Shown here one piece after another: positions 1-49,708 of a stretch of 49,708 nt of DNA. Every line of letters begins with the position of its first letter. Positions within the stretch are counted from its first letter, which is position 1. Origin of the DNA: Bacillus sp. AFS055030 (GTDB taxonomy: Bacteria; Bacillota; Bacilli; Bacillales; Bacillaceae_G); the NCBI RefSeq assembly GCF_002574545.1, contig NZ_NUGT01000091.1:1-49708 (forward strand), in the 5' to 3' direction. The notes under the pieces are model-generated. The model was not told the origin of the DNA, did not search any database, and was given only the letters and a program-made list of their open reading frames with translations. Made by a program: the position numbers and the translations under genes.

Positions 1-45
1 ATGGGGAAGTATCTTTCTATCTTCCGCTGGTTTACTACCTCATGA
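1..45 (-). repeat. diverged inverted copy of the 36.2-kb dispersed repeat
   Basis: The window opens with ATGGGGAAGTA, then 26 nt, then CCTCATGA. The reverse complement of the unit at 36182-36226 has the same two blocks with the same 26-nt spacing. Several spacer positions also agree (CG.T.GT.TA). This suggests a dispersed non-coding repeat family. The match is by eye and the left end may continue outside the window. Confidence 0.4.
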
Positions 46-70
46 ACTCGTCATTCTATAAAAAAGACCT

Positions 71-207
71 TTAAATAAGGACATCCATAATATAATCTTC
101 AACATAATAAAAATCATCATTACTCATCAGTGCTCCCAAAATTAGATAGACTAAAAGAGATACTGGTAATAATCTGAATTCGATTTATATAACCTATTAT
201 TATTCAT
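71..207 (-). pseudogene. small membrane protein broken by one frameshift
   Basis: A purine-rich ribosome site (GAGAGGAAG) precedes an ATG at 207. The frame MNNNRLYKSNSDYYQYLF stops at 151-153. A -1 shift after about codon 8 opens a second frame reading EFRLLPVSLLVYLILGAL and then an acidic tail ending at a TAA (71-73). Joined, they give about 45 residues with one hydrophobic segment. I do not recognise the family. It is either a decayed gene, a sequencing error or a shifted reading. The rest of 1-409 shows no gene. Confidence 0.4.
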
Positions 208-409
208 TTTTTCTTCCTCTCTTGTTTATTTGTCGATCATTTTAGTATTCCACTTATTTATACACTTCTTCACATTCTCTTTAAGCAAAATCACATTTAC
301 CTCTGTCATTATACATTTAAGTATTTTTTACAATATTTTACGGTTAATTTCTCCATAATTAACAGAAAATAGTAGTGCTTAGTAATTAATGAAAAAGGGA
401 GATTTACCA

Positions 410-1177
410 ATGAAGCTTTGGATAACGTCTATATTCTCTATTATAGTAGTTCTATTTACTTCTTGTTCTTCAGTATTTGCTGAACCTAATCATAGGCTTG
501 CGATCGTGATTGATGATTTTGGTAATAACATGAAAGGAACGGACCAAATGCTTTCATTACCAATCCCATTAACAGTTGCGGTGATGCCTTTTTTACCTTC
601 TACTAAAAAGGATGCAACTGTTGCTCACTCTAAAGGCTATGAAGTAATTGTTCACCTGCCAATGGAACCAAGGAACGGGAAGGCAAGTTGGTTAGGACCT
701 AATGCAATTAAAACGAGCTTAAGTGATGAAGAAATACGAAGAAGGGTCCTAGCTGCTATAGATGATGTCCCATACGCTATAGGGATAAATAATCATATGG
801 GATCAAAAGCAACTTCAGATGAGAGAGTAATGCGTATTGTTTTAACTGTTTGTAAAGAAAGAGGTCTATTTTTTTTCGATAGTAAGACGAATTACCGGAG
901 CATAGTGACTAAAGTTGCAGATGAGATCGGCGTACCGGTCATCGAAAACAAGATGTTCTTCGATGATTTTTATACGTATAAACATATAGAAAAGCAAACA
1001 CGATTACTTTTAGAAAAAGTAAAAGTTGAACCAACTATGATCGCAATCGGTCATGTTGGTGAACCAGGCGAAATTACTTCAAATGTAATAAAGGAATACA
1101 TACCTAAAATAAAAGAAGAAGCTAAATTTGTATTTTTATCTGAATTAGTAGAAAATCTGCCAATTCCTTTACATTAA
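410..1177 (+). CDS. divergent polysaccharide deacetylase (DUF610/YibQ-like), exported
   Basis: The 255-residue protein has an N-terminal signal sequence (about residues 1-25, hydrophobic IFSIIVVLFT, probable cleavage after SVFA). The mature part has the landmarks of the DUF610/YibQ branch of the NodB-like fold: LAIVIDDFGNN near the start, HLPMEP, GINNHMGS, FFFDSKT and AIGHVGEP. Members of this branch are extracytoplasmic and often lack proven deacetylase activity, so the substrate is unknown. The ATG at 410 is chosen over the upstream ATG at 389 because AAAGGGAGA sits 8 nt before it. It is monocistronic and ends at a hairpin shared with the convergent gene. Family assignment is confident; function is not. 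Confidence 0.82.
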   Translation: MKLWITSIFSIIVVLFTSCSSVFAEPNHRLAIVIDDFGNNMKGTDQMLSLPIPLTVAVMPFLPSTKKDATVAHSKGYEVIVHLPMEPRNGKASWLGPNAIKTSLSDEEIRRRVLAAIDDVPYAIGINNHMGSKATSDERVMRIVLTVCKERGLFFFDSKTNYRSIVTKVADEIGVPVIENKMFFDDFYTYKHIEKQTRLLLEKVKVEPTMIAIGHVGEPGEITSNVIKEYIPKIKEEAKFVFLSELVENLPIPLH

Positions 1178-1198
1178 ACTACCTGCTGTAAAAATATT

Positions 1199-1232
1199 AG
1201 GAACCGCTATTTTGCGATTCCTATATTTTTTG
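1199..1232. terminator. bidirectional hairpin between convergent genes
   Basis: AGGAACCGC, a TATTTT loop and GCGATTCCT form a stem with one mismatch, followed by a T-rich run on the plus strand. It overlaps the last codons of the minus-strand kinase-like gene. Confidence 0.6.
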
Positions 1233-1755
1233 AAATGTGTTCGTTAAGGTACTCTTCAACCTCATGTATACTTTGAACGATCAATATTTTATCATTGTAA
1301 TCTTTATACTGTTTAAAAAATGATGGTTTCCCCACTTCTTCAAAATACTTGTTCCATTTAAACATTTTGAAAAATATTTTAAGTGTTGGTTTATAATTTG
1401 ACTTCTCTAATTTAAGTTTTTGTAAGAAATATCTTTTAGTAATTCGATACGTTCTAACAGAATAGTTAGTATCTAAAAAAATAATCAACTCTGCATTATG
1501 AAAACTATTTCTTACCCATTCCTCATTATGTACACCTTCAATAATCCATGTATCCAAACGAATAAGAGTATCTAAATAATATTTTCTTTCTTGTTCGGTG
1601 CGCCTGACATCTTTATATCCCTTTTGCCTTTTCCATACAAAATTGTCTAACTCAAAATACGGTATATTTAGCTTTGTAGACATTTGTCTAGCTAATGTCG
1701 TCTTACCACTTCCAACTGAACCAATGATTCGTATTTTCTTTGGTAGTTTATTCAT
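1207..1755 (-). CDS. P-loop nucleotide kinase-like protein (FlaR/AAA_17-type)
   Basis: This 182-residue cytoplasmic protein begins almost directly with a Walker A loop, GSVGSGKTT (about residues 11-19). A YFELDNFVW segment follows, typical of the small adenylate-kinase-like ATPases annotated as 'DNA topology modulation protein FlaR' or AAA_17 family. A Walker-B-like LIIFLD lies near residue 92, followed by arginine-rich helices (RTYRITKRYF). The family phosphorylates or binds small substrates that are mostly undefined, and the FlaR name should not be read as a proven role. ATG 1755 is preferred to GTG 1758. It is a single gene convergent with the deacetylase. Confidence 0.72.
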   Translation of the reverse strand: MNKLPKKIRIIGSVGSGKTTLARQMSTKLNIPYFELDNFVWKRQKGYKDVRRTEQERKYYLDTLIRLDTWIIEGVHNEEWVRNSFHNAELIIFLDTNYSVRTYRITKRYFLQKLKLEKSNYKPTLKIFFKMFKWNKYFEEVGKPSFFKQYKDYNDKILIVQSIHEVEEYLNEHISKNIGIAK

Positions 1756-1845
1756 CACTTAAATCACCACTTATCTTAAAACATTGATACTAATATCATT
1801 CGATTTGGTACTTAAAATGACCTTGTTTTATGAATAGAAAAAATA

Positions 1846-1872
1846 GGAGCTGATCTAGTCAGTTCCTACTAA
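1846..1872 (-). terminator. intrinsic terminator downstream of the YdhG-like gene
   Basis: AGGAGCTGA, TCTAG loop and TCAGTTCCT give a 9-bp stem with one G-U pair. On the minus strand it is followed by ATTTTTTC. It ends the upstream YdhG-like transcript. Confidence 0.65.
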
Positions 1873-1923
1873 GTCGCTATTTATAAAATTTAAAGGTTAC
1901 CAACAAGTTTATAATAGGTAACA

Positions 1924-2295
1924 TTATTTACGCCAAAAAGTGGTATATTCCGCTTTATCTTGAATATTAAACTCTATCATTTTTTCAAGCAATTCATAAT
2001 TTACTGGAACTTTCCAAGGAATCCGAAATAAACCTTTAGTGGCACTATAGCCAGCCTTTTCAATTTCATCAGAAAAGTGCACAATACCTTTTTCTTCAGG
2101 TGATATACTCATATGTTGTTTAGCAGTCGAAATGCCGATGATGAAAGTACCATGATCTGAAAACATAGGTGTATTCCACTTAATTTGTGGCTCTAAACCA
2201 GGAAATTTGTTCGAAATCCAATCCAAAACTTCAGCAGTCCGTTCACGGTGGTCTAGGTGGTCAATTCCTGCTAAATAGTCTGCAAAAACTTCCAT
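1924..2295 (-). CDS. YdhG-like DUF1801 protein (frataxin-like iron chaperone family)
   Basis: A 123-residue soluble protein of the DUF1801/YdhG family. The core is [24 protein letters not shown], then [17 protein letters not shown], and the C-terminal KGLFRIPWK. In Bacillus subtilis the homologue (Fra/YdhG) adopts a frataxin fold and is reported to donate iron for Fe-S and haem assembly; applying that role here is inference. Length matches the family. The start is fixed by GAGGGAAC just upstream. It stands alone with its own terminator downstream and shows no metal-regulated operator that I can see. Confidence 0.8.
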
Positions 2296-2405
2296 ATAGT
2301 TCCCTCCTCAAGTAATTTTATGTAGTTTTACCGGTCTCTCAAAATGTTTGCTTTATGTATTTATCTTAAACTATATATTTTACAACTTAAATAGTCAAAA
2401 TTGCT

Positions 2406-2681
2406 TTAAAAAGTCATATCATTACTCGTTGAAAAAAAAGTTATAATGCCTAAAACTAAAATGATAATTAGAAACACCTGGATACATATTCCAACAATAC
2501 TGCAAACCCTTCCAGAAATTGCTAAACCTTTCCCTTTTTCATTCGAATGATTTATTTCAGCAATACTTTTTCTTGAAATAAATAAACCGACTATCCCCAG
2601 AATGAAACCAAGATATGGAATGATGATCGATAATACGCCTAATGTTAATGAAGAAATAGATTTACTATTAATTGTTCCCAT
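2406..2681 (-). CDS. DUF4190-type two-helix membrane protein
   Basis: The 91-residue protein from ATG 2681 has GGGGGAAA 5 nt upstream; the longer frame starting at 2735 lacks a ribosome site. It carries two membrane segments, about residues 10-32 (LGVLSIIIPYLGFILGIVGLFIS) and 55-82, separated by a cytoplasmic KSIAEINHSNEKGKGLAISG loop. The GxxA/KGKGLAI(S/A)G loop is the hallmark of DUF4190. Function is unknown; in other proteins the domain is often fused to signalling or zinc-ribbon modules. No operon partner is within reach. Confidence 0.7.
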   Translation of the reverse strand: MGTINSKSISSLTLGVLSIIIPYLGFILGIVGLFISRKSIAEINHSNEKGKGLAISGRVCSIVGICIQVFLIIILVLGIITFFSTSNDMTF

Positions 2682-2862
2682 TACAATTTCCCCCATGAGT
2701 TTAAAAATATAAATTGTAAAATAGATTACTACCATCCTATTATTTATAATCTTATTTTATATTACACTAACAACTCCTATTTGTAATTTGGGGTAATTTT
2801 AGCATTTCTTATAAAAATTAAGCACCATGAAATCATTCTTGTTTCCAAATTCTATCTTTTAA

Positions 2863-3549
2863 TTATGCAAGTTCCAAAGGCAAATAAGCATATTCCCCGT
2901 CCCTAATAATTTCACACTTTTTAATGGAAATCGGATAGTTAAAAATCGGTCCATCTATCACGGTAGTATGGAACTCACCACTTTCTCCGCATGGATCAAT
3001 GCCCCGATCTTCAAGCTCCTTCACATATTCATGAGTTAACGTTCGTCCTAAATCTTCTTCTCGCATTCCTAACGTTAAGTTGACCGTTACTACAATCGTT
3101 TGAAACCCACTATTTATAAACTGGTCGACAGCTTCACGGTGATTCATTCCCCATAATGGCATTCCAAGCTTTAATCCAACATTTTTTGTAACCTTGTCAT
3201 GCCAACAATCTTGGACGGGCATATCGATGTCACCCGTTACTAATACATCTGCACCTTGATATTTTGCATTTTCTAATAGCTGGGAAAATACTTTTTCATA
3301 TTCCTGCCAACTCGCCACCCCAGTATATACAGGTAACCCTATTGATTCAGCTTGAGCTTGAATTATTTCAGGGGGCATTCCATGGGACCTAGAGCGCTTT
3401 CCTTCTTCCTCTAGCATAACGATTAATCCAAGTGCTTCCCCTATTTTCATAGCTTTATATAAAGCTAGAACACTATCTTTTCCTCCACTAAAAGAAGCTA
3501 TAAATCTACTTCCATTCGCATTATTTTTCCAGTTTACTGTTTCAACCAT
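2863..3549 (-). CDS. diphthine--ammonia ligase-like PP-loop ATPase (Dph6 family)
   Basis: The 228-residue protein has the PP-loop nucleotide motif SFSGGKDSVLALYKA (about residues 19-33) and the family signature DPCGESGEFHTTVIDGPIF near the C-terminus. This places it in the MJ0570/Dph6 group of adenylating amide synthetases. In archaea and eukaryotes Dph6 amidates diphthine on EF-2. Bacteria lack diphthamide, so the bacterial substrate is unknown and the usual product name is probably misleading. The fold and an ATP-pyrophosphatase chemistry are safe. ATG 3549 is the natural start. No neighbouring gene suggests a pathway. Confidence 0.82.
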   Translation of the reverse strand: MVETVNWKNNANGSRFIASFSGGKDSVLALYKAMKIGEALGLIVMLEEEGKRSRSHGMPPEIIQAQAESIGLPVYTGVASWQEYEKVFSQLLENAKYQGADVLVTGDIDMPVQDCWHDKVTKNVGLKLGMPLWGMNHREAVDQFINSGFQTIVVTVNLTLGMREEDLGRTLTHEYVKELEDRGIDPCGESGEFHTTVIDGPIFNYPISIKKCEIIRDGEYAYLPLELA

Positions 3550-3609
3550 TCACAAGTTTCCCCTTTATGCTAATGACTTTTTGCTATCTATACGAACAAA
3601 ATAAATATA

Positions 3610-4299
3610 CTAAAACTTATCTAATGTTCTAGCAATACTACTTACATCCTCAATAGGAGGAAGTTCTCCATTCTCATCTTTAATGATCATATAAGAACCA
3701 GTATCATTTTTATGTCGAACAATTAACTCGATCCCTTCACCTTGATCATTAAGAATTTTTTGATAATAGTTAAAGATATCATGTTCAACTTCTTTTGCTT
3801 TTTCTTTTTTAAACGTTTCGTTTAAATCAATATAAAGTGTTAGCCATAACTTATTTTTTACATTTTCTATTCTATCTGTCAATTGTTCAATCTCTTTTAG
3901 TTGTTCATTACGAAAACCTATATTTAAATCTATTTTTTCAACATTGGTAGGAAATTCATTGGCATAGCCCCATTTTTCTATACCTTTCTTTCTCAAAACT
4001 TCTTCTTGATAAAAGTCAACAATTCGATGCGGTTGATTCCATGCATCAAATGTTATCCCATTTTTTGTAGTTAATGTGGCACCATAACCTACATGATTTC
4101 GATTGTAAAAACCTTTACTCTCAATAATCTTAATTCCGTATTTTTCTTCCATTTTTTCTTTAAGTATTTGTGCCGTTTTCATAATTTTTGCCTTGTCACC
4201 TTTAAATTCTTTTGGAATTAAAACAATCAAACACGCTACAATACCGATAATTACTCCAACTGTTAGTAGTAAGTATAAATTCTTAAATTTACTTCTCAA
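3610..4299 (-). CDS. membrane-anchored hypothetical protein
   Basis: The 229-residue protein starts at a TTG with AGGAGATGAG nine nt upstream. One N-terminal membrane segment (about residues 8-28, LYLLLTVGVIIGIVACLIVLI) is followed by a charged extracytoplasmic domain with no cysteine pair. The outside part has alternating strands and helices (ATLTTKNGITFDAWNQPHRI; LYIDLNETF). I do not recognise a family. It could be a secreted stress or lipoprotein-like factor, but a lipobox is not convincing (VACL lies inside the membrane segment). It is an isolated gene between the Dph6-like and DHFR-like genes. Confidence 0.6.
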   Translation of the reverse strand: MRSKFKNLYLLLTVGVIIGIVACLIVLIPKEFKGDKAKIMKTAQILKEKMEEKYGIKIIESKGFYNRNHVGYGATLTTKNGITFDAWNQPHRIVDFYQEEVLRKKGIEKWGYANEFPTNVEKIDLNIGFRNEQLKEIEQLTDRIENVKNKLWLTLYIDLNETFKKEKAKEVEHDIFNYYQKILNDQGEGIELIVRHKNDTGSYMIIKDENGELPPIEDVSSIARTLDKF

Positions 4300-4399
4300 T
4301 TACTCATCTCCTATTATCGATTTATTAATCTATTTTAATATTCGACAAAATATTTTAACCTCCCTTGTTCTTTTTTCAACCAATTGAGACAAAAATAAG

Positions 4400-4421
4400 A
4401 AGACCGACAATAGTCGATCTT
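4400..4421. terminator. short bidirectional hairpin
   Basis: AAGACCGAC, AATA and GTCGATCTT form a short stem with one mismatch, followed by TTTT on the plus strand and a weak T-rich stretch on the minus strand. It lies downstream of the DHFR-like gene. Confidence 0.45.
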
Positions 4422-4489
4422 TTCGTTGAAATGGCATGAATTAAAATAAAATTAAAAAAGCCTGATTATTTGTCCATCATTTCTTCAAA

Positions 4490-5017
4490 TTATTTCTTTA
4501 CATAATGAAGCATCGCAAGTTGACCTAATTTTTCTACTTTCGTTAAAGTGTATTTTTGAGTAATGTCATCTCCAGTGTAAAGAGAGATTCCTTTTCCTAA
4601 AACAATTGGAGCAATCGCTAGTTGAAATTCATCTATTAAATTTTCTTTAAAAAATTCTCGTGCTAGATTTCCCCCACCTATTAACCATATATCTTTACCA
4701 GTTTGACTTTTTAATTCTTGTATAAAAGTTTTAATATCTCGATTTATAAAAGTAGCATATTCATCTGATCCGGACAAAGATTTTGAAAACACATAGTTTT
4801 TATATGTACGATAAGGATACTCCATATCAAATCCGCGAACGACGTCATATGTCGTTTTTCCCATTACAACAGTGTCAATTCTTTCTAATAGTGTATGATA
4901 GCCAGAGTCTCCTTCTACTTCTGTAGTTTCTAGCCATTCTAGGCTACCATCATTGTTTGCTATATATCCATCAATAGAAGTACCAATATATAATATAATT
5001 TTACGTTGGTTTACCAT
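4490..5017 (-). CDS. dihydrofolate reductase-fold protein (RibD C-terminal family)
   Basis: The 175-residue protein belongs to the DHFR/RibD-C family of NADPH-dependent reductases (YyaP/YwjB-like). It opens with KIILYIGTSIDGYIANNDGSLEWL, has VVMGKTTYDVV and the nucleotide-binding segment DIWLIGGGNLAREFF, and ends with PIVLGKGISLY. These proteins keep the fold but most lack demonstrated folate activity; some act on pyrimidines or are drug-marker-like. Start ATG 5017 follows AGGAGATTTTTT. It is monocistronic and divergent from the mini-ORF/EamA unit, sharing about 110 bp of promoter region. Confidence 0.8.
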   Translation of the reverse strand: MVNQRKIILYIGTSIDGYIANNDGSLEWLETTEVEGDSGYHTLLERIDTVVMGKTTYDVVRGFDMEYPYRTYKNYVFSKSLSGSDEYATFINRDIKTFIQELKSQTGKDIWLIGGGNLAREFFKENLIDEFQLAIAPIVLGKGISLYTGDDITQKYTLTKVEKLGQLAMLHYVKK

Positions 5018-5125
5018 AAAAAATCTCCTATCTTTATTTTTGAAGTTTTTTGTTCTTTACATATTCATTCATCTAATATAATTGAAAGTAACAATAATAT
5101 GCTATTTGAAATAGGGGGAATCTAA

Positions 5126-5242
5126 ATGCCTTTATCATCTATAAATCTATATGATTGGAAACCATTTTCAACATCACCGCCACCACCGTTTACTCCTGGT
5201 GTTCAAACAGTACTATATGAGCTTATATTAAAAACAGATTAA
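5126..5242 (+). CDS. 38-residue proline-rich mini-ORF, candidate leader peptide
   Basis: ATG 5126 has a strong site (AGGGGGAA, 5 nt gap). The peptide begins MPLSSINLYDWKPF and contains TSPPPPFTPG, with four consecutive prolines at codons 18-21 (5177-5188). It ends LKTD at TAA 5240-5242, 46 nt before the EamA start. Runs of three or more prolines are known to stall ribosomes unless EF-P acts. Its last codons (5220-5229) are the exact complement of 5253-5262, which overlaps a second hairpin abutting the next ribosome site. A regulatory leader is inferred. It could instead be an independent small protein; I recognise no family. Confidence 0.6.
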   Translation: MPLSSINLYDWKPFSTSPPPPFTPGVQTVLYELILKTD

Positions 5243-5282
5243 GAATCTGCGAAATATAAGCTGTTTCGTAGATTCGAAGGAG
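5220..5282 (+). promoter_or_regulatory. two competing RNA hairpins before the EamA ribosome site
   Basis: Stem A pairs AGCTTATATT (5220-5229) with AATATAAGCT (5253-5262), 10 of 10. Stem B pairs GAATCTGCGAAA (5243-5254) with TTTCGTAGATTC (5264-5275), 12 pairs with one G-U, and ends one base before the ribosome site GAAGGAG (5276-5282). The loop of B is the 3' arm of A, so both cannot form fully at once. Arm A lies inside the last codons of the mini-ORF. There is no T-run, so this would act on translation rather than termination. The ribosome site itself is not base-paired in B. Confidence 0.55.
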
Positions 5283-5288
5283 TAGACG

Positions 5289-6185
5289 ATGAAATCTAAA
5301 ATTCAATTCCTACTTTCAATGGTAATCTTTGGTACGATTGGCGTATTCATAAGATACATTGATTTAGCTTCGAGTGAAATAGCTTTATTGCGTGGTTTAA
5401 TTGGTAGTTTATTTTTAATAACATACATGTTGATCGGTAAGAAGAAATTATCGTGGGCATCAGTCAAAAATAATGTTTATATTTTGTTACTTTCTAGCAT
5501 TACATTGGGTGGAAATTGGATATTCCTTTTTCAAGCTTATAAATATACAACTGTCTCAAACGCAGCACTAAGTTATTATTTTGCACCAGTCTTTGTCCTG
5601 ATCTTATCACCATTGGTTCTGAAAGAAAGATTATCAACTAAGAAGTTAATATGTATTCTAATAGCTATCATCGGGATGATATTAGTTGTTTCAAGTGGTG
5701 GATTAAGCACAACTAGATTAGAAGATTTTATTGGAATTGGTTATGGATTATTAGCTGCTGTGTTTTATGCATCTCTAATGTTACTTAATAAGTTTATTAA
5801 AAATATGGGTGGTTTAGAAATTACACTGATCCAGCTTGGAACAGCATCATTTCTTCTTATACCTTATGTATTCATTACAGAAGGTTTCGGGATATTGGAA
5901 TTGTCAGTTTCTTCAATGCCATTACTATTCATCTTAGGAATGGTTCACACAGGCATTGGATTCTTGTTATTCTTTTCAAGTATGCAGAAATTAAGCGGAC
6001 AAAGCATAGCAGCATTAAGTTATGTTGATCCAATCACCTCTTTATTCATTTCAACTGTTTTCTTACATGAGAAAATGACAATTGTTCAACTGATTGGTGG
6101 GGCCTTGCTATTAGGTTCCACATTTATCAGTGAGAATCATTCAATGAAATTGTCTAAACCATTTTTGAAAAAAACAGCTAAATAA
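5289..6185 (+). CDS. EamA/DMT-family ten-helix transporter
   Basis: The 298-residue inner-membrane protein consists of two EamA repeats of about five helices each. Landmarks are an N-terminal MVIFGTIGVFIRYI, FAPVFVLILSPLVLKERLS closing the first repeat, and LSYVDPITSLFISTVFLHEKMT closing the second. DMT proteins export or import amino acids, drugs or metabolites by drug/metabolite:H+ exchange; the substrate here cannot be read. GAAGGAG lies 6 nt before ATG 5289, right behind hairpin B of the leader. A perfect hairpin terminator follows at 6192-6225, so the mini-ORF and this gene form the transcript. Confidence 0.85.
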   Translation: MKSKIQFLLSMVIFGTIGVFIRYIDLASSEIALLRGLIGSLFLITYMLIGKKKLSWASVKNNVYILLLSSITLGGNWIFLFQAYKYTTVSNAALSYYFAPVFVLILSPLVLKERLSTKKLICILIAIIGMILVVSSGGLSTTRLEDFIGIGYGLLAAVFYASLMLLNKFIKNMGGLEITLIQLGTASFLLIPYVFITEGFGILELSVSSMPLLFILGMVHTGIGFLLFFSSMQKLSGQSIAALSYVDPITSLFISTVFLHEKMTIVQLIGGALLLGSTFISENHSMKLSKPFLKKTAK

Positions 6186-6191
6186 TGAAAT

Positions 6192-6225
6192 AAACAGTGG
6201 GAAGATACGGTTTCCCACTGTTTTT
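6192..6225 (+). terminator. intrinsic terminator of the EamA gene
   Basis: AAACAGTGGGAA, a GATACGG loop and TTCCCACTGTTT followed by TTT make a 12-bp perfect stem. It may serve the convergent metallophosphoesterase as well. Confidence 0.85.
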
Positions 6226-6233
6226 CATTTAGA

Positions 6234-6953
6234 TTATGAATTTCTATACTTTGCAAACATTATTTCATCATGGTATTTTTCTAGATCCGGTAATTTTAAC
6301 TTTTCGGCAATCATCAGTTCTGCTTCCCTATCATATTCTACCCTTACAAATTGGATCGAATTAGTTGAATAAGATCCATCAAGAATCGCATATGATGCTG
6401 ACGTCAAATCAAGGGAATTTCCAACACTTCCTACATTGCATAAAATTCCGTTTTTGAAAGTTTCCATAAAAGTAGTATGTATGTCCCCATAAAAGATAAT
6501 ATCAGGAGTCTTTTCATTCTCGTTTGAATTTGTAATTTCACTATTTTCAAACATACTTAACCGTTTTTCAATTGGATGAAAAGGTAAAATCCTCTCAAAT
6601 TCACTTCTAGGTGAAGCGTGAAAGAACCTAATTAATTGTCCATTTAATTCTAGGTCAATATGAAAAGGTAATGAAGATAGAAATTGATAGTCCTTTTCAG
6701 TTAATCGGTCTCTAAACCATCGAATAAAATCATTTTCTGCAGGTGACTGAATAAATACATCCCAATTGCCACGAACTACTTTTTCGCAATTTTTTTGAAC
6801 AAGTTCTATACACTCTGAGCCTTGAGGCCCTTTTCCAATTAGATCACCTAAGCAAAAAATCCTCTCAATTTGCCTAGCGCGAATGTCTTTTAAAACTGCC
6901 TCTAATGCAGTCTTATTTCCGTGGATATCTGAAATAATTGCTATTTTTGTCAT
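6234..6953 (-). CDS. calcineurin-like metallophosphoesterase
   Basis: The 239-residue cytoplasmic protein shows the full metal-ligand set of the calcineurin-like phosphoesterase superfamily (YfcE/MJ0936-type): DIHGN (Asp9, His11), GDLIGKGP, RGNWD, FFHASP and GDIHTTF, with NVGSVGN after it. Such enzymes hydrolyse phosphodiesters or phosphomonoesters using two metals; the substrate is unknown. Start ATG 6953 follows GGAGGGAGC. It differs in sequence from the truncated metallophosphoesterase fragment at 16765, so that fragment was not copied from this gene. Confidence 0.82.
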   Translation of the reverse strand: MTKIAIISDIHGNKTALEAVLKDIRARQIERIFCLGDLIGKGPQGSECIELVQKNCEKVVRGNWDVFIQSPAENDFIRWFRDRLTEKDYQFLSSLPFHIDLELNGQLIRFFHASPRSEFERILPFHPIEKRLSMFENSEITNSNENEKTPDIIFYGDIHTTFMETFKNGILCNVGSVGNSLDLTSASYAILDGSYSTNSIQFVRVEYDREAELMIAEKLKLPDLEKYHDEIMFAKYRNS

Positions 6954-7162
6954 GATGCTCCCTCCTGTTCTATCCTATTTACATTTTACATCAAAGACTC
7001 AATCAAATTATGCCTAATAAACTAGTAAACATTAATACTTGATAAAGTAATTATAAACCAATTCAATTTAAAAGTTTATTAATACTTCCTTATTATGTAT
7101 AAAGGAAAAAGGAGCTATTTTGTAGCCCCTCGTTTATTCTTATTAAACTGTAGAGCTAATTA

Positions 7163-7208
7163 AAAAAACGGCTGTCCTTAATCATTTCAAATAGGTCAGC
7201 CATTTTTT
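7163..7208 (-). terminator. terminator downstream of DUF975 gene
   Basis: GGCTGTCCT and AGGTCAGCC pair around a 14-nt loop with one mismatch. T-runs flank both sides, so it can work on either strand; on the minus strand it ends the DUF975 transcript. Confidence 0.6.
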
Positions 7209-7212
7209 GAAT

Positions 7213-7905
7213 TTAAATACCTTTTACACTAATATTTGAGTCATTTTCTTTATTTTTTAATTCATGATAAAAATGTGCCTCACTTGCATTCATATACGGA
7301 AACAACCACAAAAACCCAATCCCAACCGTTAATATGCATAAAATAATCCAACCTATAAAAGAGATGTCTAAACAAAACAATTTCCACTTATATCCATCCA
7401 TCATTCTCCTACTTTTCGTAATGGCATCATTAGGAGTCAGATGAGGTTCTTCAATAAATATGTATGGGGCCATTCTATATGAATATGATTTTATAATGCC
7501 AGGAACAATCAAAAGTAATGTCCAAAGCGTAGAATATAAATAAGTTAAGAAATTTAGTAAAAATGCATTTAAATATAAGTTCAAATTTCTAAAATAATAA
7601 AATATTGTTTGTAATGAATAAGGTTGCACATCTTCCTTTGTCGCAAAGGTATATAACCTTGTACTCCCAATTGTAATAATTGCCGTAATAAATAAACTAT
7701 AAATAAGTGTTAGGTAATCATTCCAATCAATTACATAGGATATGTATTTCGTCAAATTATTTTCAATGGGATTCGGAAAGTATGTAGAAAGTCGATTTTC
7801 AACGAATGTAGTTAGCAGTAGTACGATGATCGTATATCCAACAAATTTTTTCCAATTCCCGCTCAAGGTATCTCTTGCTCTTGAGCGTAATTCTTCAAGG
7901 TACAT
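7213..7905 (-). CDS. DUF975 multi-pass membrane protein
   Basis: The 230-residue protein begins with the DUF975 signature, an amphipathic RARDTLSGNWKKFVGYTIIV leader entering the first membrane segment. Four to five further hydrophobic segments include IYSLFITAIITIGSTRLY and FIGWIILCILTVGIGFLWLF. The family motif PYIFIEEPHLTPNDAITKSRRMMDGYKWKLF lies between the last helices. Role unknown; DUF975 members are common, uncharacterised inner-membrane proteins of Firmicutes. ATG 7905 has an excellent AAGGAGGTG site. It is monocistronic. Confidence 0.8.
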   Translation of the reverse strand: MYLEELRSRARDTLSGNWKKFVGYTIIVLLLTTFVENRLSTYFPNPIENNLTKYISYVIDWNDYLTLIYSLFITAIITIGSTRLYTFATKEDVQPYSLQTIFYYFRNLNLYLNAFLLNFLTYLYSTLWTLLLIVPGIIKSYSYRMAPYIFIEEPHLTPNDAITKSRRMMDGYKWKLFCLDISFIGWIILCILTVGIGFLWLFPYMNASEAHFYHELKNKENDSNISVKGI

Positions 7906-8101
7906 GAAAGCACCTCCTTCCTAGTTATACATATAAAATTCAATATGATTCTACAAATCCCTTTTTTAAAACTATGTCAATATTTTTTTACTCTAGCAAG
8001 GTAACATTTTGTTCACATATGATATTAATTTTCTTTTATTTTCCTCCGATTTAATTATTGAGGGTCTTTACCATTCCTAAATTTAAGGAGGATAAAATAA
8101 A

Positions 8102-8146
8102 GTGGATAGGTTAAAAAAAGAAATAATCTTGGGGATACTAACATGA
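8102..8146 (+). CDS. 14-codon GTG-start coupling peptide before VanZ
   Basis: AAGGAGG lies 10 nt before a GTG at 8102 that opens MDRLKKEIILGILT and stops at TGA 8144-8146, overlapping the VanZ ATG (ATGA). The strong ribosome site belongs to this short frame and only TGGGGAT precedes VanZ. This looks like a translationally coupled leader, or the broken start of a longer VanZ-like protein. Not recognisable beyond that. Confidence 0.35.
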   Translation: MDRLKKEIILGILT

Positions 8147-8694
8147 ACGGATTTTCAGTAACATTAGATCCTATTGAATTTTCATTTGTATTTTTGATAG
8201 GAATAATAGCTTATTTTATAAAAATAAAATGGATTACTAAGACATTTACAAAGCAAAGATTTTATCATTTTACGATATGGTTTTTTTACTATTTATCTTT
8301 AGTAAAAGTTGTCTTCTTTCCAATTACGTATTTCTATAAAAAAAATCCTGAAATAACTAGTAAGCTATATTATCAACTTTCACCCTTTCAGACTATTCTT
8401 AAGTCGATTGAATATGATTTATGGATACAAGTAATTGGTAACATTCTATTGTTGCTTCCAATTCCAGTTCTCTATGTAGTACTAAAAAGAAAAATTCTTA
8501 GGTTTTATAAAATTTTTTCATTTGGTATTTTGTTGTCTCTATCAATTGAAATCATTCAGCTTTGTATCAATTATGTAACAGGATATCCTAATAAAGTGAT
8601 GGATATCGATGATGTGATCTTAAACGTAAGTGGTATATTATTTGGTTGGATTATTTCGAGAGTTTTGTATTTAAAAGAAAATACCGCTGTTTAG
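8143..8694 (+). CDS. VanZ-like membrane protein
   Basis: The 183-residue protein has four to five membrane segments (FVFLIGIIAYFIK, FFYYLSLVKVVFFPI, IGNILLLLPIPVLYVVL, GILLSLSIEIIQLCI, ILFGWIISRVLYL). It carries the VanZ landmarks: SPFQTI, GNILLLLP, an SIEIIQLC helix and DIDDVILNVSGILFGW near the end. VanZ proteins are poorly understood; the archetype lowers teicoplanin susceptibility. Its own ribosome site is modest and the ATG overlaps the stop of a 14-codon frame, suggesting coupled translation. A terminator-like hairpin lies 165 bp downstream at 8861-8891. Confidence 0.8.
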   Translation: MNGFSVTLDPIEFSFVFLIGIIAYFIKIKWITKTFTKQRFYHFTIWFFYYLSLVKVVFFPITYFYKKNPEITSKLYYQLSPFQTILKSIEYDLWIQVIGNILLLLPIPVLYVVLKRKILRFYKIFSFGILLSLSIEIIQLCINYVTGYPNKVMDIDDVILNVSGILFGWIISRVLYLKENTAV

Positions 8695-8860
8695 AATGGT
8701 CTTCTCCCCCCTGCAGAGTTATTTAGGATCTTCTTATAAATTTTTAGGAAGTAAATTATATTTTTGTGCTTTGAAATACAGATCAATCATATATTTATTA
8801 TTGTGTAAATTTCTTTTATTTTAACAATACGTTTATCAAACCAAGCAATTTATAACAGTG

Positions 8861-8891
8861 CGACTACAGAGATTCCTCTTAGTCGTTTTTT
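8861..8891 (+). terminator. detached plus-strand terminator
   Basis: CGACTA-C-AGAG, ATTC, CTCT-TAGTCG then TTTTTT is a strong intrinsic terminator on the plus strand. It ends either a long VanZ 3' UTR or a small RNA arising within 8695-8860, which has no other gene. Confidence 0.7.
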
Positions 8892-8906
8892 ATTAACTCT
8901 AAGTAA

Positions 8907-9050
8907 TCAATTACATCGATCCAGTGCTTTTTTTTGATTTATCGACTTTTCAAATTTTATCAATTGTACATACGACATCTTTTCAACAGACTTTCCTACA
9001 TTGCAAGTCAGCACCTTATCATATTCTTTCCTATAAAAAATAAAATGCAT
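8907..9050 (-). CDS. possible 47-residue hypothetical protein or gene fragment
   Basis: ATG 9050 opens a 47-residue frame that looks protein-like: MHFIFYRKEYDKVLTCN, then GKSVEKMSYVQLIKFEK, ending KKALDRCN at TGA 8907-8909. There is no good ribosome site upstream (TTTAAGAAAAA), so it may be the tail of a lost longer gene. I do not recognise it. Confidence 0.3.
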   Translation of the reverse strand: MHFIFYRKEYDKVLTCNVGKSVEKMSYVQLIKFEKSINQKKALDRCN

Positions 9051-9107
9051 TTTTTCTTAAAGTCAACATTAGAATGATTTTAACGATTAATAAGGGAGTG
9101 AGAAGAT

Positions 9108-10139
9108 TTGGCTTACTGTACTAAATGTGGTAGTAACTTAGAACAAGGGGCAAAATTTTGTACAAATTGTGGAGAAAGATCTAGTAATCTAGAAGTGACT
9201 AATCAGGTCGATACTCGTTCGGAAAGTAGGCAGTTGCAAGAAAGGAATTATAAAAATAAATATAATAGAATAAAAGGAATAATGATTTCAATAGTAGTAT
9301 TAATCATATTAACTGTAGCAATTTATTTTATTTATCCAAAATTAACAAATAATAATCAACACTCCCAACAAGTCCCGAACAAAGTGGCAACAAATGATAA
9401 AATACCAGAGAAAGTAAAAATATCTGATAATCATCCGACTAATTCTCAAACGATCCCTTCTTATATCAATCGATTAGAACAATTAAAAATTTACAATGGT
9501 AGTAGAAGTCTATCTGTTGGAAGTTGGGACATAACTCAAATAGATGGTGTAATCAATTTAACAGCTAATCATATTTCTCCAGAAAATCTTCAATTACTAT
9601 TTAATTTATATGATAGTGGAGATATTTCTCCAATAAGGGATTGGGCTATTAAAGTAGCAAATATTGCAGATGAAGTAGCAATGGCTAATAATACATCCTG
9701 GCATATTTATGTAGGTAATGAATGTGTTGCACAGTATCCCCATACATTATCTAACGAAGATTTAATGTATTATTCAGGCTCTTGCGGTTTGTCAATTCCT
9801 GTATTAGAAGGAAGTTCAAAAAATGATTTAGCGATTGTGATCCACACAATGGTATATGGTGACGTGTCTACTACAACTACAGATGAGTTTATATTGCCAA
9901 TGAGTAATATAAGAAAACTGACTCTGGGTGAGATAGAATATTTGAAGAAGGATGAGTTGCGTAGAGCTAGAAACGAAATCTATGCTCGTCATGGTTACAT
10001 TTTTAAAACGAAAGATATGCGCAACTATTTTTTAACTAAATCATGGTATAGTCCAGATGTGACTTATGATGGTAAACTAAGTGAGATTGAAACTTATAAT
10101 GTAAACTTAATCAAGGCCAGGGAGGAATCGATCCATTGA
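9108..10139 (+). CDS. zinc-ribbon, membrane-anchored YARHG-domain protein
   Basis: The 343-residue protein starts at TTG 9108 behind AAGGGAGTGAG. An N-terminal zinc ribbon (Cys4, Cys7, Cys18, Cys21) faces the cytoplasm, followed by one membrane helix (about residues 57-76). A 200-residue extracellular middle region follows, and a C-terminal YARHG domain (about 280-340) contains the motif RRARNEIYARHGYIF and SWYSPD. YARHG is an extracellular domain linked by others to cell-wall or peptidoglycan binding. The layout resembles TcaA-like envelope proteins. The stop overlaps the start of a cell-wall amidase (TTGA), so the two are probably translated together and work at the wall. Function is inference. 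Confidence 0.78.
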   Translation: MAYCTKCGSNLEQGAKFCTNCGERSSNLEVTNQVDTRSESRQLQERNYKNKYNRIKGIMISIVVLIILTVAIYFIYPKLTNNNQHSQQVPNKVATNDKIPEKVKISDNHPTNSQTIPSYINRLEQLKIYNGSRSLSVGSWDITQIDGVINLTANHISPENLQLLFNLYDSGDISPIRDWAIKVANIADEVAMANNTSWHIYVGNECVAQYPHTLSNEDLMYYSGSCGLSIPVLEGSSKNDLAIVIHTMVYGDVSTTTTDEFILPMSNIRKLTLGEIEYLKKDELRRARNEIYARHGYIFKTKDMRNYFLTKSWYSPDVTYDGKLSEIETYNVNLIKAREESIH

Positions 10140-10999
10140 AGTTTGTAGTTCATAAAAAGAGCCTTATTTTCTTTACGATCTTTACACTCTGTTTTTTAAG
10201 TTTTTTATTTTATCCTAATGATCATTCTGATATTAAACCGATCAAAACATCACTCAGTCAGAAACCTAATATAGATAATGTAAAAGGAAAACCTAATAAT
10301 GTCATTCAACCAAATGAAAAGAAGAATTCTCCAAAACAACTTGTAATTTGTATTGATCCAGGTCACCAAGAGAAAGCGAATACAGCGCTTGAACCATTGG
10401 GACCGGGCTCTAGTGTTATGAAGATAAAGGTAGCCGGTGGTACAACTGGAGTAGTAACAAAAAAGCCCGAGTATATTTTAAGTTTAGAGGCATCGCTTAA
10501 ATTAGGTGAAATCCTAAAAAAAAGTGGTTACAAAGTAATTTTCACTCGTACAACAAACAATGTCAATTTAAGCAATAAAGAAAGAGCGGAAATAGCGAAC
10601 AAAAACCATGCTGATTTATTTATAAGAATCCATGCTGACGGGTCAAATGATCAATCTACAAACGGATTTTCTGTATTAACCCCGTCTGTCGATAATCTAT
10701 ATATTCCTTCACTTTATAAGGATAGTTTACTAGCTTCACAAAATATTATTGAAGAAGTAAAAAACGAGCAATCTACAAATGTAAAAGGAATTTCTTATCG
10801 TGACGATCTCACAGGATTTAATTGGTCAAAGGTACCTGTTACGTTAATTGAGCTTGGGTTTATGACAAATCCCGAGGAAGATCGAAAACTATCAGATCAA
10901 AACTATTTAACAAATTTATTAATGAAGATTGCAGATGGGATCGATCGATATCGTTCCAATGTTATTGATGATAGCTCTACTATAAATATAAGTAAATAA
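10136..10999 (+). CDS. membrane-anchored N-acetylmuramoyl-L-alanine amidase (Amidase_3)
   Basis: The 287-residue protein starts at TTG 10136, overlapping the stop of the YARHG gene, with GGAGG 9 nt upstream. It has an N-terminal membrane anchor or uncleaved signal (about residues 8-26), a 40-residue linker and an Amidase_3 catalytic domain. The expected zinc and catalytic residues are present: His77 (IDPGHQ), Glu118 (LSLEAS), His166 (RIHADGS) and Glu239 (TLIELGFM). It cleaves the bond between MurNAc and L-Ala in peptidoglycan, outside the membrane. No SH3 or SPOR wall-binding repeat is seen; the partner YARHG protein may supply targeting (inference). Confidence 0.87.
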   Translation: MKFVVHKKSLIFFTIFTLCFLSFLFYPNDHSDIKPIKTSLSQKPNIDNVKGKPNNVIQPNEKKNSPKQLVICIDPGHQEKANTALEPLGPGSSVMKIKVAGGTTGVVTKKPEYILSLEASLKLGEILKKSGYKVIFTRTTNNVNLSNKERAEIANKNHADLFIRIHADGSNDQSTNGFSVLTPSVDNLYIPSLYKDSLLASQNIIEEVKNEQSTNVKGISYRDDLTGFNWSKVPVTLIELGFMTNPEEDRKLSDQNYLTNLLMKIADGIDRYRSNVIDDSSTINISK

Positions 11000-11038
11000 G
11001 ATAAGCCAATTAACCAGAACTTTCCTATTTTTATAACT

Positions 11039-11080
11039 AAACGTGTATGGATAGCATTATCTACCTTGCACGTTTTTTTA
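11039..11080 (+). terminator. terminator of the YARHG-amidase operon
   Basis: ACGTG and CACGT close a hairpin that includes an inner GGATAG/CTACC pairing; TTTTTTT follows directly. It lies 40 bp after the amidase stop. Confidence 0.7.
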
Positions 11081-11159
11081 ATGAAAATGATCGATTTTTA
11101 TAAAGCTTAATTTCCTCTATAAAAAATCCTGAATGCTTGTCCATTTAGTTGCGTAAAAA

Positions 11160-11233
11160 GATCCCTTCTAAGTAAAAGAGTAACATCCACAAATTAAATG
11201 TGTTGTGTTTTCTCTTTCTACTTAAATGGGATC
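11160..11233. repeat. long imperfect palindrome
   Basis: GATCCC at 11160 and GGGATC at 11228-11233 bound a 74-bp imperfect inverted repeat, with further pairing between AAGTAAAAGAG and CTCTTTCTACTT. It lies between convergent genes, and ATATTTTTT follows nine bases later. It may be a second terminator or a small palindromic element; I find no second copy in the window. Confidence 0.35.
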
Positions 11234-11271
11234 ATACGATATTTTTTAAGTATTTATTCGATCCTTATTAA

Positions 11272-12210
11272 TTAAAAATGATTTCCTAATAGTAAATGAC
11301 TCACTCTTTCAATAGTATTAATAATCATAGATCGTAATAAAATCATTTCTGTTATTGCCATTACAATGTAAACTATCGAAATGATATATAAACTATCGAG
11401 TCCTTTAGTGTAAGTATGTTGAAACGAACTTATTACTAATGGTACAACACTAATACTCATAAATATCGATACTAAGACAAGGATTAAACAAAGTGTTATA
11501 GAGACATAGCTTAGAATAAATGCAAAGAATACTAAAGCTAAACTAACAGAATATAAAGTTCCATATCTTGCAATTACTTCTTTTAAATGCAGATTTGTTT
11601 TTTTACCTTTTAATAAAATGTAGGATGTTATGACAGTTATCAAATTAACAATTAAAATCATAACAGATGGACTAATAACCAAGGCACTAAAGCTTAATTG
11701 GCTACTGAAGTTAGTATAATCTCCTATAACACTTTCAGTTGATTTAATCCCAATTTTTAATACATTATAGAAAGTCGCTGGAATTAATAGCGAATATAAA
11801 ATTAATATGATTATTCCTTTTAAAAAATATTTTTCAGTAACTTCTTGTGTAACACCATATGGGTTTTTAATAGCTAATTTAAAGAAACTCCAAAAGTCTA
11901 ACATTGAAGATTTAAATTGATTAAGTTGCTCTGAATTAACATGATTCATAACTTGGCTATTTCCACCTTGTTCTGTTACTGTTTGTGTTAAAAGCCTGTT
12001 ATGTACGATTGCAGAAGAATTTTGGTTTGATCGTTCACTCTTTTGTGTAACTACTTTTGAAACCGTTTCACCTAAGGAAATATCCTCTTTAATCTGATTA
12101 TGATTTGTTGATATTACCTCTTCGTTTTTCATAGAAATTACTTTTGTTCCACAATTTCCACAAAAACGGTCACTTTCTACTATTGAATTGCCACATATTT
12201 TACAAAACAT
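11272..12210 (-). CDS. zinc-ribbon multi-pass membrane protein
   Basis: The 312-residue protein from ATG 12210 (AGGAGGATG upstream) begins with a zinc ribbon (Cys3, Cys6, Cys17, Cys20: MFCKICGNSIVESDRFCGNCG). A polar, Ser/Asn-rich linker of about 80 residues follows, then five or six membrane helices (about 125-300: GIIILILYSLLIPATFY, LVISPSVMILIVNLITVITSYILL, VSLALVFFAFILSYVSI and others). It resembles the zinc_ribbon plus Yip1/DUF6574-like proteins of Bacillus. Role unknown. It converges on the YARHG-amidase pair, which also starts with a zinc ribbon; a shared envelope role is possible but unproven. Confidence 0.7.
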   Translation of the reverse strand: MFCKICGNSIVESDRFCGNCGTKVISMKNEEVISTNHNQIKEDISLGETVSKVVTQKSERSNQNSSAIVHNRLLTQTVTEQGGNSQVMNHVNSEQLNQFKSSMLDFWSFFKLAIKNPYGVTQEVTEKYFLKGIIILILYSLLIPATFYNVLKIGIKSTESVIGDYTNFSSQLSFSALVISPSVMILIVNLITVITSYILLKGKKTNLHLKEVIARYGTLYSVSLALVFFAFILSYVSITLCLILVLVSIFMSISVVPLVISSFQHTYTKGLDSLYIISIVYIVMAITEMILLRSMIINTIERVSHLLLGNHF

Positions 12211-12400
12211 CAATCATCCTCCTAAACCTTTGACAAATTTAAGATACTTTTAATTTATATTTTGATAGTGTAGAAACATTCTGAAAATAATTAAAGAAAT
12301 TACAAATAAACCGATAATAAAGACTCCTTTCAATGTTAATGCTGCCATCCATAGTATGTTATACTGTTTTGCAGAATCCATTTTAATAGGAGGTAGAATG

Positions 12401-12787
12401 ATGGCTGTAAAAAAACTCGAACATGTCGGGATACAAGTAAGAGATTTAGATGCATCGATTGAATTTTATACTAGAGTTGTGGGATTAGTGTTTTTGGAAA
12501 AACAGGACCATATTGATCCAAAAATTAAATTAGCATTCTTAGGATTTGAAGATTCAAAAGAACCGATTATCGAATTAATTTCTGGTTATAATCCGGATTT
12601 ACCAGCAGAGGGTAAAGTTCATCACCTTGCATTTGCAGTAGATAACATTGAAGCGGAGATCGCACGTGTTAAAGACCATCATGTAACATTTATAGACGAG
12701 TCCGTCACAACATTACCAAGTGGATCAAAATATATCTTCTTTTATGGACCAGACGGAGAATGGATTGAATTATTCCAGTCTTTATAA
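12401..12787 (+). CDS. VOC-family (glyoxalase-like) protein
   Basis: The 128-residue single-domain protein has the vicinal-oxygen-chelate fold with two beta-alpha-beta-beta-beta modules: KLEHVGIQVRDLDASIEFYTRVVGL, IIELIS, KVHHLAFAVDNIE and GPDGEWIELFQ. Candidate metal ligands are the His of LEHVG, Glu of IIELI, His of VHHLAF and Glu of IELFQ, the typical four-position pattern of glyoxalase/dioxygenase-type VOC enzymes. Substrate unknown. AGGAGG sits 7 nt before ATG 12401 (4 nt before ATG 12398), so 12401 is chosen; the frame upstream is not coding. Single gene with a strong terminator. Confidence 0.8.
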   Translation: MAVKKLEHVGIQVRDLDASIEFYTRVVGLVFLEKQDHIDPKIKLAFLGFEDSKEPIIELISGYNPDLPAEGKVHHLAFAVDNIEAEIARVKDHHVTFIDESVTTLPSGSKYIFFYGPDGEWIELFQSL

Positions 12788-12856
12788 TGCAAATTGGTTT
12801 TTAGGAGGGTGTCCTCTTTAACAATACCTTAGAGAATGGAAGTTTATGTAGACAAC

Positions 12857-12903
12857 AAAAAAGTAACCCTTTGTACCAACAGGAACGAAGGGTTACTTTT
12901 TAT
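12857..12903. terminator. bidirectional terminator between VOC and CysJ-like genes
   Basis: AAAAGTAACCCTT (12859-12871) and AAGGGTTACTTTT (12888-12900) are fully complementary, with A- and T-rich flanks on both sides. Confidence 0.85.
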
Positions 12904-12933
12904 TTCAATAAAACGATATTCTAATACTTATAA

Positions 12934-14100
12934 TTAATACACATCACGTTGGTAACGACCTTGCTTTTGCATATCTTTTAGATACGCTTCAGCTGCATCG
13001 CGAGCCATTGAACCTTCTTTTTCAAGAATTGTAATAAGTGCTTCGTTTACGTCTTTGGCCATATATTCTTTATCTCCACAAACGTAGAAATAAGCTCCTT
13101 TTTCGATCCATTCATACAATTCTTTACCATGTTCAAGCATTTTATGTTGCACATAAACTTTTTGATCCGTATCACGTGAGAATGCAGTATCAATTCGAGT
13201 TAATACTCCATCTTCTTTGTATTTTTCTAACTCGCTTTTATATAGGAAATCAGACGCTTCATGCTGGTCTCCAAAAAATAGCCATGAACGGCCAGTAACT
13301 TTATTGACTGCACGTTCTTGGATAAACGAACGGAATGGTGCAATCCCCGTACCAGGTCCAACCATAATAATATCTTTGTCTTCTGACTCTGGTAAATAGA
13401 AATGTTTATTTGCTTGAACATAAACCGGAAGTGTATCTCCTTCTTTAATACGTTCTGAACATAAAACAGAACATACACCTTTACGTTCGCGTCCGTGTGC
13501 AGTGTATCGTACAGCACCGATTGTTAAATGAACTTCATCTGGATTTGCAGCAATACTACTTGCGATTGAATATAGACGTGGAGTCATTTTTCTTAATAAT
13601 GAAACGATTTCTTGAGCAGAAGCACTCCATGGCCCAAAATCACGTAACATATCTAGTAAATCTCGTCCATAGCAATATTCCTTTAGTTTAGCTGCATTTT
13701 CAACCAACACAAGGTTTTTCAGCTCTTCATTTTCTGTGAAAACAGCTGCTTGTTGTAAGATTTTCTTCGTTAATAGTGTAATTTCAAAGTAAGATGTAAG
13801 CGCTTCTTTTAAAGATAATGTTTCACCCTGCTTACCAACAGTAACAATTGCTTCTTCATCCCATTTCATTTCATTTATAAGAGCAGCAACTAGCTCTGGA
13901 TCATTTGAAGGGATTACGCCAAGTGCAGCACCTGGGACATAAGTAAGTCCTGAACCTTTTAATGATAATTCAATATGTCTTGTTTCCTTGTTTGAGCCTG
14001 TTCCATTTAAATTAATATTTTTAAGAACCTTCGCTTGAAACGGATTAGTTCTTGAAAATGGGATATTCTCATTTTTAGTCTCTTCAAAAGCTGATTTCAT
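12934..14100 (-). CDS. CysJ-like NADPH flavoprotein reductase lacking the flavodoxin domain
   Basis: The 388-residue protein from ATG 14100 (GGAGG 9 nt upstream) matches the FAD- and NADPH-binding half of sulfite reductase flavoprotein/cytochrome P450 reductase. It has an N-terminal FAD-domain start (NPFQAKVLKNINLNGTGS), the FAD motif RLYSIASS, GVCSVLC, the NADPH loop GPGTGIAPFRSFIQER, the YVCGD motif and the C-terminal DVY. The FMN flavodoxin domain of full-length CysJ (about 600 residues) is absent, and the start codon leaves no room for it. No sulfite reductase haemoprotein gene is nearby. It probably passes electrons from NADPH to a separate flavodoxin or ferredoxin-like partner (inference). 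Confidence 0.82.
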   Translation of the reverse strand: MKSAFEETKNENIPFSRTNPFQAKVLKNINLNGTGSNKETRHIELSLKGSGLTYVPGAALGVIPSNDPELVAALINEMKWDEEAIVTVGKQGETLSLKEALTSYFEITLLTKKILQQAAVFTENEELKNLVLVENAAKLKEYCYGRDLLDMLRDFGPWSASAQEIVSLLRKMTPRLYSIASSIAANPDEVHLTIGAVRYTAHGRERKGVCSVLCSERIKEGDTLPVYVQANKHFYLPESEDKDIIMVGPGTGIAPFRSFIQERAVNKVTGRSWLFFGDQHEASDFLYKSELEKYKEDGVLTRIDTAFSRDTDQKVYVQHKMLEHGKELYEWIEKGAYFYVCGDKEYMAKDVNEALITILEKEGSMARDAAEAYLKDMQKQGRYQRDVY

Positions 14101-14365
14101 AATCCTTAACCTCCAACAAATGTGTATATAAATAAGATAACATAGAAGTGGCAAATAATGTATTAACATCTACGACTTTTTTACCTTTTTCGTGCTTTTC
14201 TTTATCATTTGTCCCAAAATCTTAAGGATTCTCTTCTTTTTCATAGCTTATACAGAAAATTTTTTGTTAATATACTGAAAACTGTAGAGGATAAATAAAA
14301 TATTAGTAGTATCTAGTCTATAACCTTTTAAAAAGCAGTTACTAATCATTGGGAGGAAAAAACTC

Positions 14366-15640
14366 ATGAAGAGTTTTACGAAGCAAGAAAATAGTTGGAT
14401 TTTCTACGATTGGGCCAATTCAGCTTATTCTATCATTATTAGCACTGCCGTATTCCCTCTTTTTTATAAAGCTTCTGCTTCTAAAGCCGGAATAAGTGCT
14501 TCTGCTTCAACTGCATATTTAGGTTATACGATCGCAATATCTACATTTATTTTAGCTATGTTAGGTCCGATTCTTGGAACAATTGCTGATTATAAAGGAT
14601 TTAAAAAGAAGCTCTTTTCTTTCTTTTTTACTCTCGGTGTTTCCTTTACTGCATTACTTACTATTATTCCGAATGATAACTGGCTTTTACTCTTAATCTG
14701 TTATACGATTACAGCTATTGGCTTTGCGGGCGCGAATGTATTTTATGACGCTTTTTTAGTAGATGTAACGTCAGAAGAACGTATGAATAAAGTATCCGCT
14801 CGAGGCTTTAGTTTCGGATATATAGGTAGTACGATCCCATTTATCATTAGTATTGCATTAATCGTATTAGCTCAAAAGGAATTACTTTCAATTTCAACAA
14901 CTCTCGCAAGTAAAATTGCCTTTCTTATTACTGCAACCTGGTGGGGCATTTTTACGATTCCTTTAATGCGAAACGTTCGTCAAAATTACTTTATTGAACC
15001 TGAACAAAATCCTGTTTTAAATAGCTTTAAAAGGCTAGGAAAAACGTTTAAAAATATCCGACAATATCGTGCATTATTTACATTTTTACTTGCATATTTC
15101 TTTTATATCGATGGCGTTGGAACGATTATTACGATGTCAACGGCTTATGGAACCGACCTTGGAATCAGTTCAACAAATCTATTAATTATTTTATTTGTCA
15201 CGCAGGTTGTTGCTTGCCCTTTTGCAATTATTTATGGAAAGCTTGCAGATCAGTTTTCAAGTAAAATTATGCTGTATGTTGGAATCATTATTTATATGAT
15301 TGTTTGTATATATGCTTACTTTTTAAATTCCACTTTAGACTTTTGGATTTTGGCTATGCTCGTTGCCACATCCCAAGGTGGAATCCAAGCATTAAGTCGT
15401 TCGTATTACGCAAAACTCGTACCTAAAGAAAAATCAAACGAGTTTTTTGGCTTCTATAATATATTCGGTAAATTTGCATCGATCATGGGACCATTAATAG
15501 TCGGTTTGACAGCTCAAATTACAGGCCGTTCTAATATGGGGGTATTTAGTCTAATTATTTTATTTGTTATTGGTATTTTCTTTTTAACTCGTGTTTCCGA
15601 ACCTAATAATAAAGAAGTAGCGAAAACGACAAATTACTAA
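14366..15640 (+). CDS. UMF1/Atg22-type MFS transporter
   Basis: The 424-residue, twelve-helix membrane protein carries the UMF1 (vacuole effluxer Atg22-like) signature at its N-terminus, NSWIFYDWANSAYSIIISTAVFPLFY. GTIADYKGFKKK follows helix 2 and the sequence SRSYYAKLVPKEKSNEFFGFYNIFGKFASIMGPL precedes the last helices. Bacterial members such as YxiO are uncharacterised exporters. GGGAGGAAA precedes ATG 14366. It is divergent from the CysJ-like gene and ends in a hairpin at 15649-15697. Confidence 0.83.
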   Translation: MKSFTKQENSWIFYDWANSAYSIIISTAVFPLFYKASASKAGISASASTAYLGYTIAISTFILAMLGPILGTIADYKGFKKKLFSFFFTLGVSFTALLTIIPNDNWLLLLICYTITAIGFAGANVFYDAFLVDVTSEERMNKVSARGFSFGYIGSTIPFIISIALIVLAQKELLSISTTLASKIAFLITATWWGIFTIPLMRNVRQNYFIEPEQNPVLNSFKRLGKTFKNIRQYRALFTFLLAYFFYIDGVGTIITMSTAYGTDLGISSTNLLIILFVTQVVACPFAIIYGKLADQFSSKIMLYVGIIIYMIVCIYAYFLNSTLDFWILAMLVATSQGGIQALSRSYYAKLVPKEKSNEFFGFYNIFGKFASIMGPLIVGLTAQITGRSNMGVFSLIILFVIGIFFLTRVSEPNNKEVAKTTNY

Positions 15641-15648
15641 AAAAAGAA

Positions 15649-15697
15649 AAGAGGCTGTCCCAAGATTATAACTTTAAGGGGCACCCTCTTTATTTTT
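15649..15697 (+). terminator. terminator of the MFS gene
   Basis: AAGAGGCTGTCCC and GGGGCACCCTCTT form an imperfect stem around a 17-nt loop, followed by TATTTTTTG. Confidence 0.65.
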
Positions 15698-15791
15698 TGA
15701 TTCTTAATATTACACATTTGAGTAATATTAAGAATCACACTAACAATGACTTTTTTTTACATCAAGTTAAATCTATACAATAAGCATGTTT

Positions 15792-16187
15792 TTAAAATTT
15801 CTTTTTAAATAAAATTTCATATATACACTTTATGGTAACTTTTAAAAGCTCCATCTTCTCTTTTGAATCTATTATTTCAAATGGAACATAAACTTCATGT
15901 TTTTTCAGGACAAAATTTCTCATTTCTTTAATTTCAAAATTTAAAATTTCTTGTACCTCTTTTTGAATAGCCTTTCCTTTTGTAGATTCTGGATTACCTG
16001 GATCTACATGAAGAATTAAACAATGGTATTTTTTATCTCCATATAAAGTCGCAAATTTTTTAAACGCTCCACTAAAGGAAATAGGTTTATACCCTAACGA
16101 TAGGCTCTTTGCAGCCATCGTACATTTCATAGGACCTAAACTGTTTATATATTTATGAAGTTCACCAAATACAATTAATTCATTCAT
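15792..16187 (-). CDS. hypothetical 131-residue protein
   Basis: A soluble, lysine-rich protein that I do not recognise. Visible elements are an N-terminal helix-rich stretch (MNELIVFGELHKYINSLG), a central strand pair (YHCLILHVDPGNPES) and a C-terminal helical, basic end (IKCIYEILFKKKF). ATG 16187 is the only sensible start; the ribosome site is weak (AAGG close to the ATG), so expression may be low. It lies alone between the MFS terminator and the spoVR remnant. Coding seems likely from the composition and 131 uninterrupted codons in AT-rich DNA. Confidence 0.5.
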   Translation of the reverse strand: MNELIVFGELHKYINSLGPMKCTMAAKSLSLGYKPISFSGAFKKFATLYGDKKYHCLILHVDPGNPESTKGKAIQKEVQEILNFEIKEMRNFVLKKHEVYVPFEIIDSKEKMELLKVTIKCIYEILFKKKF

Positions 16188-16587
16188 CCTTATTTTTCTC
16201 CTTCTAAACTATTAATTTTGCAATTACTTTTTTTAAGTATAGGATTGAATAATATCCATCTCGCTCTTCAACAAATGGACTGTCATAGTTGAATATTCTA
16301 CAAGTTTATAAACAAATTGCTCGTTAAATACAAAATACGGTGAAGTTACTGTACTCCCATTTTACTATATAGTGGAGAAACAGTTTCTTCCGTTTAGTAG
16401 TTTCGTATAAATGAGCTATCAGGTATAACGCCTAATCCTTTATTTCTTTCGTTGGATCATTTTATTGATAGTCAATTTCTTCAAATACTTTTAAATCTAA
16501 ATTATACGAGTTAATGCTTGTTTTTGACTACTGAACTCCTACATTATGCTTTGATTATTCGATTCTAGATTCAGTACTGCATAATTC

Positions 16588-16894
16588 TTTTATGCAAATA
16601 AACTTGTCTGCCTTGTTTCTCTCAAATATTTTTTTATAAGATACAATTTTCCATATTCAACATAATTACAGGATAGTTTCTTAAGAAAGGAGGTACTTTC
16701 TTAGGAATATAGAATTAAAAAAATAGTTATTTTATGTTCAAGAAGAAGTAGGAGATGTATTTTTATGGGAAGAAAAATTGCGGTCATTACAGATGTTCAT
16801 GGAAATAGTTCAGCATTACGTGCCGTTATTCATGATATTGAAAGTGAACTTGACGTTGAACATATTTATTGTTTAGGAGACATGGATTTAATTC
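16588..16894 (+). other. ~307-bp insertion inside the spoVR remnant, flanked by TAATTC
   Basis: The spoVR reading runs up to Arg-Glu-Leu at 16894 and resumes with Glu-Leu at 16587; the DNA TAATTC occurs at both junctions (16582-16587 and 16889-16894). The inserted stretch holds a leader region with a 12-bp hairpin around GAGGTA (about 16678-16707) and the 5' end of a metallophosphoesterase gene. No terminal inverted repeats or transposase are seen, so it is not a recognisable IS. A microhomology-driven insertion of a genome fragment is inferred. Confidence 0.55.
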
Positions 16895-16902
16895 ACGCAT
16901 AA
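16765..16902 (+). pseudogene. 5' fragment of a metallophosphoesterase gene
   Basis: ATG 16765 behind GTAGGAGATG opens MGRKIAVITDVHGNSSALRA and reaches CLGDM at residue 40, the second metal motif of calcineurin-like phosphoesterases. Then DLIHA and a stop follow. The last residues come from antisense spoVR DNA, so the frame runs over the junction near 16885. A full enzyme needs about 200 more residues with the GNHD and HGH motifs. Non-functional. Confidence 0.8.
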
Positions 16903-17109
16903 TTATTATATGCCAATAACTTGCCCAGCCTTCATTCATAATTTTCGTTTCAAGTTACCACCAAAAACAGACCATTACTCCTCATATCATGAAATTTTTA
17001 ATAACTAAAAACTTCATATAAATACCTTAAAGAATGAATGTCTTCAAACACTTTAAAATTTACTCTCATCATTTTTTGGTCCTTTTCCCCTTGCTTTTCT
17101 CTACTTAAA

Positions 17110-17150
17110 CAAAAAAGAAAAAACCCTCAACGCCAATAGCGTCAAGGGTT
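17110..17150 (-). terminator. glnA terminator
   Basis: AACCCT-CA-ACGC, a short loop, GCGT-CA-AGGGTT; on the minus strand it is followed by TTTTTTC. It sits directly after the glnA stop. Confidence 0.8.
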
Positions 17151-17157
17151 GATTTGA

Positions 17158-18492
17158 TTAATATACTGACATGTATTGATCTCTTTCCCAAGGGTGAACT
17201 TGAGTACGGAAGATATCCCATTCGATTTCTTTTGCTTCTACAAAGTGTTCGAATAAGTGTGATCCTAGAGCATTAACGATTACTTCGTCTGTTTTTAATA
17301 GATCTAGTGCAGCTGCTAAAGTTGCTGGTAAATCGATGATTCCAACTTCTTCGCGCTCTTCTTTAGACATAACGTAGATGTTACGGTCTACTGGAGCTGG
17401 AGCTTCTAATTTGTTTTTGATTCCGTCTAAACCTGCTGCTAATAATACTGATAATGCTAAGTATGGGTTTGCAGCTGGGTCTACTGAACGTACTTCTACA
17501 CGTGTGCTTAGGCCACGAGATGCAGGAATACGAATTAGTGGACTACGGTTTCTTGCTGACCATGCTACGTAACATGGAGCTTCATAGCCAGGTACTAAAC
17601 GTTTGTATGAGTTTACAGTTGGGTTTGTAACAGCTGTAAAGTTTGGAGCATGTTTTAAGATCCCTGCGATGAAGTGACGTGCATTTTCACTTAAACCTAA
17701 TTCACCAGTCTCATCGTAGAATGCGTTTTTACCATTTGTAAATAATGATAAGTTACAGTGCATACCTGAACCGTTTACACCAAATAATGGTTTTGGCATG
17801 AATGTAGCGTGTAAACCGTGTTTACGAGCGATTGTTTTTACAACTAATTTAAATGTTTGAATGTCATCACAAGCTTTGATTGCACCAGCATATTTGAAAT
17901 CAATTTCATGTTGTCCTGGAGCTACTTCGTGGTGAGATGCTTCGATTTCAAAGCCCATTTCTTCAAGTTCAAGAACGATATCACGACGGCAGTTTTCACC
18001 TAAGTCAGTTGGTGCTAAGTCGAAGTAACCACCTTTATCGTTTAACTCAAGAGTTGGTTCACCTTTTTCATCTAATTTAAATAAGAAGAATTCTGGCTCA
18101 GGCCCTAAGTTGAAATCTGTGAAGCCTAAAGCTTCCATTTCTTTTAACATACGTTTTAAGTTATTACGAGGATCTCCTTCAAATGGAGTGCCATCTGCAT
18201 TGTAAATATCACAGATTAAACGTGCTACTTTTCCTTTTTCAGCAGTCCATGGGAATACTACCCAAGTGTCTAAATCAGGGAATAAATACATATCTGATTC
18301 TTCGATACGAACGAATCCTTCGATTGAAGAACCGTCAAACATCATTTTATTGTCTAAAGCTTTTTCAAGCTGACTTACTGGAATTTCAACGTTTTTGATA
18401 ACCCCTAGTAAATCCGTAAATTGTAGACGTATGTACTTTACGTTTTGTTCTTTTGAAATACGGAAAATATCTTCTTTTGTAAACTTAGCCAT
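17158..18492 (-). CDS. glnA: glutamine synthetase type I-alpha
   Basis: The 444-residue enzyme joins ammonia to glutamate with ATP to make glutamine, as a dodecamer in the cytoplasm. It is the GSI-alpha form of Bacillus, without the adenylylation loop. Present are FDGSSIEGF, metal ligands in [19 protein letters not shown], the [11 protein letters not shown] segment, the flap [13 protein letters not shown] and [15 protein letters not shown]. Arg62 (FVRIEESD), needed in B. subtilis for feedback inhibition and signalling to TnrA/GlnR, is kept, as is the C-terminal [10 protein letters not shown] tail. ATG 18492 with AAGGGGAA upstream is the start. It lies last in glnR-GS2-glnA; a hairpin at 18545-18590 separates it from the paralogue, so it may also have its own promoter. 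Confidence 0.95.
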
Positions 18493-18544
18493 TATAAAAG
18501 TTCCCCTTTCGTATGCAACAAACAAAATTAGTCTAACACACTTT

Positions 18545-18590
18545 AAAATAGAAAAGTAGAGCTAAACTACTTCCACTTTTCTATTTTTTT
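18545..18590. terminator. hairpin between the two glutamine synthetase genes
   Basis: AAAATAGAAAAGT (18545-18557) pairs with ACTTTTCTATTTT (18575-18587), 13 bp, around a 17-nt loop. On the minus strand it follows the paralogue and is trailed by TTTTAAAG, so it may terminate or attenuate transcription before glnA. Confidence 0.6.
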
Positions 18591-18606
18591 ATTTTAAGTT
18601 TAGTGA

Positions 18607-19908
18607 TTAGCAGTTTAAATATGTTTCTTTTTCCCATTCTGATACACGTAATCGATAAGCATCCCATTCTTCTTTTTTGTTTTGAAGGAATGAATAAAAT
18701 ACGTGTTTTCCTAATACCTGTTGTAGGAATTCACTGTTTTCAAGTTCTGTCACGGCTTCAAGTAAGCTTCCAGGTAATGTTTCAATACCTTCTGCTTTTC
18801 TAGTTACGTCATCCATCAAATACAGGTTTTCACTACGTTCGACTGGAGGCGTTAATTTTCTTTCAATACCATCCAAGCCTGCAGATAATAAAACAGCTAA
18901 AGCTAAATAAGGATTTGCAGATGGGTCTGGATTTCGTACTTCGATTCTTGTACCTGCACCTCTTGCAGCCGGTATTCGGATTGTACAAGTACGATTACTT
19001 TGTGACCAAGCTACGTAAACTGGTGCTTCATAGCCTGGAACTAAACGCTTATATGAGTTAACTGTTGGATTTGTAACTGAAGCATTTGCACGGGCATGTG
19101 TTAAAACACCTGCAATAAATTGTCGTGCTGTTTCAGATAATCCAATTGAATCATGCTGATCATAAAAGGCATTACCATTATCATTTCCTAGACTCATATG
19201 ACAATGCATCCCTGAGCCATTTTCTCCAAAAATTGGTTTTGGCATGAATGTAGCAACTAAACCATTTTTTTCAGCAATTGTTTTAACTGTATATTTAAAT
19301 AGTTGAATATTATCAGCTGTTTGTAATCCTGGTGCGTATTTCCAATCAATCTCATGTTGACCGATTGCAACTTCGTGATGTAAAGCTTCAACTTCTAACC
19401 CTAAAGCTTGAAGTGCTTTCGTAATTTCACGTCGTATTGTAACTGTTTTATCTAGGGGGGCTACATCAAAATATCCACCATTGTCATTTGGAACTAATTG
19501 ATTTCCCTCCTTATTAAATAGGAAGAATTCAGGTTCAGGTCCAACATTAAACGAAGTAAATCCCTTGTCAGTCGCTTTTTCAATTGCTCGTTTAAGCACA
19601 TTTCTAGGATCACCTTCAAAAGGTGTGCCATTTGGATAATGAACATCACAAATGAAGAGTCCAACTTTTTCGATTGTGTCGACTTTCCAAGTATTCAAAT
19701 CTGGGTAAAGCATCATATCACTTGCTTCAATTTTTGTGAATCCGTTAATACTAGAGCCATCAAACATAGTTTCATTATTAAGTATTTTTTCAATTTGTGT
19801 GATTGGTAGTTCTAAATGTTTGAATACCCCTTCTACATCTGTAAAAAATAACTGTACAAATTCAAGACTATGTTCTTCAACACTATTTAAAATCGTTTCC
19901 TTTTTCAT
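18607..19908 (-). CDS. second glutamine synthetase (GSI-alpha paralogue)
   Basis: The 433-residue paralogue of the neighbouring GlnA is complete and keeps the catalytic residues: FDGSSINGF, GPEPEFF, HHEVAIGQHEID, NGSGMHCHMSL, the flap [13 protein letters not shown] and RIEVRNPDPSANPYL. The feedback-inhibition arginine of B. subtilis GlnA (Arg62 in VRIEESD) is Lys59 here (TKIEASD), and the C-terminal tail diverges (WEKETYLNC). It is therefore probably an active synthetase with altered glutamine/AMP control or altered signalling to GlnR/TnrA; that is inference. It sits 57 bp after glnR in the same transcript. Start ATG 19908 follows GGGGGGAAA. Confidence 0.9.
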   Translation of the reverse strand: MKKETILNSVEEHSLEFVQLFFTDVEGVFKHLELPITQIEKILNNETMFDGSSINGFTKIEASDMMLYPDLNTWKVDTIEKVGLFICDVHYPNGTPFEGDPRNVLKRAIEKATDKGFTSFNVGPEPEFFLFNKEGNQLVPNDNGGYFDVAPLDKTVTIRREITKALQALGLEVEALHHEVAIGQHEIDWKYAPGLQTADNIQLFKYTVKTIAEKNGLVATFMPKPIFGENGSGMHCHMSLGNDNGNAFYDQHDSIGLSETARQFIAGVLTHARANASVTNPTVNSYKRLVPGYEAPVYVAWSQSNRTCTIRIPAARGAGTRIEVRNPDPSANPYLALAVLLSAGLDGIERKLTPPVERSENLYLMDDVTRKAEGIETLPGSLLEAVTELENSEFLQQVLGKHVFYSFLQNKKEEWDAYRLRVSEWEKETYLNC

Positions 19909-19965
19909 TTATATTTCCCCCCATATAAATATAAAAGCTAGAATAATCCGGACTTAATCAATAAC

Positions 19966-20367
19966 TTAATGAAAGAATCGAGACATATCTCCTTGTCGTA
20001 AAGAAGTTCTACCTAACTTACCATTTTGATATAACTCTTGACGAAGCATTTTTCGAAGCTGTTCATCTGATATTGATTTTTCAACAATGACTTGTTGAAC
20101 GACTGTTTCTTTGGATTTTTCTGACGATTTTAAATTGAGTACTTCTTTAATTCCTGCTAAATTTAAGCCTTGTTCTATAAAAGTTTTTATCTCTAACAAT
20201 CGATCGACATCATTGAAAGAAAATAATCTACGATTTCCTTCAGTACGAGCAGGACGAATTAAATCATGCTCTTCATAATATCGAATTTGTCTTGCAGATA
20301 ATTCAGTTAACGAAATGACTATTCCGATTGGGAAAAGTGGCGTTGAGCGTCTTACTTGATCATTCAT
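19966..20367 (-). CDS. glnR: nitrogen repressor GlnR (MerR family)
   Basis: The 133-residue protein has an N-terminal MerR winged helix (about residues 10-80: [46 protein letters not shown]) and the short C-terminal regulatory tail of GlnR ending [13 protein letters not shown]. GlnR represses glnRA and other genes when glutamine is plentiful; in B. subtilis feedback-inhibited GlnA activates it by relieving tail autoinhibition. ATG 20367 is preferred over 20388 because AAGGAG lies between them, 7 nt upstream. Two GlnR boxes overlap its promoter, indicating autoregulation of the three-gene unit. Confidence 0.93.
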
Positions 20368-20396
20368 AGCAATGCTCCTTTCGTTCATCTATTTGT

Positions 20397-20447
20397 ATTT
20401 TAATTCATGTTAGATAATCTGTCAATACGATGTTAGAAAATCTAACA
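20397..20447 (-). promoter_or_regulatory. glnR promoter with two GlnR/TnrA boxes
   Basis: On the minus strand TTGACA (20420-20425), a 17-bp spacer and TAAAAT (20397-20402) form a sigma-A promoter. TGTTAGAAAATCTAACA (20431-20447) is a perfect match to the TGTNAN7TNACA consensus. TGTTAGATAATCTGTCA (20408-20424) differs at one consensus position and overlaps the -35. The boxes are 23 bp apart, as in the classical glnRA operator arrangement. Confidence 0.9.
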
Positions 20448-20586
20448 TGAAAATATTTGTTTTTTATACTATGCAACATTAGAAAAAATTCTACTATTTT
20501 ATTAAAAAAAATAATCTCCATTAGTTTGGAGATTATAACGATTTGTATTCTCTTCAATTATGATTAAACACGTACTTGTTCTTCGG

Positions 20587-20958
20587 TCAAACTTCTTTAT
20601 TAAGTTCTTCAGTACATCTTAAGTAATTAGCACATTTTTCTTTGAAACACTTCGTTACTGTCCCTGGTTTAAGTTGATCTTTAAATTTCTCATAGCAATA
20701 ACATACTTCATCAATCTGTTTTGCTCCATTCTTACGACCAAAAACTATTGGTCCGATATCAGAAGGTTTTATATTTTCTATTCTGTTATCTTCTTTGAAC
20801 TGATCTAAACAAGACTTACAAATACAAGATTTTCTTACCTCTTCTTTTGGTAATTGATCAAAGATTTCTCTTGGAAAATACTCATCATTACACCAACAAG
20901 TCTTTCCACTTGAGCACTTATTCCCATTACCACACATGGGACAGAGCTTAATTGCCAT
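20587..20958 (-). CDS. cysteine-rich CWC-family protein
   Basis: The 123-residue protein begins with the cysteine-rich CWC domain: CPMCG, CSSGKTCWC and CICKSCLDQF, ligands for probably one or two zinc ions or a cluster (family function unknown). A C-terminal extension adds CYCYEKF and CFKEKCANYLRC, so the protein holds about fifteen cysteines. ATG 20958 with GAGGTGGGA is chosen over TTG 20973. Monocistronic; no promoter operator recognised. Confidence 0.75.
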   Translation of the reverse strand: MAIKLCPMCGNGNKCSSGKTCWCNDEYFPREIFDQLPKEEVRKSCICKSCLDQFKEDNRIENIKPSDIGPIVFGRKNGAKQIDEVCYCYEKFKDQLKPGTVTKCFKEKCANYLRCTEELNKEV

Positions 20959-21078
20959 TAGATCCCACCTCAATCATGTGCTCTTTTATAGCCTACTAAC
21001 TCTGCGGATCGTGCCGAACTAATTAATTTTTTAGCTTCACACTATAAAGACTTTTATGTAGTTTTTTAGCTTAATAGA

Positions 21079-21393
21079 TTATAAATCTATAAAATAGGCT
21101 TCATCTACACTCTTTATCTCTTTGTTTTCCCATAACCATAGAACCCCTTGTGTAGATGATAACGCTAGCCATTCTTCCTCCATTTTTTGGATACGATTTC
21201 CCCTGTGCGTACCGGGTAATGATCAGTTTCTTCGATTATATTTATTAGCTAATAGAATTTGAATTAAAAATGATTTCACTCCATCTTCAGTAGAATTTTT
21301 AAGGATTCTCTAGTTCATATTACCACAAAATGCCAGTATGCTTAATTCAGCTAAAGTACTAATTCGTTTAATTAGAACATCTTTTTCATGATT
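21079..21393 (-). pseudogene. unidentified decayed ORF
   Basis: Minus-strand reading gives three consecutive protein-like pieces in shifting frames: NHEKDVLIKRISTLAELSIL up to a stop, then NSTEDGVKSFLIQILLANKY; DHYPVRTGEIVSK; and MEEEWLALSSTQGVLWLWEN, ending FIDL* at 21079-21081. The joined sequence looks like one lost gene of about 100 codons. I cannot name the family. The rest of 20959-21625 holds only a terminator-like hairpin. Confidence 0.4.
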
Positions 21394-21410
21394 AAAAGAA
21401 GGTGTGCTGA

Positions 21411-21448
21411 AAAAAGCCAATCCATACTGTAAAGGATTGGCCTATTTT
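21411..21448. terminator. bidirectional terminator-like hairpin
   Basis: GCCAATCC (21416-21423) and GGATTGGC (21434-21441) are perfect complements, flanked by A6 on one side and TATTTT on the other. Confidence 0.65.
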
Positions 21449-21625
21449 ATCTTATGTTATTCAAAGTTTTACCTATTGTTTCTTATATTAATAGAAAATT
21501 CTAGTTCACATAATCTAATAGTTCGAAACTATATAACTATTTCCTAGGGAAGAAGTGTAATCCAATCATTCTTCAACCGATTAAAATTTCCTCAATCATG
21601 CGAGGGACTTTTTCGTTGAATCAAA

Positions 21626-22675
21626 TTAAGATTGCTCCCAACTTTTAAACGTTTCCTTATAATCGCTAGAAATAATTCCTTTTTCCGTAATAATAGCCGT
21701 TATTAATTCATTCGGTGTCACGTCAAACGCTGGGTTTAGTACATCGATGCCTTCCGGTGCAATTTGTACATTTCCGATATGTGTTACTTCAGTACGATCG
21801 CGTTGTTCGATGACAATTTCATTCCCTGATTCGATTGATAAGTCAATTGTTGATAAAGGTGCGGCTACATAAAATGGGATTTGGTAAAAGTTAGCTAAAA
21901 TCGCTAATTGTAATGTACCAATTTTATTTGCAGTGTCTCCATTTGCGGTAATGCGATCTGCTCCAACAATAACGGCATCTACTTTTTTATTTTGTAATAA
22001 ATAGCCGACCATATTATCAGTTAGTAATGTAACAGGGATACCACTTTGGTTCAATTCCCAAGATGTTAGTCTTGCTCCTTGAAATACTGGTCTTGTTTCT
22101 GTTGCATAAGCTGATATTTCCCAGCCTTTTTCTTTTGCTAAATGAAGTGGGGCTAAGGCTGTTCCGTATCGACTTGTTGCAATACTCCCTGCGTTGCAAT
22201 GAGTTAATACTGCTGCCCCGTCATGTAGTAATGTTAAAGCATTTTCACCTATTCTCTTGCAAGTTGCCTCGTCTGCTATATGTAATTTAATCGCTTCTTC
22301 CATGATGATTAATTTAGCTTCGGCTACAGTCACTGCTTCTTTACTAGTTTTAATTAGTTTTTCAACAGCCCATGCTAAATTTACTGCCGTTGGTCTAGCA
22401 CTAATTAATTCATCCGCTAATAATCGTGCTTGTTGATGAAATTCATCAATTTGTTCAGTTTCAAGTTCTCGAACACCTAAATAAAGTCCATATGCAGCTG
22501 CCAAACCAATCGCTGGTGCTCCTCTTACTTGTAATTTTACGATTGCTTCACGTACATCAATTAATGTCGTTGCATCAAAGTAGTGAATTTCAGTAGGTAA
22601 TTTTGTTTGGTCTAAAATTTTTAAACTTTCACCGTTCCATTGTAATGATTCAGGTATTTGCTGTAATGTAGTCAT
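21626..22675 (-). CDS. mtnA: methylthioribose-1-phosphate isomerase
   Basis: The 349-residue cytoplasmic enzyme converts 5-methylthioribose-1-phosphate to methylthioribulose-1-phosphate, the second step of the MTR branch. It has the eIF2B-alpha-like fold. RGAPAIG and SARPTAVNLAW are family marks, and the catalytic pair is Cys160 (THCNAGS) and Asp240 (GADRITANGD), the same numbers as in the B. subtilis enzyme when ATG 22675 is used. That supports this start over TTG 22678. It lies 6 bp after the mtnK stop and is co-transcribed with it under the S-box at 23876-24088. Confidence 0.95.
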   Translation of the reverse strand: MTTLQQIPESLQWNGESLKILDQTKLPTEIHYFDATTLIDVREAIVKLQVRGAPAIGLAAAYGLYLGVRELETEQIDEFHQQARLLADELISARPTAVNLAWAVEKLIKTSKEAVTVAEAKLIIMEEAIKLHIADEATCKRIGENALTLLHDGAAVLTHCNAGSIATSRYGTALAPLHLAKEKGWEISAYATETRPVFQGARLTSWELNQSGIPVTLLTDNMVGYLLQNKKVDAVIVGADRITANGDTANKIGTLQLAILANFYQIPFYVAAPLSTIDLSIESGNEIVIEQRDRTEVTHIGNVQIAPEGIDVLNPAFDVTPNELITAIITEKGIISSDYKETFKSWEQS

Positions 22676-22681
22676 CAATAA

Positions 22682-23848
22682 TTACTCCAATCCGTTAAGT
22701 AAATTCCTAATATTCCTAATAGTAAATCTATTTTTTATGCAATGAACTCCGAATATTAAGACTTTTTTCTTTGCATAAATTTTTTGATGGTGTTCAAGGG
22801 AATCAAAGTCTTCAACATGAGCTAGACCGATGCTTCTTCGGATTAATTCACATCCAATAACCCCAATTGCATCTATCCAATATCCTTCCAGTTTTTCTTT
22901 AATTAGAGCTTTTTGGTTAAATGGTCTAACACTATGCTCTTCCCATAGTTGAGTAAATGTTTCATTAAACACTTTTTCGATGGTTAAAATATGATCGAAA
23001 ATTTCGTCTTTTAATTCAGTACGGCTGAACAGTTGAAACAGTAAATTTGCTTGAATTTGCCCTAAATCAAATCCGATTGGTCCGACAAATGCAAATTCAG
23101 GGTCAATGACTTTTGTTTCTGTTGCAGATGCGAAAATGCTTCCCGTATGTAAATCACCATGTAATAACGCTTCTTTTTTCGATAAGAAATCTAATTTTAG
23201 TTTTGCCACCTCAAGTTGTAGATCTGCATCATTCCATAGCACTTGAATTTCGTCTGTTAATTCTTCTTCAAAACTATTTGTTTCACTATTAAAAAATGGA
23301 TCTGTGAAAACAAGATTTTCTGTTATATCACATAATTCAGGATTATTAAAAAGATACTCTAACTCTTTTTTCTTAGCAGGTGAAGCTCCGAAATCTGAAG
23401 TGTAAAATAATGATTTTGCTAGAAATTCTCCGATATGTTCAGCTAAAAACGGATAGCTTTTCTTCTCAATAAGTCCTTTTCGTAAAATTTGCAAGTGTGA
23501 AAGATCTTCCATTACAGTTACAGCTTGCTCTTCATCATGCGCTAAAATTTTTGGTGCATGCAATGGGATTAACTCATTGTATATTTTTGTCGCATTACTT
23601 TCGATCGTAGCTCGCTTTAAAGTAAGTGGCCAGCTTTCACCGACAACTTTTGCATATGGTAGAGCCTGCTTTATAATTAACCCTTTCTCGCTTCCTAATG
23701 GTTTAACTCTAAACACTAAATTTAAATTTCCATCCCCGATTTCTATACTTTCACAACGTTCATTTTTAAAATAGCCAAGTTTTTGTAAATAAGTAATCGC
23801 AGTTTGTTCTGTTAAAGGTCTATATTCTTTTCGTTCAATAACAGTCAC
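22682..23848 (-). CDS. mtnK: 5-methylthioribose kinase
   Basis: The 388-residue ATP-dependent kinase phosphorylates 5-methylthioribose at O1, the entry of salvage. It shows the protein-kinase-like/APH fold: IGDGNLNLVFRV in the N-lobe, EQAVTVMEDLSHL at the hinge, LLHGDLHTGSIFA (catalytic loop) and VIDPEFAFVGPIGFDLGQ (metal-binding DPE and RR-rich end). GTG 23848 is the likely start: AAAGGGG is 9 nt upstream, whereas the in-frame ATG 23857 touches the ribosome site and the longer frame would enter the riboswitch terminator. First gene of mtnKA. Confidence 0.93.
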   Translation of the reverse strand: MTVIERKEYRPLTEQTAITYLQKLGYFKNERCESIEIGDGNLNLVFRVKPLGSEKGLIIKQALPYAKVVGESWPLTLKRATIESNATKIYNELIPLHAPKILAHDEEQAVTVMEDLSHLQILRKGLIEKKSYPFLAEHIGEFLAKSLFYTSDFGASPAKKKELEYLFNNPELCDITENLVFTDPFFNSETNSFEEELTDEIQVLWNDADLQLEVAKLKLDFLSKKEALLHGDLHTGSIFASATETKVIDPEFAFVGPIGFDLGQIQANLLFQLFSRTELKDEIFDHILTIEKVFNETFTQLWEEHSVRPFNQKALIKEKLEGYWIDAIGVIGCELIRRSIGLAHVEDFDSLEHHQKIYAKKKVLIFGVHCIKNRFTIRNIRNLLNGLE

Positions 23849-23875
23849 TAAATTCATCCCCTTTGAATTTTGCAA

Positions 23876-24088
23876 AATAAAAAGCCTCTTTTCCGAGACG
23901 AAAAGAGGCAATACTAATTGGCTTTCGTCTCTTATCTACCAGAAAATTTCTTTTCTGTTGGAATTAGCACCGTGCCTTACTGAGCATTTAAGCTCAAGGC
24001 GTAAATAATACGCCCCATTTCACAATGGTATTACGGTCGGTTGCTGGGCATCGTCGGGCCAAATCCCTCCGCCTACTCGAAATAAGAG
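23876..24088 (-). promoter_or_regulatory. SAM-I (S-box) riboswitch controlling mtnKA
   Basis: Read on the minus strand: P1 CTCTTAT...ATAAGAG (24082-24088 with 23929-23935), the conserved GAGGGATTTGGCCC and GATGCCCAGCAACC blocks, and AAGGCACGGTGCTAATTCC. The expression platform is a terminator, GCCTCTTTTC...GAAAAGAGGC plus TTTTTATTTT (about 23874-23909). A competing antiterminator is possible between GAGACGAAAG and CTTTTCGTCTC. SAM binding should favour termination, lowering mtnKA when SAM is abundant. Confidence 0.95.
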
Positions 24089-24113
24089 TTCGCATATTTG
24101 ATTTTATAATCGT

Positions 24114-24143
24114 ATTTTAGTTTATACATTTTTAATTTGTCAA
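24114..24143 (-). promoter_or_regulatory. mtnKA promoter overlapping the mtnU stop
   Basis: TTGACA (24138-24143) and TAAAAT (24114-24119) with an 18-bp spacer lie just upstream of the S-box. The TGA stop of mtnU is inside the -35 hexamer. Confidence 0.75.
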
Positions 24144-24937
24144 TTACTTTTTTGAAACTTTTTGTAAATTTCTTCTTTTCTGTCTTCAAAAATAGGGATT
24201 GTACCTCGTATTTCGTCTACTTTTTTCGGATCAATTTCACCAAAAACAATTTCTTCATTCACGCTACCTTTGGAAATTACTTCACCCCAAGGGTCAATAA
24301 TCATAGATCCTCCACCAAATGTGTTCGCTAAATCTTTCCCTACCCGATTACACGCAACAACATAACACTGATTTTCGATTGCTCTTGCTTTTAATAAAAT
24401 TTCCCAATGATTCATTCTTTGAATTGGCCATTCGGCAACGAAAAATAAAACTTTTGCACCTTTTTGCGAATGAGCGCCAATCCATTCTGGAAAACGCAAA
24501 TCATAGCAAACAAAACCTGCAGCCGTTAATCCATCGATTTCAAACAGACCATCTGTTTTTCCTGATTGAAGATAGTGATGCTCGTTCATTAACTGGAATA
24601 AATGAACTTTGTCATACGATTTTACAACCTCGCCAGTATTGTTAATCACAATTAACGTATTCGTAACACCATTTTCTCTAGCAATAGGGAACGAACCAGC
24701 AATCAATAGTACATTATTCGATTTTGCAATGGACTGAAGTTCAGAAATAATTGCTTCTTGTTCACCTGTGTGCAAGTCAATTTCTTTTAGACAATAGCCC
24801 GTTGTCCATAGCTCAGGTAATACGATTACACGAATATTTTCTTTCAGTGCCTCGTTTATTTGCGTTCTTATTTTCTCTAAATTAGCCTTTGATTCTCCTA
24901 AAATAACGTCACATTGAATACACGCAATTTTAATCAC
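24140..24937 (-). CDS. mtnU: MtnU/YkrU-type carbon-nitrogen hydrolase (omega-amidase)
   Basis: The 265-residue nitrilase-superfamily amidase has the Glu-Lys-Cys triad in VLPELWTTGYCL, KSYDKVHLFQ and AAGFVCYDLRFPEW. In the mtn cluster its likely substrate is 2-oxoglutaramate, the product formed when MtnE uses glutamine as amino donor; hydrolysis gives 2-oxoglutarate and ammonia and pulls the transamination forward. This role is known for the family and inferred here from divergent placement next to mtnE. Start ATG 24937. Its stop overlaps the mtnKA promoter. No S-box of its own is seen. Confidence 0.88.
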   Translation of the reverse strand: MIKIACIQCDVILGESKANLEKIRTQINEALKENIRVIVLPELWTTGYCLKEIDLHTGEQEAIISELQSIAKSNNVLLIAGSFPIARENGVTNTLIVINNTGEVVKSYDKVHLFQLMNEHHYLQSGKTDGLFEIDGLTAAGFVCYDLRFPEWIGAHSQKGAKVLFFVAEWPIQRMNHWEILLKARAIENQCYVVACNRVGKDLANTFGGGSMIIDPWGEVISKGSVNEEIVFGEIDPKKVDEIRGTIPIFEDRKEEIYKKFQKSN

Positions 24938-25085
24938 AATTTATTCACCCTATTCTAAATTTTATAGACATTTTTACATCGAGCATATATGATGGTGAAA
25001 GTTATTGCAACAGTCGTTCATGAAAATCATTCGATTAAGAAACGATTTATTAAATTAATTTTATTATATTTTTGGAGTGATACAC

Positions 25086-26264
25086 TTGAATCATAGTAAA
25101 CTATTAAACAATTTACCAAAACAATTTTTTGCATCACTAGTTCAAAAAGTGAATCAGTCAATCGGTAATGGTCATGATGTCATTAATCTTGGTCAAGGAA
25201 ATCCAGATCAACCTACACCTGACCATATTATTAAAGCACTACAAAAATCTGTTGAAAACCCTTTAACTCATCGTTATTCTCCGTTTAGAGGATTGAGCTC
25301 TTTAAAAAAAGCTGTTGTCGAATTTTACAAACGAGAGTATGATGTTGATTTAGACCCAGAGGAAGAAGTAGCCATATTATTCGGTGGTAAAGCTGGATTA
25401 GTTGAGCTACCACTTTGTTTATGTGACCCAGGAGATACAATTTTAGTACCTGACCCAGGCTACCCAGACTATTTATCTGGTATATCCCTTTCCAAAACAG
25501 TACCATACATGCTCCCATTACTTGAGCAAAATCAATTTTTACCAGATTATCAATTAATTCCTCATGATGTTTTGGATGCTAGTAAAATATTATTTATCAA
25601 TTATCCAAATAATCCAACAGGTGCTATAGCAACAGAAGAATTTTTTAAAGAAACAGTTGAGCTTGCAAAAAATAATAATATTACAGTTTGTCATGATTTT
25701 GCATATGGTGCATTTGGTTTTGACGGCAAAAAACCTTTAAGTTATCTTCAAACACCAGGAGCAAAGGAATGCGGGATTGAAATCTATACCCTTTCTAAAA
25801 CTTATAATATGGCGGGTTGGAGAATCGGTTTTGCAGTTGGAAATAAAGAGGTCATTTCAGCAATTAATCTATTACAGGATCATCTTTATGTTAGCATCTT
25901 CCCTGCTGTTCAAGAAGCTGCAGTAGCCGCTCTAACTCAATCGCAAGATAGTGTAAAACAACTTTTAGCTCTTTATGAAGAGCGTAGAAATGTATTTATT
26001 AGTGGCTGCCATGAAATCGGCTGGGAAGTAACAGCACCAGCAGGTTCGTTTTTTGCCTGGTTAAGGATTCCATCAGGTTTTACATCACAGGAATTTGCTG
26101 ATCTATTACTTGAAAAAGCACATATCGCAGTTGCTCCAGGAAATGGATTTGGAGAGTATGGTGAAGGTTATGTAAGAGTCGGTCTCCTTTCAGATACTGA
26201 TCGATTGAAAGAAGCAGTTGCTAGATTAAAAGAGATTGAAATATTTTCTAAATTTAATGTTTGA
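25086..26264 (+). CDS. mtnE: methionine aminotransferase MtnE
   Basis: The 392-residue PLP enzyme of aminotransferase class I makes methionine from 2-oxo-4-methylthiobutanoate. Family marks are LPKQFFASLVQKVN at the N-terminus, NLGQGNPDQPTPDHI, YPNNPTGA, the PLP lysine in YTLSKTYNMAGWRIGFAVG and the C-terminal arginine in GEGYVRVGLL. TTG 25086 is chosen because GGAGTGAT is 8 nt upstream and the product then lines up with the B. subtilis start; GTG 25077 overlaps the ribosome site. Divergent from mtnU. The stop TGA forms part of the -35 of the next promoter. Confidence 0.93.
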   Translation: MNHSKLLNNLPKQFFASLVQKVNQSIGNGHDVINLGQGNPDQPTPDHIIKALQKSVENPLTHRYSPFRGLSSLKKAVVEFYKREYDVDLDPEEEVAILFGGKAGLVELPLCLCDPGDTILVPDPGYPDYLSGISLSKTVPYMLPLLEQNQFLPDYQLIPHDVLDASKILFINYPNNPTGAIATEEFFKETVELAKNNNITVCHDFAYGAFGFDGKKPLSYLQTPGAKECGIEIYTLSKTYNMAGWRIGFAVGNKEVISAINLLQDHLYVSIFPAVQEAAVAALTQSQDSVKQLLALYEERRNVFISGCHEIGWEVTAPAGSFFAWLRIPSGFTSQEFADLLLEKAHIAVAPGNGFGEYGEGYVRVGLLSDTDRLKEAVARLKEIEIFSKFNV

Positions 26265-26289
26265 CAATTATGATTGTTCATGAAATAAT
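26261..26289 (+). promoter_or_regulatory. mtnWXBD promoter overlapping the mtnE stop
   Basis: TTGACA (26261-26266), 17 bp, AATAAT (26284-26289). The mtnE TGA (26262-26264) lies in the -35, mirroring the arrangement at mtnU/mtnK. Confidence 0.75.
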
Positions 26290-26322
26290 GCGATTAGATT
26301 AAGTATTCAAAATTAAATATTA

Positions 26323-26460
26323 ACTTTATTCAGAGTAGGTGGAGGGACCGAGCCCGATGAAACCCGGCAACCGGCTAGTTAACTAGTACGGTGCTAATTC
26401 TCGCAGCATTTGCTGGCAGATAAGGTGTAGGTAAACCTCTCCTTAGTGGAGAGGTTTTTT
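26323..26460 (+). promoter_or_regulatory. SAM-I (S-box) riboswitch controlling mtnWXBD
   Basis: P1 pairs ACTTTAT (26323-26329) with ATAAGGT (26420-26426). Conserved blocks AGAGTAGGTGGAGGGA, CCCGATGAAACCCGGCAACC and ACGGTGCTAATTC follow in the order of the S-box class. A terminator AAACCTCTCC-TTAGT-GGAGAGGTTT with a T-run ends at 26460, 30 bp before mtnW. Confidence 0.97.
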
Positions 26461-26490
26461 GTTTGATTAAAACTTTTTGGAGGTTTTGAA

Positions 26491-27711
26491 ATGAGTGGAG
26501 TAATAGCAACTTACCAAGTTTATGATAAAAATCATCATTTGGAAAAAAAGGCAGAGGCAATTGCGTTAGGTTTAACGGTTGGTTCTTGGACGAATTTACC
26601 TCAAAATGATCAAATTCAATTACAAAAACATAAAGGCAAAGTACTTTCAGTTCGTGAATTAGATTGCGAAGAAAATATCGTTAACTTTTTAGGGTATAAA
26701 CCGACAAAAGGAATGATTGAAATCTACTATCCTAGCTTAAATTTCACCTCTGATCTACCAGCTATTTTAACGACTGTTTTCGGTAAGCTATCCCTTGATG
26801 GAGAAGTCAAACTAATTGATTTAAATTTTACTGATGATATTCTATCTCTTTTTCCAGGTCCAAAATTTGGTATTAAAGGCATTCGAGAGAAATTGGACGT
26901 CTATGATCGACCTTTATTAATGAGCATTTTCAAATCAATTATCGGCAGAGATATTCAATACATTTCAGACGAATTAAAAAAGCAAGCTTTAGGTGGTGTT
27001 GATTTAATTAAAGATGACGAGATTCTTTTTGACACAAATACATCAATAACGGATCGTGTTACGTACGGTAAAAATATATTGAACCAAGTTTATGAGAAAA
27101 CAGGACATAAAACATTATATGCCGTGAATTTAACTGGCCGTACATATGAACTAAAAGAAAAAGCATTACGTGCAGTTGAAGCTGGGGTCGATGTATTTTT
27201 ATTAAATGTATTCTCGTATGGAATTGATGTACTGCAAGGTTTGGCAGAAGATCCATCAATTAATATTCCAATTATGGCTCATCCTGCAGTATCAGGTGCA
27301 TATACAGCATCACCAATTTATGGAATCGACGCTGGATTATTACTAGGGAAACTTTTACGAATTGCTGGTGCAGATTTTAGTCTTTTCCCTTCTCCATATG
27401 GATCCGTTGCATTACAAAAAGAGACAGCTTTAAAAATTGCTGAAAATTTAACGATATCAAATGGATTAAAAGAAACTTTTCCAGTACCATCTGCTGGAAT
27501 TCACCCAGGTCTTGTGCCTCAATTAATTCAAGATTTTGGAATTGAGCAAGTCATCAATGCTGGTGGCGGTGTTCATGGTCATCCGGACGGTCCAATTGGT
27601 GGAGGGAATGCATTTAGAGAAGCAATTTCAGCAACACTTTCTGGAGTTGAGCTAGAAGACTACGCACTTCCAAATACATCATTACAAAAAGCATTACAAC
27701 TTTGGGGGTAA
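26491..27711 (+). CDS. mtnW: 2,3-diketo-5-methylthiopentyl-1-phosphate enolase (RuBisCO-like)
   Basis: The 406-residue form IV RuBisCO-like protein enolises 2,3-diketo-5-methylthiopentyl-1-phosphate. It has the RuBisCO large-subunit fold with an N-terminal domain and a TIM barrel. The carbamylated, Mg-binding lysine is Lys174 in [10 protein letters not shown], and [21 protein letters not shown] marks the phosphate-binding C-terminal loops. GGAGGTTTT precedes ATG 26491. It heads a four-gene operon in reaction order: enolase, phosphatase, dehydratase and dioxygenase. Confidence 0.95.
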
Positions 27712-27717
27712 ACAACA

Positions 27718-28371
27718 ATGGCAATAAAGATTTTTTGTGATTTTGATGGAACAATTACTGAAGGGGACAATATCGTTAATTTAATTAAAGAATTTGCTCC
27801 TCCCTCTGTAAGTGAACAAATAAATGACGTATTAAATGGCAATCTATCGATTCGAGAAGGCGTAGAGAAAATGTTTGCTACAATTCCTTCATTGAAAAAA
27901 CAAGAAATGACCGATTTTGTAATTGATCGAACTGTCATTCGAGATGGTTTTAGCGATTTTATTCAATTTGTAAGAGCTCAACAATATGAGTTAAAAGTTG
28001 TAAGTGGTGGACTAGACTTTTTCGTTCATCCAATATTAGCCGATTACCTTCCACTTTCGGATGTTTTATGTAATCGTACTGACTTTACAGGTCAAACGGT
28101 AAAAATTCATTGGGATCACTCTTGTGATGAAAACTGTACGAATGATTGTGGAATGTGTAAGCCATCTGTTAAAAGAAAGTTTAGTGAATCAAATGATTTT
28201 ATCATCGTCATTGGTGATTCAATTACTGACTTACAAATTGCCAAGGAAGCCAATTTAATTTTTGCTCGAGATTTCTTAAAAGATAAATGCAAAGAATTAT
28301 CTTTACCTTTTATTTCTTTTGAAAATTTCTATGATATTCGAGCTTCATTAGAAAAGGAGGTGCTAGTATGA
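27718..28371 (+). CDS. mtnX: HK-MTPenyl-1-P phosphatase (HAD family)
   Basis: The 217-residue HAD phosphatase removes phosphate from 2-hydroxy-3-keto-5-methylthiopentenyl-1-phosphate, giving the acireductone. Motif I is FCDFDGTIT (nucleophile Asp8, acid Asp10), motif II lies in VVSGGLDFF and motif IV in IVIGDSITDLQIAK. A cysteine cluster, CDENCTNDCGMCK, sits in the cap region as in B. subtilis MtnX. It begins 6 bp after mtnW and overlaps mtnB by four bases. Confidence 0.93.
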   Translation: MAIKIFCDFDGTITEGDNIVNLIKEFAPPSVSEQINDVLNGNLSIREGVEKMFATIPSLKKQEMTDFVIDRTVIRDGFSDFIQFVRAQQYELKVVSGGLDFFVHPILADYLPLSDVLCNRTDFTGQTVKIHWDHSCDENCTNDCGMCKPSVKRKFSESNDFIIVIGDSITDLQIAKEANLIFARDFLKDKCKELSLPFISFENFYDIRASLEKEVLV

Positions 28372-28994
28372 AGAACTTTTTCAAACATTATGATGAAATC
28401 CGCGAGGTAAAAAAAGTACTTGCAAAACGAGATTGGTTTTTAGGAACTAGCGGAAACTTATCAATTAAAGTAAATGATGAACCTTTAAACTTTTTAGTTA
28501 CAACTAGTAGTAAAGATAAAACGAAACATACTTATGACGATTTTTTACTCGTTAATGAATTTGACCAATCTGTTTGGGATGAATCAAAAAAACCATCAGC
28601 TGAAGCCATTTTACATCGTCTAATTTATCAACACACGAATGCAAATTGTGTTCTTCATGTACACACTTTAGCAAATAATTTTATAACAAAGGATTTTCCA
28701 GATCAGAATGAGTTATCTTTTTCTGGGATCGAAATCATTAAAGCATTAGGACTATGGGAAGAAGATGCAGAAATTACCATTCCAATTATAAAAAATCATG
28801 CTCATATCCCTACTCTTGCAAATGAATTTCTACCTCATATTAAAAATGATCATGGTGCTGTACTAATTCATAATCATGGTATAACAGTATGGGCCGAATC
28901 AGCATTTGAAGCTAAAAAACAGTTAGAAGCTTATGAGTTTCTATTTCAATACGCATTACAAAGTATACAAAAAAATTTATTTATAAAGAATTAA
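28368..28994 (+). CDS. mtnB: methylthioribulose-1-phosphate dehydratase
   Basis: The 208-residue class II aldolase-fold enzyme dehydrates methylthioribulose-1-phosphate, the step before MtnW. GTSGNLSIKV holds the phosphate loop; zinc ligands are the histidines of VLHVHTLANN and the later HNHGITVW. It starts inside the end of mtnX (ATGA overlap, AAGGAGGTG upstream), so translation is coupled. Length matches the family. Confidence 0.94.
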   Translation: MKNFFKHYDEIREVKKVLAKRDWFLGTSGNLSIKVNDEPLNFLVTTSSKDKTKHTYDDFLLVNEFDQSVWDESKKPSAEAILHRLIYQHTNANCVLHVHTLANNFITKDFPDQNELSFSGIEIIKALGLWEEDAEITIPIIKNHAHIPTLANEFLPHIKNDHGAVLIHNHGITVWAESAFEAKKQLEAYEFLFQYALQSIQKNLFIKN

Positions 28995-29010
28995 TTTGGA
29001 GGAATGAAGA

Positions 29011-29523
29011 ATGGCAACTATTTGGGTAGAAAAAAAAGATTATCATATTACAAGTAATGTTGAAGTAAAAGCATATTTAGAAGAACAAGGTGTAATTTAC
29101 GAAAATTGGAATATTGAACAATTACATAGTTCGTTACAAGAAAAATTTATTTTATCAGATGAAGAAAAAGCAGCAATTCTTGAAACGTTTAAAGCTGAAA
29201 TCGACAGTATTTCATCAAGACGTGGCTATTTAGCGAGCGATATTATTACTCTTTCAGAAGCAACGCCAAATCTTGATGAATTACTTAAAAACTTCAATCG
29301 TGAACATCATCATACAGATGACGAAGTACGCTTCATTGTAAGTGGTCACGGTACGTTTATTATCGAAGGAAATGAAGGCTTTTTCCATGTTAATTTGAAT
29401 CCTGGAGATTTAATTTCAGTACCACCAAATGTACGCCACTACTTCACTTTAGCAGAGGATCGTAAAGTAGTAGCTGTTCGATTATTTGTTACGACTGAAG
29501 GTTGGGTACCGATTTACGAATAA
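29011..29523 (+). CDS. mtnD: acireductone dioxygenase
   Basis: The 170-residue cupin oxidises the acireductone with O2. With Fe it yields the methionine precursor 2-oxo-4-methylthiobutanoate and formate; with Ni the off-pathway products. The metal set is visible: HHHTDDEVRFIVSG (two His and Glu) and VPPNVRHYFTL (third His). Last gene of mtnWXBD, 16 bp after mtnB with GGAGG, followed by a perfect terminator. Confidence 0.95.
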   Translation: MATIWVEKKDYHITSNVEVKAYLEEQGVIYENWNIEQLHSSLQEKFILSDEEKAAILETFKAEIDSISSRRGYLASDIITLSEATPNLDELLKNFNREHHHTDDEVRFIVSGHGTFIIEGNEGFFHVNLNPGDLISVPPNVRHYFTLAEDRKVVAVRLFVTTEGWVPIYE

Positions 29524-29535
29524 TTTGATAAAAAA

Positions 29536-29571
29536 AATTGACTCATATCCACTTTAGGATATGAGTCAATT
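29536..29571. terminator. perfect 15-bp terminator after mtnD
   Basis: AATTGACTCATATCC and GGATATGAGTCAATT surround a 6-nt loop; A- and T-rich flanks allow use by both mtnD and the convergent DUF421 gene, whose stop codon it reaches. Confidence 0.85.
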
Positions 29572-30268
29572 AATTTTCTTCTTCATTAAAATGATCATCT
29601 CGATAATCGATATATAACGACCCATCGGTTTGTACTTCTACAAAAAACACTTCTGAAATTGATTTTATGCCTACCCTCTCAAGTTGAGCCATTAACCATT
29701 TTTTATCCAAGTTTAATTTTGATAATGCGTCTTCATTTACTTCTCCGTCTGATACGACAGCTGTAGAAGTTGGGAATAATAACGTTTTTTTCCATGTTTT
29801 ATTTTTTTTCGTTTTAACATCTTTTGTTTTCATAATAGATAGACTGCCATCAGTTTCAAATATTGCGTACTCTACATCTTTCAACGAATAAATATTTTCA
29901 TTACGAAGCATTCCTTGAAATTGCTCTGTATTTAATCTAGCTCTTTTTAATGCATTTTCCATTATTTTTCCTTGTCTAATTAAAATAATTGGTTCCCCAA
30001 CAATCAACCGACGTACAGATTTTGATTTTAAACTTAAAAAACCCATGATGATTGTCAAAACTGACCAGCCAACTAATCCGATGATTCCATCCTCTATATC
30101 TAATGTTTTTGATGTTGAAATCGATGCGGCTATATTCCCGATTGTAATGGCTGTAATAAATGTAAAAACATCTAATTGACTAATCTCCTTCTTCCCCATA
30201 AATCTCGTTAAAATTAATAAAACAAAAAATGAGCATATGACTCTTAGTACTACTTCATTAAAGCTCAT
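29570..30268 (-). CDS. DUF421 (YetF/YrbG-type) membrane protein
   Basis: The 232-residue protein has three N-terminal membrane helices (about residues 5-80) and a cytoplasmic-side DUF421 domain. Family marks are RFMGKKEISQLDVFTFITAITIGNIAA, EPIILIRQGKIMENALKRARL and MAQLERVGI with VFFVEVQTDGSLYI near the end. YetF-like proteins are reported in spore germination as membrane proteins, but a general role is unknown. ATG 30268 is chosen because AAAGG lies 9 nt before it; ATG 30277 is too close. Convergent with mtnD. Confidence 0.83.
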   Translation of the reverse strand: MSFNEVVLRVICSFFVLLILTRFMGKKEISQLDVFTFITAITIGNIAASISTSKTLDIEDGIIGLVGWSVLTIIMGFLSLKSKSVRRLIVGEPIILIRQGKIMENALKRARLNTEQFQGMLRNENIYSLKDVEYAIFETDGSLSIMKTKDVKTKKNKTWKKTLLFPTSTAVVSDGEVNEDALSKLNLDKKWLMAQLERVGIKSISEVFFVEVQTDGSLYIDYRDDHFNEEEN

Positions 30269-30453
30269 TTCGTTCATCCTTTCTCTTTCAAAAAACATTT
30301 CACCTATTTATTAATCAACTTAGCGTTTGAAAAATAGAACGAAACTATTCAAAATTAGATAAAACCTGACCGTTTACTTTCCTCATAAATTACCGATTAT
30401 TGAAGAAAATATGACTAATCAATGATAATCGACTAATATCCTGGGGTGAGATC

Positions 30454-31953
30454 TTGAGTAAAAAACTTACACTAATCGGCTTAATATTAATGGTATTTAC
30501 GACCGTTTATGGTTTTGGGAATATACCTACAGCTTTTTATTTAATGGGATATAGCGCAATCCCATGGTATTTACTCTCAGCTATTACTTTTTTTATACCT
30601 TTTGCCTTTATGATGGCTGAGTTCGGAGCTGCATATAAGCATTCAGAAGGTGGAATTTATACATGGATGGCAGATTCAGTTGGGCCAAGATTCGCATTTA
30701 TCGGAACCTTTATGTGGTTCTCTTCCTATGTAATTTATATGGTCAGTGTCTCTTCAAAGGTTTGGATTCCCTTATCAACATTTATTTTCGGTAGTGACAA
30801 AACGCAAACCCTTTCATTATTCGGACTTTCTTCTACTCAATCAATTGGCTTATTAGCACTACTCTGGATGATAGTTGTAACTTACTTTGCTTCAAAAGGG
30901 ATTGAAAGTATAAGTAAAGTAACAACGATCGGTGGGGTTACAGTTTTCTCATTAAATATATTATTGCTAATCACGAGTATCATTATTTTTCTATTCAATG
31001 GAGGAAAATTTGCTCAACCGATTAAAAGCTTTTCATCTGCATTTGCTCACTCCCCTAATCCAAATTATCTATCTACCCTAGCAATCTTATCATTCGTGGT
31101 TTTTTCAATCTTTGCATATGGCGGTTTAGAAGCAATTGGGGGGTTAGTTGATCAAACGGAAAACGCAGAACGCAATTTCCCAAAAGGGATTACAATATCA
31201 GCAGTTATTATCTCTGTAGGCTATTCATTAGGTATTTTTTTAGTAGGTATTTTTATTGACTGGTCAAATGATTTAAGTGCTAGTACAACGAATTTAGGGA
31301 ACATAACATTTGTTTTAATGTACAATTTAGGATTAGAACTTGGAAAAGCACTTACTTTATCAACACATACTGCCGATCAAATTGGGATATGGTTTGCAAG
31401 AATTACTGGTTTATCAATGTTTCTTGCATATACCGGGGCATTTTTCACATTAATTTATTCACCAATAAAAACAATCATTAAAGGTACACCAAAATTCTTA
31501 TGGCCAACAAAATTCACAGAAACAAATGAAAAAGATATGCCTGTTAATGCGATGTGGGTACAATTCGTAATTGTATCACTCATTATTGTCCTCACATCGT
31601 TTGGCGGTGAAGGAGCATCATCATTTTTTAATAAAATAACTTTAATGACGAATGTTTCCATGACATTACCTTATATATTTTTAGGAATCGCCTATCCAAT
31701 GTTTAAAAGAAATGAGCAAATCGATAAACCATTTCAAATTTTAAAATCGTATCCATCAGCTTTATTCGTCAGCATTCTCATTATTTTAGTAGTTGGATTT
31801 GCAAACTTTTTTACAATCATCCAACCGGCAATGGTAGGTGATTACAACTCAACAATATGGATGATCGCAGGTCCAATATTCTTTTCAATATTAGCTTTAC
31901 TAATTCTTAACCGGTCAAGAAAACATACCAAAAAAGAGAAGAAAATTGCTTAG
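30454..31953 (+). CDS. APC-family amino acid permease (GadC/antiporter-like)
   Basis: The 499-residue twelve-helix transporter starts at TTG 30454 behind GGGGTGAG. It has the APC signature in helix 1 (IGLILMVFTTVYGFGNIPTAFYLMG), EFGAAYKHSEGGIYTWMADSVG after helix 2 and AYGGLEAIGGLVDQTENAERNFPKGI in helix 6. These are closest to the glutamate:GABA antiporter branch. The substrate is an amino acid, exact identity unknown. It stands alone, 155 bp from the divergent DUF421 gene. Confidence 0.82.
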   Translation: MSKKLTLIGLILMVFTTVYGFGNIPTAFYLMGYSAIPWYLLSAITFFIPFAFMMAEFGAAYKHSEGGIYTWMADSVGPRFAFIGTFMWFSSYVIYMVSVSSKVWIPLSTFIFGSDKTQTLSLFGLSSTQSIGLLALLWMIVVTYFASKGIESISKVTTIGGVTVFSLNILLLITSIIIFLFNGGKFAQPIKSFSSAFAHSPNPNYLSTLAILSFVVFSIFAYGGLEAIGGLVDQTENAERNFPKGITISAVIISVGYSLGIFLVGIFIDWSNDLSASTTNLGNITFVLMYNLGLELGKALTLSTHTADQIGIWFARITGLSMFLAYTGAFFTLIYSPIKTIIKGTPKFLWPTKFTETNEKDMPVNAMWVQFVIVSLIIVLTSFGGEGASSFFNKITLMTNVSMTLPYIFLGIAYPMFKRNEQIDKPFQILKSYPSALFVSILIILVVGFANFFTIIQPAMVGDYNSTIWMIAGPIFFSILALLILNRSRKHTKKEKKIA

Positions 31954-32034
31954 AAAACTTCCCACTAATTGTTAATCACAATTTTCGAAAGTAAGTTGGA
32001 CAGATAGCACATACTATAAATGGAGGTGATATTC

Positions 32035-32175
32035 ATGGGTCACAATCAAAATCCACATGTAAAAAAGAAAAACAAAAATAAAGGGCAACCTATTCCAGCT
32101 GCGGTTAATTCAGAAGGCTATTTTGCGCCAAGTAAATCAAATACCGAAGCTCTTAATGAAGTTAAAAATTCATAA
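32035..32175 (+). CDS. 46-residue basic/Asn-rich small protein
   Basis: ATG 32035 has a strong TGGAGGTGAT site. The peptide begins MGHNQNPHVKKKNKNKGQ and ends KSNTEALNEVKNS. Its N/K/Q-rich, unstructured composition recalls small spore or coat-associated proteins, but I do not recognise a known Ssp family. It lies 80 bp after the permease and before a hairpin at 32240-32270, so it is probably its own short transcript or a read-through tail. Confidence 0.6.
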   Translation: MGHNQNPHVKKKNKNKGQPIPAAVNSEGYFAPSKSNTEALNEVKNS

Positions 32176-32239
32176 AGTAAACTTGTCGTTTTGTAACGAA
32201 TGAAATTTTCTTCTATGTTATATAATTCTAAATGCGTAA

Positions 32240-32270
32240 AAAAATGACCGTCAATCTCTTGGCGGTCTAT
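32240..32270. terminator. short terminator hairpin
   Basis: GACCG-T-CAA, loop, TTG-G-CGGTC with A4 on the left (T-run for the minus strand). Serves the minus-strand lipoprotein gene and perhaps the 46-residue ORF. Confidence 0.55.
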
Positions 32271-32776
32271 TTACTCATCGAATCTGCAGATCTTACTAAA
32301 TCTCGTATAGTGTATTGTTTACCAGTTTCCTCTGAAAAAAGAATTGAAATCGAATGATAAAGCCCGTCCTTCTTCCAACGAATTGTTTTTGTATTATCAT
32401 CATCAGCAACAATGAAAACTTTAGTTCCATCTTTCAATTTCGTTGTTTTTAATTGTTGTTGTTCATTTGGGAATAAAGGTTTTTTATTATGATAAGTGAT
32501 GACAAATAGTATGACTTCTCTTTCTTCATTCGAGTATTTAAACAAAGTAGCATTTATCGCTCCATTTTCATTTTTTTGCACATCCATTGAGACATCCTTT
32601 GCGATAAACGGTATCTTTTTTGGGACAACTAGTTCTTCTTGTACATCTTTAGGTAATTGATTTACTACTTGTCTAATCGTTTTAGGATATTCTTTTTTTA
32701 ATGATTCAACCGCTCCGTTACCATGAGAACAAGCAGTTAATACTAGAATTGTGAATAAAATTATAATTTTTTTCAA
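32267..32776 (-). CDS. small lipoprotein of unknown function
   Basis: A signal peptide MKKIIILFTILVLTAC (lipobox LTAC, Cys16) anchors this ~169-residue protein to the outer face of the membrane. The mature domain is mixed alpha/beta with VEELVVPKK-like strands and no motif I recognise; the end contains SEETGKQYTIRDLVRSADS. TTG 32776 has AAGGGG at 7 nt, whereas ATG 32782 is one base from it, so the TTG is preferred. No operon partner is evident. Confidence 0.68.
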   Translation of the reverse strand: MKKIIILFTILVLTACSHGNGAVESLKKEYPKTIRQVVNQLPKDVQEELVVPKKIPFIAKDVSMDVQKNENGAINATLFKYSNEEREVILFVITYHNKKPLFPNEQQQLKTTKLKDGTKVFIVADDDNTKTIRWKKDGLYHSISILFSEETGKQYTIRDLVRSADSMSK

Positions 32777-32843
32777 TAACATGCCCCTTTTTCTAAAATA
32801 AAAACTGTCTGTATATACAAGACAGTCTTAAAACATATTTTTT

Positions 32844-33062
32844 TTAAGGTTCAACAATTACGATTTTTCCTTTTTGTACATATAGCATAATTTCTGTGTT
32901 ATCTGTTTCATTTCGGTATGTATAGCATGTAAGATCATCAAACCCACCGTGAGAAACATCATGAACTGTATCAACTAATTTATATTTATTACCTCTAAAT
33001 TCTATTTTTCTTTCAATGGATGGTTGCTCCGTTAAAATTTGTTCCTTTGATCGAAAATTCAT
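32844..33062 (-). CDS. hypothetical 72-residue protein
   Basis: ATG 33062 lies behind AAAGGAGTGA. The small soluble protein looks like a beta-rich fold (KIEFRGNKYKLVDTVHDVSH, CYTYRNETDNTEIMLYVQKG, KIVIVEP). No family recognised. It sits 62 bp upstream of the lipoprotein gene on the same strand and may share its transcript. Confidence 0.55.
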   Translation of the reverse strand: MNFRSKEQILTEQPSIERKIEFRGNKYKLVDTVHDVSHGGFDDLTCYTYRNETDNTEIMLYVQKGKIVIVEP

Positions 33063-33317
33063 CAAATCACTCCTTTGTTCAACATTAGTATAGCCATATT
33101 CTTAGTTTTCAATTTTATGTAGTCTACTTAAATTAGCTTTGCAGAAAACTCCTACCCTGATTAGAAAAGCTCATCATACTACCCGTTTATTTTCACTTGA
33201 ATTCTTAATAGTTGCCATTTTCAGCATGATAAAAATTTAGTTTTCATAGTAATTATAAATAGAATTAAAACTTCATCTTACTAAAAATCTTAAAGGCTTT
33301 TATAAGGAGGTTAATTC

Positions 33318-34091
33318 ATGCCAAGTTGGAAAAATAAATTTATCCCAATAAATCAATATACAAGGTCAGGTCAAAAATTAAATGGAGTTAAAAAAATTGT
33401 TATTCATTGGACGGCAAACCCTGGTGCTACTGCAAACGGACATTATCAATATTTTAGTGAAGTTTTGCCCAAACAAAATGCTGAGGCAATTAGTCAAGGG
33501 AGAAATCCATCTTATGCATCCGCACATATTTTTGTAGATCCAAAAGAGGCAATTTGTATCGTCCCTTTAAATGAAGTGACATTCCATGCAAATGAAAAAT
33601 ATACTTATGTGAATGGTGTACCCTTTCGAGGTGTTGAATCATTAAAACCAAATGCCAATTTATTATCAATTTCTGTTGAGATGTGTGTAGAAAAGAATAA
33701 TCGTATTTCAAATACAACAATCAATCGAACAGTAATGGTTGTGAATGATTTATGTTCAATGTTTAATTTAACTCAAAAAGATATTGTACGTCATTTTGAT
33801 GTGACTAGAAAACCATGTCCATATCCGTTTGTAAAGTATAGTGATATTTTTAAAAATTTCAAAACAAATGTAGGGCATTTATTGAATCACTCATTAAAAT
33901 ACCCTGGTCATGTTATGAAAATAGGAGATTCAAATATTTATGTCATTACCATTCAACAGCTTTTAGGCATAACCCCAGACGGTCATTTCGGTACCCAGAC
34001 CGCAAATGCTGTAAAACTATTTCAACAACGGATCGGTTTAACACCAGACGGAATTGTTGGAGAAAAAACTTGGAGCATGTTAAATAAATGA
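33318..34091 (+). CDS. N-acetylmuramoyl-L-alanine amidase (Amidase_2) with peptidoglycan-binding domain
   Basis: The 257-residue protein combines an Amidase_2 (PGRP-like) zinc amidase (about residues 20-165) and a C-terminal PG_binding_1 domain (about 205-255: IQQLLGITPDGHFGTQTANAVKLFQ). Zinc-site residues are His in IVIHWTANPG, His in IVRHFDVT and Cys in TRKPCPYP. It has no signal peptide, like XlyA/CwlA phage-type lysins and the mother-cell lysis enzymes CwlC/CwlH of Bacillus. No phage genes flank it, so a role in mother-cell lysis is more likely than a prophage remnant (inference). AAGGAGG precedes ATG 33318. Confidence 0.85.
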   Translation: MPSWKNKFIPINQYTRSGQKLNGVKKIVIHWTANPGATANGHYQYFSEVLPKQNAEAISQGRNPSYASAHIFVDPKEAICIVPLNEVTFHANEKYTYVNGVPFRGVESLKPNANLLSISVEMCVEKNNRISNTTINRTVMVVNDLCSMFNLTQKDIVRHFDVTRKPCPYPFVKYSDIFKNFKTNVGHLLNHSLKYPGHVMKIGDSNIYVITIQQLLGITPDGHFGTQTANAVKLFQQRIGLTPDGIVGEKTWSMLNK

Positions 34092-34113
34092 TCCAAGATG
34101 TTATCATAAATAT

Positions 34114-34731
34114 TTATCGTACTTCGAGAGCAAATTTTAAAAATTGCACGAACAAAATCGATTGTTCTTTCATCATTATTTCCTCCGCTGAGAGTATTGC
34201 ATAATCTAGCGCAAGTCCATCAATAAATGAAACAATCATTCTTCCTAAAATTTCACTATCATACTTCTTACTAAATTCTCTGTTTATCTGTCCTTCTTTT
34301 ATAATATCAGAAAAGATTTTAACCCCTAAAAAATATCGTTCTTTCCCATACTCTTTTCTTCTTTTATCATTTCTACCCGTTATGAAAAACTCTAAATGAA
34401 CTGGTGCCAAAGGATCCATTCGATCATTTGGCACTCTTTTTTCACCGAACATTCTTAATAAAAGTAATTCCCAATATGAATCAACATTTTGCTTCAATAA
34501 TTCACTAGTTTCTTCAGACACTCTTAATAATGACTCAGATAATAGTGATTCAAACACTTCTTCTTTATTAGCAAAGTATTGATATAAGCCACCTCTACTT
34601 ACATTTGCTGCGTCCATCACATGTTTCATCGTCGTTCTTTCATACCCATTTTCGATAAACACTTGTTTTGCTGCTTCTAAAATTTTAGTTCGACGTTGCT
34701 GTTGGTGCTCCTTGCTGACTTTCGGAGACAT
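34114..34731 (-). CDS. TetR-family repressor
   Basis: The 205-residue protein has an N-terminal TetR helix-turn-helix (about residues 10-57: ILEAAKQVFIENGYERTTMKHVMDAANVSRGGLYQYFANKEEVFESLL) and an all-helical ligand/dimer domain. It is the second gene of a unit whose first gene is an MFS exporter; the two frames overlap by 47 bp (34685-34731). GGGGGAAG precedes ATG 34731. Two related 16-bp palindromes in the promoter are the expected operators, so it most likely represses the exporter and itself until a toxic ligand binds. Confidence 0.85.
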   Translation of the reverse strand: MSPKVSKEHQQQRRTKILEAAKQVFIENGYERTTMKHVMDAANVSRGGLYQYFANKEEVFESLLSESLLRVSEETSELLKQNVDSYWELLLLRMFGEKRVPNDRMDPLAPVHLEFFITGRNDKRRKEYGKERYFLGVKIFSDIIKEGQINREFSKKYDSEILGRMIVSFIDGLALDYAILSAEEIMMKEQSILFVQFLKFALEVR

Positions 34732-35953
34732 CTTTCTTCCCCCGCTCTACTCTATTTTTCGTTAAGAATCCTATTAGTGAAACAAATACTAATAGTGAAC
34801 TAGTTAATATAAATGTTGGAATGACACCAAATACTGTCGATAGCCATCCCCCCAATAAAGGTCCGATAATTGTAGCTGTTGTCGTAACACTGCCTATAAC
34901 GCCAAATACTCTGCCAGTTAACTCAACTGGGGTATCGACTTGAACGGAGGCCTGAAAGGGAACAAATACTATACCAGCTGCAAATCCTGCAAACAACCCT
35001 AATAATGGTGCCCAAACAATTGAAAAATTAAGATTAAAATGCGTGAATAAAGCCATCATACCAAAACCAAGTCCGATTCCACAAACCCCAATTAACATTA
35101 AATGATAAGCACGATAATTTGTCTTTTTCGCTAAAATTAAACTCGAAAGAAACATTCCAACACCAGATCCAGTTACTAAATAGCCAAATAAACCTGGTGA
35201 CGCACCTTTAAGTTCCCTAATTAAAACGATAATTTGCGAATCTGATAACTGCAAGATTAAAAGACTAAAACCTAAAAATAACATACCGACTAAAATTTGA
35301 GTATTAGATTTAATAAATGTAACACCTTCCATAAATTCAGTTTTATAGGAAGATTTAGCTTTATCTTTCATTTTTTCCTCTTTAATTTGCTCTATTACTT
35401 TTGGAAGCATGAAAATTAAGATCGCAGAGAAAATAAATGATACTGAATTAATATAAAATACAGGCGTTGTACCAGCTGCCGAAACAAGGATCCCACTCAA
35501 AATCGGTCCGAAAATTTTTGTTGCCGAATCAATCATCGTTGTAATCGACATCGCGCTTTTGATTTCATCATTCGGAACTAGCTCTTTTAACATACCATTT
35601 TTCGCGGGATTAAAAACAGCAGAAAACAATCCAATTGTAAACAAACAAATATAGACCATCCATAAAGTATTTGCTAATGCAAGTAAAACAAATAAACCAG
35701 CACGAACAATATCCGATAAAACCATTAATTGCTTTCGACTAAAACGATCTGCTATCGTTCCCGCAACAGGTCCTAATAAAGCCATCGGTACTGCGAGACA
35801 TAAAATAATAAATGAAACTTCCATTGGAGAAGCATTCCATTTTAATCCTACAAGCGTAATAATCGCAACAATACTTAACCAATCACCAATATTTGAAATC
35901 GCTTGAGCAAACATTAATGTTAAGAAACCTTTATTTCTCCTTAGACCCCTCAT
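34685..35953 (-). CDS. MFS drug/siderophore-type exporter
   Basis: The 422-residue protein is a twelve-helix major facilitator of the MFS_3/EntS-like set. Helix 1 reads LTLMFAQAISNIGDWLSIVAII, GTIADRFSRKQLMVLSDIVRAGLFVLLA holds the motif-A loop, and FNPAKNGMLKELVPNDEI and GLFAGFAAGIVFVPFQASVQ follow. It most likely exports an amphipathic compound; the identity is unknown. AAGGGAG is 9 nt before ATG 35953. The C-terminal 15 codons overlap the repressor gene. Expression is probably controlled by the operators at 35976-36022. Confidence 0.85.
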   Translation of the reverse strand: MRGLRRNKGFLTLMFAQAISNIGDWLSIVAIITLVGLKWNASPMEVSFIILCLAVPMALLGPVAGTIADRFSRKQLMVLSDIVRAGLFVLLALANTLWMVYICLFTIGLFSAVFNPAKNGMLKELVPNDEIKSAMSITTMIDSATKIFGPILSGILVSAAGTTPVFYINSVSFIFSAILIFMLPKVIEQIKEEKMKDKAKSSYKTEFMEGVTFIKSNTQILVGMLFLGFSLLILQLSDSQIIVLIRELKGASPGLFGYLVTGSGVGMFLSSLILAKKTNYRAYHLMLIGVCGIGLGFGMMALFTHFNLNFSIVWAPLLGLFAGFAAGIVFVPFQASVQVDTPVELTGRVFGVIGSVTTTATIIGPLLGGWLSTVFGVIPTFILTSSLLVFVSLIGFLTKNRVERGKKDVSESQQGAPTATSN

Positions 35954-35971
35954 CCCACTTAGCTCCCTTTA

Positions 35972-36029
35972 AAAAACGACATTGATGTCGTTTTTATTTA
36001 ATTATAACGACACTAGTGTCATTTTTCAA
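35972..36029 (-). promoter_or_regulatory. promoter and twin TetR operators of the MFS-TetR unit
   Basis: Minus-strand TTGAAA (36024-36029), 17 bp and TATAAT (36001-36006) form the promoter. Operator B, ACGACACTAGTGTCAT (36007-36022), fills the spacer. Operator A, ACGACATTGATGTCGT (35976-35991, extending to a 24-bp palindrome), lies just downstream of the start point. They share ACGACAYTRRTGTCRT and are 31 bp apart, about three helical turns. Confidence 0.82.
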
Positions 36030-36181
36030 TTGTTTTTTCTGAAAATTAGCTATATTCCTCGTTTAACTTTATTCAAAATTGGCATTAAAAGTATTAAAAT
36101 TTTTTGATTGTATTACTTTGGATCAATTTTTTTCATTGAAATGGCAAGGGGATTGTATATTCTTTTACTGAGGTATCAACC

Positions 36182-36284
36182 TCATGAGGAACTATACAAC
36201 CGTTTTGGGGGATTTTACTTCCCCATAACACCTTCATCAGGAACTATACAGTTGTTTTATTGCACTTTACTCCCATCTCTTATG
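36182..36284 (+). repeat. two tandem 52-bp units of a dispersed non-coding repeat
   Basis: TCATGAGGAACTATACA (36182) and TCATCAGGAACTATACA (36234) start units of 52 bp that agree again at TTTT and TACT(T)CCCCAT. A diverged reverse copy sits at 1-45. An open frame crossing the units (36108-36320) has no ribosome site. The rest of 36030-36349 contains no gene. Confidence 0.55.
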
Positions 36285-36299
36285 CATAATCTCAACACA

Positions 36300-36335
36300 A
36301 AAACCCCACAAGGTCATTAATTTGCCTTGTGGAGT
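36300..36335 (-). terminator. terminator of the VanW-like gene
   Basis: CCACAAGG and CCTTGTGG pair around an 11-nt loop; on the minus strand GGGGTTTTTGTG follows. It lies 15 bp after the VanW stop. Confidence 0.8.
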
Positions 36336-36349
36336 TATCATTGCATGTA

Positions 36350-37327
36350 TTAATCCCCTACTGACTTATTCGGTGGTATGATTTTCCCTTTTCTAGAAGG
36401 ATTAGAATGACGTTTGTCATCTACTGTATTTATTTCTTCAGGTAAACGGGTTGGCGCTATAGGGACATTTCTTACTTCATAATTGATTACATCGGAAGAA
36501 TGAAGCGTGACAATCATACTTCCTCCATATTGTTTTGCTCGAATTAAAATTGGTTGATTATATTTATTTTGAAAACGGAAGTCAGGTCCGTACCAGCTAA
36601 CAGTTGCATCACGTCCTGCTGGTACATATGGGACTCGTCTACTATGGGAATATCTTTCAATAATTTTTAGGCCTGCGCGATCGACTGCATTAAATAGAGT
36701 AGAGGACACTTGACATATTCCTCCTCCTACTCCTTCAGACAATTCTCCTCTGACAATGATTGGTGCTCGTTTATATCCCTTTGCTCCACTTCTCTCTCCT
36801 ACTACTTTATTAAAAGAAAAAATTTCATTTGGGAAAACTACATAATTATCAATTGCTTTTGCTGCAAGTGAAATATTATGAACTCGACTTTTATTATTCG
36901 AATTAAAGTAGGTTACATATTGACCAATTTGTTGGATTCTAATATGAGCTAATAATTCACTATCAACTTTAGGATAAATATCCAACTCTGGCACTTCAAT
37001 TTTAGATGGTCCTTTTCCATAAAAATATGTAGTAAATTTATCCGTAAACTCTTTTTTATATAGCCTGTATCCTACTTGGCCTGGTACAATCCTACCTTGT
37101 TCATTAATAGTAGCATTTATTGGATTACGGTAAATTTGTTGATCAAGCTTTTCAATAAATTGATTAAACTTTTTATCGTTTATCATCGGTGTCCCTGGAA
37201 GTGACATTGTAAAATCTTCGCGATTCACTACTGCAATTGGATGGCCATGTTGAATAACAGTTAAGCTGTTAGGAAGCTCAACTGATTGTGTCAGTAATAA
37301 TAAACTAGCTAGTATTTTTTGTATCAT
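36350..37327 (-). CDS. VanW-family secreted/anchored protein
   Basis: The 325-residue protein has an N-terminal signal (about residues 1-17, ILASLLLLTQSVELP). The VanW domain follows in the second half: NYVVFPNEIFSFNKVVGERS, GYKRAPIIVRGELSEGVGGGICQVSSTLFNA and RVPYVPAGRDATVSWYGPDFRF. VanW was first seen in vancomycin-resistance clusters; here, as in YoaR-like proteins of Bacillus, it lies away from any resistance genes and its function is unknown. The GGICQVSSTL block with its cysteine is invariant in the family. Good ATG 37327 with GGGGTGAAA. Confidence 0.85.
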   Translation of the reverse strand: MIQKILASLLLLTQSVELPNSLTVIQHGHPIAVVNREDFTMSLPGTPMINDKKFNQFIEKLDQQIYRNPINATINEQGRIVPGQVGYRLYKKEFTDKFTTYFYGKGPSKIEVPELDIYPKVDSELLAHIRIQQIGQYVTYFNSNNKSRVHNISLAAKAIDNYVVFPNEIFSFNKVVGERSGAKGYKRAPIIVRGELSEGVGGGICQVSSTLFNAVDRAGLKIIERYSHSRRVPYVPAGRDATVSWYGPDFRFQNKYNQPILIRAKQYGGSMIVTLHSSDVINYEVRNVPIAPTRLPEEINTVDDKRHSNPSRKGKIIPPNKSVGD

Positions 37328-37436
37328 AGTCGAATTTCACCCCAACATTAGTATGAACAAGATTCAATCCTTTCATGTTTTTTCTTTATCGTTCATTTAC
37401 GTATATATCTTCCCACTACCTTTTTCCATAAAAATA

Positions 37437-37461
37437 GAGAAGCACATTAAGTCTTCTCGCG
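37437..37461 (-). terminator. additional hairpin between VanW and APH genes
   Basis: GAGAAG, loop and CTTCTC, followed by TATTTTTATGG on the minus strand. Probably a backup terminator. The rest of 37328-37634 has no visible gene. Confidence 0.4.
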
Positions 37462-37587
37462 GATTTTTACATCTTATTGATTAATTCTGAAGTCATTTTT
37501 ATTTCTATTATTTTTTGTTGTTTTAGTTCTATTTATTCTTGATTGATAGCTTTTTAGCATGTATTAACACTTCACTGAAGTATCAAA

Positions 37588-37618
37588 ATAAAAAAAGAGT
37601 GGCTATTTAAGCAACTCG
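37588..37618 (-). terminator. terminator of the APH-VOC-PatB unit
   Basis: GAGTTGC, TTAAATA and GCCACTC with one mismatch, followed by TTTTTTTATTTT on the minus strand, 17 bp after the APH stop. Confidence 0.65.
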
Positions 37619-37634
37619 TAAATTTTATATTCAA

Positions 37635-38513
37635 TTAAGATTTGAATTCGTTCATGATTGCATTTATTGTATTAAACGATGCTTCTTTTATCGGAGTAGT
37701 ATTTTCTTTATTCTCATTAAATGTAATTAAGGCCTTCCAAAGAGCCCACCCTCTTGTTCTATTCCAAGTATTTTCATCAACGTTTAAAACGTTTTTAAAA
37801 ACGTTTCTACTAATCGAATCAAAAAATGTCCATGCCATTGCTGCATCACATGATGGATCACCTACTCCAAGTATTCCAAAATCAATGACCGCACATAGCT
37901 TGCCATTTTTTACAAGTAAGTTCCCTGGGGCAATGTCACCATGTACCCATACTTGTTCTCCTTCCCATTTGGAACTTAAAGCTGTTTCCCATATTTCTGT
38001 TAGTAAATCTTTGTTAAAAATCTCTTTCGTTTGTTCTATTGAATTTCTAGTTTCTTTGTCGTATACAGCTAAGTTTCCACCTCTAAAAAAATTATGCTTT
38101 CCTGCAATCGGCCCATGTTTTGCATCAATTGACTGGAACTCTTTTAAAAATTGCCCTACATCTTTTGCAAATTGACTTAGGTCACTTATGTTTTCTTTGC
38201 TAGACGCCTCGCCTTCAATCCATTCGTTAATTGTCCATGGCCAAGGATAGTTTTTACTCGGACGTCCTTTTGCTAACGGTTTTGAAATTGGTAAACTTAG
38301 TTTGTTCGCTAAAAAGGGTAACCATTTATGTTCTTTTTCAACTTGAGGAACATAACATTCTGCACTAGGTAATCTAACGCTCATTTGATCACCTAAATGG
38401 AATGTTCTGTTATCATTGCCACTTACTTCAACAGGTTTTATTTCTAAGTGAGACCAAATTGGAAATTGTTCTTTAATTAATTGTTTCACTAATTCAACAT
38501 TTATTTTATCCAT
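37635..38513 (-). CDS. aminoglycoside phosphotransferase-fold kinase
   Basis: The 292-residue APH-family protein has the Brenner-type catalytic loop VWVHGDIAPGNLLVKNG and the metal motif AVIDFGILGVGDPSCDAAMAW. Both are intact, so it is probably an active small-molecule kinase. Homologues are often annotated as aminoglycoside phosphotransferases or MphB-like, but chromosomal Bacillaceae members have unknown substrates and resistance should not be assumed. GGGGGAGATTAA precedes ATG 38513. It is the last gene of a possible three-gene unit with the VOC and PatB-like genes, 46 bp after the VOC gene. Confidence 0.82.
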   Translation of the reverse strand: MDKINVELVKQLIKEQFPIWSHLEIKPVEVSGNDNRTFHLGDQMSVRLPSAECYVPQVEKEHKWLPFLANKLSLPISKPLAKGRPSKNYPWPWTINEWIEGEASSKENISDLSQFAKDVGQFLKEFQSIDAKHGPIAGKHNFFRGGNLAVYDKETRNSIEQTKEIFNKDLLTEIWETALSSKWEGEQVWVHGDIAPGNLLVKNGKLCAVIDFGILGVGDPSCDAAMAWTFFDSISRNVFKNVLNVDENTWNRTRGWALWKALITFNENKENTTPIKEASFNTINAIMNEFKS

Positions 38514-38559
38514 TTAATCTCCCCCCTTTTTGCAATCAAACTATAAAATTATATGTATT

Positions 38560-39009
38560 TTACTTTATAGTTATTAATATGAATGTAACGCCGAACTGAT
38601 CTGTAACTGTTCCGAATGCGGGACTAAATGGTACTGATTCTAACGGGGCAATGACATGTCCACCTTGTTGTAATGATTTAAAAATGCGCTTTGTTTTTTC
38701 CACACTATCGATTGAAAGGTTAATCGTGACTTCTACTTTTTTATTTTCAGAAATAGATGTATTTGCCTGAGAATCTTTATCTATCACTGGTTTTGATTGA
38801 ATAGGGGCATCGAATAACATAAGCTCACTTTCACCGATTTTTAAAATTGCATTTGCAACACTATTTTTTAGTGCTTCTGGACAAGGTATTGGCATTTCAC
38901 CGTATGTTTGTATAGTTAGAACCTCTGCTTCTAGTTCTTTTTCATAAAAATGAACTGCTTCCTTAGCATTCCCAGACATAACAATACATGGTGTTATTTT
39001 TAACGTCAT
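38560..39009 (-). CDS. PhnB-like VOC protein
   Basis: The 149-residue protein is of the glyoxalase/PhnB (3-demethylubiquinone-9 3-methyltransferase-like) branch of VOC: KITPCIVMSGNAKEAVHFYEKELEAEVLTI at the start, ELMLFDA and VTDQFGVTFILI at the end. These small proteins lack a proven common activity. GGAGAGGG is 4 nt before ATG 39009. The gap to the upstream PatB-like gene is 16 bp, so co-transcription is likely. Confidence 0.8.
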   Translation of the reverse strand: MTLKITPCIVMSGNAKEAVHFYEKELEAEVLTIQTYGEMPIPCPEALKNSVANAILKIGESELMLFDAPIQSKPVIDKDSQANTSISENKKVEVTINLSIDSVEKTKRIFKSLQQGGHVIAPLESVPFSPAFGTVTDQFGVTFILITIK

Positions 39010-39025
39010 ATTGCCCTCTCCTTAT

Positions 39026-40204
39026 CTATTTCTTTCTAGCATTTACAGCTTTTTCTAATCGTGACATGGCTTCTTCTAATGTTTTACGTGTACATGCGTA
39101 ATTCAATCTCATAAAACCATCTCCATTTATTCCAAAACCACGACCTTCATTTAATCCTAATTTTGCATCATTAATTATAAATTCGTTTAATTGGTCACCT
39201 TTTAGACCTAAACCTCTAAAATCAAGCCATCCTAGGTATGTCGCTTCTGTAACTCTCATTTTTACTTCTGGAATATTTGTTTTTAAGTAATGATCTATAA
39301 ACTCTGCATTTTCTTTTAAATAAATCAATAATTCATCAAGCCATTTTTCACCTTCGTTATATGCTGCTATAACTGCCTCAATGCCAAAAATATTTAAGTT
39401 TTCTAAACTTGAACGAGCAATTGCATGAGAAAACTCTGTAAATAAATCTTGATTTGGAATAACAGCAAATGACGAAAAAAAGCCTGCAATATTGAATGTT
39501 TTGCTTGGAGACATAAATGTAATACTCATATTTGCTGCATCTTCACTTAATGAATAAAAAGGTGTGTGACTACCTTTTTTGTAGACTAAATCTGCATGTA
39601 TTTCATCTGCAATTACTACAATTTTATTCCTTTTGCATATTTCAAACAAACCTGATAACTCTTCTTTCGACCAGACTCTTCCAACTGGATTTGCAGGACT
39701 ACAAAGAATCATCATTTTAGTTTTAGAAGTGATCTTATTTTCTAAATCTTCTAAATCCATATAGTAATAACCATCTTCTTCAATTAAAGCATTCTCAACG
39801 ATGTTTCTTCCATTATTTCTAATTGTACTGAAAAATGGAAAATAAACTGGTGGCTGAATGATAATTTCATCACCTGGTTTTGTAAAAGCATCTATTGCTA
39901 AATTTAAAGCAGGAACGACACCTGGAACGTTTGTTAACCATTCTCTTTTAATTGATGTACGATAACGTTTACTTGCCCAATTTATTGCTGATTCAAAAAA
40001 TTCTTCAGGTATATGTCCATAACCATAAATAGGATGTTGAGCGCGTTTCGTTATAGCCTCTACAATCCCCGGTGCACATGCAAAATCCATATCGGCAACC
40101 CATAAAGGTAGAACATCCGTACATCCAAATACTCGATCAATTGAGTCCCACTTTGTACTTTTAGTATTTTTTCTATTATGTTCTTCATTAAAGTTAAAGT
40201 TCAT
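39026..40204 (-). CDS. MalY/PatB-type cystathionine beta-lyase/aminotransferase
   Basis: The 392-residue PLP enzyme has the MalY/PatB pattern: WVADMDFACAPGIVEAITKRA near the N-terminus, CSPANPVGRVWSKEELSGL, ADEIHADLVY and the PLP lysine in FMSPSKTFNIAGF. Arg near LNYACTRKTLEEA anchors the substrate carboxylate. The likely reaction is C-S lysis of cystathionine or cysteine conjugates with release of pyruvate and ammonia. ATG 40204 with GGTGGGGGATT is preferred over 40228. It leads the unit PatB-VOC-APH and lies outside the mtn locus. Confidence 0.87.
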   Translation of the reverse strand: MNFNFNEEHNRKNTKSTKWDSIDRVFGCTDVLPLWVADMDFACAPGIVEAITKRAQHPIYGYGHIPEEFFESAINWASKRYRTSIKREWLTNVPGVVPALNLAIDAFTKPGDEIIIQPPVYFPFFSTIRNNGRNIVENALIEEDGYYYMDLEDLENKITSKTKMMILCSPANPVGRVWSKEELSGLFEICKRNKIVVIADEIHADLVYKKGSHTPFYSLSEDAANMSITFMSPSKTFNIAGFFSSFAVIPNQDLFTEFSHAIARSSLENLNIFGIEAVIAAYNEGEKWLDELLIYLKENAEFIDHYLKTNIPEVKMRVTEATYLGWLDFRGLGLKGDQLNEFIINDAKLGLNEGRGFGINGDGFMRLNYACTRKTLEEAMSRLEKAVNARKK

Positions 40205-40330
40205 TATTAATCCCCCACCATTTTTCAATCATCAATAGTATTTTCGTATCGATAATTTATATCCAAATTATACTATTTAACTAGAAAATTCAAATCTTAT
40301 TTTTTATTTTAAAAAGTATGAAACGCCTTG

Positions 40331-40388
40331 CCGAGAATCACACTTTCTTAAAAAGGTGGGGTATATAAAATTCTCTTCTCGGTTTTTA
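40331..40388 (+). terminator. orphan hairpin with T-run
   Basis: CCGAGAA (40331-40337) and TTCTCGG (40376-40382) followed by TTTTT. An alternative GAGAAT/ATTCTC pairing shares the same left arm. No plus-strand gene precedes it; it may end a small RNA. Confidence 0.4.
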
Positions 40389-40477
40389 ATCTTACATGTT
40401 TATTTCAAAATCGATTTATTTTTTTCATCAAGCTAGCAAATAATAATGCACATCTACATGTGAATGGAGGATCTGTA

Positions 40478-40666
40478 ATGAAAAAAGAAGATGAATACAC
40501 TGATGATATGAATCAAATTTTAGAAGTGATCAATGCAAAAGGTGATACTGGTGAATTACTTGAAATTGTAGACAAATATAAACAAGCTGAAAATCCAGAA
40601 TGTAATCATGACCTTTTTTATCAAGAACTAAGAGTAATTGCTGAGGATAGTGTAAAAGAAGATTAA
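40478..40666 (+). CDS. hypothetical 62-residue acidic protein
   Basis: GGAGG is 7 nt before ATG 40478; the frame-mate ATG 40460 would put the ribosome site inside the gene. The protein is acidic and helical (DDMNQILEVINAKG, ELLEIVDKYKQAE, LFYQELRVIAED). It ends at a perfect terminator, so it is an independent transcript. No family recognised; small acidic helical proteins of this kind in Bacillus are often sporulation- or stress-induced, which is only a guess. Confidence 0.65.
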   Translation: MKKEDEYTDDMNQILEVINAKGDTGELLEIVDKYKQAENPECNHDLFYQELRVIAEDSVKED

Positions 40667-40680
40667 CAGTGCGTTAAATA

Positions 40681-40716
40681 AGTAGTGGAATCATATTAGT
40701 TCCACTACTTACTTTT
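40681..40716. terminator. terminator of the 62-residue gene
   Basis: AGTAGTGGAA, a 9-nt loop and TTCCACTACT, then TACTTTTT. Perfect 10-bp stem. Confidence 0.75.
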
Positions 40717-40772
40717 TACGATTATATAAAACAAAATGATTGGTCGATTCGTTATATGTATTTCCAATAAAA

Positions 40773-41384
40773 TTATAAACTATATTCTTCAGTTGGAATT
40801 TTACCTTTTAAAATGTCATATTCAGCTTTCATTTCACCAAACTTTTGTGGATTCCCATGGTCTAATGCATAATCAGGGTGCCAAAGCTTCGTGTATTCCC
40901 TCATTTGTTTCTTCCAAATTTCTTCACTATCATTCGGGTTGAAATACTTAAAATTATGTTTTTTATTTTTCTTAATTGAAGTAGAGTAATTTCTTAAATA
41001 ATCTTCCCAGACTCTAGCCCAATCAACTATTTTCTTTTTATATTCTTTTGCTTTCTCAGCATTTTTCCTTTTTTCTTCTTTCTTCCAATCTTCCATTCTT
41101 TGACTGAAATCTTTAATACCTTGTTTTGAATTTTGCCATCTAAGCTCTGCATCTCTTATTTCTTGATCTGTTATATCCTCAATAACATTTTCATCGTTTA
41201 GCATTTCATTAAGATTTACTTCATTTTCTTTTGAATTTATATGTAGGTCATACATTTCTTCAATCATTTGTTCGATTAATTCAGCACTAGTTTTCCCTGT
41301 AAGTTGGGATAGCTTTTCCAGTTTTTCAGTGGATTCTATTTTAACTTTATGTGTTAAGTAGATGTATTTCGTTTTGTTTCTCAA
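40773..41384 (-). CDS. RHH-like protein with a C-terminal J-domain-like module
   Basis: The 203-residue protein uses TTG 41384 (AAGGAG 9 nt upstream). The N-terminus (about residues 8-45: THKVKIESTEKLEKLSQLTG, then KTSAELIEQMIEEM) looks like a ribbon-helix-helix DNA-binding fold. An acidic/helical linker and a basic coiled-coil-like part follow. The C-terminus (about 155-200) resembles helices II-III of DnaJ: DSEEIWKKQMREYTKLWHPD, HPD tripeptide included, then PQKFGEMKAEYDIL. Helix I of a complete J-domain is not evident. It could recruit DnaK to a DNA-bound or oligomeric target; that is inference from the layout. Confidence 0.6.
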   Translation of the reverse strand: MRNKTKYIYLTHKVKIESTEKLEKLSQLTGKTSAELIEQMIEEMYDLHINSKENEVNLNEMLNDENVIEDITDQEIRDAELRWQNSKQGIKDFSQRMEDWKKEEKRKNAEKAKEYKKKIVDWARVWEDYLRNYSTSIKKNKKHNFKYFNPNDSEEIWKKQMREYTKLWHPDYALDHGNPQKFGEMKAEYDILKGKIPTEEYSL

Positions 41385-41761
41385 GCACCTCAACTCCTTA
41401 ATTAAATGTTACTATACTCCGATATCTCTATATATTAAATAATGAAGTCAATCTTGTTACATTCTTAAGGCTCATCTATTAATTGAAATGGAACTGGTCT
41501 AAAAATAAGCTAATATAAAATATTAATAAGAAAGTAAAACTTATTGGTATTTATGTCTTCATAACTTTTTTTGAAAGCAACTTGATTTTCACAACAAACA
41601 TAGATCTTTTTTTTATTATCAATTTATTTTATTCGATATTAATCTATTGCAACCTTTCTTAATTCAATAATTATTTTTTATCAAGCTTGATAATTTTTTC
41701 GAAATTCTCAACTAGTACAAATTATTTATATAATTTCATTAAATAAATGATTTATTAGGGA
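41385..41761. other. AT-rich gap with a 16-bp palindrome
   Basis: No gene is visible in these 377 bp. TTATCAAGCTTGATAA (41678-41693) is a perfect 16-bp palindrome about 45 bp before a TATAAT-like -10 preceding the RraA-like gene. It is a candidate operator for an unknown regulator. Confidence 0.4.
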
Positions 41762-42379
41762 GTGATTTCTATTATTAATCAATTTAAAAATATACCAACA
41801 ACTTGTATTTCAGATGTAATGGATGGACTAAATAATATGGATCCATCAATAAAACCTATAAAGGAAGAATTTAAATTTACTGGAAGAGCATTGACTGTTA
41901 AAATCCCTGTTGGTGATAACTTAGCTGTATTGAAGGCTATTCGCGAAGCAAATCAAGGAGACGTCATCGTGATCGATGCAAAGGGGGATCAATACCGCGC
42001 AATTGCAGGTGACTTTGTTGTGGGAATGGCACAAACAATGGGTGTTAGTGCCATAGTTGTTGATGGGGTAATCCGGGATGTATGCGGTATTAAAAAATTA
42101 AATTTCCCAGTATTTTGTAAAGGAACAACTGTAGCTGCGAGTGGAAAAATTGGAATAGGTGAAATTAATATACCAATATCATGTGGAGGTGTATCAGTTA
42201 ACCCAGGTGATATTATAGTTGGTGATGCAGATGGAGTAGTTGTAATCCCTCAATCCAAAGCAAAAACGATTTTAGAAAAATCACTAGATAAAATAAAAAA
42301 AGATGAACAAAGAGAAGAACAAGTATCTGGTAATATTGAAGCTATAAAATCGTATATTGATCGTATGCTTTTAAAGTAA
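41762..42379 (+). CDS. RraA-like family protein
   Basis: The 205-residue protein belongs to the RraA/HMG-CHA aldolase-like fold: TTCISDVMDGLNNMDPSIKPI at the start, AGDFVVGMAQTMGVSAIVVDGVIRDV holding the G-x-x-x-R-D active site, and VNPGDIIVGDADGVVVIP near the end. Members are divalent-metal 4-hydroxy-4-methyl-2-oxoglutarate/oxaloacetate lyases, or RNase E inhibitors in enterobacteria; RNase E control is unlikely here. GTG 41762 overlaps the only ribosome site (AGGGAGTGA). An ATT at 41771 has correct 8-nt spacing and could be the real start. Ends in a 16-bp terminator. Confidence 0.83.
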   Translation: MISIINQFKNIPTTCISDVMDGLNNMDPSIKPIKEEFKFTGRALTVKIPVGDNLAVLKAIREANQGDVIVIDAKGDQYRAIAGDFVVGMAQTMGVSAIVVDGVIRDVCGIKKLNFPVFCKGTTVAASGKIGIGEINIPISCGGVSVNPGDIIVGDADGVVVIPQSKAKTILEKSLDKIKKDEQREEQVSGNIEAIKSYIDRMLLK

Positions 42380-42393
42380 ATCGTATTATACTA

Positions 42394-42440
42394 AAAAAAG
42401 TTCTAATCGTTTCTTAGAAGAAACGATTAGAACCTTTTGT
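42394..42440. terminator. strong terminator after the RraA-like gene
   Basis: GTTCTAATCGTTTCTT (42400-42415) pairs fully with AAGAAACGATTAGAAC (42418-42433), flanked by A7 and CTTTT. Works on both strands. Confidence 0.85.
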
Positions 42441-42498
42441 ACGGATTAATAGACTACCAAAATAACCTCCTATGAATTGATAAAATAGGATTTCTCAT

Positions 42499-43581
42499 TC
42501 AACCTAGACCTTGAATTAATTTATTAGCTTCACCCATTATTCCATATATTAAGGTTTCTACCGATTCCTCTTTAGCTAATCTAGGACTTTGTCCCGACCA
42601 GAGTGACATAAACTCTTTATTATTTTGTACCGAGGATGCTTTTCTCATCGATTGGGTAATCGTATTTTGTACGGGAAACTGTGGTAAATCTGCTTCGTAT
42701 TTTTTCATTTCGGTAATAAATTTATTTTCGATTCCTCTTGCCCATTTTCCTGAAAATGCACGGGTCAAAACTAATTTGTCTTCAGTAGAATTTAAAATAG
42801 CATTCTTATGTACTTCATGAGCCCCACTTTCAAAACAAGTTAGAAAAGCGGTACCCATTTGAACAGCTTGAGCCCCTAAACAAATAGACGCCATTAAACC
42901 TCTTCCGTCCATTATTCCTCCTGCTGCAATAACAGGAATAGTAACATGATCAACTACTTGTGGAATTAGCGACATTAATCCAATTAAACTTTCCTCATGA
43001 TTGTTTAAGAAATGACCACGATGTCCACCTGCTTCACTACCTTGAACGACAATTAAATCCATTCCTGATTTCTCAATTTCAATTGCTTCATTTACAGTAG
43101 TGGCTGTTCCAATCAAAATAATATTATGAAGCTTTAACTCATTAATTATTTCCTTTGAAGGTATACCGAATGTAAATGAACAGATCGGAACAGCTTCTTC
43201 AATGATCACATTTATTTGTTCGTGAAATGTATCATTAAAACGATTAAAATTTTGAATTTGAATGCGATCATTTTGCTTTATCTTTAATTCTTCATTAAAA
43301 GGTTGTAATAAATCATTGGAATTTGAAATCTCATTTTCATTTACTATAAAATCATTTGGAACAAATAAATTAATTCCGAAGCTTTTATTCGTTAACGTTT
43401 TTATTTCTCTAATTTGTTCACGTATTTGTGATGGAGTCATATAGCCTGCTCCAATTGTACCTAAAGCTCCACAATTTGATACTTCAGCTACAAAATTTGA
43501 GGTTGTGATTCCACCAGCCATCGGAGATTGAATAATTGGATAGTTTATATTTAAAAGTTCAGTTAGTTGATTTTTAAACAT
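42499..43581 (-). CDS. nitronate monooxygenase (2-nitropropane dioxygenase/FabK-like)
   Basis: The 360-residue FMN TIM-barrel protein of the NPD family opens with YPIIQSPMAGGITTSNFVAEVSNCGALGTIGAGYM and has GSEAGGHRG (catalytic His), IPVIAAGGIMDGRGLMASICLGAQAVQMGTAFL and the family C-terminus. It oxidises alkyl nitronates, a detoxification of nitroalkanes such as propionate-3-nitronate; FabK enoyl reductases share the fold but would lie near fab genes, which are absent. AGGTGAAATC precedes ATG 43581. Same strand as the protease upstream, but a terminator separates them. Confidence 0.87.
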   Translation of the reverse strand: MFKNQLTELLNINYPIIQSPMAGGITTSNFVAEVSNCGALGTIGAGYMTPSQIREQIREIKTLTNKSFGINLFVPNDFIVNENEISNSNDLLQPFNEELKIKQNDRIQIQNFNRFNDTFHEQINVIIEEAVPICSFTFGIPSKEIINELKLHNIILIGTATTVNEAIEIEKSGMDLIVVQGSEAGGHRGHFLNNHEESLIGLMSLIPQVVDHVTIPVIAAGGIMDGRGLMASICLGAQAVQMGTAFLTCFESGAHEVHKNAILNSTEDKLVLTRAFSGKWARGIENKFITEMKKYEADLPQFPVQNTITQSMRKASSVQNNKEFMSLWSGQSPRLAKEESVETLIYGIMGEANKLIQGLG

Positions 43582-43617
43582 GATTTCACCTCTATTAAAT
43601 TTAACTTTTTCTACTCA

Positions 43618-43662
43618 CCAAAAAAAGTCCCGAATAGTATAGCAACACTACACGGGACTTTA
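43618..43662 (-). terminator. terminator of the intracellular protease gene
   Basis: AAAGTCCCG and CGGGACTTT pair around a 20-nt loop, with TTTTTTTGG following on the minus strand. Confidence 0.8.
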
Positions 43663-43666
43663 CTTA

Positions 43667-44623
43667 TTATTTTAGTACATTCGGTGATTTTGAGGGTACA
43701 TTTACGCCTAGATTTAAAAGTCCATGTCCTTCCTCAAACCTACTGTATCCGATTGGTACTGTATGACTTATTAACAGTTCAAACAAATCTGGTTCAGTGA
43801 TCTTCTCATTATTCTCAGACTCAAACTGCTGAATTAATAATGCAATTGCTCCTGATACATGTGGTGTTGCCATTGATGTACCAGAAAGAGAAGCATATTG
43901 ATTTGTCGGATAAGTAGATAAAATCTTTTCTCCTGGTGCGACTAAATCAATTTCATCGTTTGTATTACTAAAGTTGGATAAACGTTTTTGAAGACTTACC
44001 GATCCAACTTCTATTACTTCATCATAAGCACCCGGATAGCTATATTCATTGGTTGAGCCATCCCCATCACCTTCGTTACCAGCTGCGCATACAACGGCTA
44101 TATTTTGTTTTACCGCTCTTTGAATCACTTCATGTAACGAAGAATCATCCACTGGACCACCTAATGACATTGAAATAACTCGAACAGTTTCACCATTTGA
44201 GCCTCTCCAATTCGTCGCATAATCAATCGCTTGTACAATTGATTCAATACTTCCTTCCCCAGCACCAGTTAGCACTTTTAAAACGAGGAGTTTTGCTTTT
44301 GGGGCTACTCCTACAACACCTTCTCCATTTTCAGAAGCTGCAATCGTTCCACAGACATGTGTACCATGACCGTTATTATCTAAGAATACGTTAGGATCTC
44401 CACCGTAATCTTCGGTAAAATTATAACCACCAATAATTCGCTCTTGTAAATCAGGATGGTCCGTCTGACAGCCAGTATCAATAACTGCTACGACCACGTC
44501 TTCCCCTTGATACCCTTTGTCCCAAATGGATTTAGATTCAATTAAACGAACTCCAGGTGGTACTTCATTTATACTACCTTTAACTTCTTCCAGCTTGTAA
44601 GGTATTAATCTAAAATTAGACAT
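43667..44623 (-). CDS. isp: intracellular serine protease (IspA-like subtilisin)
   Basis: The 318-residue subtilase has no signal peptide. The triad is Asp49 (VAVIDTGCQ), His86 (NGHGTHVCG) and Ser250 (SGTSMATPH), with oxyanion Asn183 (CAAGNEGDGDG). The N-terminal FRLIPYKLEE is the propeptide motif of Bacillus ISPs, which blocks the site until cleaved. It degrades cytoplasmic protein in stationary phase and sporulation. ATG 44623 with GGAG at 9 nt gives a length almost equal to B. subtilis IspA (319); TTG 44632 is less likely. Monocistronic. Confidence 0.93.
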   Translation of the reverse strand: MSNFRLIPYKLEEVKGSINEVPPGVRLIESKSIWDKGYQGEDVVVAVIDTGCQTDHPDLQERIIGGYNFTEDYGGDPNVFLDNNGHGTHVCGTIAASENGEGVVGVAPKAKLLVLKVLTGAGEGSIESIVQAIDYATNWRGSNGETVRVISMSLGGPVDDSSLHEVIQRAVKQNIAVVCAAGNEGDGDGSTNEYSYPGAYDEVIEVGSVSLQKRLSNFSNTNDEIDLVAPGEKILSTYPTNQYASLSGTSMATPHVSGAIALLIQQFESENNEKITEPDLFELLISHTVPIGYSRFEEGHGLLNLGVNVPSKSPNVLK

Positions 44624-44907
44624 GCATACCAACTCCTTTTTGGGATTTATTCATAAAGGATAAATCTTTGAGGTATAGTTTAATATTCTATATCCATCCA
44701 TAATTTCCCTCTAAATAAATTTAATTTAATAAAAAATTAATTCTACTATGGTTCGAATTTAATAGACTCACCTAATTGAGCGATATCATAAATCTTCATT
44801 TAATACATAAAAACTTTATTAACTTTTACATCAGATCAATATTGGCTTAAAAAAATGGATATATAATCTAATCGTGTTAAGGCATTATTCAAAATAGGGG
44901 GAATAAA

Positions 44908-45051
44908 ATGCTTACTAATTTATTAACTGAGATCAAATTTTGGTGGTTTGGAGAGTTACGAGAAGAAATAGAAGAAATAGAGCGAAATGAATCCAAGCAT
45001 AATAGAGTTCGGTATGACTCTGATATTTATGAACTAATCCGTATCCAATAG
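44908..45051 (+). CDS. hypothetical 47-residue protein
   Basis: ATG 44908 follows AGGGGGAATAAA. The peptide is MLTNLLTEIKFWWFGELREE, then EEIERNESKHN and YELIRIQ. A hydrophobic/aromatic first third precedes a charged helix, so it may attach to the membrane surface. The 13-base leader AAATAGGGGGAAT is shared with the mini-ORF at 5126. A perfect terminator follows 60 bp after the stop. Family unknown. Confidence 0.6.
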   Translation: MLTNLLTEIKFWWFGELREEIEEIERNESKHNRVRYDSDIYELIRIQ

Positions 45052-45110
45052 AAGAAGATAAGGAACGATCTTTAGATTTACAATAGTTTTTAGTTTTATT
45101 CTACAATTCC

Positions 45111-45150
45111 AAAAGTGCTCTAAGGACCAAACATATAAGAGCACTTTTTT
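45111..45150 (+). terminator. terminator of the 47-residue gene
   Basis: AAAAGTGCTC, an 18-nt loop, GAGCACTTTT and TT. Ten-bp perfect stem. Confidence 0.75.
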
Positions 45151-45172
45151 ACTTTATCAATCTATTTTTTTA

Positions 45173-45658
45173 TTAAATAATGTATGGGATCACATTATAA
45201 GAAATAATGTTTCGATCACGATACGTTTGAGTTATGACATCACTTTTTGTGCTTAATAGTCCATTTTGCAATAAGACTGGTTTAAATCCTCTTTCACTAG
45301 CTCCATTATACGTAAATAGAACACAATGTTCGGCCGCAAAACCAGCTATTATAACTAATTCAACATCATTTTCTTTCAAAATCTGCTCTAATTCAGTATT
45401 CCAAAATGCATTTGAATGTTCTTTTGAAACACAAATATCTTGTTCTTCAACTTTAATTTCTGGGATGAAAGAAATTAATTCAGAATTTATTTCATCTGCC
45501 CCTTCAATATCTTTAACATGTATGACTAAATGATTTTTTGATCGGATTAAATCAGCAACATAATTTATATATTCACAAGCACCTTCAACATTCAATGTCT
45601 CTTTTTTACCATCTAAAAAATTTTTTTGCATATCAATAATAAGAAAACCAATTTTCAT
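45173..45658 (-). CDS. isochorismatase-family cysteine hydrolase
   Basis: The 161-residue protein has the isochorismatase/nicotinamidase fold and its triad Asp9 (LIIDMQKNF), Lys79 (CVSKEHSNAFW) and Cys112 (FAAEHCVLFT). The family cleaves amides or isochorismate; the substrate cannot be read from motifs, and nicotinamidase metal ligands are not complete. GAGGATAAATA precedes ATG 45658. It is not in an operon. Confidence 0.85.
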   Translation of the reverse strand: MKIGFLIIDMQKNFLDGKKETLNVEGACEYINYVADLIRSKNHLVIHVKDIEGADEINSELISFIPEIKVEEQDICVSKEHSNAFWNTELEQILKENDVELVIIAGFAAEHCVLFTYNGASERGFKPVLLQNGLLSTKSDVITQTYRDRNIISYNVIPYII

Positions 45659-45800
45659 TATTTATCCTCCATGACATTCTCTATTCCTTCTAAGTATTTA
45701 TTCTATTTGTTTTATAATAGTCCTACCTAAAAAATAGGAAAACGATGAGTAATCTGTTTAATACCTGAAAAAAAACGATATTAATTGAAAAAATACAAAA

Positions 45801-45828
45801 ATAGCATTGATCTTTTTATCAATGCTAT
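45801..45828 (-). terminator. terminator of the 89-residue gene
   Basis: ATAGCATTGAT and ATCAATGCTAT surround a 6-nt loop; TTTTTG follows on the minus strand. Confidence 0.75.
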
Positions 45829-45854
45829 TACTATTAAGTCTATTAATTAGCGTG

Positions 45855-46124
45855 TCAATTAAGTGATTGATTGTTTAATTTCTTTACTTCTATTTGACTG
45901 CCATTGATTGGTAATTTTTTTACACTATATTTTCTTAAATCCGTATTTGGCAAAGGTAGCTTCAATATATTAATAGTTTGATCGGCTGTTACTCCATTTT
46001 TGGTTTCAATCTGATTATGTTTCTTTAGTAATATATTAGACCTGTTTATTCCAATTGAATCAAAAGCTAAAAAACTAACATATAAACAAATAAGAAATAT
46101 AGTAACAAGATATATTTTTTTCAT
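45855..46124 (-). CDS. hypothetical exported or membrane-anchored protein, 89 residues
   Basis: An N-terminal hydrophobic segment (about residues 4-22, IYLVTIFLICLYVSFLAF) and a basic start suggest a signal anchor. The 65-residue outside part is polar and basic (ILLKKHNQIETKNGV; YSVKKLPINGSQIEVKKL). TAGGAGG is 6 nt before ATG 46124. No family recognised. It lies 120 bp after the P1 peptidase gene on the same strand. Confidence 0.6.
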   Translation of the reverse strand: MKKIYLVTIFLICLYVSFLAFDSIGINRSNILLKKHNQIETKNGVTADQTINILKLPLPNTDLRKYSVKKLPINGSQIEVKKLNNQSLN

Positions 46125-46244
46125 AATGACCTCCTAACTTAATGCTTGTCCAAATTACAGTTAAGAGTATTTTATGAATTTTATTACGTTTTTAGAACTA
46201 TAAAGGGGCCAATCCTTTCTAGAAGGTTTATCGATTTCCTTAAT

Positions 46245-47306
46245 CTATATTAAGTTAATATTGTACTTTTCTACTAAATCTTTAAAAGCTGGCCGTTCAT
46301 TTCCATCTCTTCCAATTATATGCGTTGCTGTTACCAATGAGTTTAAAACTGCTTCTTCTGTTGCTTCTCCTACAGCTCTGAATGCTAGATCAATATCTTC
46401 TTCATGTATAGTGGGAAGTGTAATGCAATGCGATGTTTTTTCATGAGGTATTTTTGTTGCAGTCGAAAAGCCAATGACGACTTCACCGCTTCCAGTTGTA
46501 ATAATTGAGCCTGTTCTTGACAATCCCGTAACTGTTCTTTTAATGATTCGATTAAGTTGCCTTTCAGATACGGGAAGGTCCGTTGCAACAATCATGATGA
46601 TTGAACCCTTATCTTGTTCTTCTCGTTCCTTTAAGATCAAATCTCTCAATTCTGCTCCAACTAGTTTTCCATTTACTTTTAAATCACTTAAAATCCCAAA
46701 GTTAGATAAGACTAAAACACCCATTGTGTATGTACCATGTTCCATCTTCATAACGCGCGAAGCTGTTCCAATCCCACCTTTTAATGAATAACAAAGCATA
46801 CCCGTTCCTGCACCAACAGTTCCTTCTTTCACATCTGAAGAAGCGTTTCGTAATGCTTGGAAAACATGGTCTTTCGTAATAAATCTAGCACGTATATCAT
46901 TTAAAAGCATATCATTACACTCACATATTACTGGGTTAACAGTTCCTGTCGTACGACCTATCTCTGGATTATGATCTAACATATATTCAATTAAAGCGTC
47001 TGCAGCAGTTCCAATACTTAGAGTGTTTGTTAAAATAATTGGTGTTTCGATCGTCCCCAACTCATTAATCTGAATCGTTCCCATCGACTTACCAAACCCA
47101 TTAATTACATGAGAGGACGCGATTAACTTTTCCTTAAATAAATTTCCTTGATGAGGAAATATTGCTGTAACACCAGTTTGGATGTCTTGTTCACTAATCG
47201 TTACATGACCCACTGTAACTCCCTCAACATCCGTAATAGAATTAAGTCTTCCTGTTTCCAGGTACCCGATATTAACACCATAATCTCTGATTCTTTTTTG
47301 ACTCAT
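46245..47306 (-). CDS. P1-family (DmpA/BapA-like) aminopeptidase
   Basis: The 353-residue protein of the DmpA/BapA (S58) family is an N-terminal nucleophile-type peptidase. It matures by self-cleavage before a Ser, probably in MGVLVLSNFGILSDL. Other landmarks are RDYGVNIGYLETGRLNSITDVEGVTVGHVTI, EGTVGAGTGMLCYSLKGGIGTASR and IIMIVATDLPVSERQLNRI. Family enzymes act on D-Ala amides or esters, beta-alanyl dipeptides or unknown peptides. GGAGGAG precedes ATG 47306. The product is cytoplasmic. Confidence 0.87.
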   Translation of the reverse strand: MSQKRIRDYGVNIGYLETGRLNSITDVEGVTVGHVTISEQDIQTGVTAIFPHQGNLFKEKLIASSHVINGFGKSMGTIQINELGTIETPIILTNTLSIGTAADALIEYMLDHNPEIGRTTGTVNPVICECNDMLLNDIRARFITKDHVFQALRNASSDVKEGTVGAGTGMLCYSLKGGIGTASRVMKMEHGTYTMGVLVLSNFGILSDLKVNGKLVGAELRDLILKEREEQDKGSIIMIVATDLPVSERQLNRIIKRTVTGLSRTGSIITTGSGEVVIGFSTATKIPHEKTSHCITLPTIHEEDIDLAFRAVGEATEEAVLNSLVTATHIIGRDGNERPAFKDLVEKYNINLI

Positions 47307-47380
47307 TAAAAATTCTCCTCCAACTTCGTATTATACAAGTGTCCTAGCATTTAATTAATTGATTTTAATTTCAGAAGTAC

Positions 47381-47406
47381 AAAAAGCCCTTATTCAGAGC
47401 TTTTTA
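47381..47406 (-). terminator. short terminator hairpin
   Basis: AAAAAGC, CCTTATTCAGA and GCTTTTT. It sits 45 bp beyond the stop of the broken small membrane ORF on the minus strand. Confidence 0.45.
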
Positions 47407-47451
47407 GTTAAAAGTAATCTTTTAAAATGTATCAGTGACTTTCTGTTAATT

Positions 47452-47572
47452 TCATTTTCTCTTTAAGCTATTAAAGGAATAAGTTAAAGAAAGTAATGCT
47501 CCAAATATTATTAGTAAAATCATCAATGAAGTGATTAATAGTATGATCCTTTTTGGAAAATACTTCCTACAT
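47452..47572 (-). pseudogene. small membrane protein with one extra base after its start codon
   Basis: AAAGGAG and ATG 47572 are followed at once by TAG. Dropping the single T after ATG gives MRKYFPKRIILLITSLMILL, then IIFGALLSLTYSFNSLKRK and a stop: 39 residues with one membrane helix and basic ends, followed by a terminator. Either a fresh frameshift or a sequencing error. Family unknown. Confidence 0.45.
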
Positions 47573-47809
47573 AAATTGATTTCTCCTTTTATGATTAATC
47601 TTATGAATCATTTTAACAGATAACTTAGAAAATTTGATACTATCTCGATAAAAATAAAAAATTCAATTACTTTCCACGTCGCCCTCAATTTGAAATCCGT
47701 ATATTATCAAAAATGGAAATTATTACCACATAGGGAAATAGAACTATTTTTATTTTCTAACATAATCTATATTAACCTTGTTTACTTGGTGGCATTGGCA
47801 AACAGATGC

Positions 47810-47850
47810 AAATCACTTTTATCTTCATGGTAAGAGTGATTTTTCTTTTA
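47810..47850 (+). terminator. orphan plus-strand terminator
   Basis: AAATCACT (47810-47817) pairs with AGTGATTT (47835-47842), then TTTCTTTT. No plus-strand gene lies upstream for more than 2 kb, so it may end a small RNA from 47600-47850, a stretch with no gene seen. Confidence 0.5.
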
Positions 47851-47919
47851 ATTTTATTAATAACACAACGTAAAATTTTTCATCTGCTTCTGTGGATTCC
47901 ATATTAAATTACCCTATTA

Positions 47920-47967
47920 AAATGCGCTAAAGAAGAGTTACTCCTGCAACTCTTTTTTAGCGCATTT
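47920..47967. terminator. 20-bp terminator hairpin
   Basis: AAATGCGCTAAAGAAGAGTT (47920-47939) pairs with 47948-47967 at 20 positions with one G-U, around an 8-nt loop. It directly follows the stop of the minus-strand hypothetical gene. Confidence 0.75.
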
Positions 47968-47981
47968 ATTTATTATAAAAA

Positions 47982-48407
47982 TTACTGATTAAATTTATCT
48001 AACGTGTAATCATAATTAATTTCAATAAGTCCATCATTTAACGCAGTAAGAAATCTATTTACAGACTCAACTAATACCTCTGTATTAATATATTCTGTCG
48101 GTTCAAACAGTTGCCACACCGAATAAATCCCCCACTTGTCATCACCTTTATACAGGAAATTCATAAGATCTTCATTTCGATTAATTGATTCATAATTCAT
48201 GTTATCTCTTGATCCATTTTCTACCTTTTGAACCCATTCACTTAATTGACTCGCAAACTCCGTAAGATTTAAATTAGGATCATGAAAAAATAACGTTTCA
48301 TTTAAATAAATATTTAATGAGCCATCTATGTATTTACCAGTATTGGCAACATAAGCCGGTTCTGTAGGGATATAGTCATTTAATATAAACAAGAATTTTA
48401 TATTCAT
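47982..48407 (-). CDS. hypothetical 141-residue protein
   Basis: AAAGGAG is 7 nt before ATG 48407, which is preferred to 48434. The soluble, acidic protein has strands at the start (NIKFLFILNDY, YIDGSLNIYLNE), a helix ASQLSEWVQKVENG and the tryptophan-rich DDKWGIYSVWQLFEP. This resembles uncharacterised immunity-like or DUF7878-type proteins of Bacillus; I hold that weakly. No toxin gene is adjacent. Strong terminator follows. Confidence 0.6.
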   Translation of the reverse strand: MNIKFLFILNDYIPTEPAYVANTGKYIDGSLNIYLNETLFFHDPNLNLTEFASQLSEWVQKVENGSRDNMNYESINRNEDLMNFLYKGDDKWGIYSVWQLFEPTEYINTEVLVESVNRFLTALNDGLIEINYDYTLDKFNQ

Positions 48408-48619
48408 AAAATTCTCCTTTCGTATGTAGTTCAATCTTAATTTGTGTATCTTCGTGCTTAGTTTGTATTGTTTCCTATTTTTGGTATTTCCCTCGATTTT
48501 ATTTTACTTTTTCATCTTTTTATTTTTAGTTCGTAAAGGTATTTAATAAAACGAAAACTACTGTTTTACAATTGGGTCTTATCAAATTTTTACCAACTTA
48601 TAGTTTATTAGTTAGAAAT

Positions 48620-48660
48620 AAGAGGAAACCTTATATTAAAAAAGTTTCCTCTTATTTCCT
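48620..48660 (+). terminator. hairpin upstream of the DUF6429-like fragment
   Basis: AAGAGGAAAC (48620-48629) and GTTTCCTCTT (48644-48653) with ATTTCCTTT after. Perfect 10-bp stem; its parent gene is not present in the window. Confidence 0.5.
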
Positions 48661-48698
48661 TTATATTTTAATTAAAAATTAGAAAGGAACAATTTGAA

Positions 48699-48779
48699 AT
48701 GCAAGAACAAATCGATGAATTAACTTTATTGTTATTATATTTAACAGCATTTGAAGAACACACTGTATCAGGTGTTTAA
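48699..48779 (+). pseudogene. N-terminal fragment of a DUF6429-like gene
   Basis: GAAAGGAAC precedes ATG 48699, which reads MQEQIDELTLLLLYLTAFEE and stops after six more residues. DUF6429 proteins begin with the same IDxLTLLLLYLTxWEE block and then need about 50 more residues (RRSWKGYDFD, LTEEG), which are missing. The fragment ends against the stop of the convergent gene, suggesting a deletion or insertion boundary near 48760. Confidence 0.5.
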
Positions 48780-49079
48780 TATAGCTAAAATTGTTTCTTC
48801 CTTAAATTTCACATTGGTGGATTCAAGTGACTCTCTAACGACTTTAAGATCCCGTTTATTCTGCGATTCGGTTGTTCCAGGTACAAGTCTAACGAAATTA
48901 TTATTTTCACCACTTTTTGTCATTAAAATCCCAACAATATTCACTGAATCGTTAGCAATACCTTTTAATACACAATTTAAAGTTTCATCATTTACTATAA
49001 AAGTAAATTGGGTTCTATATTCAATATCAAACCTTATCTGATCAACTTTACGGCCATTAGAGCGATTCAAATTCTCCAC
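48768..49079 (-). CDS. hypothetical protein with an ACT-like fold
   Basis: The 103-residue protein has a beta-alpha-beta-beta-alpha-beta order that fits ACT domains: TQFTFIVND, LNCVLKGIANDSVNIVGILMTK, NNFVRLVPG, LKVVRESLESTNVKF and EETILAIL. No catalytic domain is attached, so it may be a stand-alone ligand-binding or partner protein. The start is unclear: GTG 49079 touches AGGA, and TTG 49070 has better spacing. It lies 190 bp after the collagen-like gene on the same strand, behind that gene's terminator. A functional link with spore-surface proteins is possible but unproven. Confidence 0.6.
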   Translation of the reverse strand: MENLNRSNGRKVDQIRFDIEYRTQFTFIVNDETLNCVLKGIANDSVNIVGILMTKSGENNNFVRLVPGTTESQNKRDLKVVRESLESTNVKFKEETILAILNT

Positions 49080-49181
49080 ATCCTAAATTTTTTTGTTTTT
49101 ATTAAAGTATGTGAAAAAAATAAAAATGTTTTTGTTGAAGATTAAGCTTCCTCTTCACCCTTCGTTTCTTAAACACTACTA

Positions 49182-49234
49182 AAAAAACCCCTAATCATAA
49201 ACAGCAGAACGTTTTAAACTGTCTATGATTAGGT
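49182..49234 (-). terminator. terminator of the collagen-like gene
   Basis: CCTAATCATAAACAG (49190-49204) pairs with CTGTCTATGATTAGG (49219-49233) with one mismatch; GGTTTTTTT follows on the minus strand. Confidence 0.8.
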
Positions 49235-49270
49235 GACAGAGAAATATTAATTTATTATTTTACTTCTAAC

Positions 49271-49708
49271 TTAAGGTGTAAATGTGATTATATTCATATC
49301 TCTATTTATGGCCGATGCAGAAGTAACACTTACGCTTGTAGTAAATATTACTCTAAGACTATAAGTTGAAGTAGCATTTGCAGGTGCTATAGCAACTTGA
49401 GTACTTGCAAATTGAAACCTATGCGTTCCAGCTGTAGTTTGGTTTGTATTAAATACTCTAGTGTCTATTAATGTAGCATCTCTATATAGTCGTAGTTGAA
49501 AAGTAACTGTCCAGTTTGCAGTTACCACTAACTCAATCGCTGTTGCATAATCAATTTTAAGCTGCTGGTTTGCAAGCACAGCCTGAGTAATACTTACAAT
49601 TGTTACTTCTGTATTAATTGGTGGGAATACAGCAATCGTTCCTGCGTTTTCTGCAAATGTTAAAGTCGGTCTTTGACCTGTTGGACCCGTTACTCCTGTT
49701 ACTCCTGT
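49271..49708 (-). CDS. collagen-like exosporium-type protein, 3' part only
   Basis: The frame is open to the window edge (146 codons including the stop). The visible part starts with collagen-like triplets TGVTGVTGPTGQRP, so upstream Gly-X-Thr repeats surely continue outside. The C-terminal ~130-residue domain is beta-rich, with repeated Val/Ile/Thr strands (TLTFAENAGTIAVFPP, ANWTVTFQLRLYRDATLI, STYSLRVIFTTSVSVT), as in BclA/CTD-type trimerisation domains of exosporium filaments. Such proteins form the hair-like spore surface; this placement is inferred from the repeat type. No cysteine is present. Terminator at 49182-49234. Confidence 0.8.
   Translation of the reverse strand, partial: TGVTGVTGPTGQRPTLTFAENAGTIAVFPPINTEVTIVSITQAVLANQQLKIDYATAIELVVTANWTVTFQLRLYRDATLIDTRVFNTNQTTAGTHRFQFASTQVAIAPANATSTYSLRVIFTTSVSVTSASAINRDMNIITFTP

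Follow-up and report, generated by a model that had tools for sequence, protein, structure and literature searches.

A proline-codon leader ORF as a candidate translational attenuator of an EamA/DMT-family exporter in Bacillus sp. AFS055030

The gene of an EamA/DMT-family exporter in Bacillus sp. AFS055030 is preceded by a 38-codon leader ORF that probably serves as a translational attenuator (we put the probability of this reading at about 0.6): slow decoding of its proline codons would turn on the exporter, the substrate of which is probably a proline-like compound. The attenuator architecture is well supported by modelling of the leader RNA; the stalling, its signal and the exported substrate we infer. 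The window, i.e. the whole stretch of DNA analysed, comprises 49,708 nucleotides of contig NZ_NUGT01000091.1. The features discussed below are collected in Table 1.

Table 1. Features of the leader and the exporter gene in the window.
Feature	Positions	Strand	Basis
Ribosome site of the leader ORF, GGGGGA	5114..5119	+	Sequence; purine-rich site kept in relatives
Leader ORF, 38 codons, peptide MPLSSINLYDWKPFSTSPPPPFTPGVQTVLYELILKTD	5126..5242	+	23 distinct long leaders including the window
Pro codons 18-21 (CCG CCA CCA CCG), predicted slow site	5177..5188	+	Pro run with synonymous codon changes in relatives
Anti-ribosome-site TTTACTCCT, codons 22-24, pairs with 5278-5286	5189..5197	+	Minimum-energy fold, pair counts, ribosome-position computation and shuffles
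Arm A AGCTTATATT, end of the leader ORF, complementary to 5253-5262	5220..5229	+	Sequence; pair counts; CTT ATA codons in 23/23
Palindrome CAGATT-AAG-AATCTG spanning the leader stop codon	5235..5249	+	Sequence; kept in most relatives
12-bp stem, 5' arm	5243..5254	+	99.3% of cells paired, 25 rows; standard changes to G-U only
Loop plus arm end, complementary to 5220-5229	5253..5262	+	Sequence, pair counts
12-bp stem, 3' arm	5264..5275	+	Same pairing table as 5' arm
Exporter ribosome site and spacer AGGAGTAGA, predicted to be sequestered by 5189-5197	5278..5286	+	Minimum-energy fold, ribosome-position computation, pair counts
EamA/DMT-family exporter, 298 aa	5289..6185	+	Pfam EamA, 1.4e-37

Leader ORF and fold of its RNA

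The leader ORF opens with ATG at 5126, ends with the stop codon at 5240-5242 and encodes a peptide with the STSPPPPF motif. Sequence comparison demonstrates that it is conserved together with its ribosome site, with synonymous variation, and that it stands in cis before the exporter. Within its own genome the leader of the window is the sole match at E up to 10. A TATAAT hexamer was noticed by eye at 5077-5082; it is absent from the promoter-scan listing.

The coordinates proposed in the first-pass annotation all hold: the 38-codon ORF, the four prolines and both pairings were re-checked on the sequence, the ORF end (5220-5229) being the exact reverse complement of 5253-5262 (10/10) and the second stem (5243-5254/5264-5275) consisting of 12 pairs with one G-U. 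The 221-base leader is more stable than its dinucleotide shuffles (z -2.56; 3 of 200 shuffles equal it). Its minimum-energy fold contains a further helix, 5189-5197/5278-5286 (9/9 pairs, one G-U), formed by the codons directly 3' of CCG CCA CCA CCG and by the ribosome site of the exporter; this pairing encloses the 12-bp stem.

In the modelled RNA the gate is this long-range pairing of the post-PPPP codons with the exporter ribosome site and not a choice between two hairpins. The first-pass proposal that ribosome position decides the fold is thus retained as proline-peptide attenuation, and 23 distinct leaders have both the peptide and the stems, but the predicted gate is 5189-5197/5278-5286 instead of the two hairpins named there. 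The same annotation had cautioned that the exporter ribosome site is only adjacent to the second stem. It is indeed adjacent, but the site itself pairs with 5189-5197 in the minimum-energy fold, and since this helix is predicted to hold the site shut, the caveat is answered. Mutual exclusivity of the two stems fared less well: most relatives retain the 5220-5229/5253-5262 pairing, but it interleaves with the 12-bp stem in pseudoknot order, and strict exclusivity is not supported.

A search of the leader against Rfam gave zero families at the gathering score, and identification with a known riboswitch, a T-box or another Rfam family was set aside. Terminator-based transcription attenuation was rejected as well, as no intrinsic-terminator-like site was found in the 5' region and the exporter start (4950-5330). 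Elsewhere in the window there are two SAM riboswitches, at 23929-24088 (-) and 26323-26426 (+), about 2.2 kb apart on opposite strands.

Ribosome position and the exporter ribosome site

A blocked ribosome footprint was moved codon by codon along each of the 23 distinct long leaders, and at every position we computed the cost of opening the exporter ribosome site. On average this cost is 7.7 kcal/mol for the ribosome-free RNA and 7.8 kcal/mol with a ribosome before the prolines; it falls to 2.3-2.5 kcal/mol with the P site on PPP and amounts to 6.7 kcal/mol with a ribosome near the stop codon. With the ribosome on the prolines the cost drops by at least 2 kcal/mol in 22 of the 23 leaders. In 18 leaders the codon where the drop starts is Ser17, in two it is the first proline, and in one each it is the second proline, Thr16 and Lys12; the leader where it starts at Thr16 is a three-proline leader. 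In three leaders (L113, L120 and L121) the exporter site is fairly open also with the ribosome near the stop codon.

The relief at the prolines amounts to 5.4 kcal/mol for the real ORFs and 0.15 (sd 0.70) for shuffled ones, and 22 of 23 leaders exceed all 20 of their own shuffled ORFs (0/20 reach the real value), the 23 leaders being related and not mutually independent. Sequestration at rest together with release by a leader-stopped ribosome is found computationally in 22 of the 23.

Conservation of the long leader

Besides the window, 22 other long leaders share the peptide, the stem and the exporter start. The set of 23, drawn from the profile-search loci described below and from the named genomes, was gathered by a pattern requiring PPP and the exporter start, so that decayed leaders (e.g. 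L053) fall outside the count; L001 (the same as the window), L086 (missed by the pattern) and exact duplicates were removed. A peptide-profile search, which does not require the prolines, found PPP in 19/19 long-leader loci, and the exporter start lies directly 3' of the leader in all 19 strong profile matches, independently of the PPP pattern. This search detected the leader in 4/19 genomes of the family and in 15/43 genomes of a second family. In the order it gave matches in 16/397 genomes at E up to 0.01, of which seven were strong; the matches at E 7e-4 to 0.01 concern the other nine, and the six inspected have no leader-like context and are attributed to chance (inspection covered all of the nine but L045-L047).

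Conservation of PPPP, proposed as a check by the first-pass annotation, is borne out: there are four prolines in 21 of the 23 long leaders and three in the other two. The residues K..STS 5' of the prolines are conserved, the Thr16 codon being ACA in 20 leaders and ACT in three. The Thr codon two places 3' of the prolines is ACT in 22 of 23 (the remaining one is a three-proline leader with a one-codon shift), and the arm A codons CTT ATA are invariant (23/23). At the nucleotide level there is hardly any variation in codons 22-23 or in the 3' part of the leader; few changes are found from arm A to the exporter start, while the exporters diverge up to ~40%.

Covariation, also suggested as a check, was found in part. 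In the arm A/loop pairing all but one of the 9 pairs are standard in 23 or more of the 25 rows, and arm end and loop are altered together in six rows. Across the 25 rows 99.3% of the cells of the 12-bp stem are paired, but its seven variable pairs change only to G-U and no double change occurs.

Peptide and stems, the separate loss of which the first-pass annotation would have counted against its proposal, are kept together in the 23 leaders, but the stem outlasts the peptide in two decaying Psychrobacillus copies read by eye. In P. antarcticus (L053) the ORF carries an in-frame stop and has lost the proline run, and the match of arm A to the loop has gone too, the 12-bp stem being mostly retained. 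In Psychrobacillus sp. OK028 (L055) the stem arms persist and a Pro-Pro ORF was not found. The loss of the peptide and that of the stem are thus not strictly coupled.

A second type of leader

Distant exporter relatives carry a shorter leader. Such a leader was found in 22 of 48 named exporter loci by a pattern requiring PP; it has 11 or 13 residues in 21 of them and 22 residues in one, and it sits 135-178 bases 5' of the exporter match. The peptide is typically M...IAPP.. with variants such as VAPP, ISPP and IDPP, and the genera are Paenibacillus, Lysinibacillus, Alicyclobacillus, Siminovitchia and Heyndrickxia. The RNA consists of four segments: segment 1 (leader end and stop codon) pairs with 2 and segment 3 with 4, helix 3:4 adjoining and partly overlapping the ribosome site, and segment 2 can pair with 3 instead. 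In helices 1:2 and 3:4 together, 94.4% of cells are paired and 14 are double-changed (0/500 shuffles), the number of double-changed pairs (2) not being above shuffles (308/500). In helix 2:3 the paired fraction is 92.6%, and three of its pairs show compensatory changes, found in L061, L073 and L094 (0/500 shuffles).

Blocking by the ribosome lowers the opening cost by at least 1 kcal/mol in 13 of 22 short leaders, and no drop is seen in six. The mean relief is 2.0 vs 0.31 (sd 1.18) for shuffles, several leaders being matched by most of their shuffles.

A covariance model of the short leader (R2) found it in 3/398 genomes of the class and, in three families, in 1/11, 10/200 and 5/344 genomes. 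The exporter lies directly 3' in 16/16 loci found by R2 (two with gaps inside the exporter), and PP is present in 16/16, where the script looked for a PP peptide. The window leader gives 5.7 bits (other strand) and 4.7 bits at best with R2, i.e. no match. As R2 does not recognise it, a common origin of the two leader types is unsupported and was set aside; the sole sign of one, noticed by eye, is the short arm AATCTRC...GYAGATT common to both. By sequence, the long and short leaders appear as two quite different peptides that share mainly the proline run.

Exporter, LysR exchange and neighboring genes

The exporter scores 129.5 bits against PF00892 (cut-off 28.2), and all its matches to NCBIfam models (e.g. 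carboxylate/amino acid/amine transporter) are below cut-off. Its closest relative among named genomes is that of Gottfriedia luciferensis (90% identical; records of the window genome are possibly omitted from this comparison). Two decaying exporter copies were noticed in the genus of the window, one with a 111-residue match and one stop (G012:C34:60661-60993) and one with two stops (L008, 1501-2091). Exporter relatives are found in nine plasmid records; in the two of these in which the upstream DNA was read, both from Priestia, no leader is present. Phages gave no match by blastn.

The 48 named loci comprise nine with a long leader, 22 with a short one and 17 without any. A leader alone is present in 30 loci, a divergent LysR gene alone in 11, both in one and neither in six; the divergent LysR genes of the 11 loci are 64-70% identical to the Priestia LysR. 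The locus with both, in Paenibacillus sp. XY044 (L073), has the divergent LysR gene at 1824-2687 and an intact short leader at 2847-3000. In the exporter tree, loci of the LysR type occur within the long-leader clade as well as within the short-leader clade, and the starred branches force at least three changes of label; this is a quick tree with 30 of 68 inner branches open, from which L095, L096 and L111 were omitted (no or short alignment). Two LysR loci (L070 2806-3003 and L129 1306-1503) retain the 3' part of a short leader (E 0.0035), likely a fossil of the exchange between leader and LysR regulator, as judged from sequence similarity. A weaker remnant is seen in L090 (E 0.46).

Several of the leaderless orthologues with a LysR gene, in both leader clades, adjoin genes of proline metabolism or tRNA editing. 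The gene order is LysR, editing protein, proB and exporter on a Priestia plasmid; exporter, editing protein and proB in Clostridium thailandense; and exporter, ornithine cyclodeaminase and proB in C. puniceum. LysR-type loci of Neobacillus and Paenibacillus have the editing protein followed by the exporter. On a second plasmid, from Priestia megaterium (L123, 2879-2986), proB is truncated, only its first 36 residues matching between the editing gene and the exporter. In L127 the sequence 5' of the exporter contains, by eye, short segments similar to the beginnings of editing protein and proB, as if the operon had decayed. The editing protein carries the tRNA_edit domain PF04073 and is annotated as prolyl-tRNA-synthetase-associated or YbaK/EbsC. 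In the remaining LysR-type loci no editing protein, proB or ornithine cyclodeaminase was found in the adjoining DNA examined. Leader loci contain no relative of these three proteins in the DNA searched, and their link to proline is therefore made through the orthology of their exporters.

To be protected against a proline analogue, a cell would be expected to need a supply of proline, editing of tRNA-Pro and export. In the available part of PMC7658068, a variant of gamma-glutamyl kinase is among the yeast mutants that resist azetidine-2-carboxylate.

Proposed mechanism and alternatives

At rest, codons 22-24 are computed to pair with the exporter ribosome site and would keep it shut. A ribosome that has the PPPP codons in its P site would mask the TTTACTCCT strand, and the exporter site would be freed. 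Every leader ribosome would open the site briefly, from about codon 17 to codon 28, and slow prolines would prolong the very start of this interval. If tRNA-Pro is uncharged or charged with an analogue, or if the help of EF-P is too weak, the ribosome would dwell there, the exporter would be translated and the offending compound, most likely a proline-like toxic metabolite, removed. When the ribosome reaches the stop codon, the site would reclose in most leaders. In distant orthologues the same logic is predicted with the IAPP-type peptide and the four-segment RNA; other orthologues appear to have a LysR regulator in place of the leader, some together with proline-protection genes. Sensing of EF-P or proline status, considered already in the first-pass annotation, appears strengthened because proline genes adjoin leaderless orthologues.

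A tentative extension goes further and sees in the leader a proline-fidelity alarm that may read the cargo of tRNA-Pro as well as its charging: an analogue built into the peptide would stall the ribosome and thereby unlock its own exporter. Exporter, tRNA editing, proB and ornithine cyclodeaminase might then form a dispersed analogue-resistance module under two proline leaders or LysR. According to the available part of PMC7934785, (4S)-fluoroproline stalls ribosomes on oligoproline more than proline does and (4R)-fluoroproline relieves stalling, so that analogues differ in effect. Proline codons of mgtP in Salmonella respond to tRNA-Pro charging (PMC3641672, as far as its available part goes).

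It is rather improbable that a shortage of EF-P or of its modification is what turns on the exporter, in a general reaction to slow synthesis of polyproline that has nothing to do with proline analogues. In 21 of 23 leaders the predicted opening starts at Ser17 or at one of the first two prolines, which would fit this, as would PPPP and APP, which we take to be EF-P-type motifs; the proline genes adjoining leaderless orthologues are left unexplained, however, and none of the 13 neighbor proteins scanned is EF-P or an EF-P-modification protein. The passage on EF-P in the available part of PMC7934785 also speaks for such a response.

Unlikely, too, is a drug sensor of the erm/cat kind, in which a ribosome-targeting antibiotic would arrest the leader ribosome, the exporter would pump the drug and Pro-Pro would be a mere weak point. 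The DMT superfamily includes drug exporters, and an arrest peptide would agree with the patchy accessory distribution (4/19 genomes of the family, 5/344, 15/43) and with the conserved K..STS 5' of the prolines. Among scanned neighbors there is a gene of an APH-family phosphotransferase downstream of the exporter in L088, a LysR-type locus, and a MarR gene downstream in L073. However, several leaderless orthologues adjoin tRNA-editing, proB or ornithine cyclodeaminase genes, and the two quite different peptides have mainly the proline run in common.

That the leader peptide itself has a function, in trans or as a small protein associated with the membrane, and that the RNA structure is incidental, is very improbable: the residues of the peptide are conserved with synonymous variation, but codons 22-23 and the 3' part are almost frozen as nucleotides, the computed gate is position-specific and the peptide differs between the two leader types.

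Comparison with known systems

The attenuators of erm and cat genes consist of a leader ORF and a sequestered ribosome site that is opened depending on the ribosome, with four-segment logic, and their inducers are ribosome-targeting drugs. A leader ORF and ribosome-dependent opening of the site are predicted here too, with four-segment logic in the short type. In contrast to erm/cat, the feature shared by the peptides here is the proline run, and the genes adjoining leaderless orthologues concern proline. MsrDL resembles the present case in that a drug-dependent arrest peptide controls a resistance gene, msrD; as described in the available part of PMC10314930, it differs in being macrolide-dependent and in working on a Rho-independent terminator.

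In mgtP and mgtL of Salmonella (mgtCBR and mgtA) a short leader ORF likewise contains consecutive Pro codons, and their decoding rate selects between RNA folds before a transporter gene (available part of PMC3641672). The likeness seen is one of design; these leaders act by transcription attenuation on Mg2+ transporter genes in enterobacteria (same source, same part), whereas the window leader lacks a terminator-like site, has a predicted sequestered exporter ribosome site and precedes an EamA-family gene in Bacillota. A relative of the YbaK/ProXp-type tRNA-Pro editing proteins, with the tRNA_edit domain (PF04073), is encoded beside some leaderless orthologues and may clear a mischarged tRNA; known members of this type clear Cys- or Ala-tRNA-Pro (PMC10164551, available part). 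Judged by titles and the first lines of abstracts, the literature searched, which mostly leaves subscription papers and preprints outside its coverage, contains no description of an EamA exporter with such a proline leader.

Implications

If the proposed mechanism is true, Bacillota would have a translational switch that is specific for proline and is found, with two different peptides, before exporters of a single family. A lead to the function of this exporter would follow, i.e. protection from proline-like compounds or from mischarging of tRNA-Pro, and the leader would be a reporter, provided by nature, of EF-P activity, of stalling at polyproline and of proline analogues. Finally, one could test directly whether what bacteria sense is an incorrectly built nascent peptide and not an uncharged tRNA.
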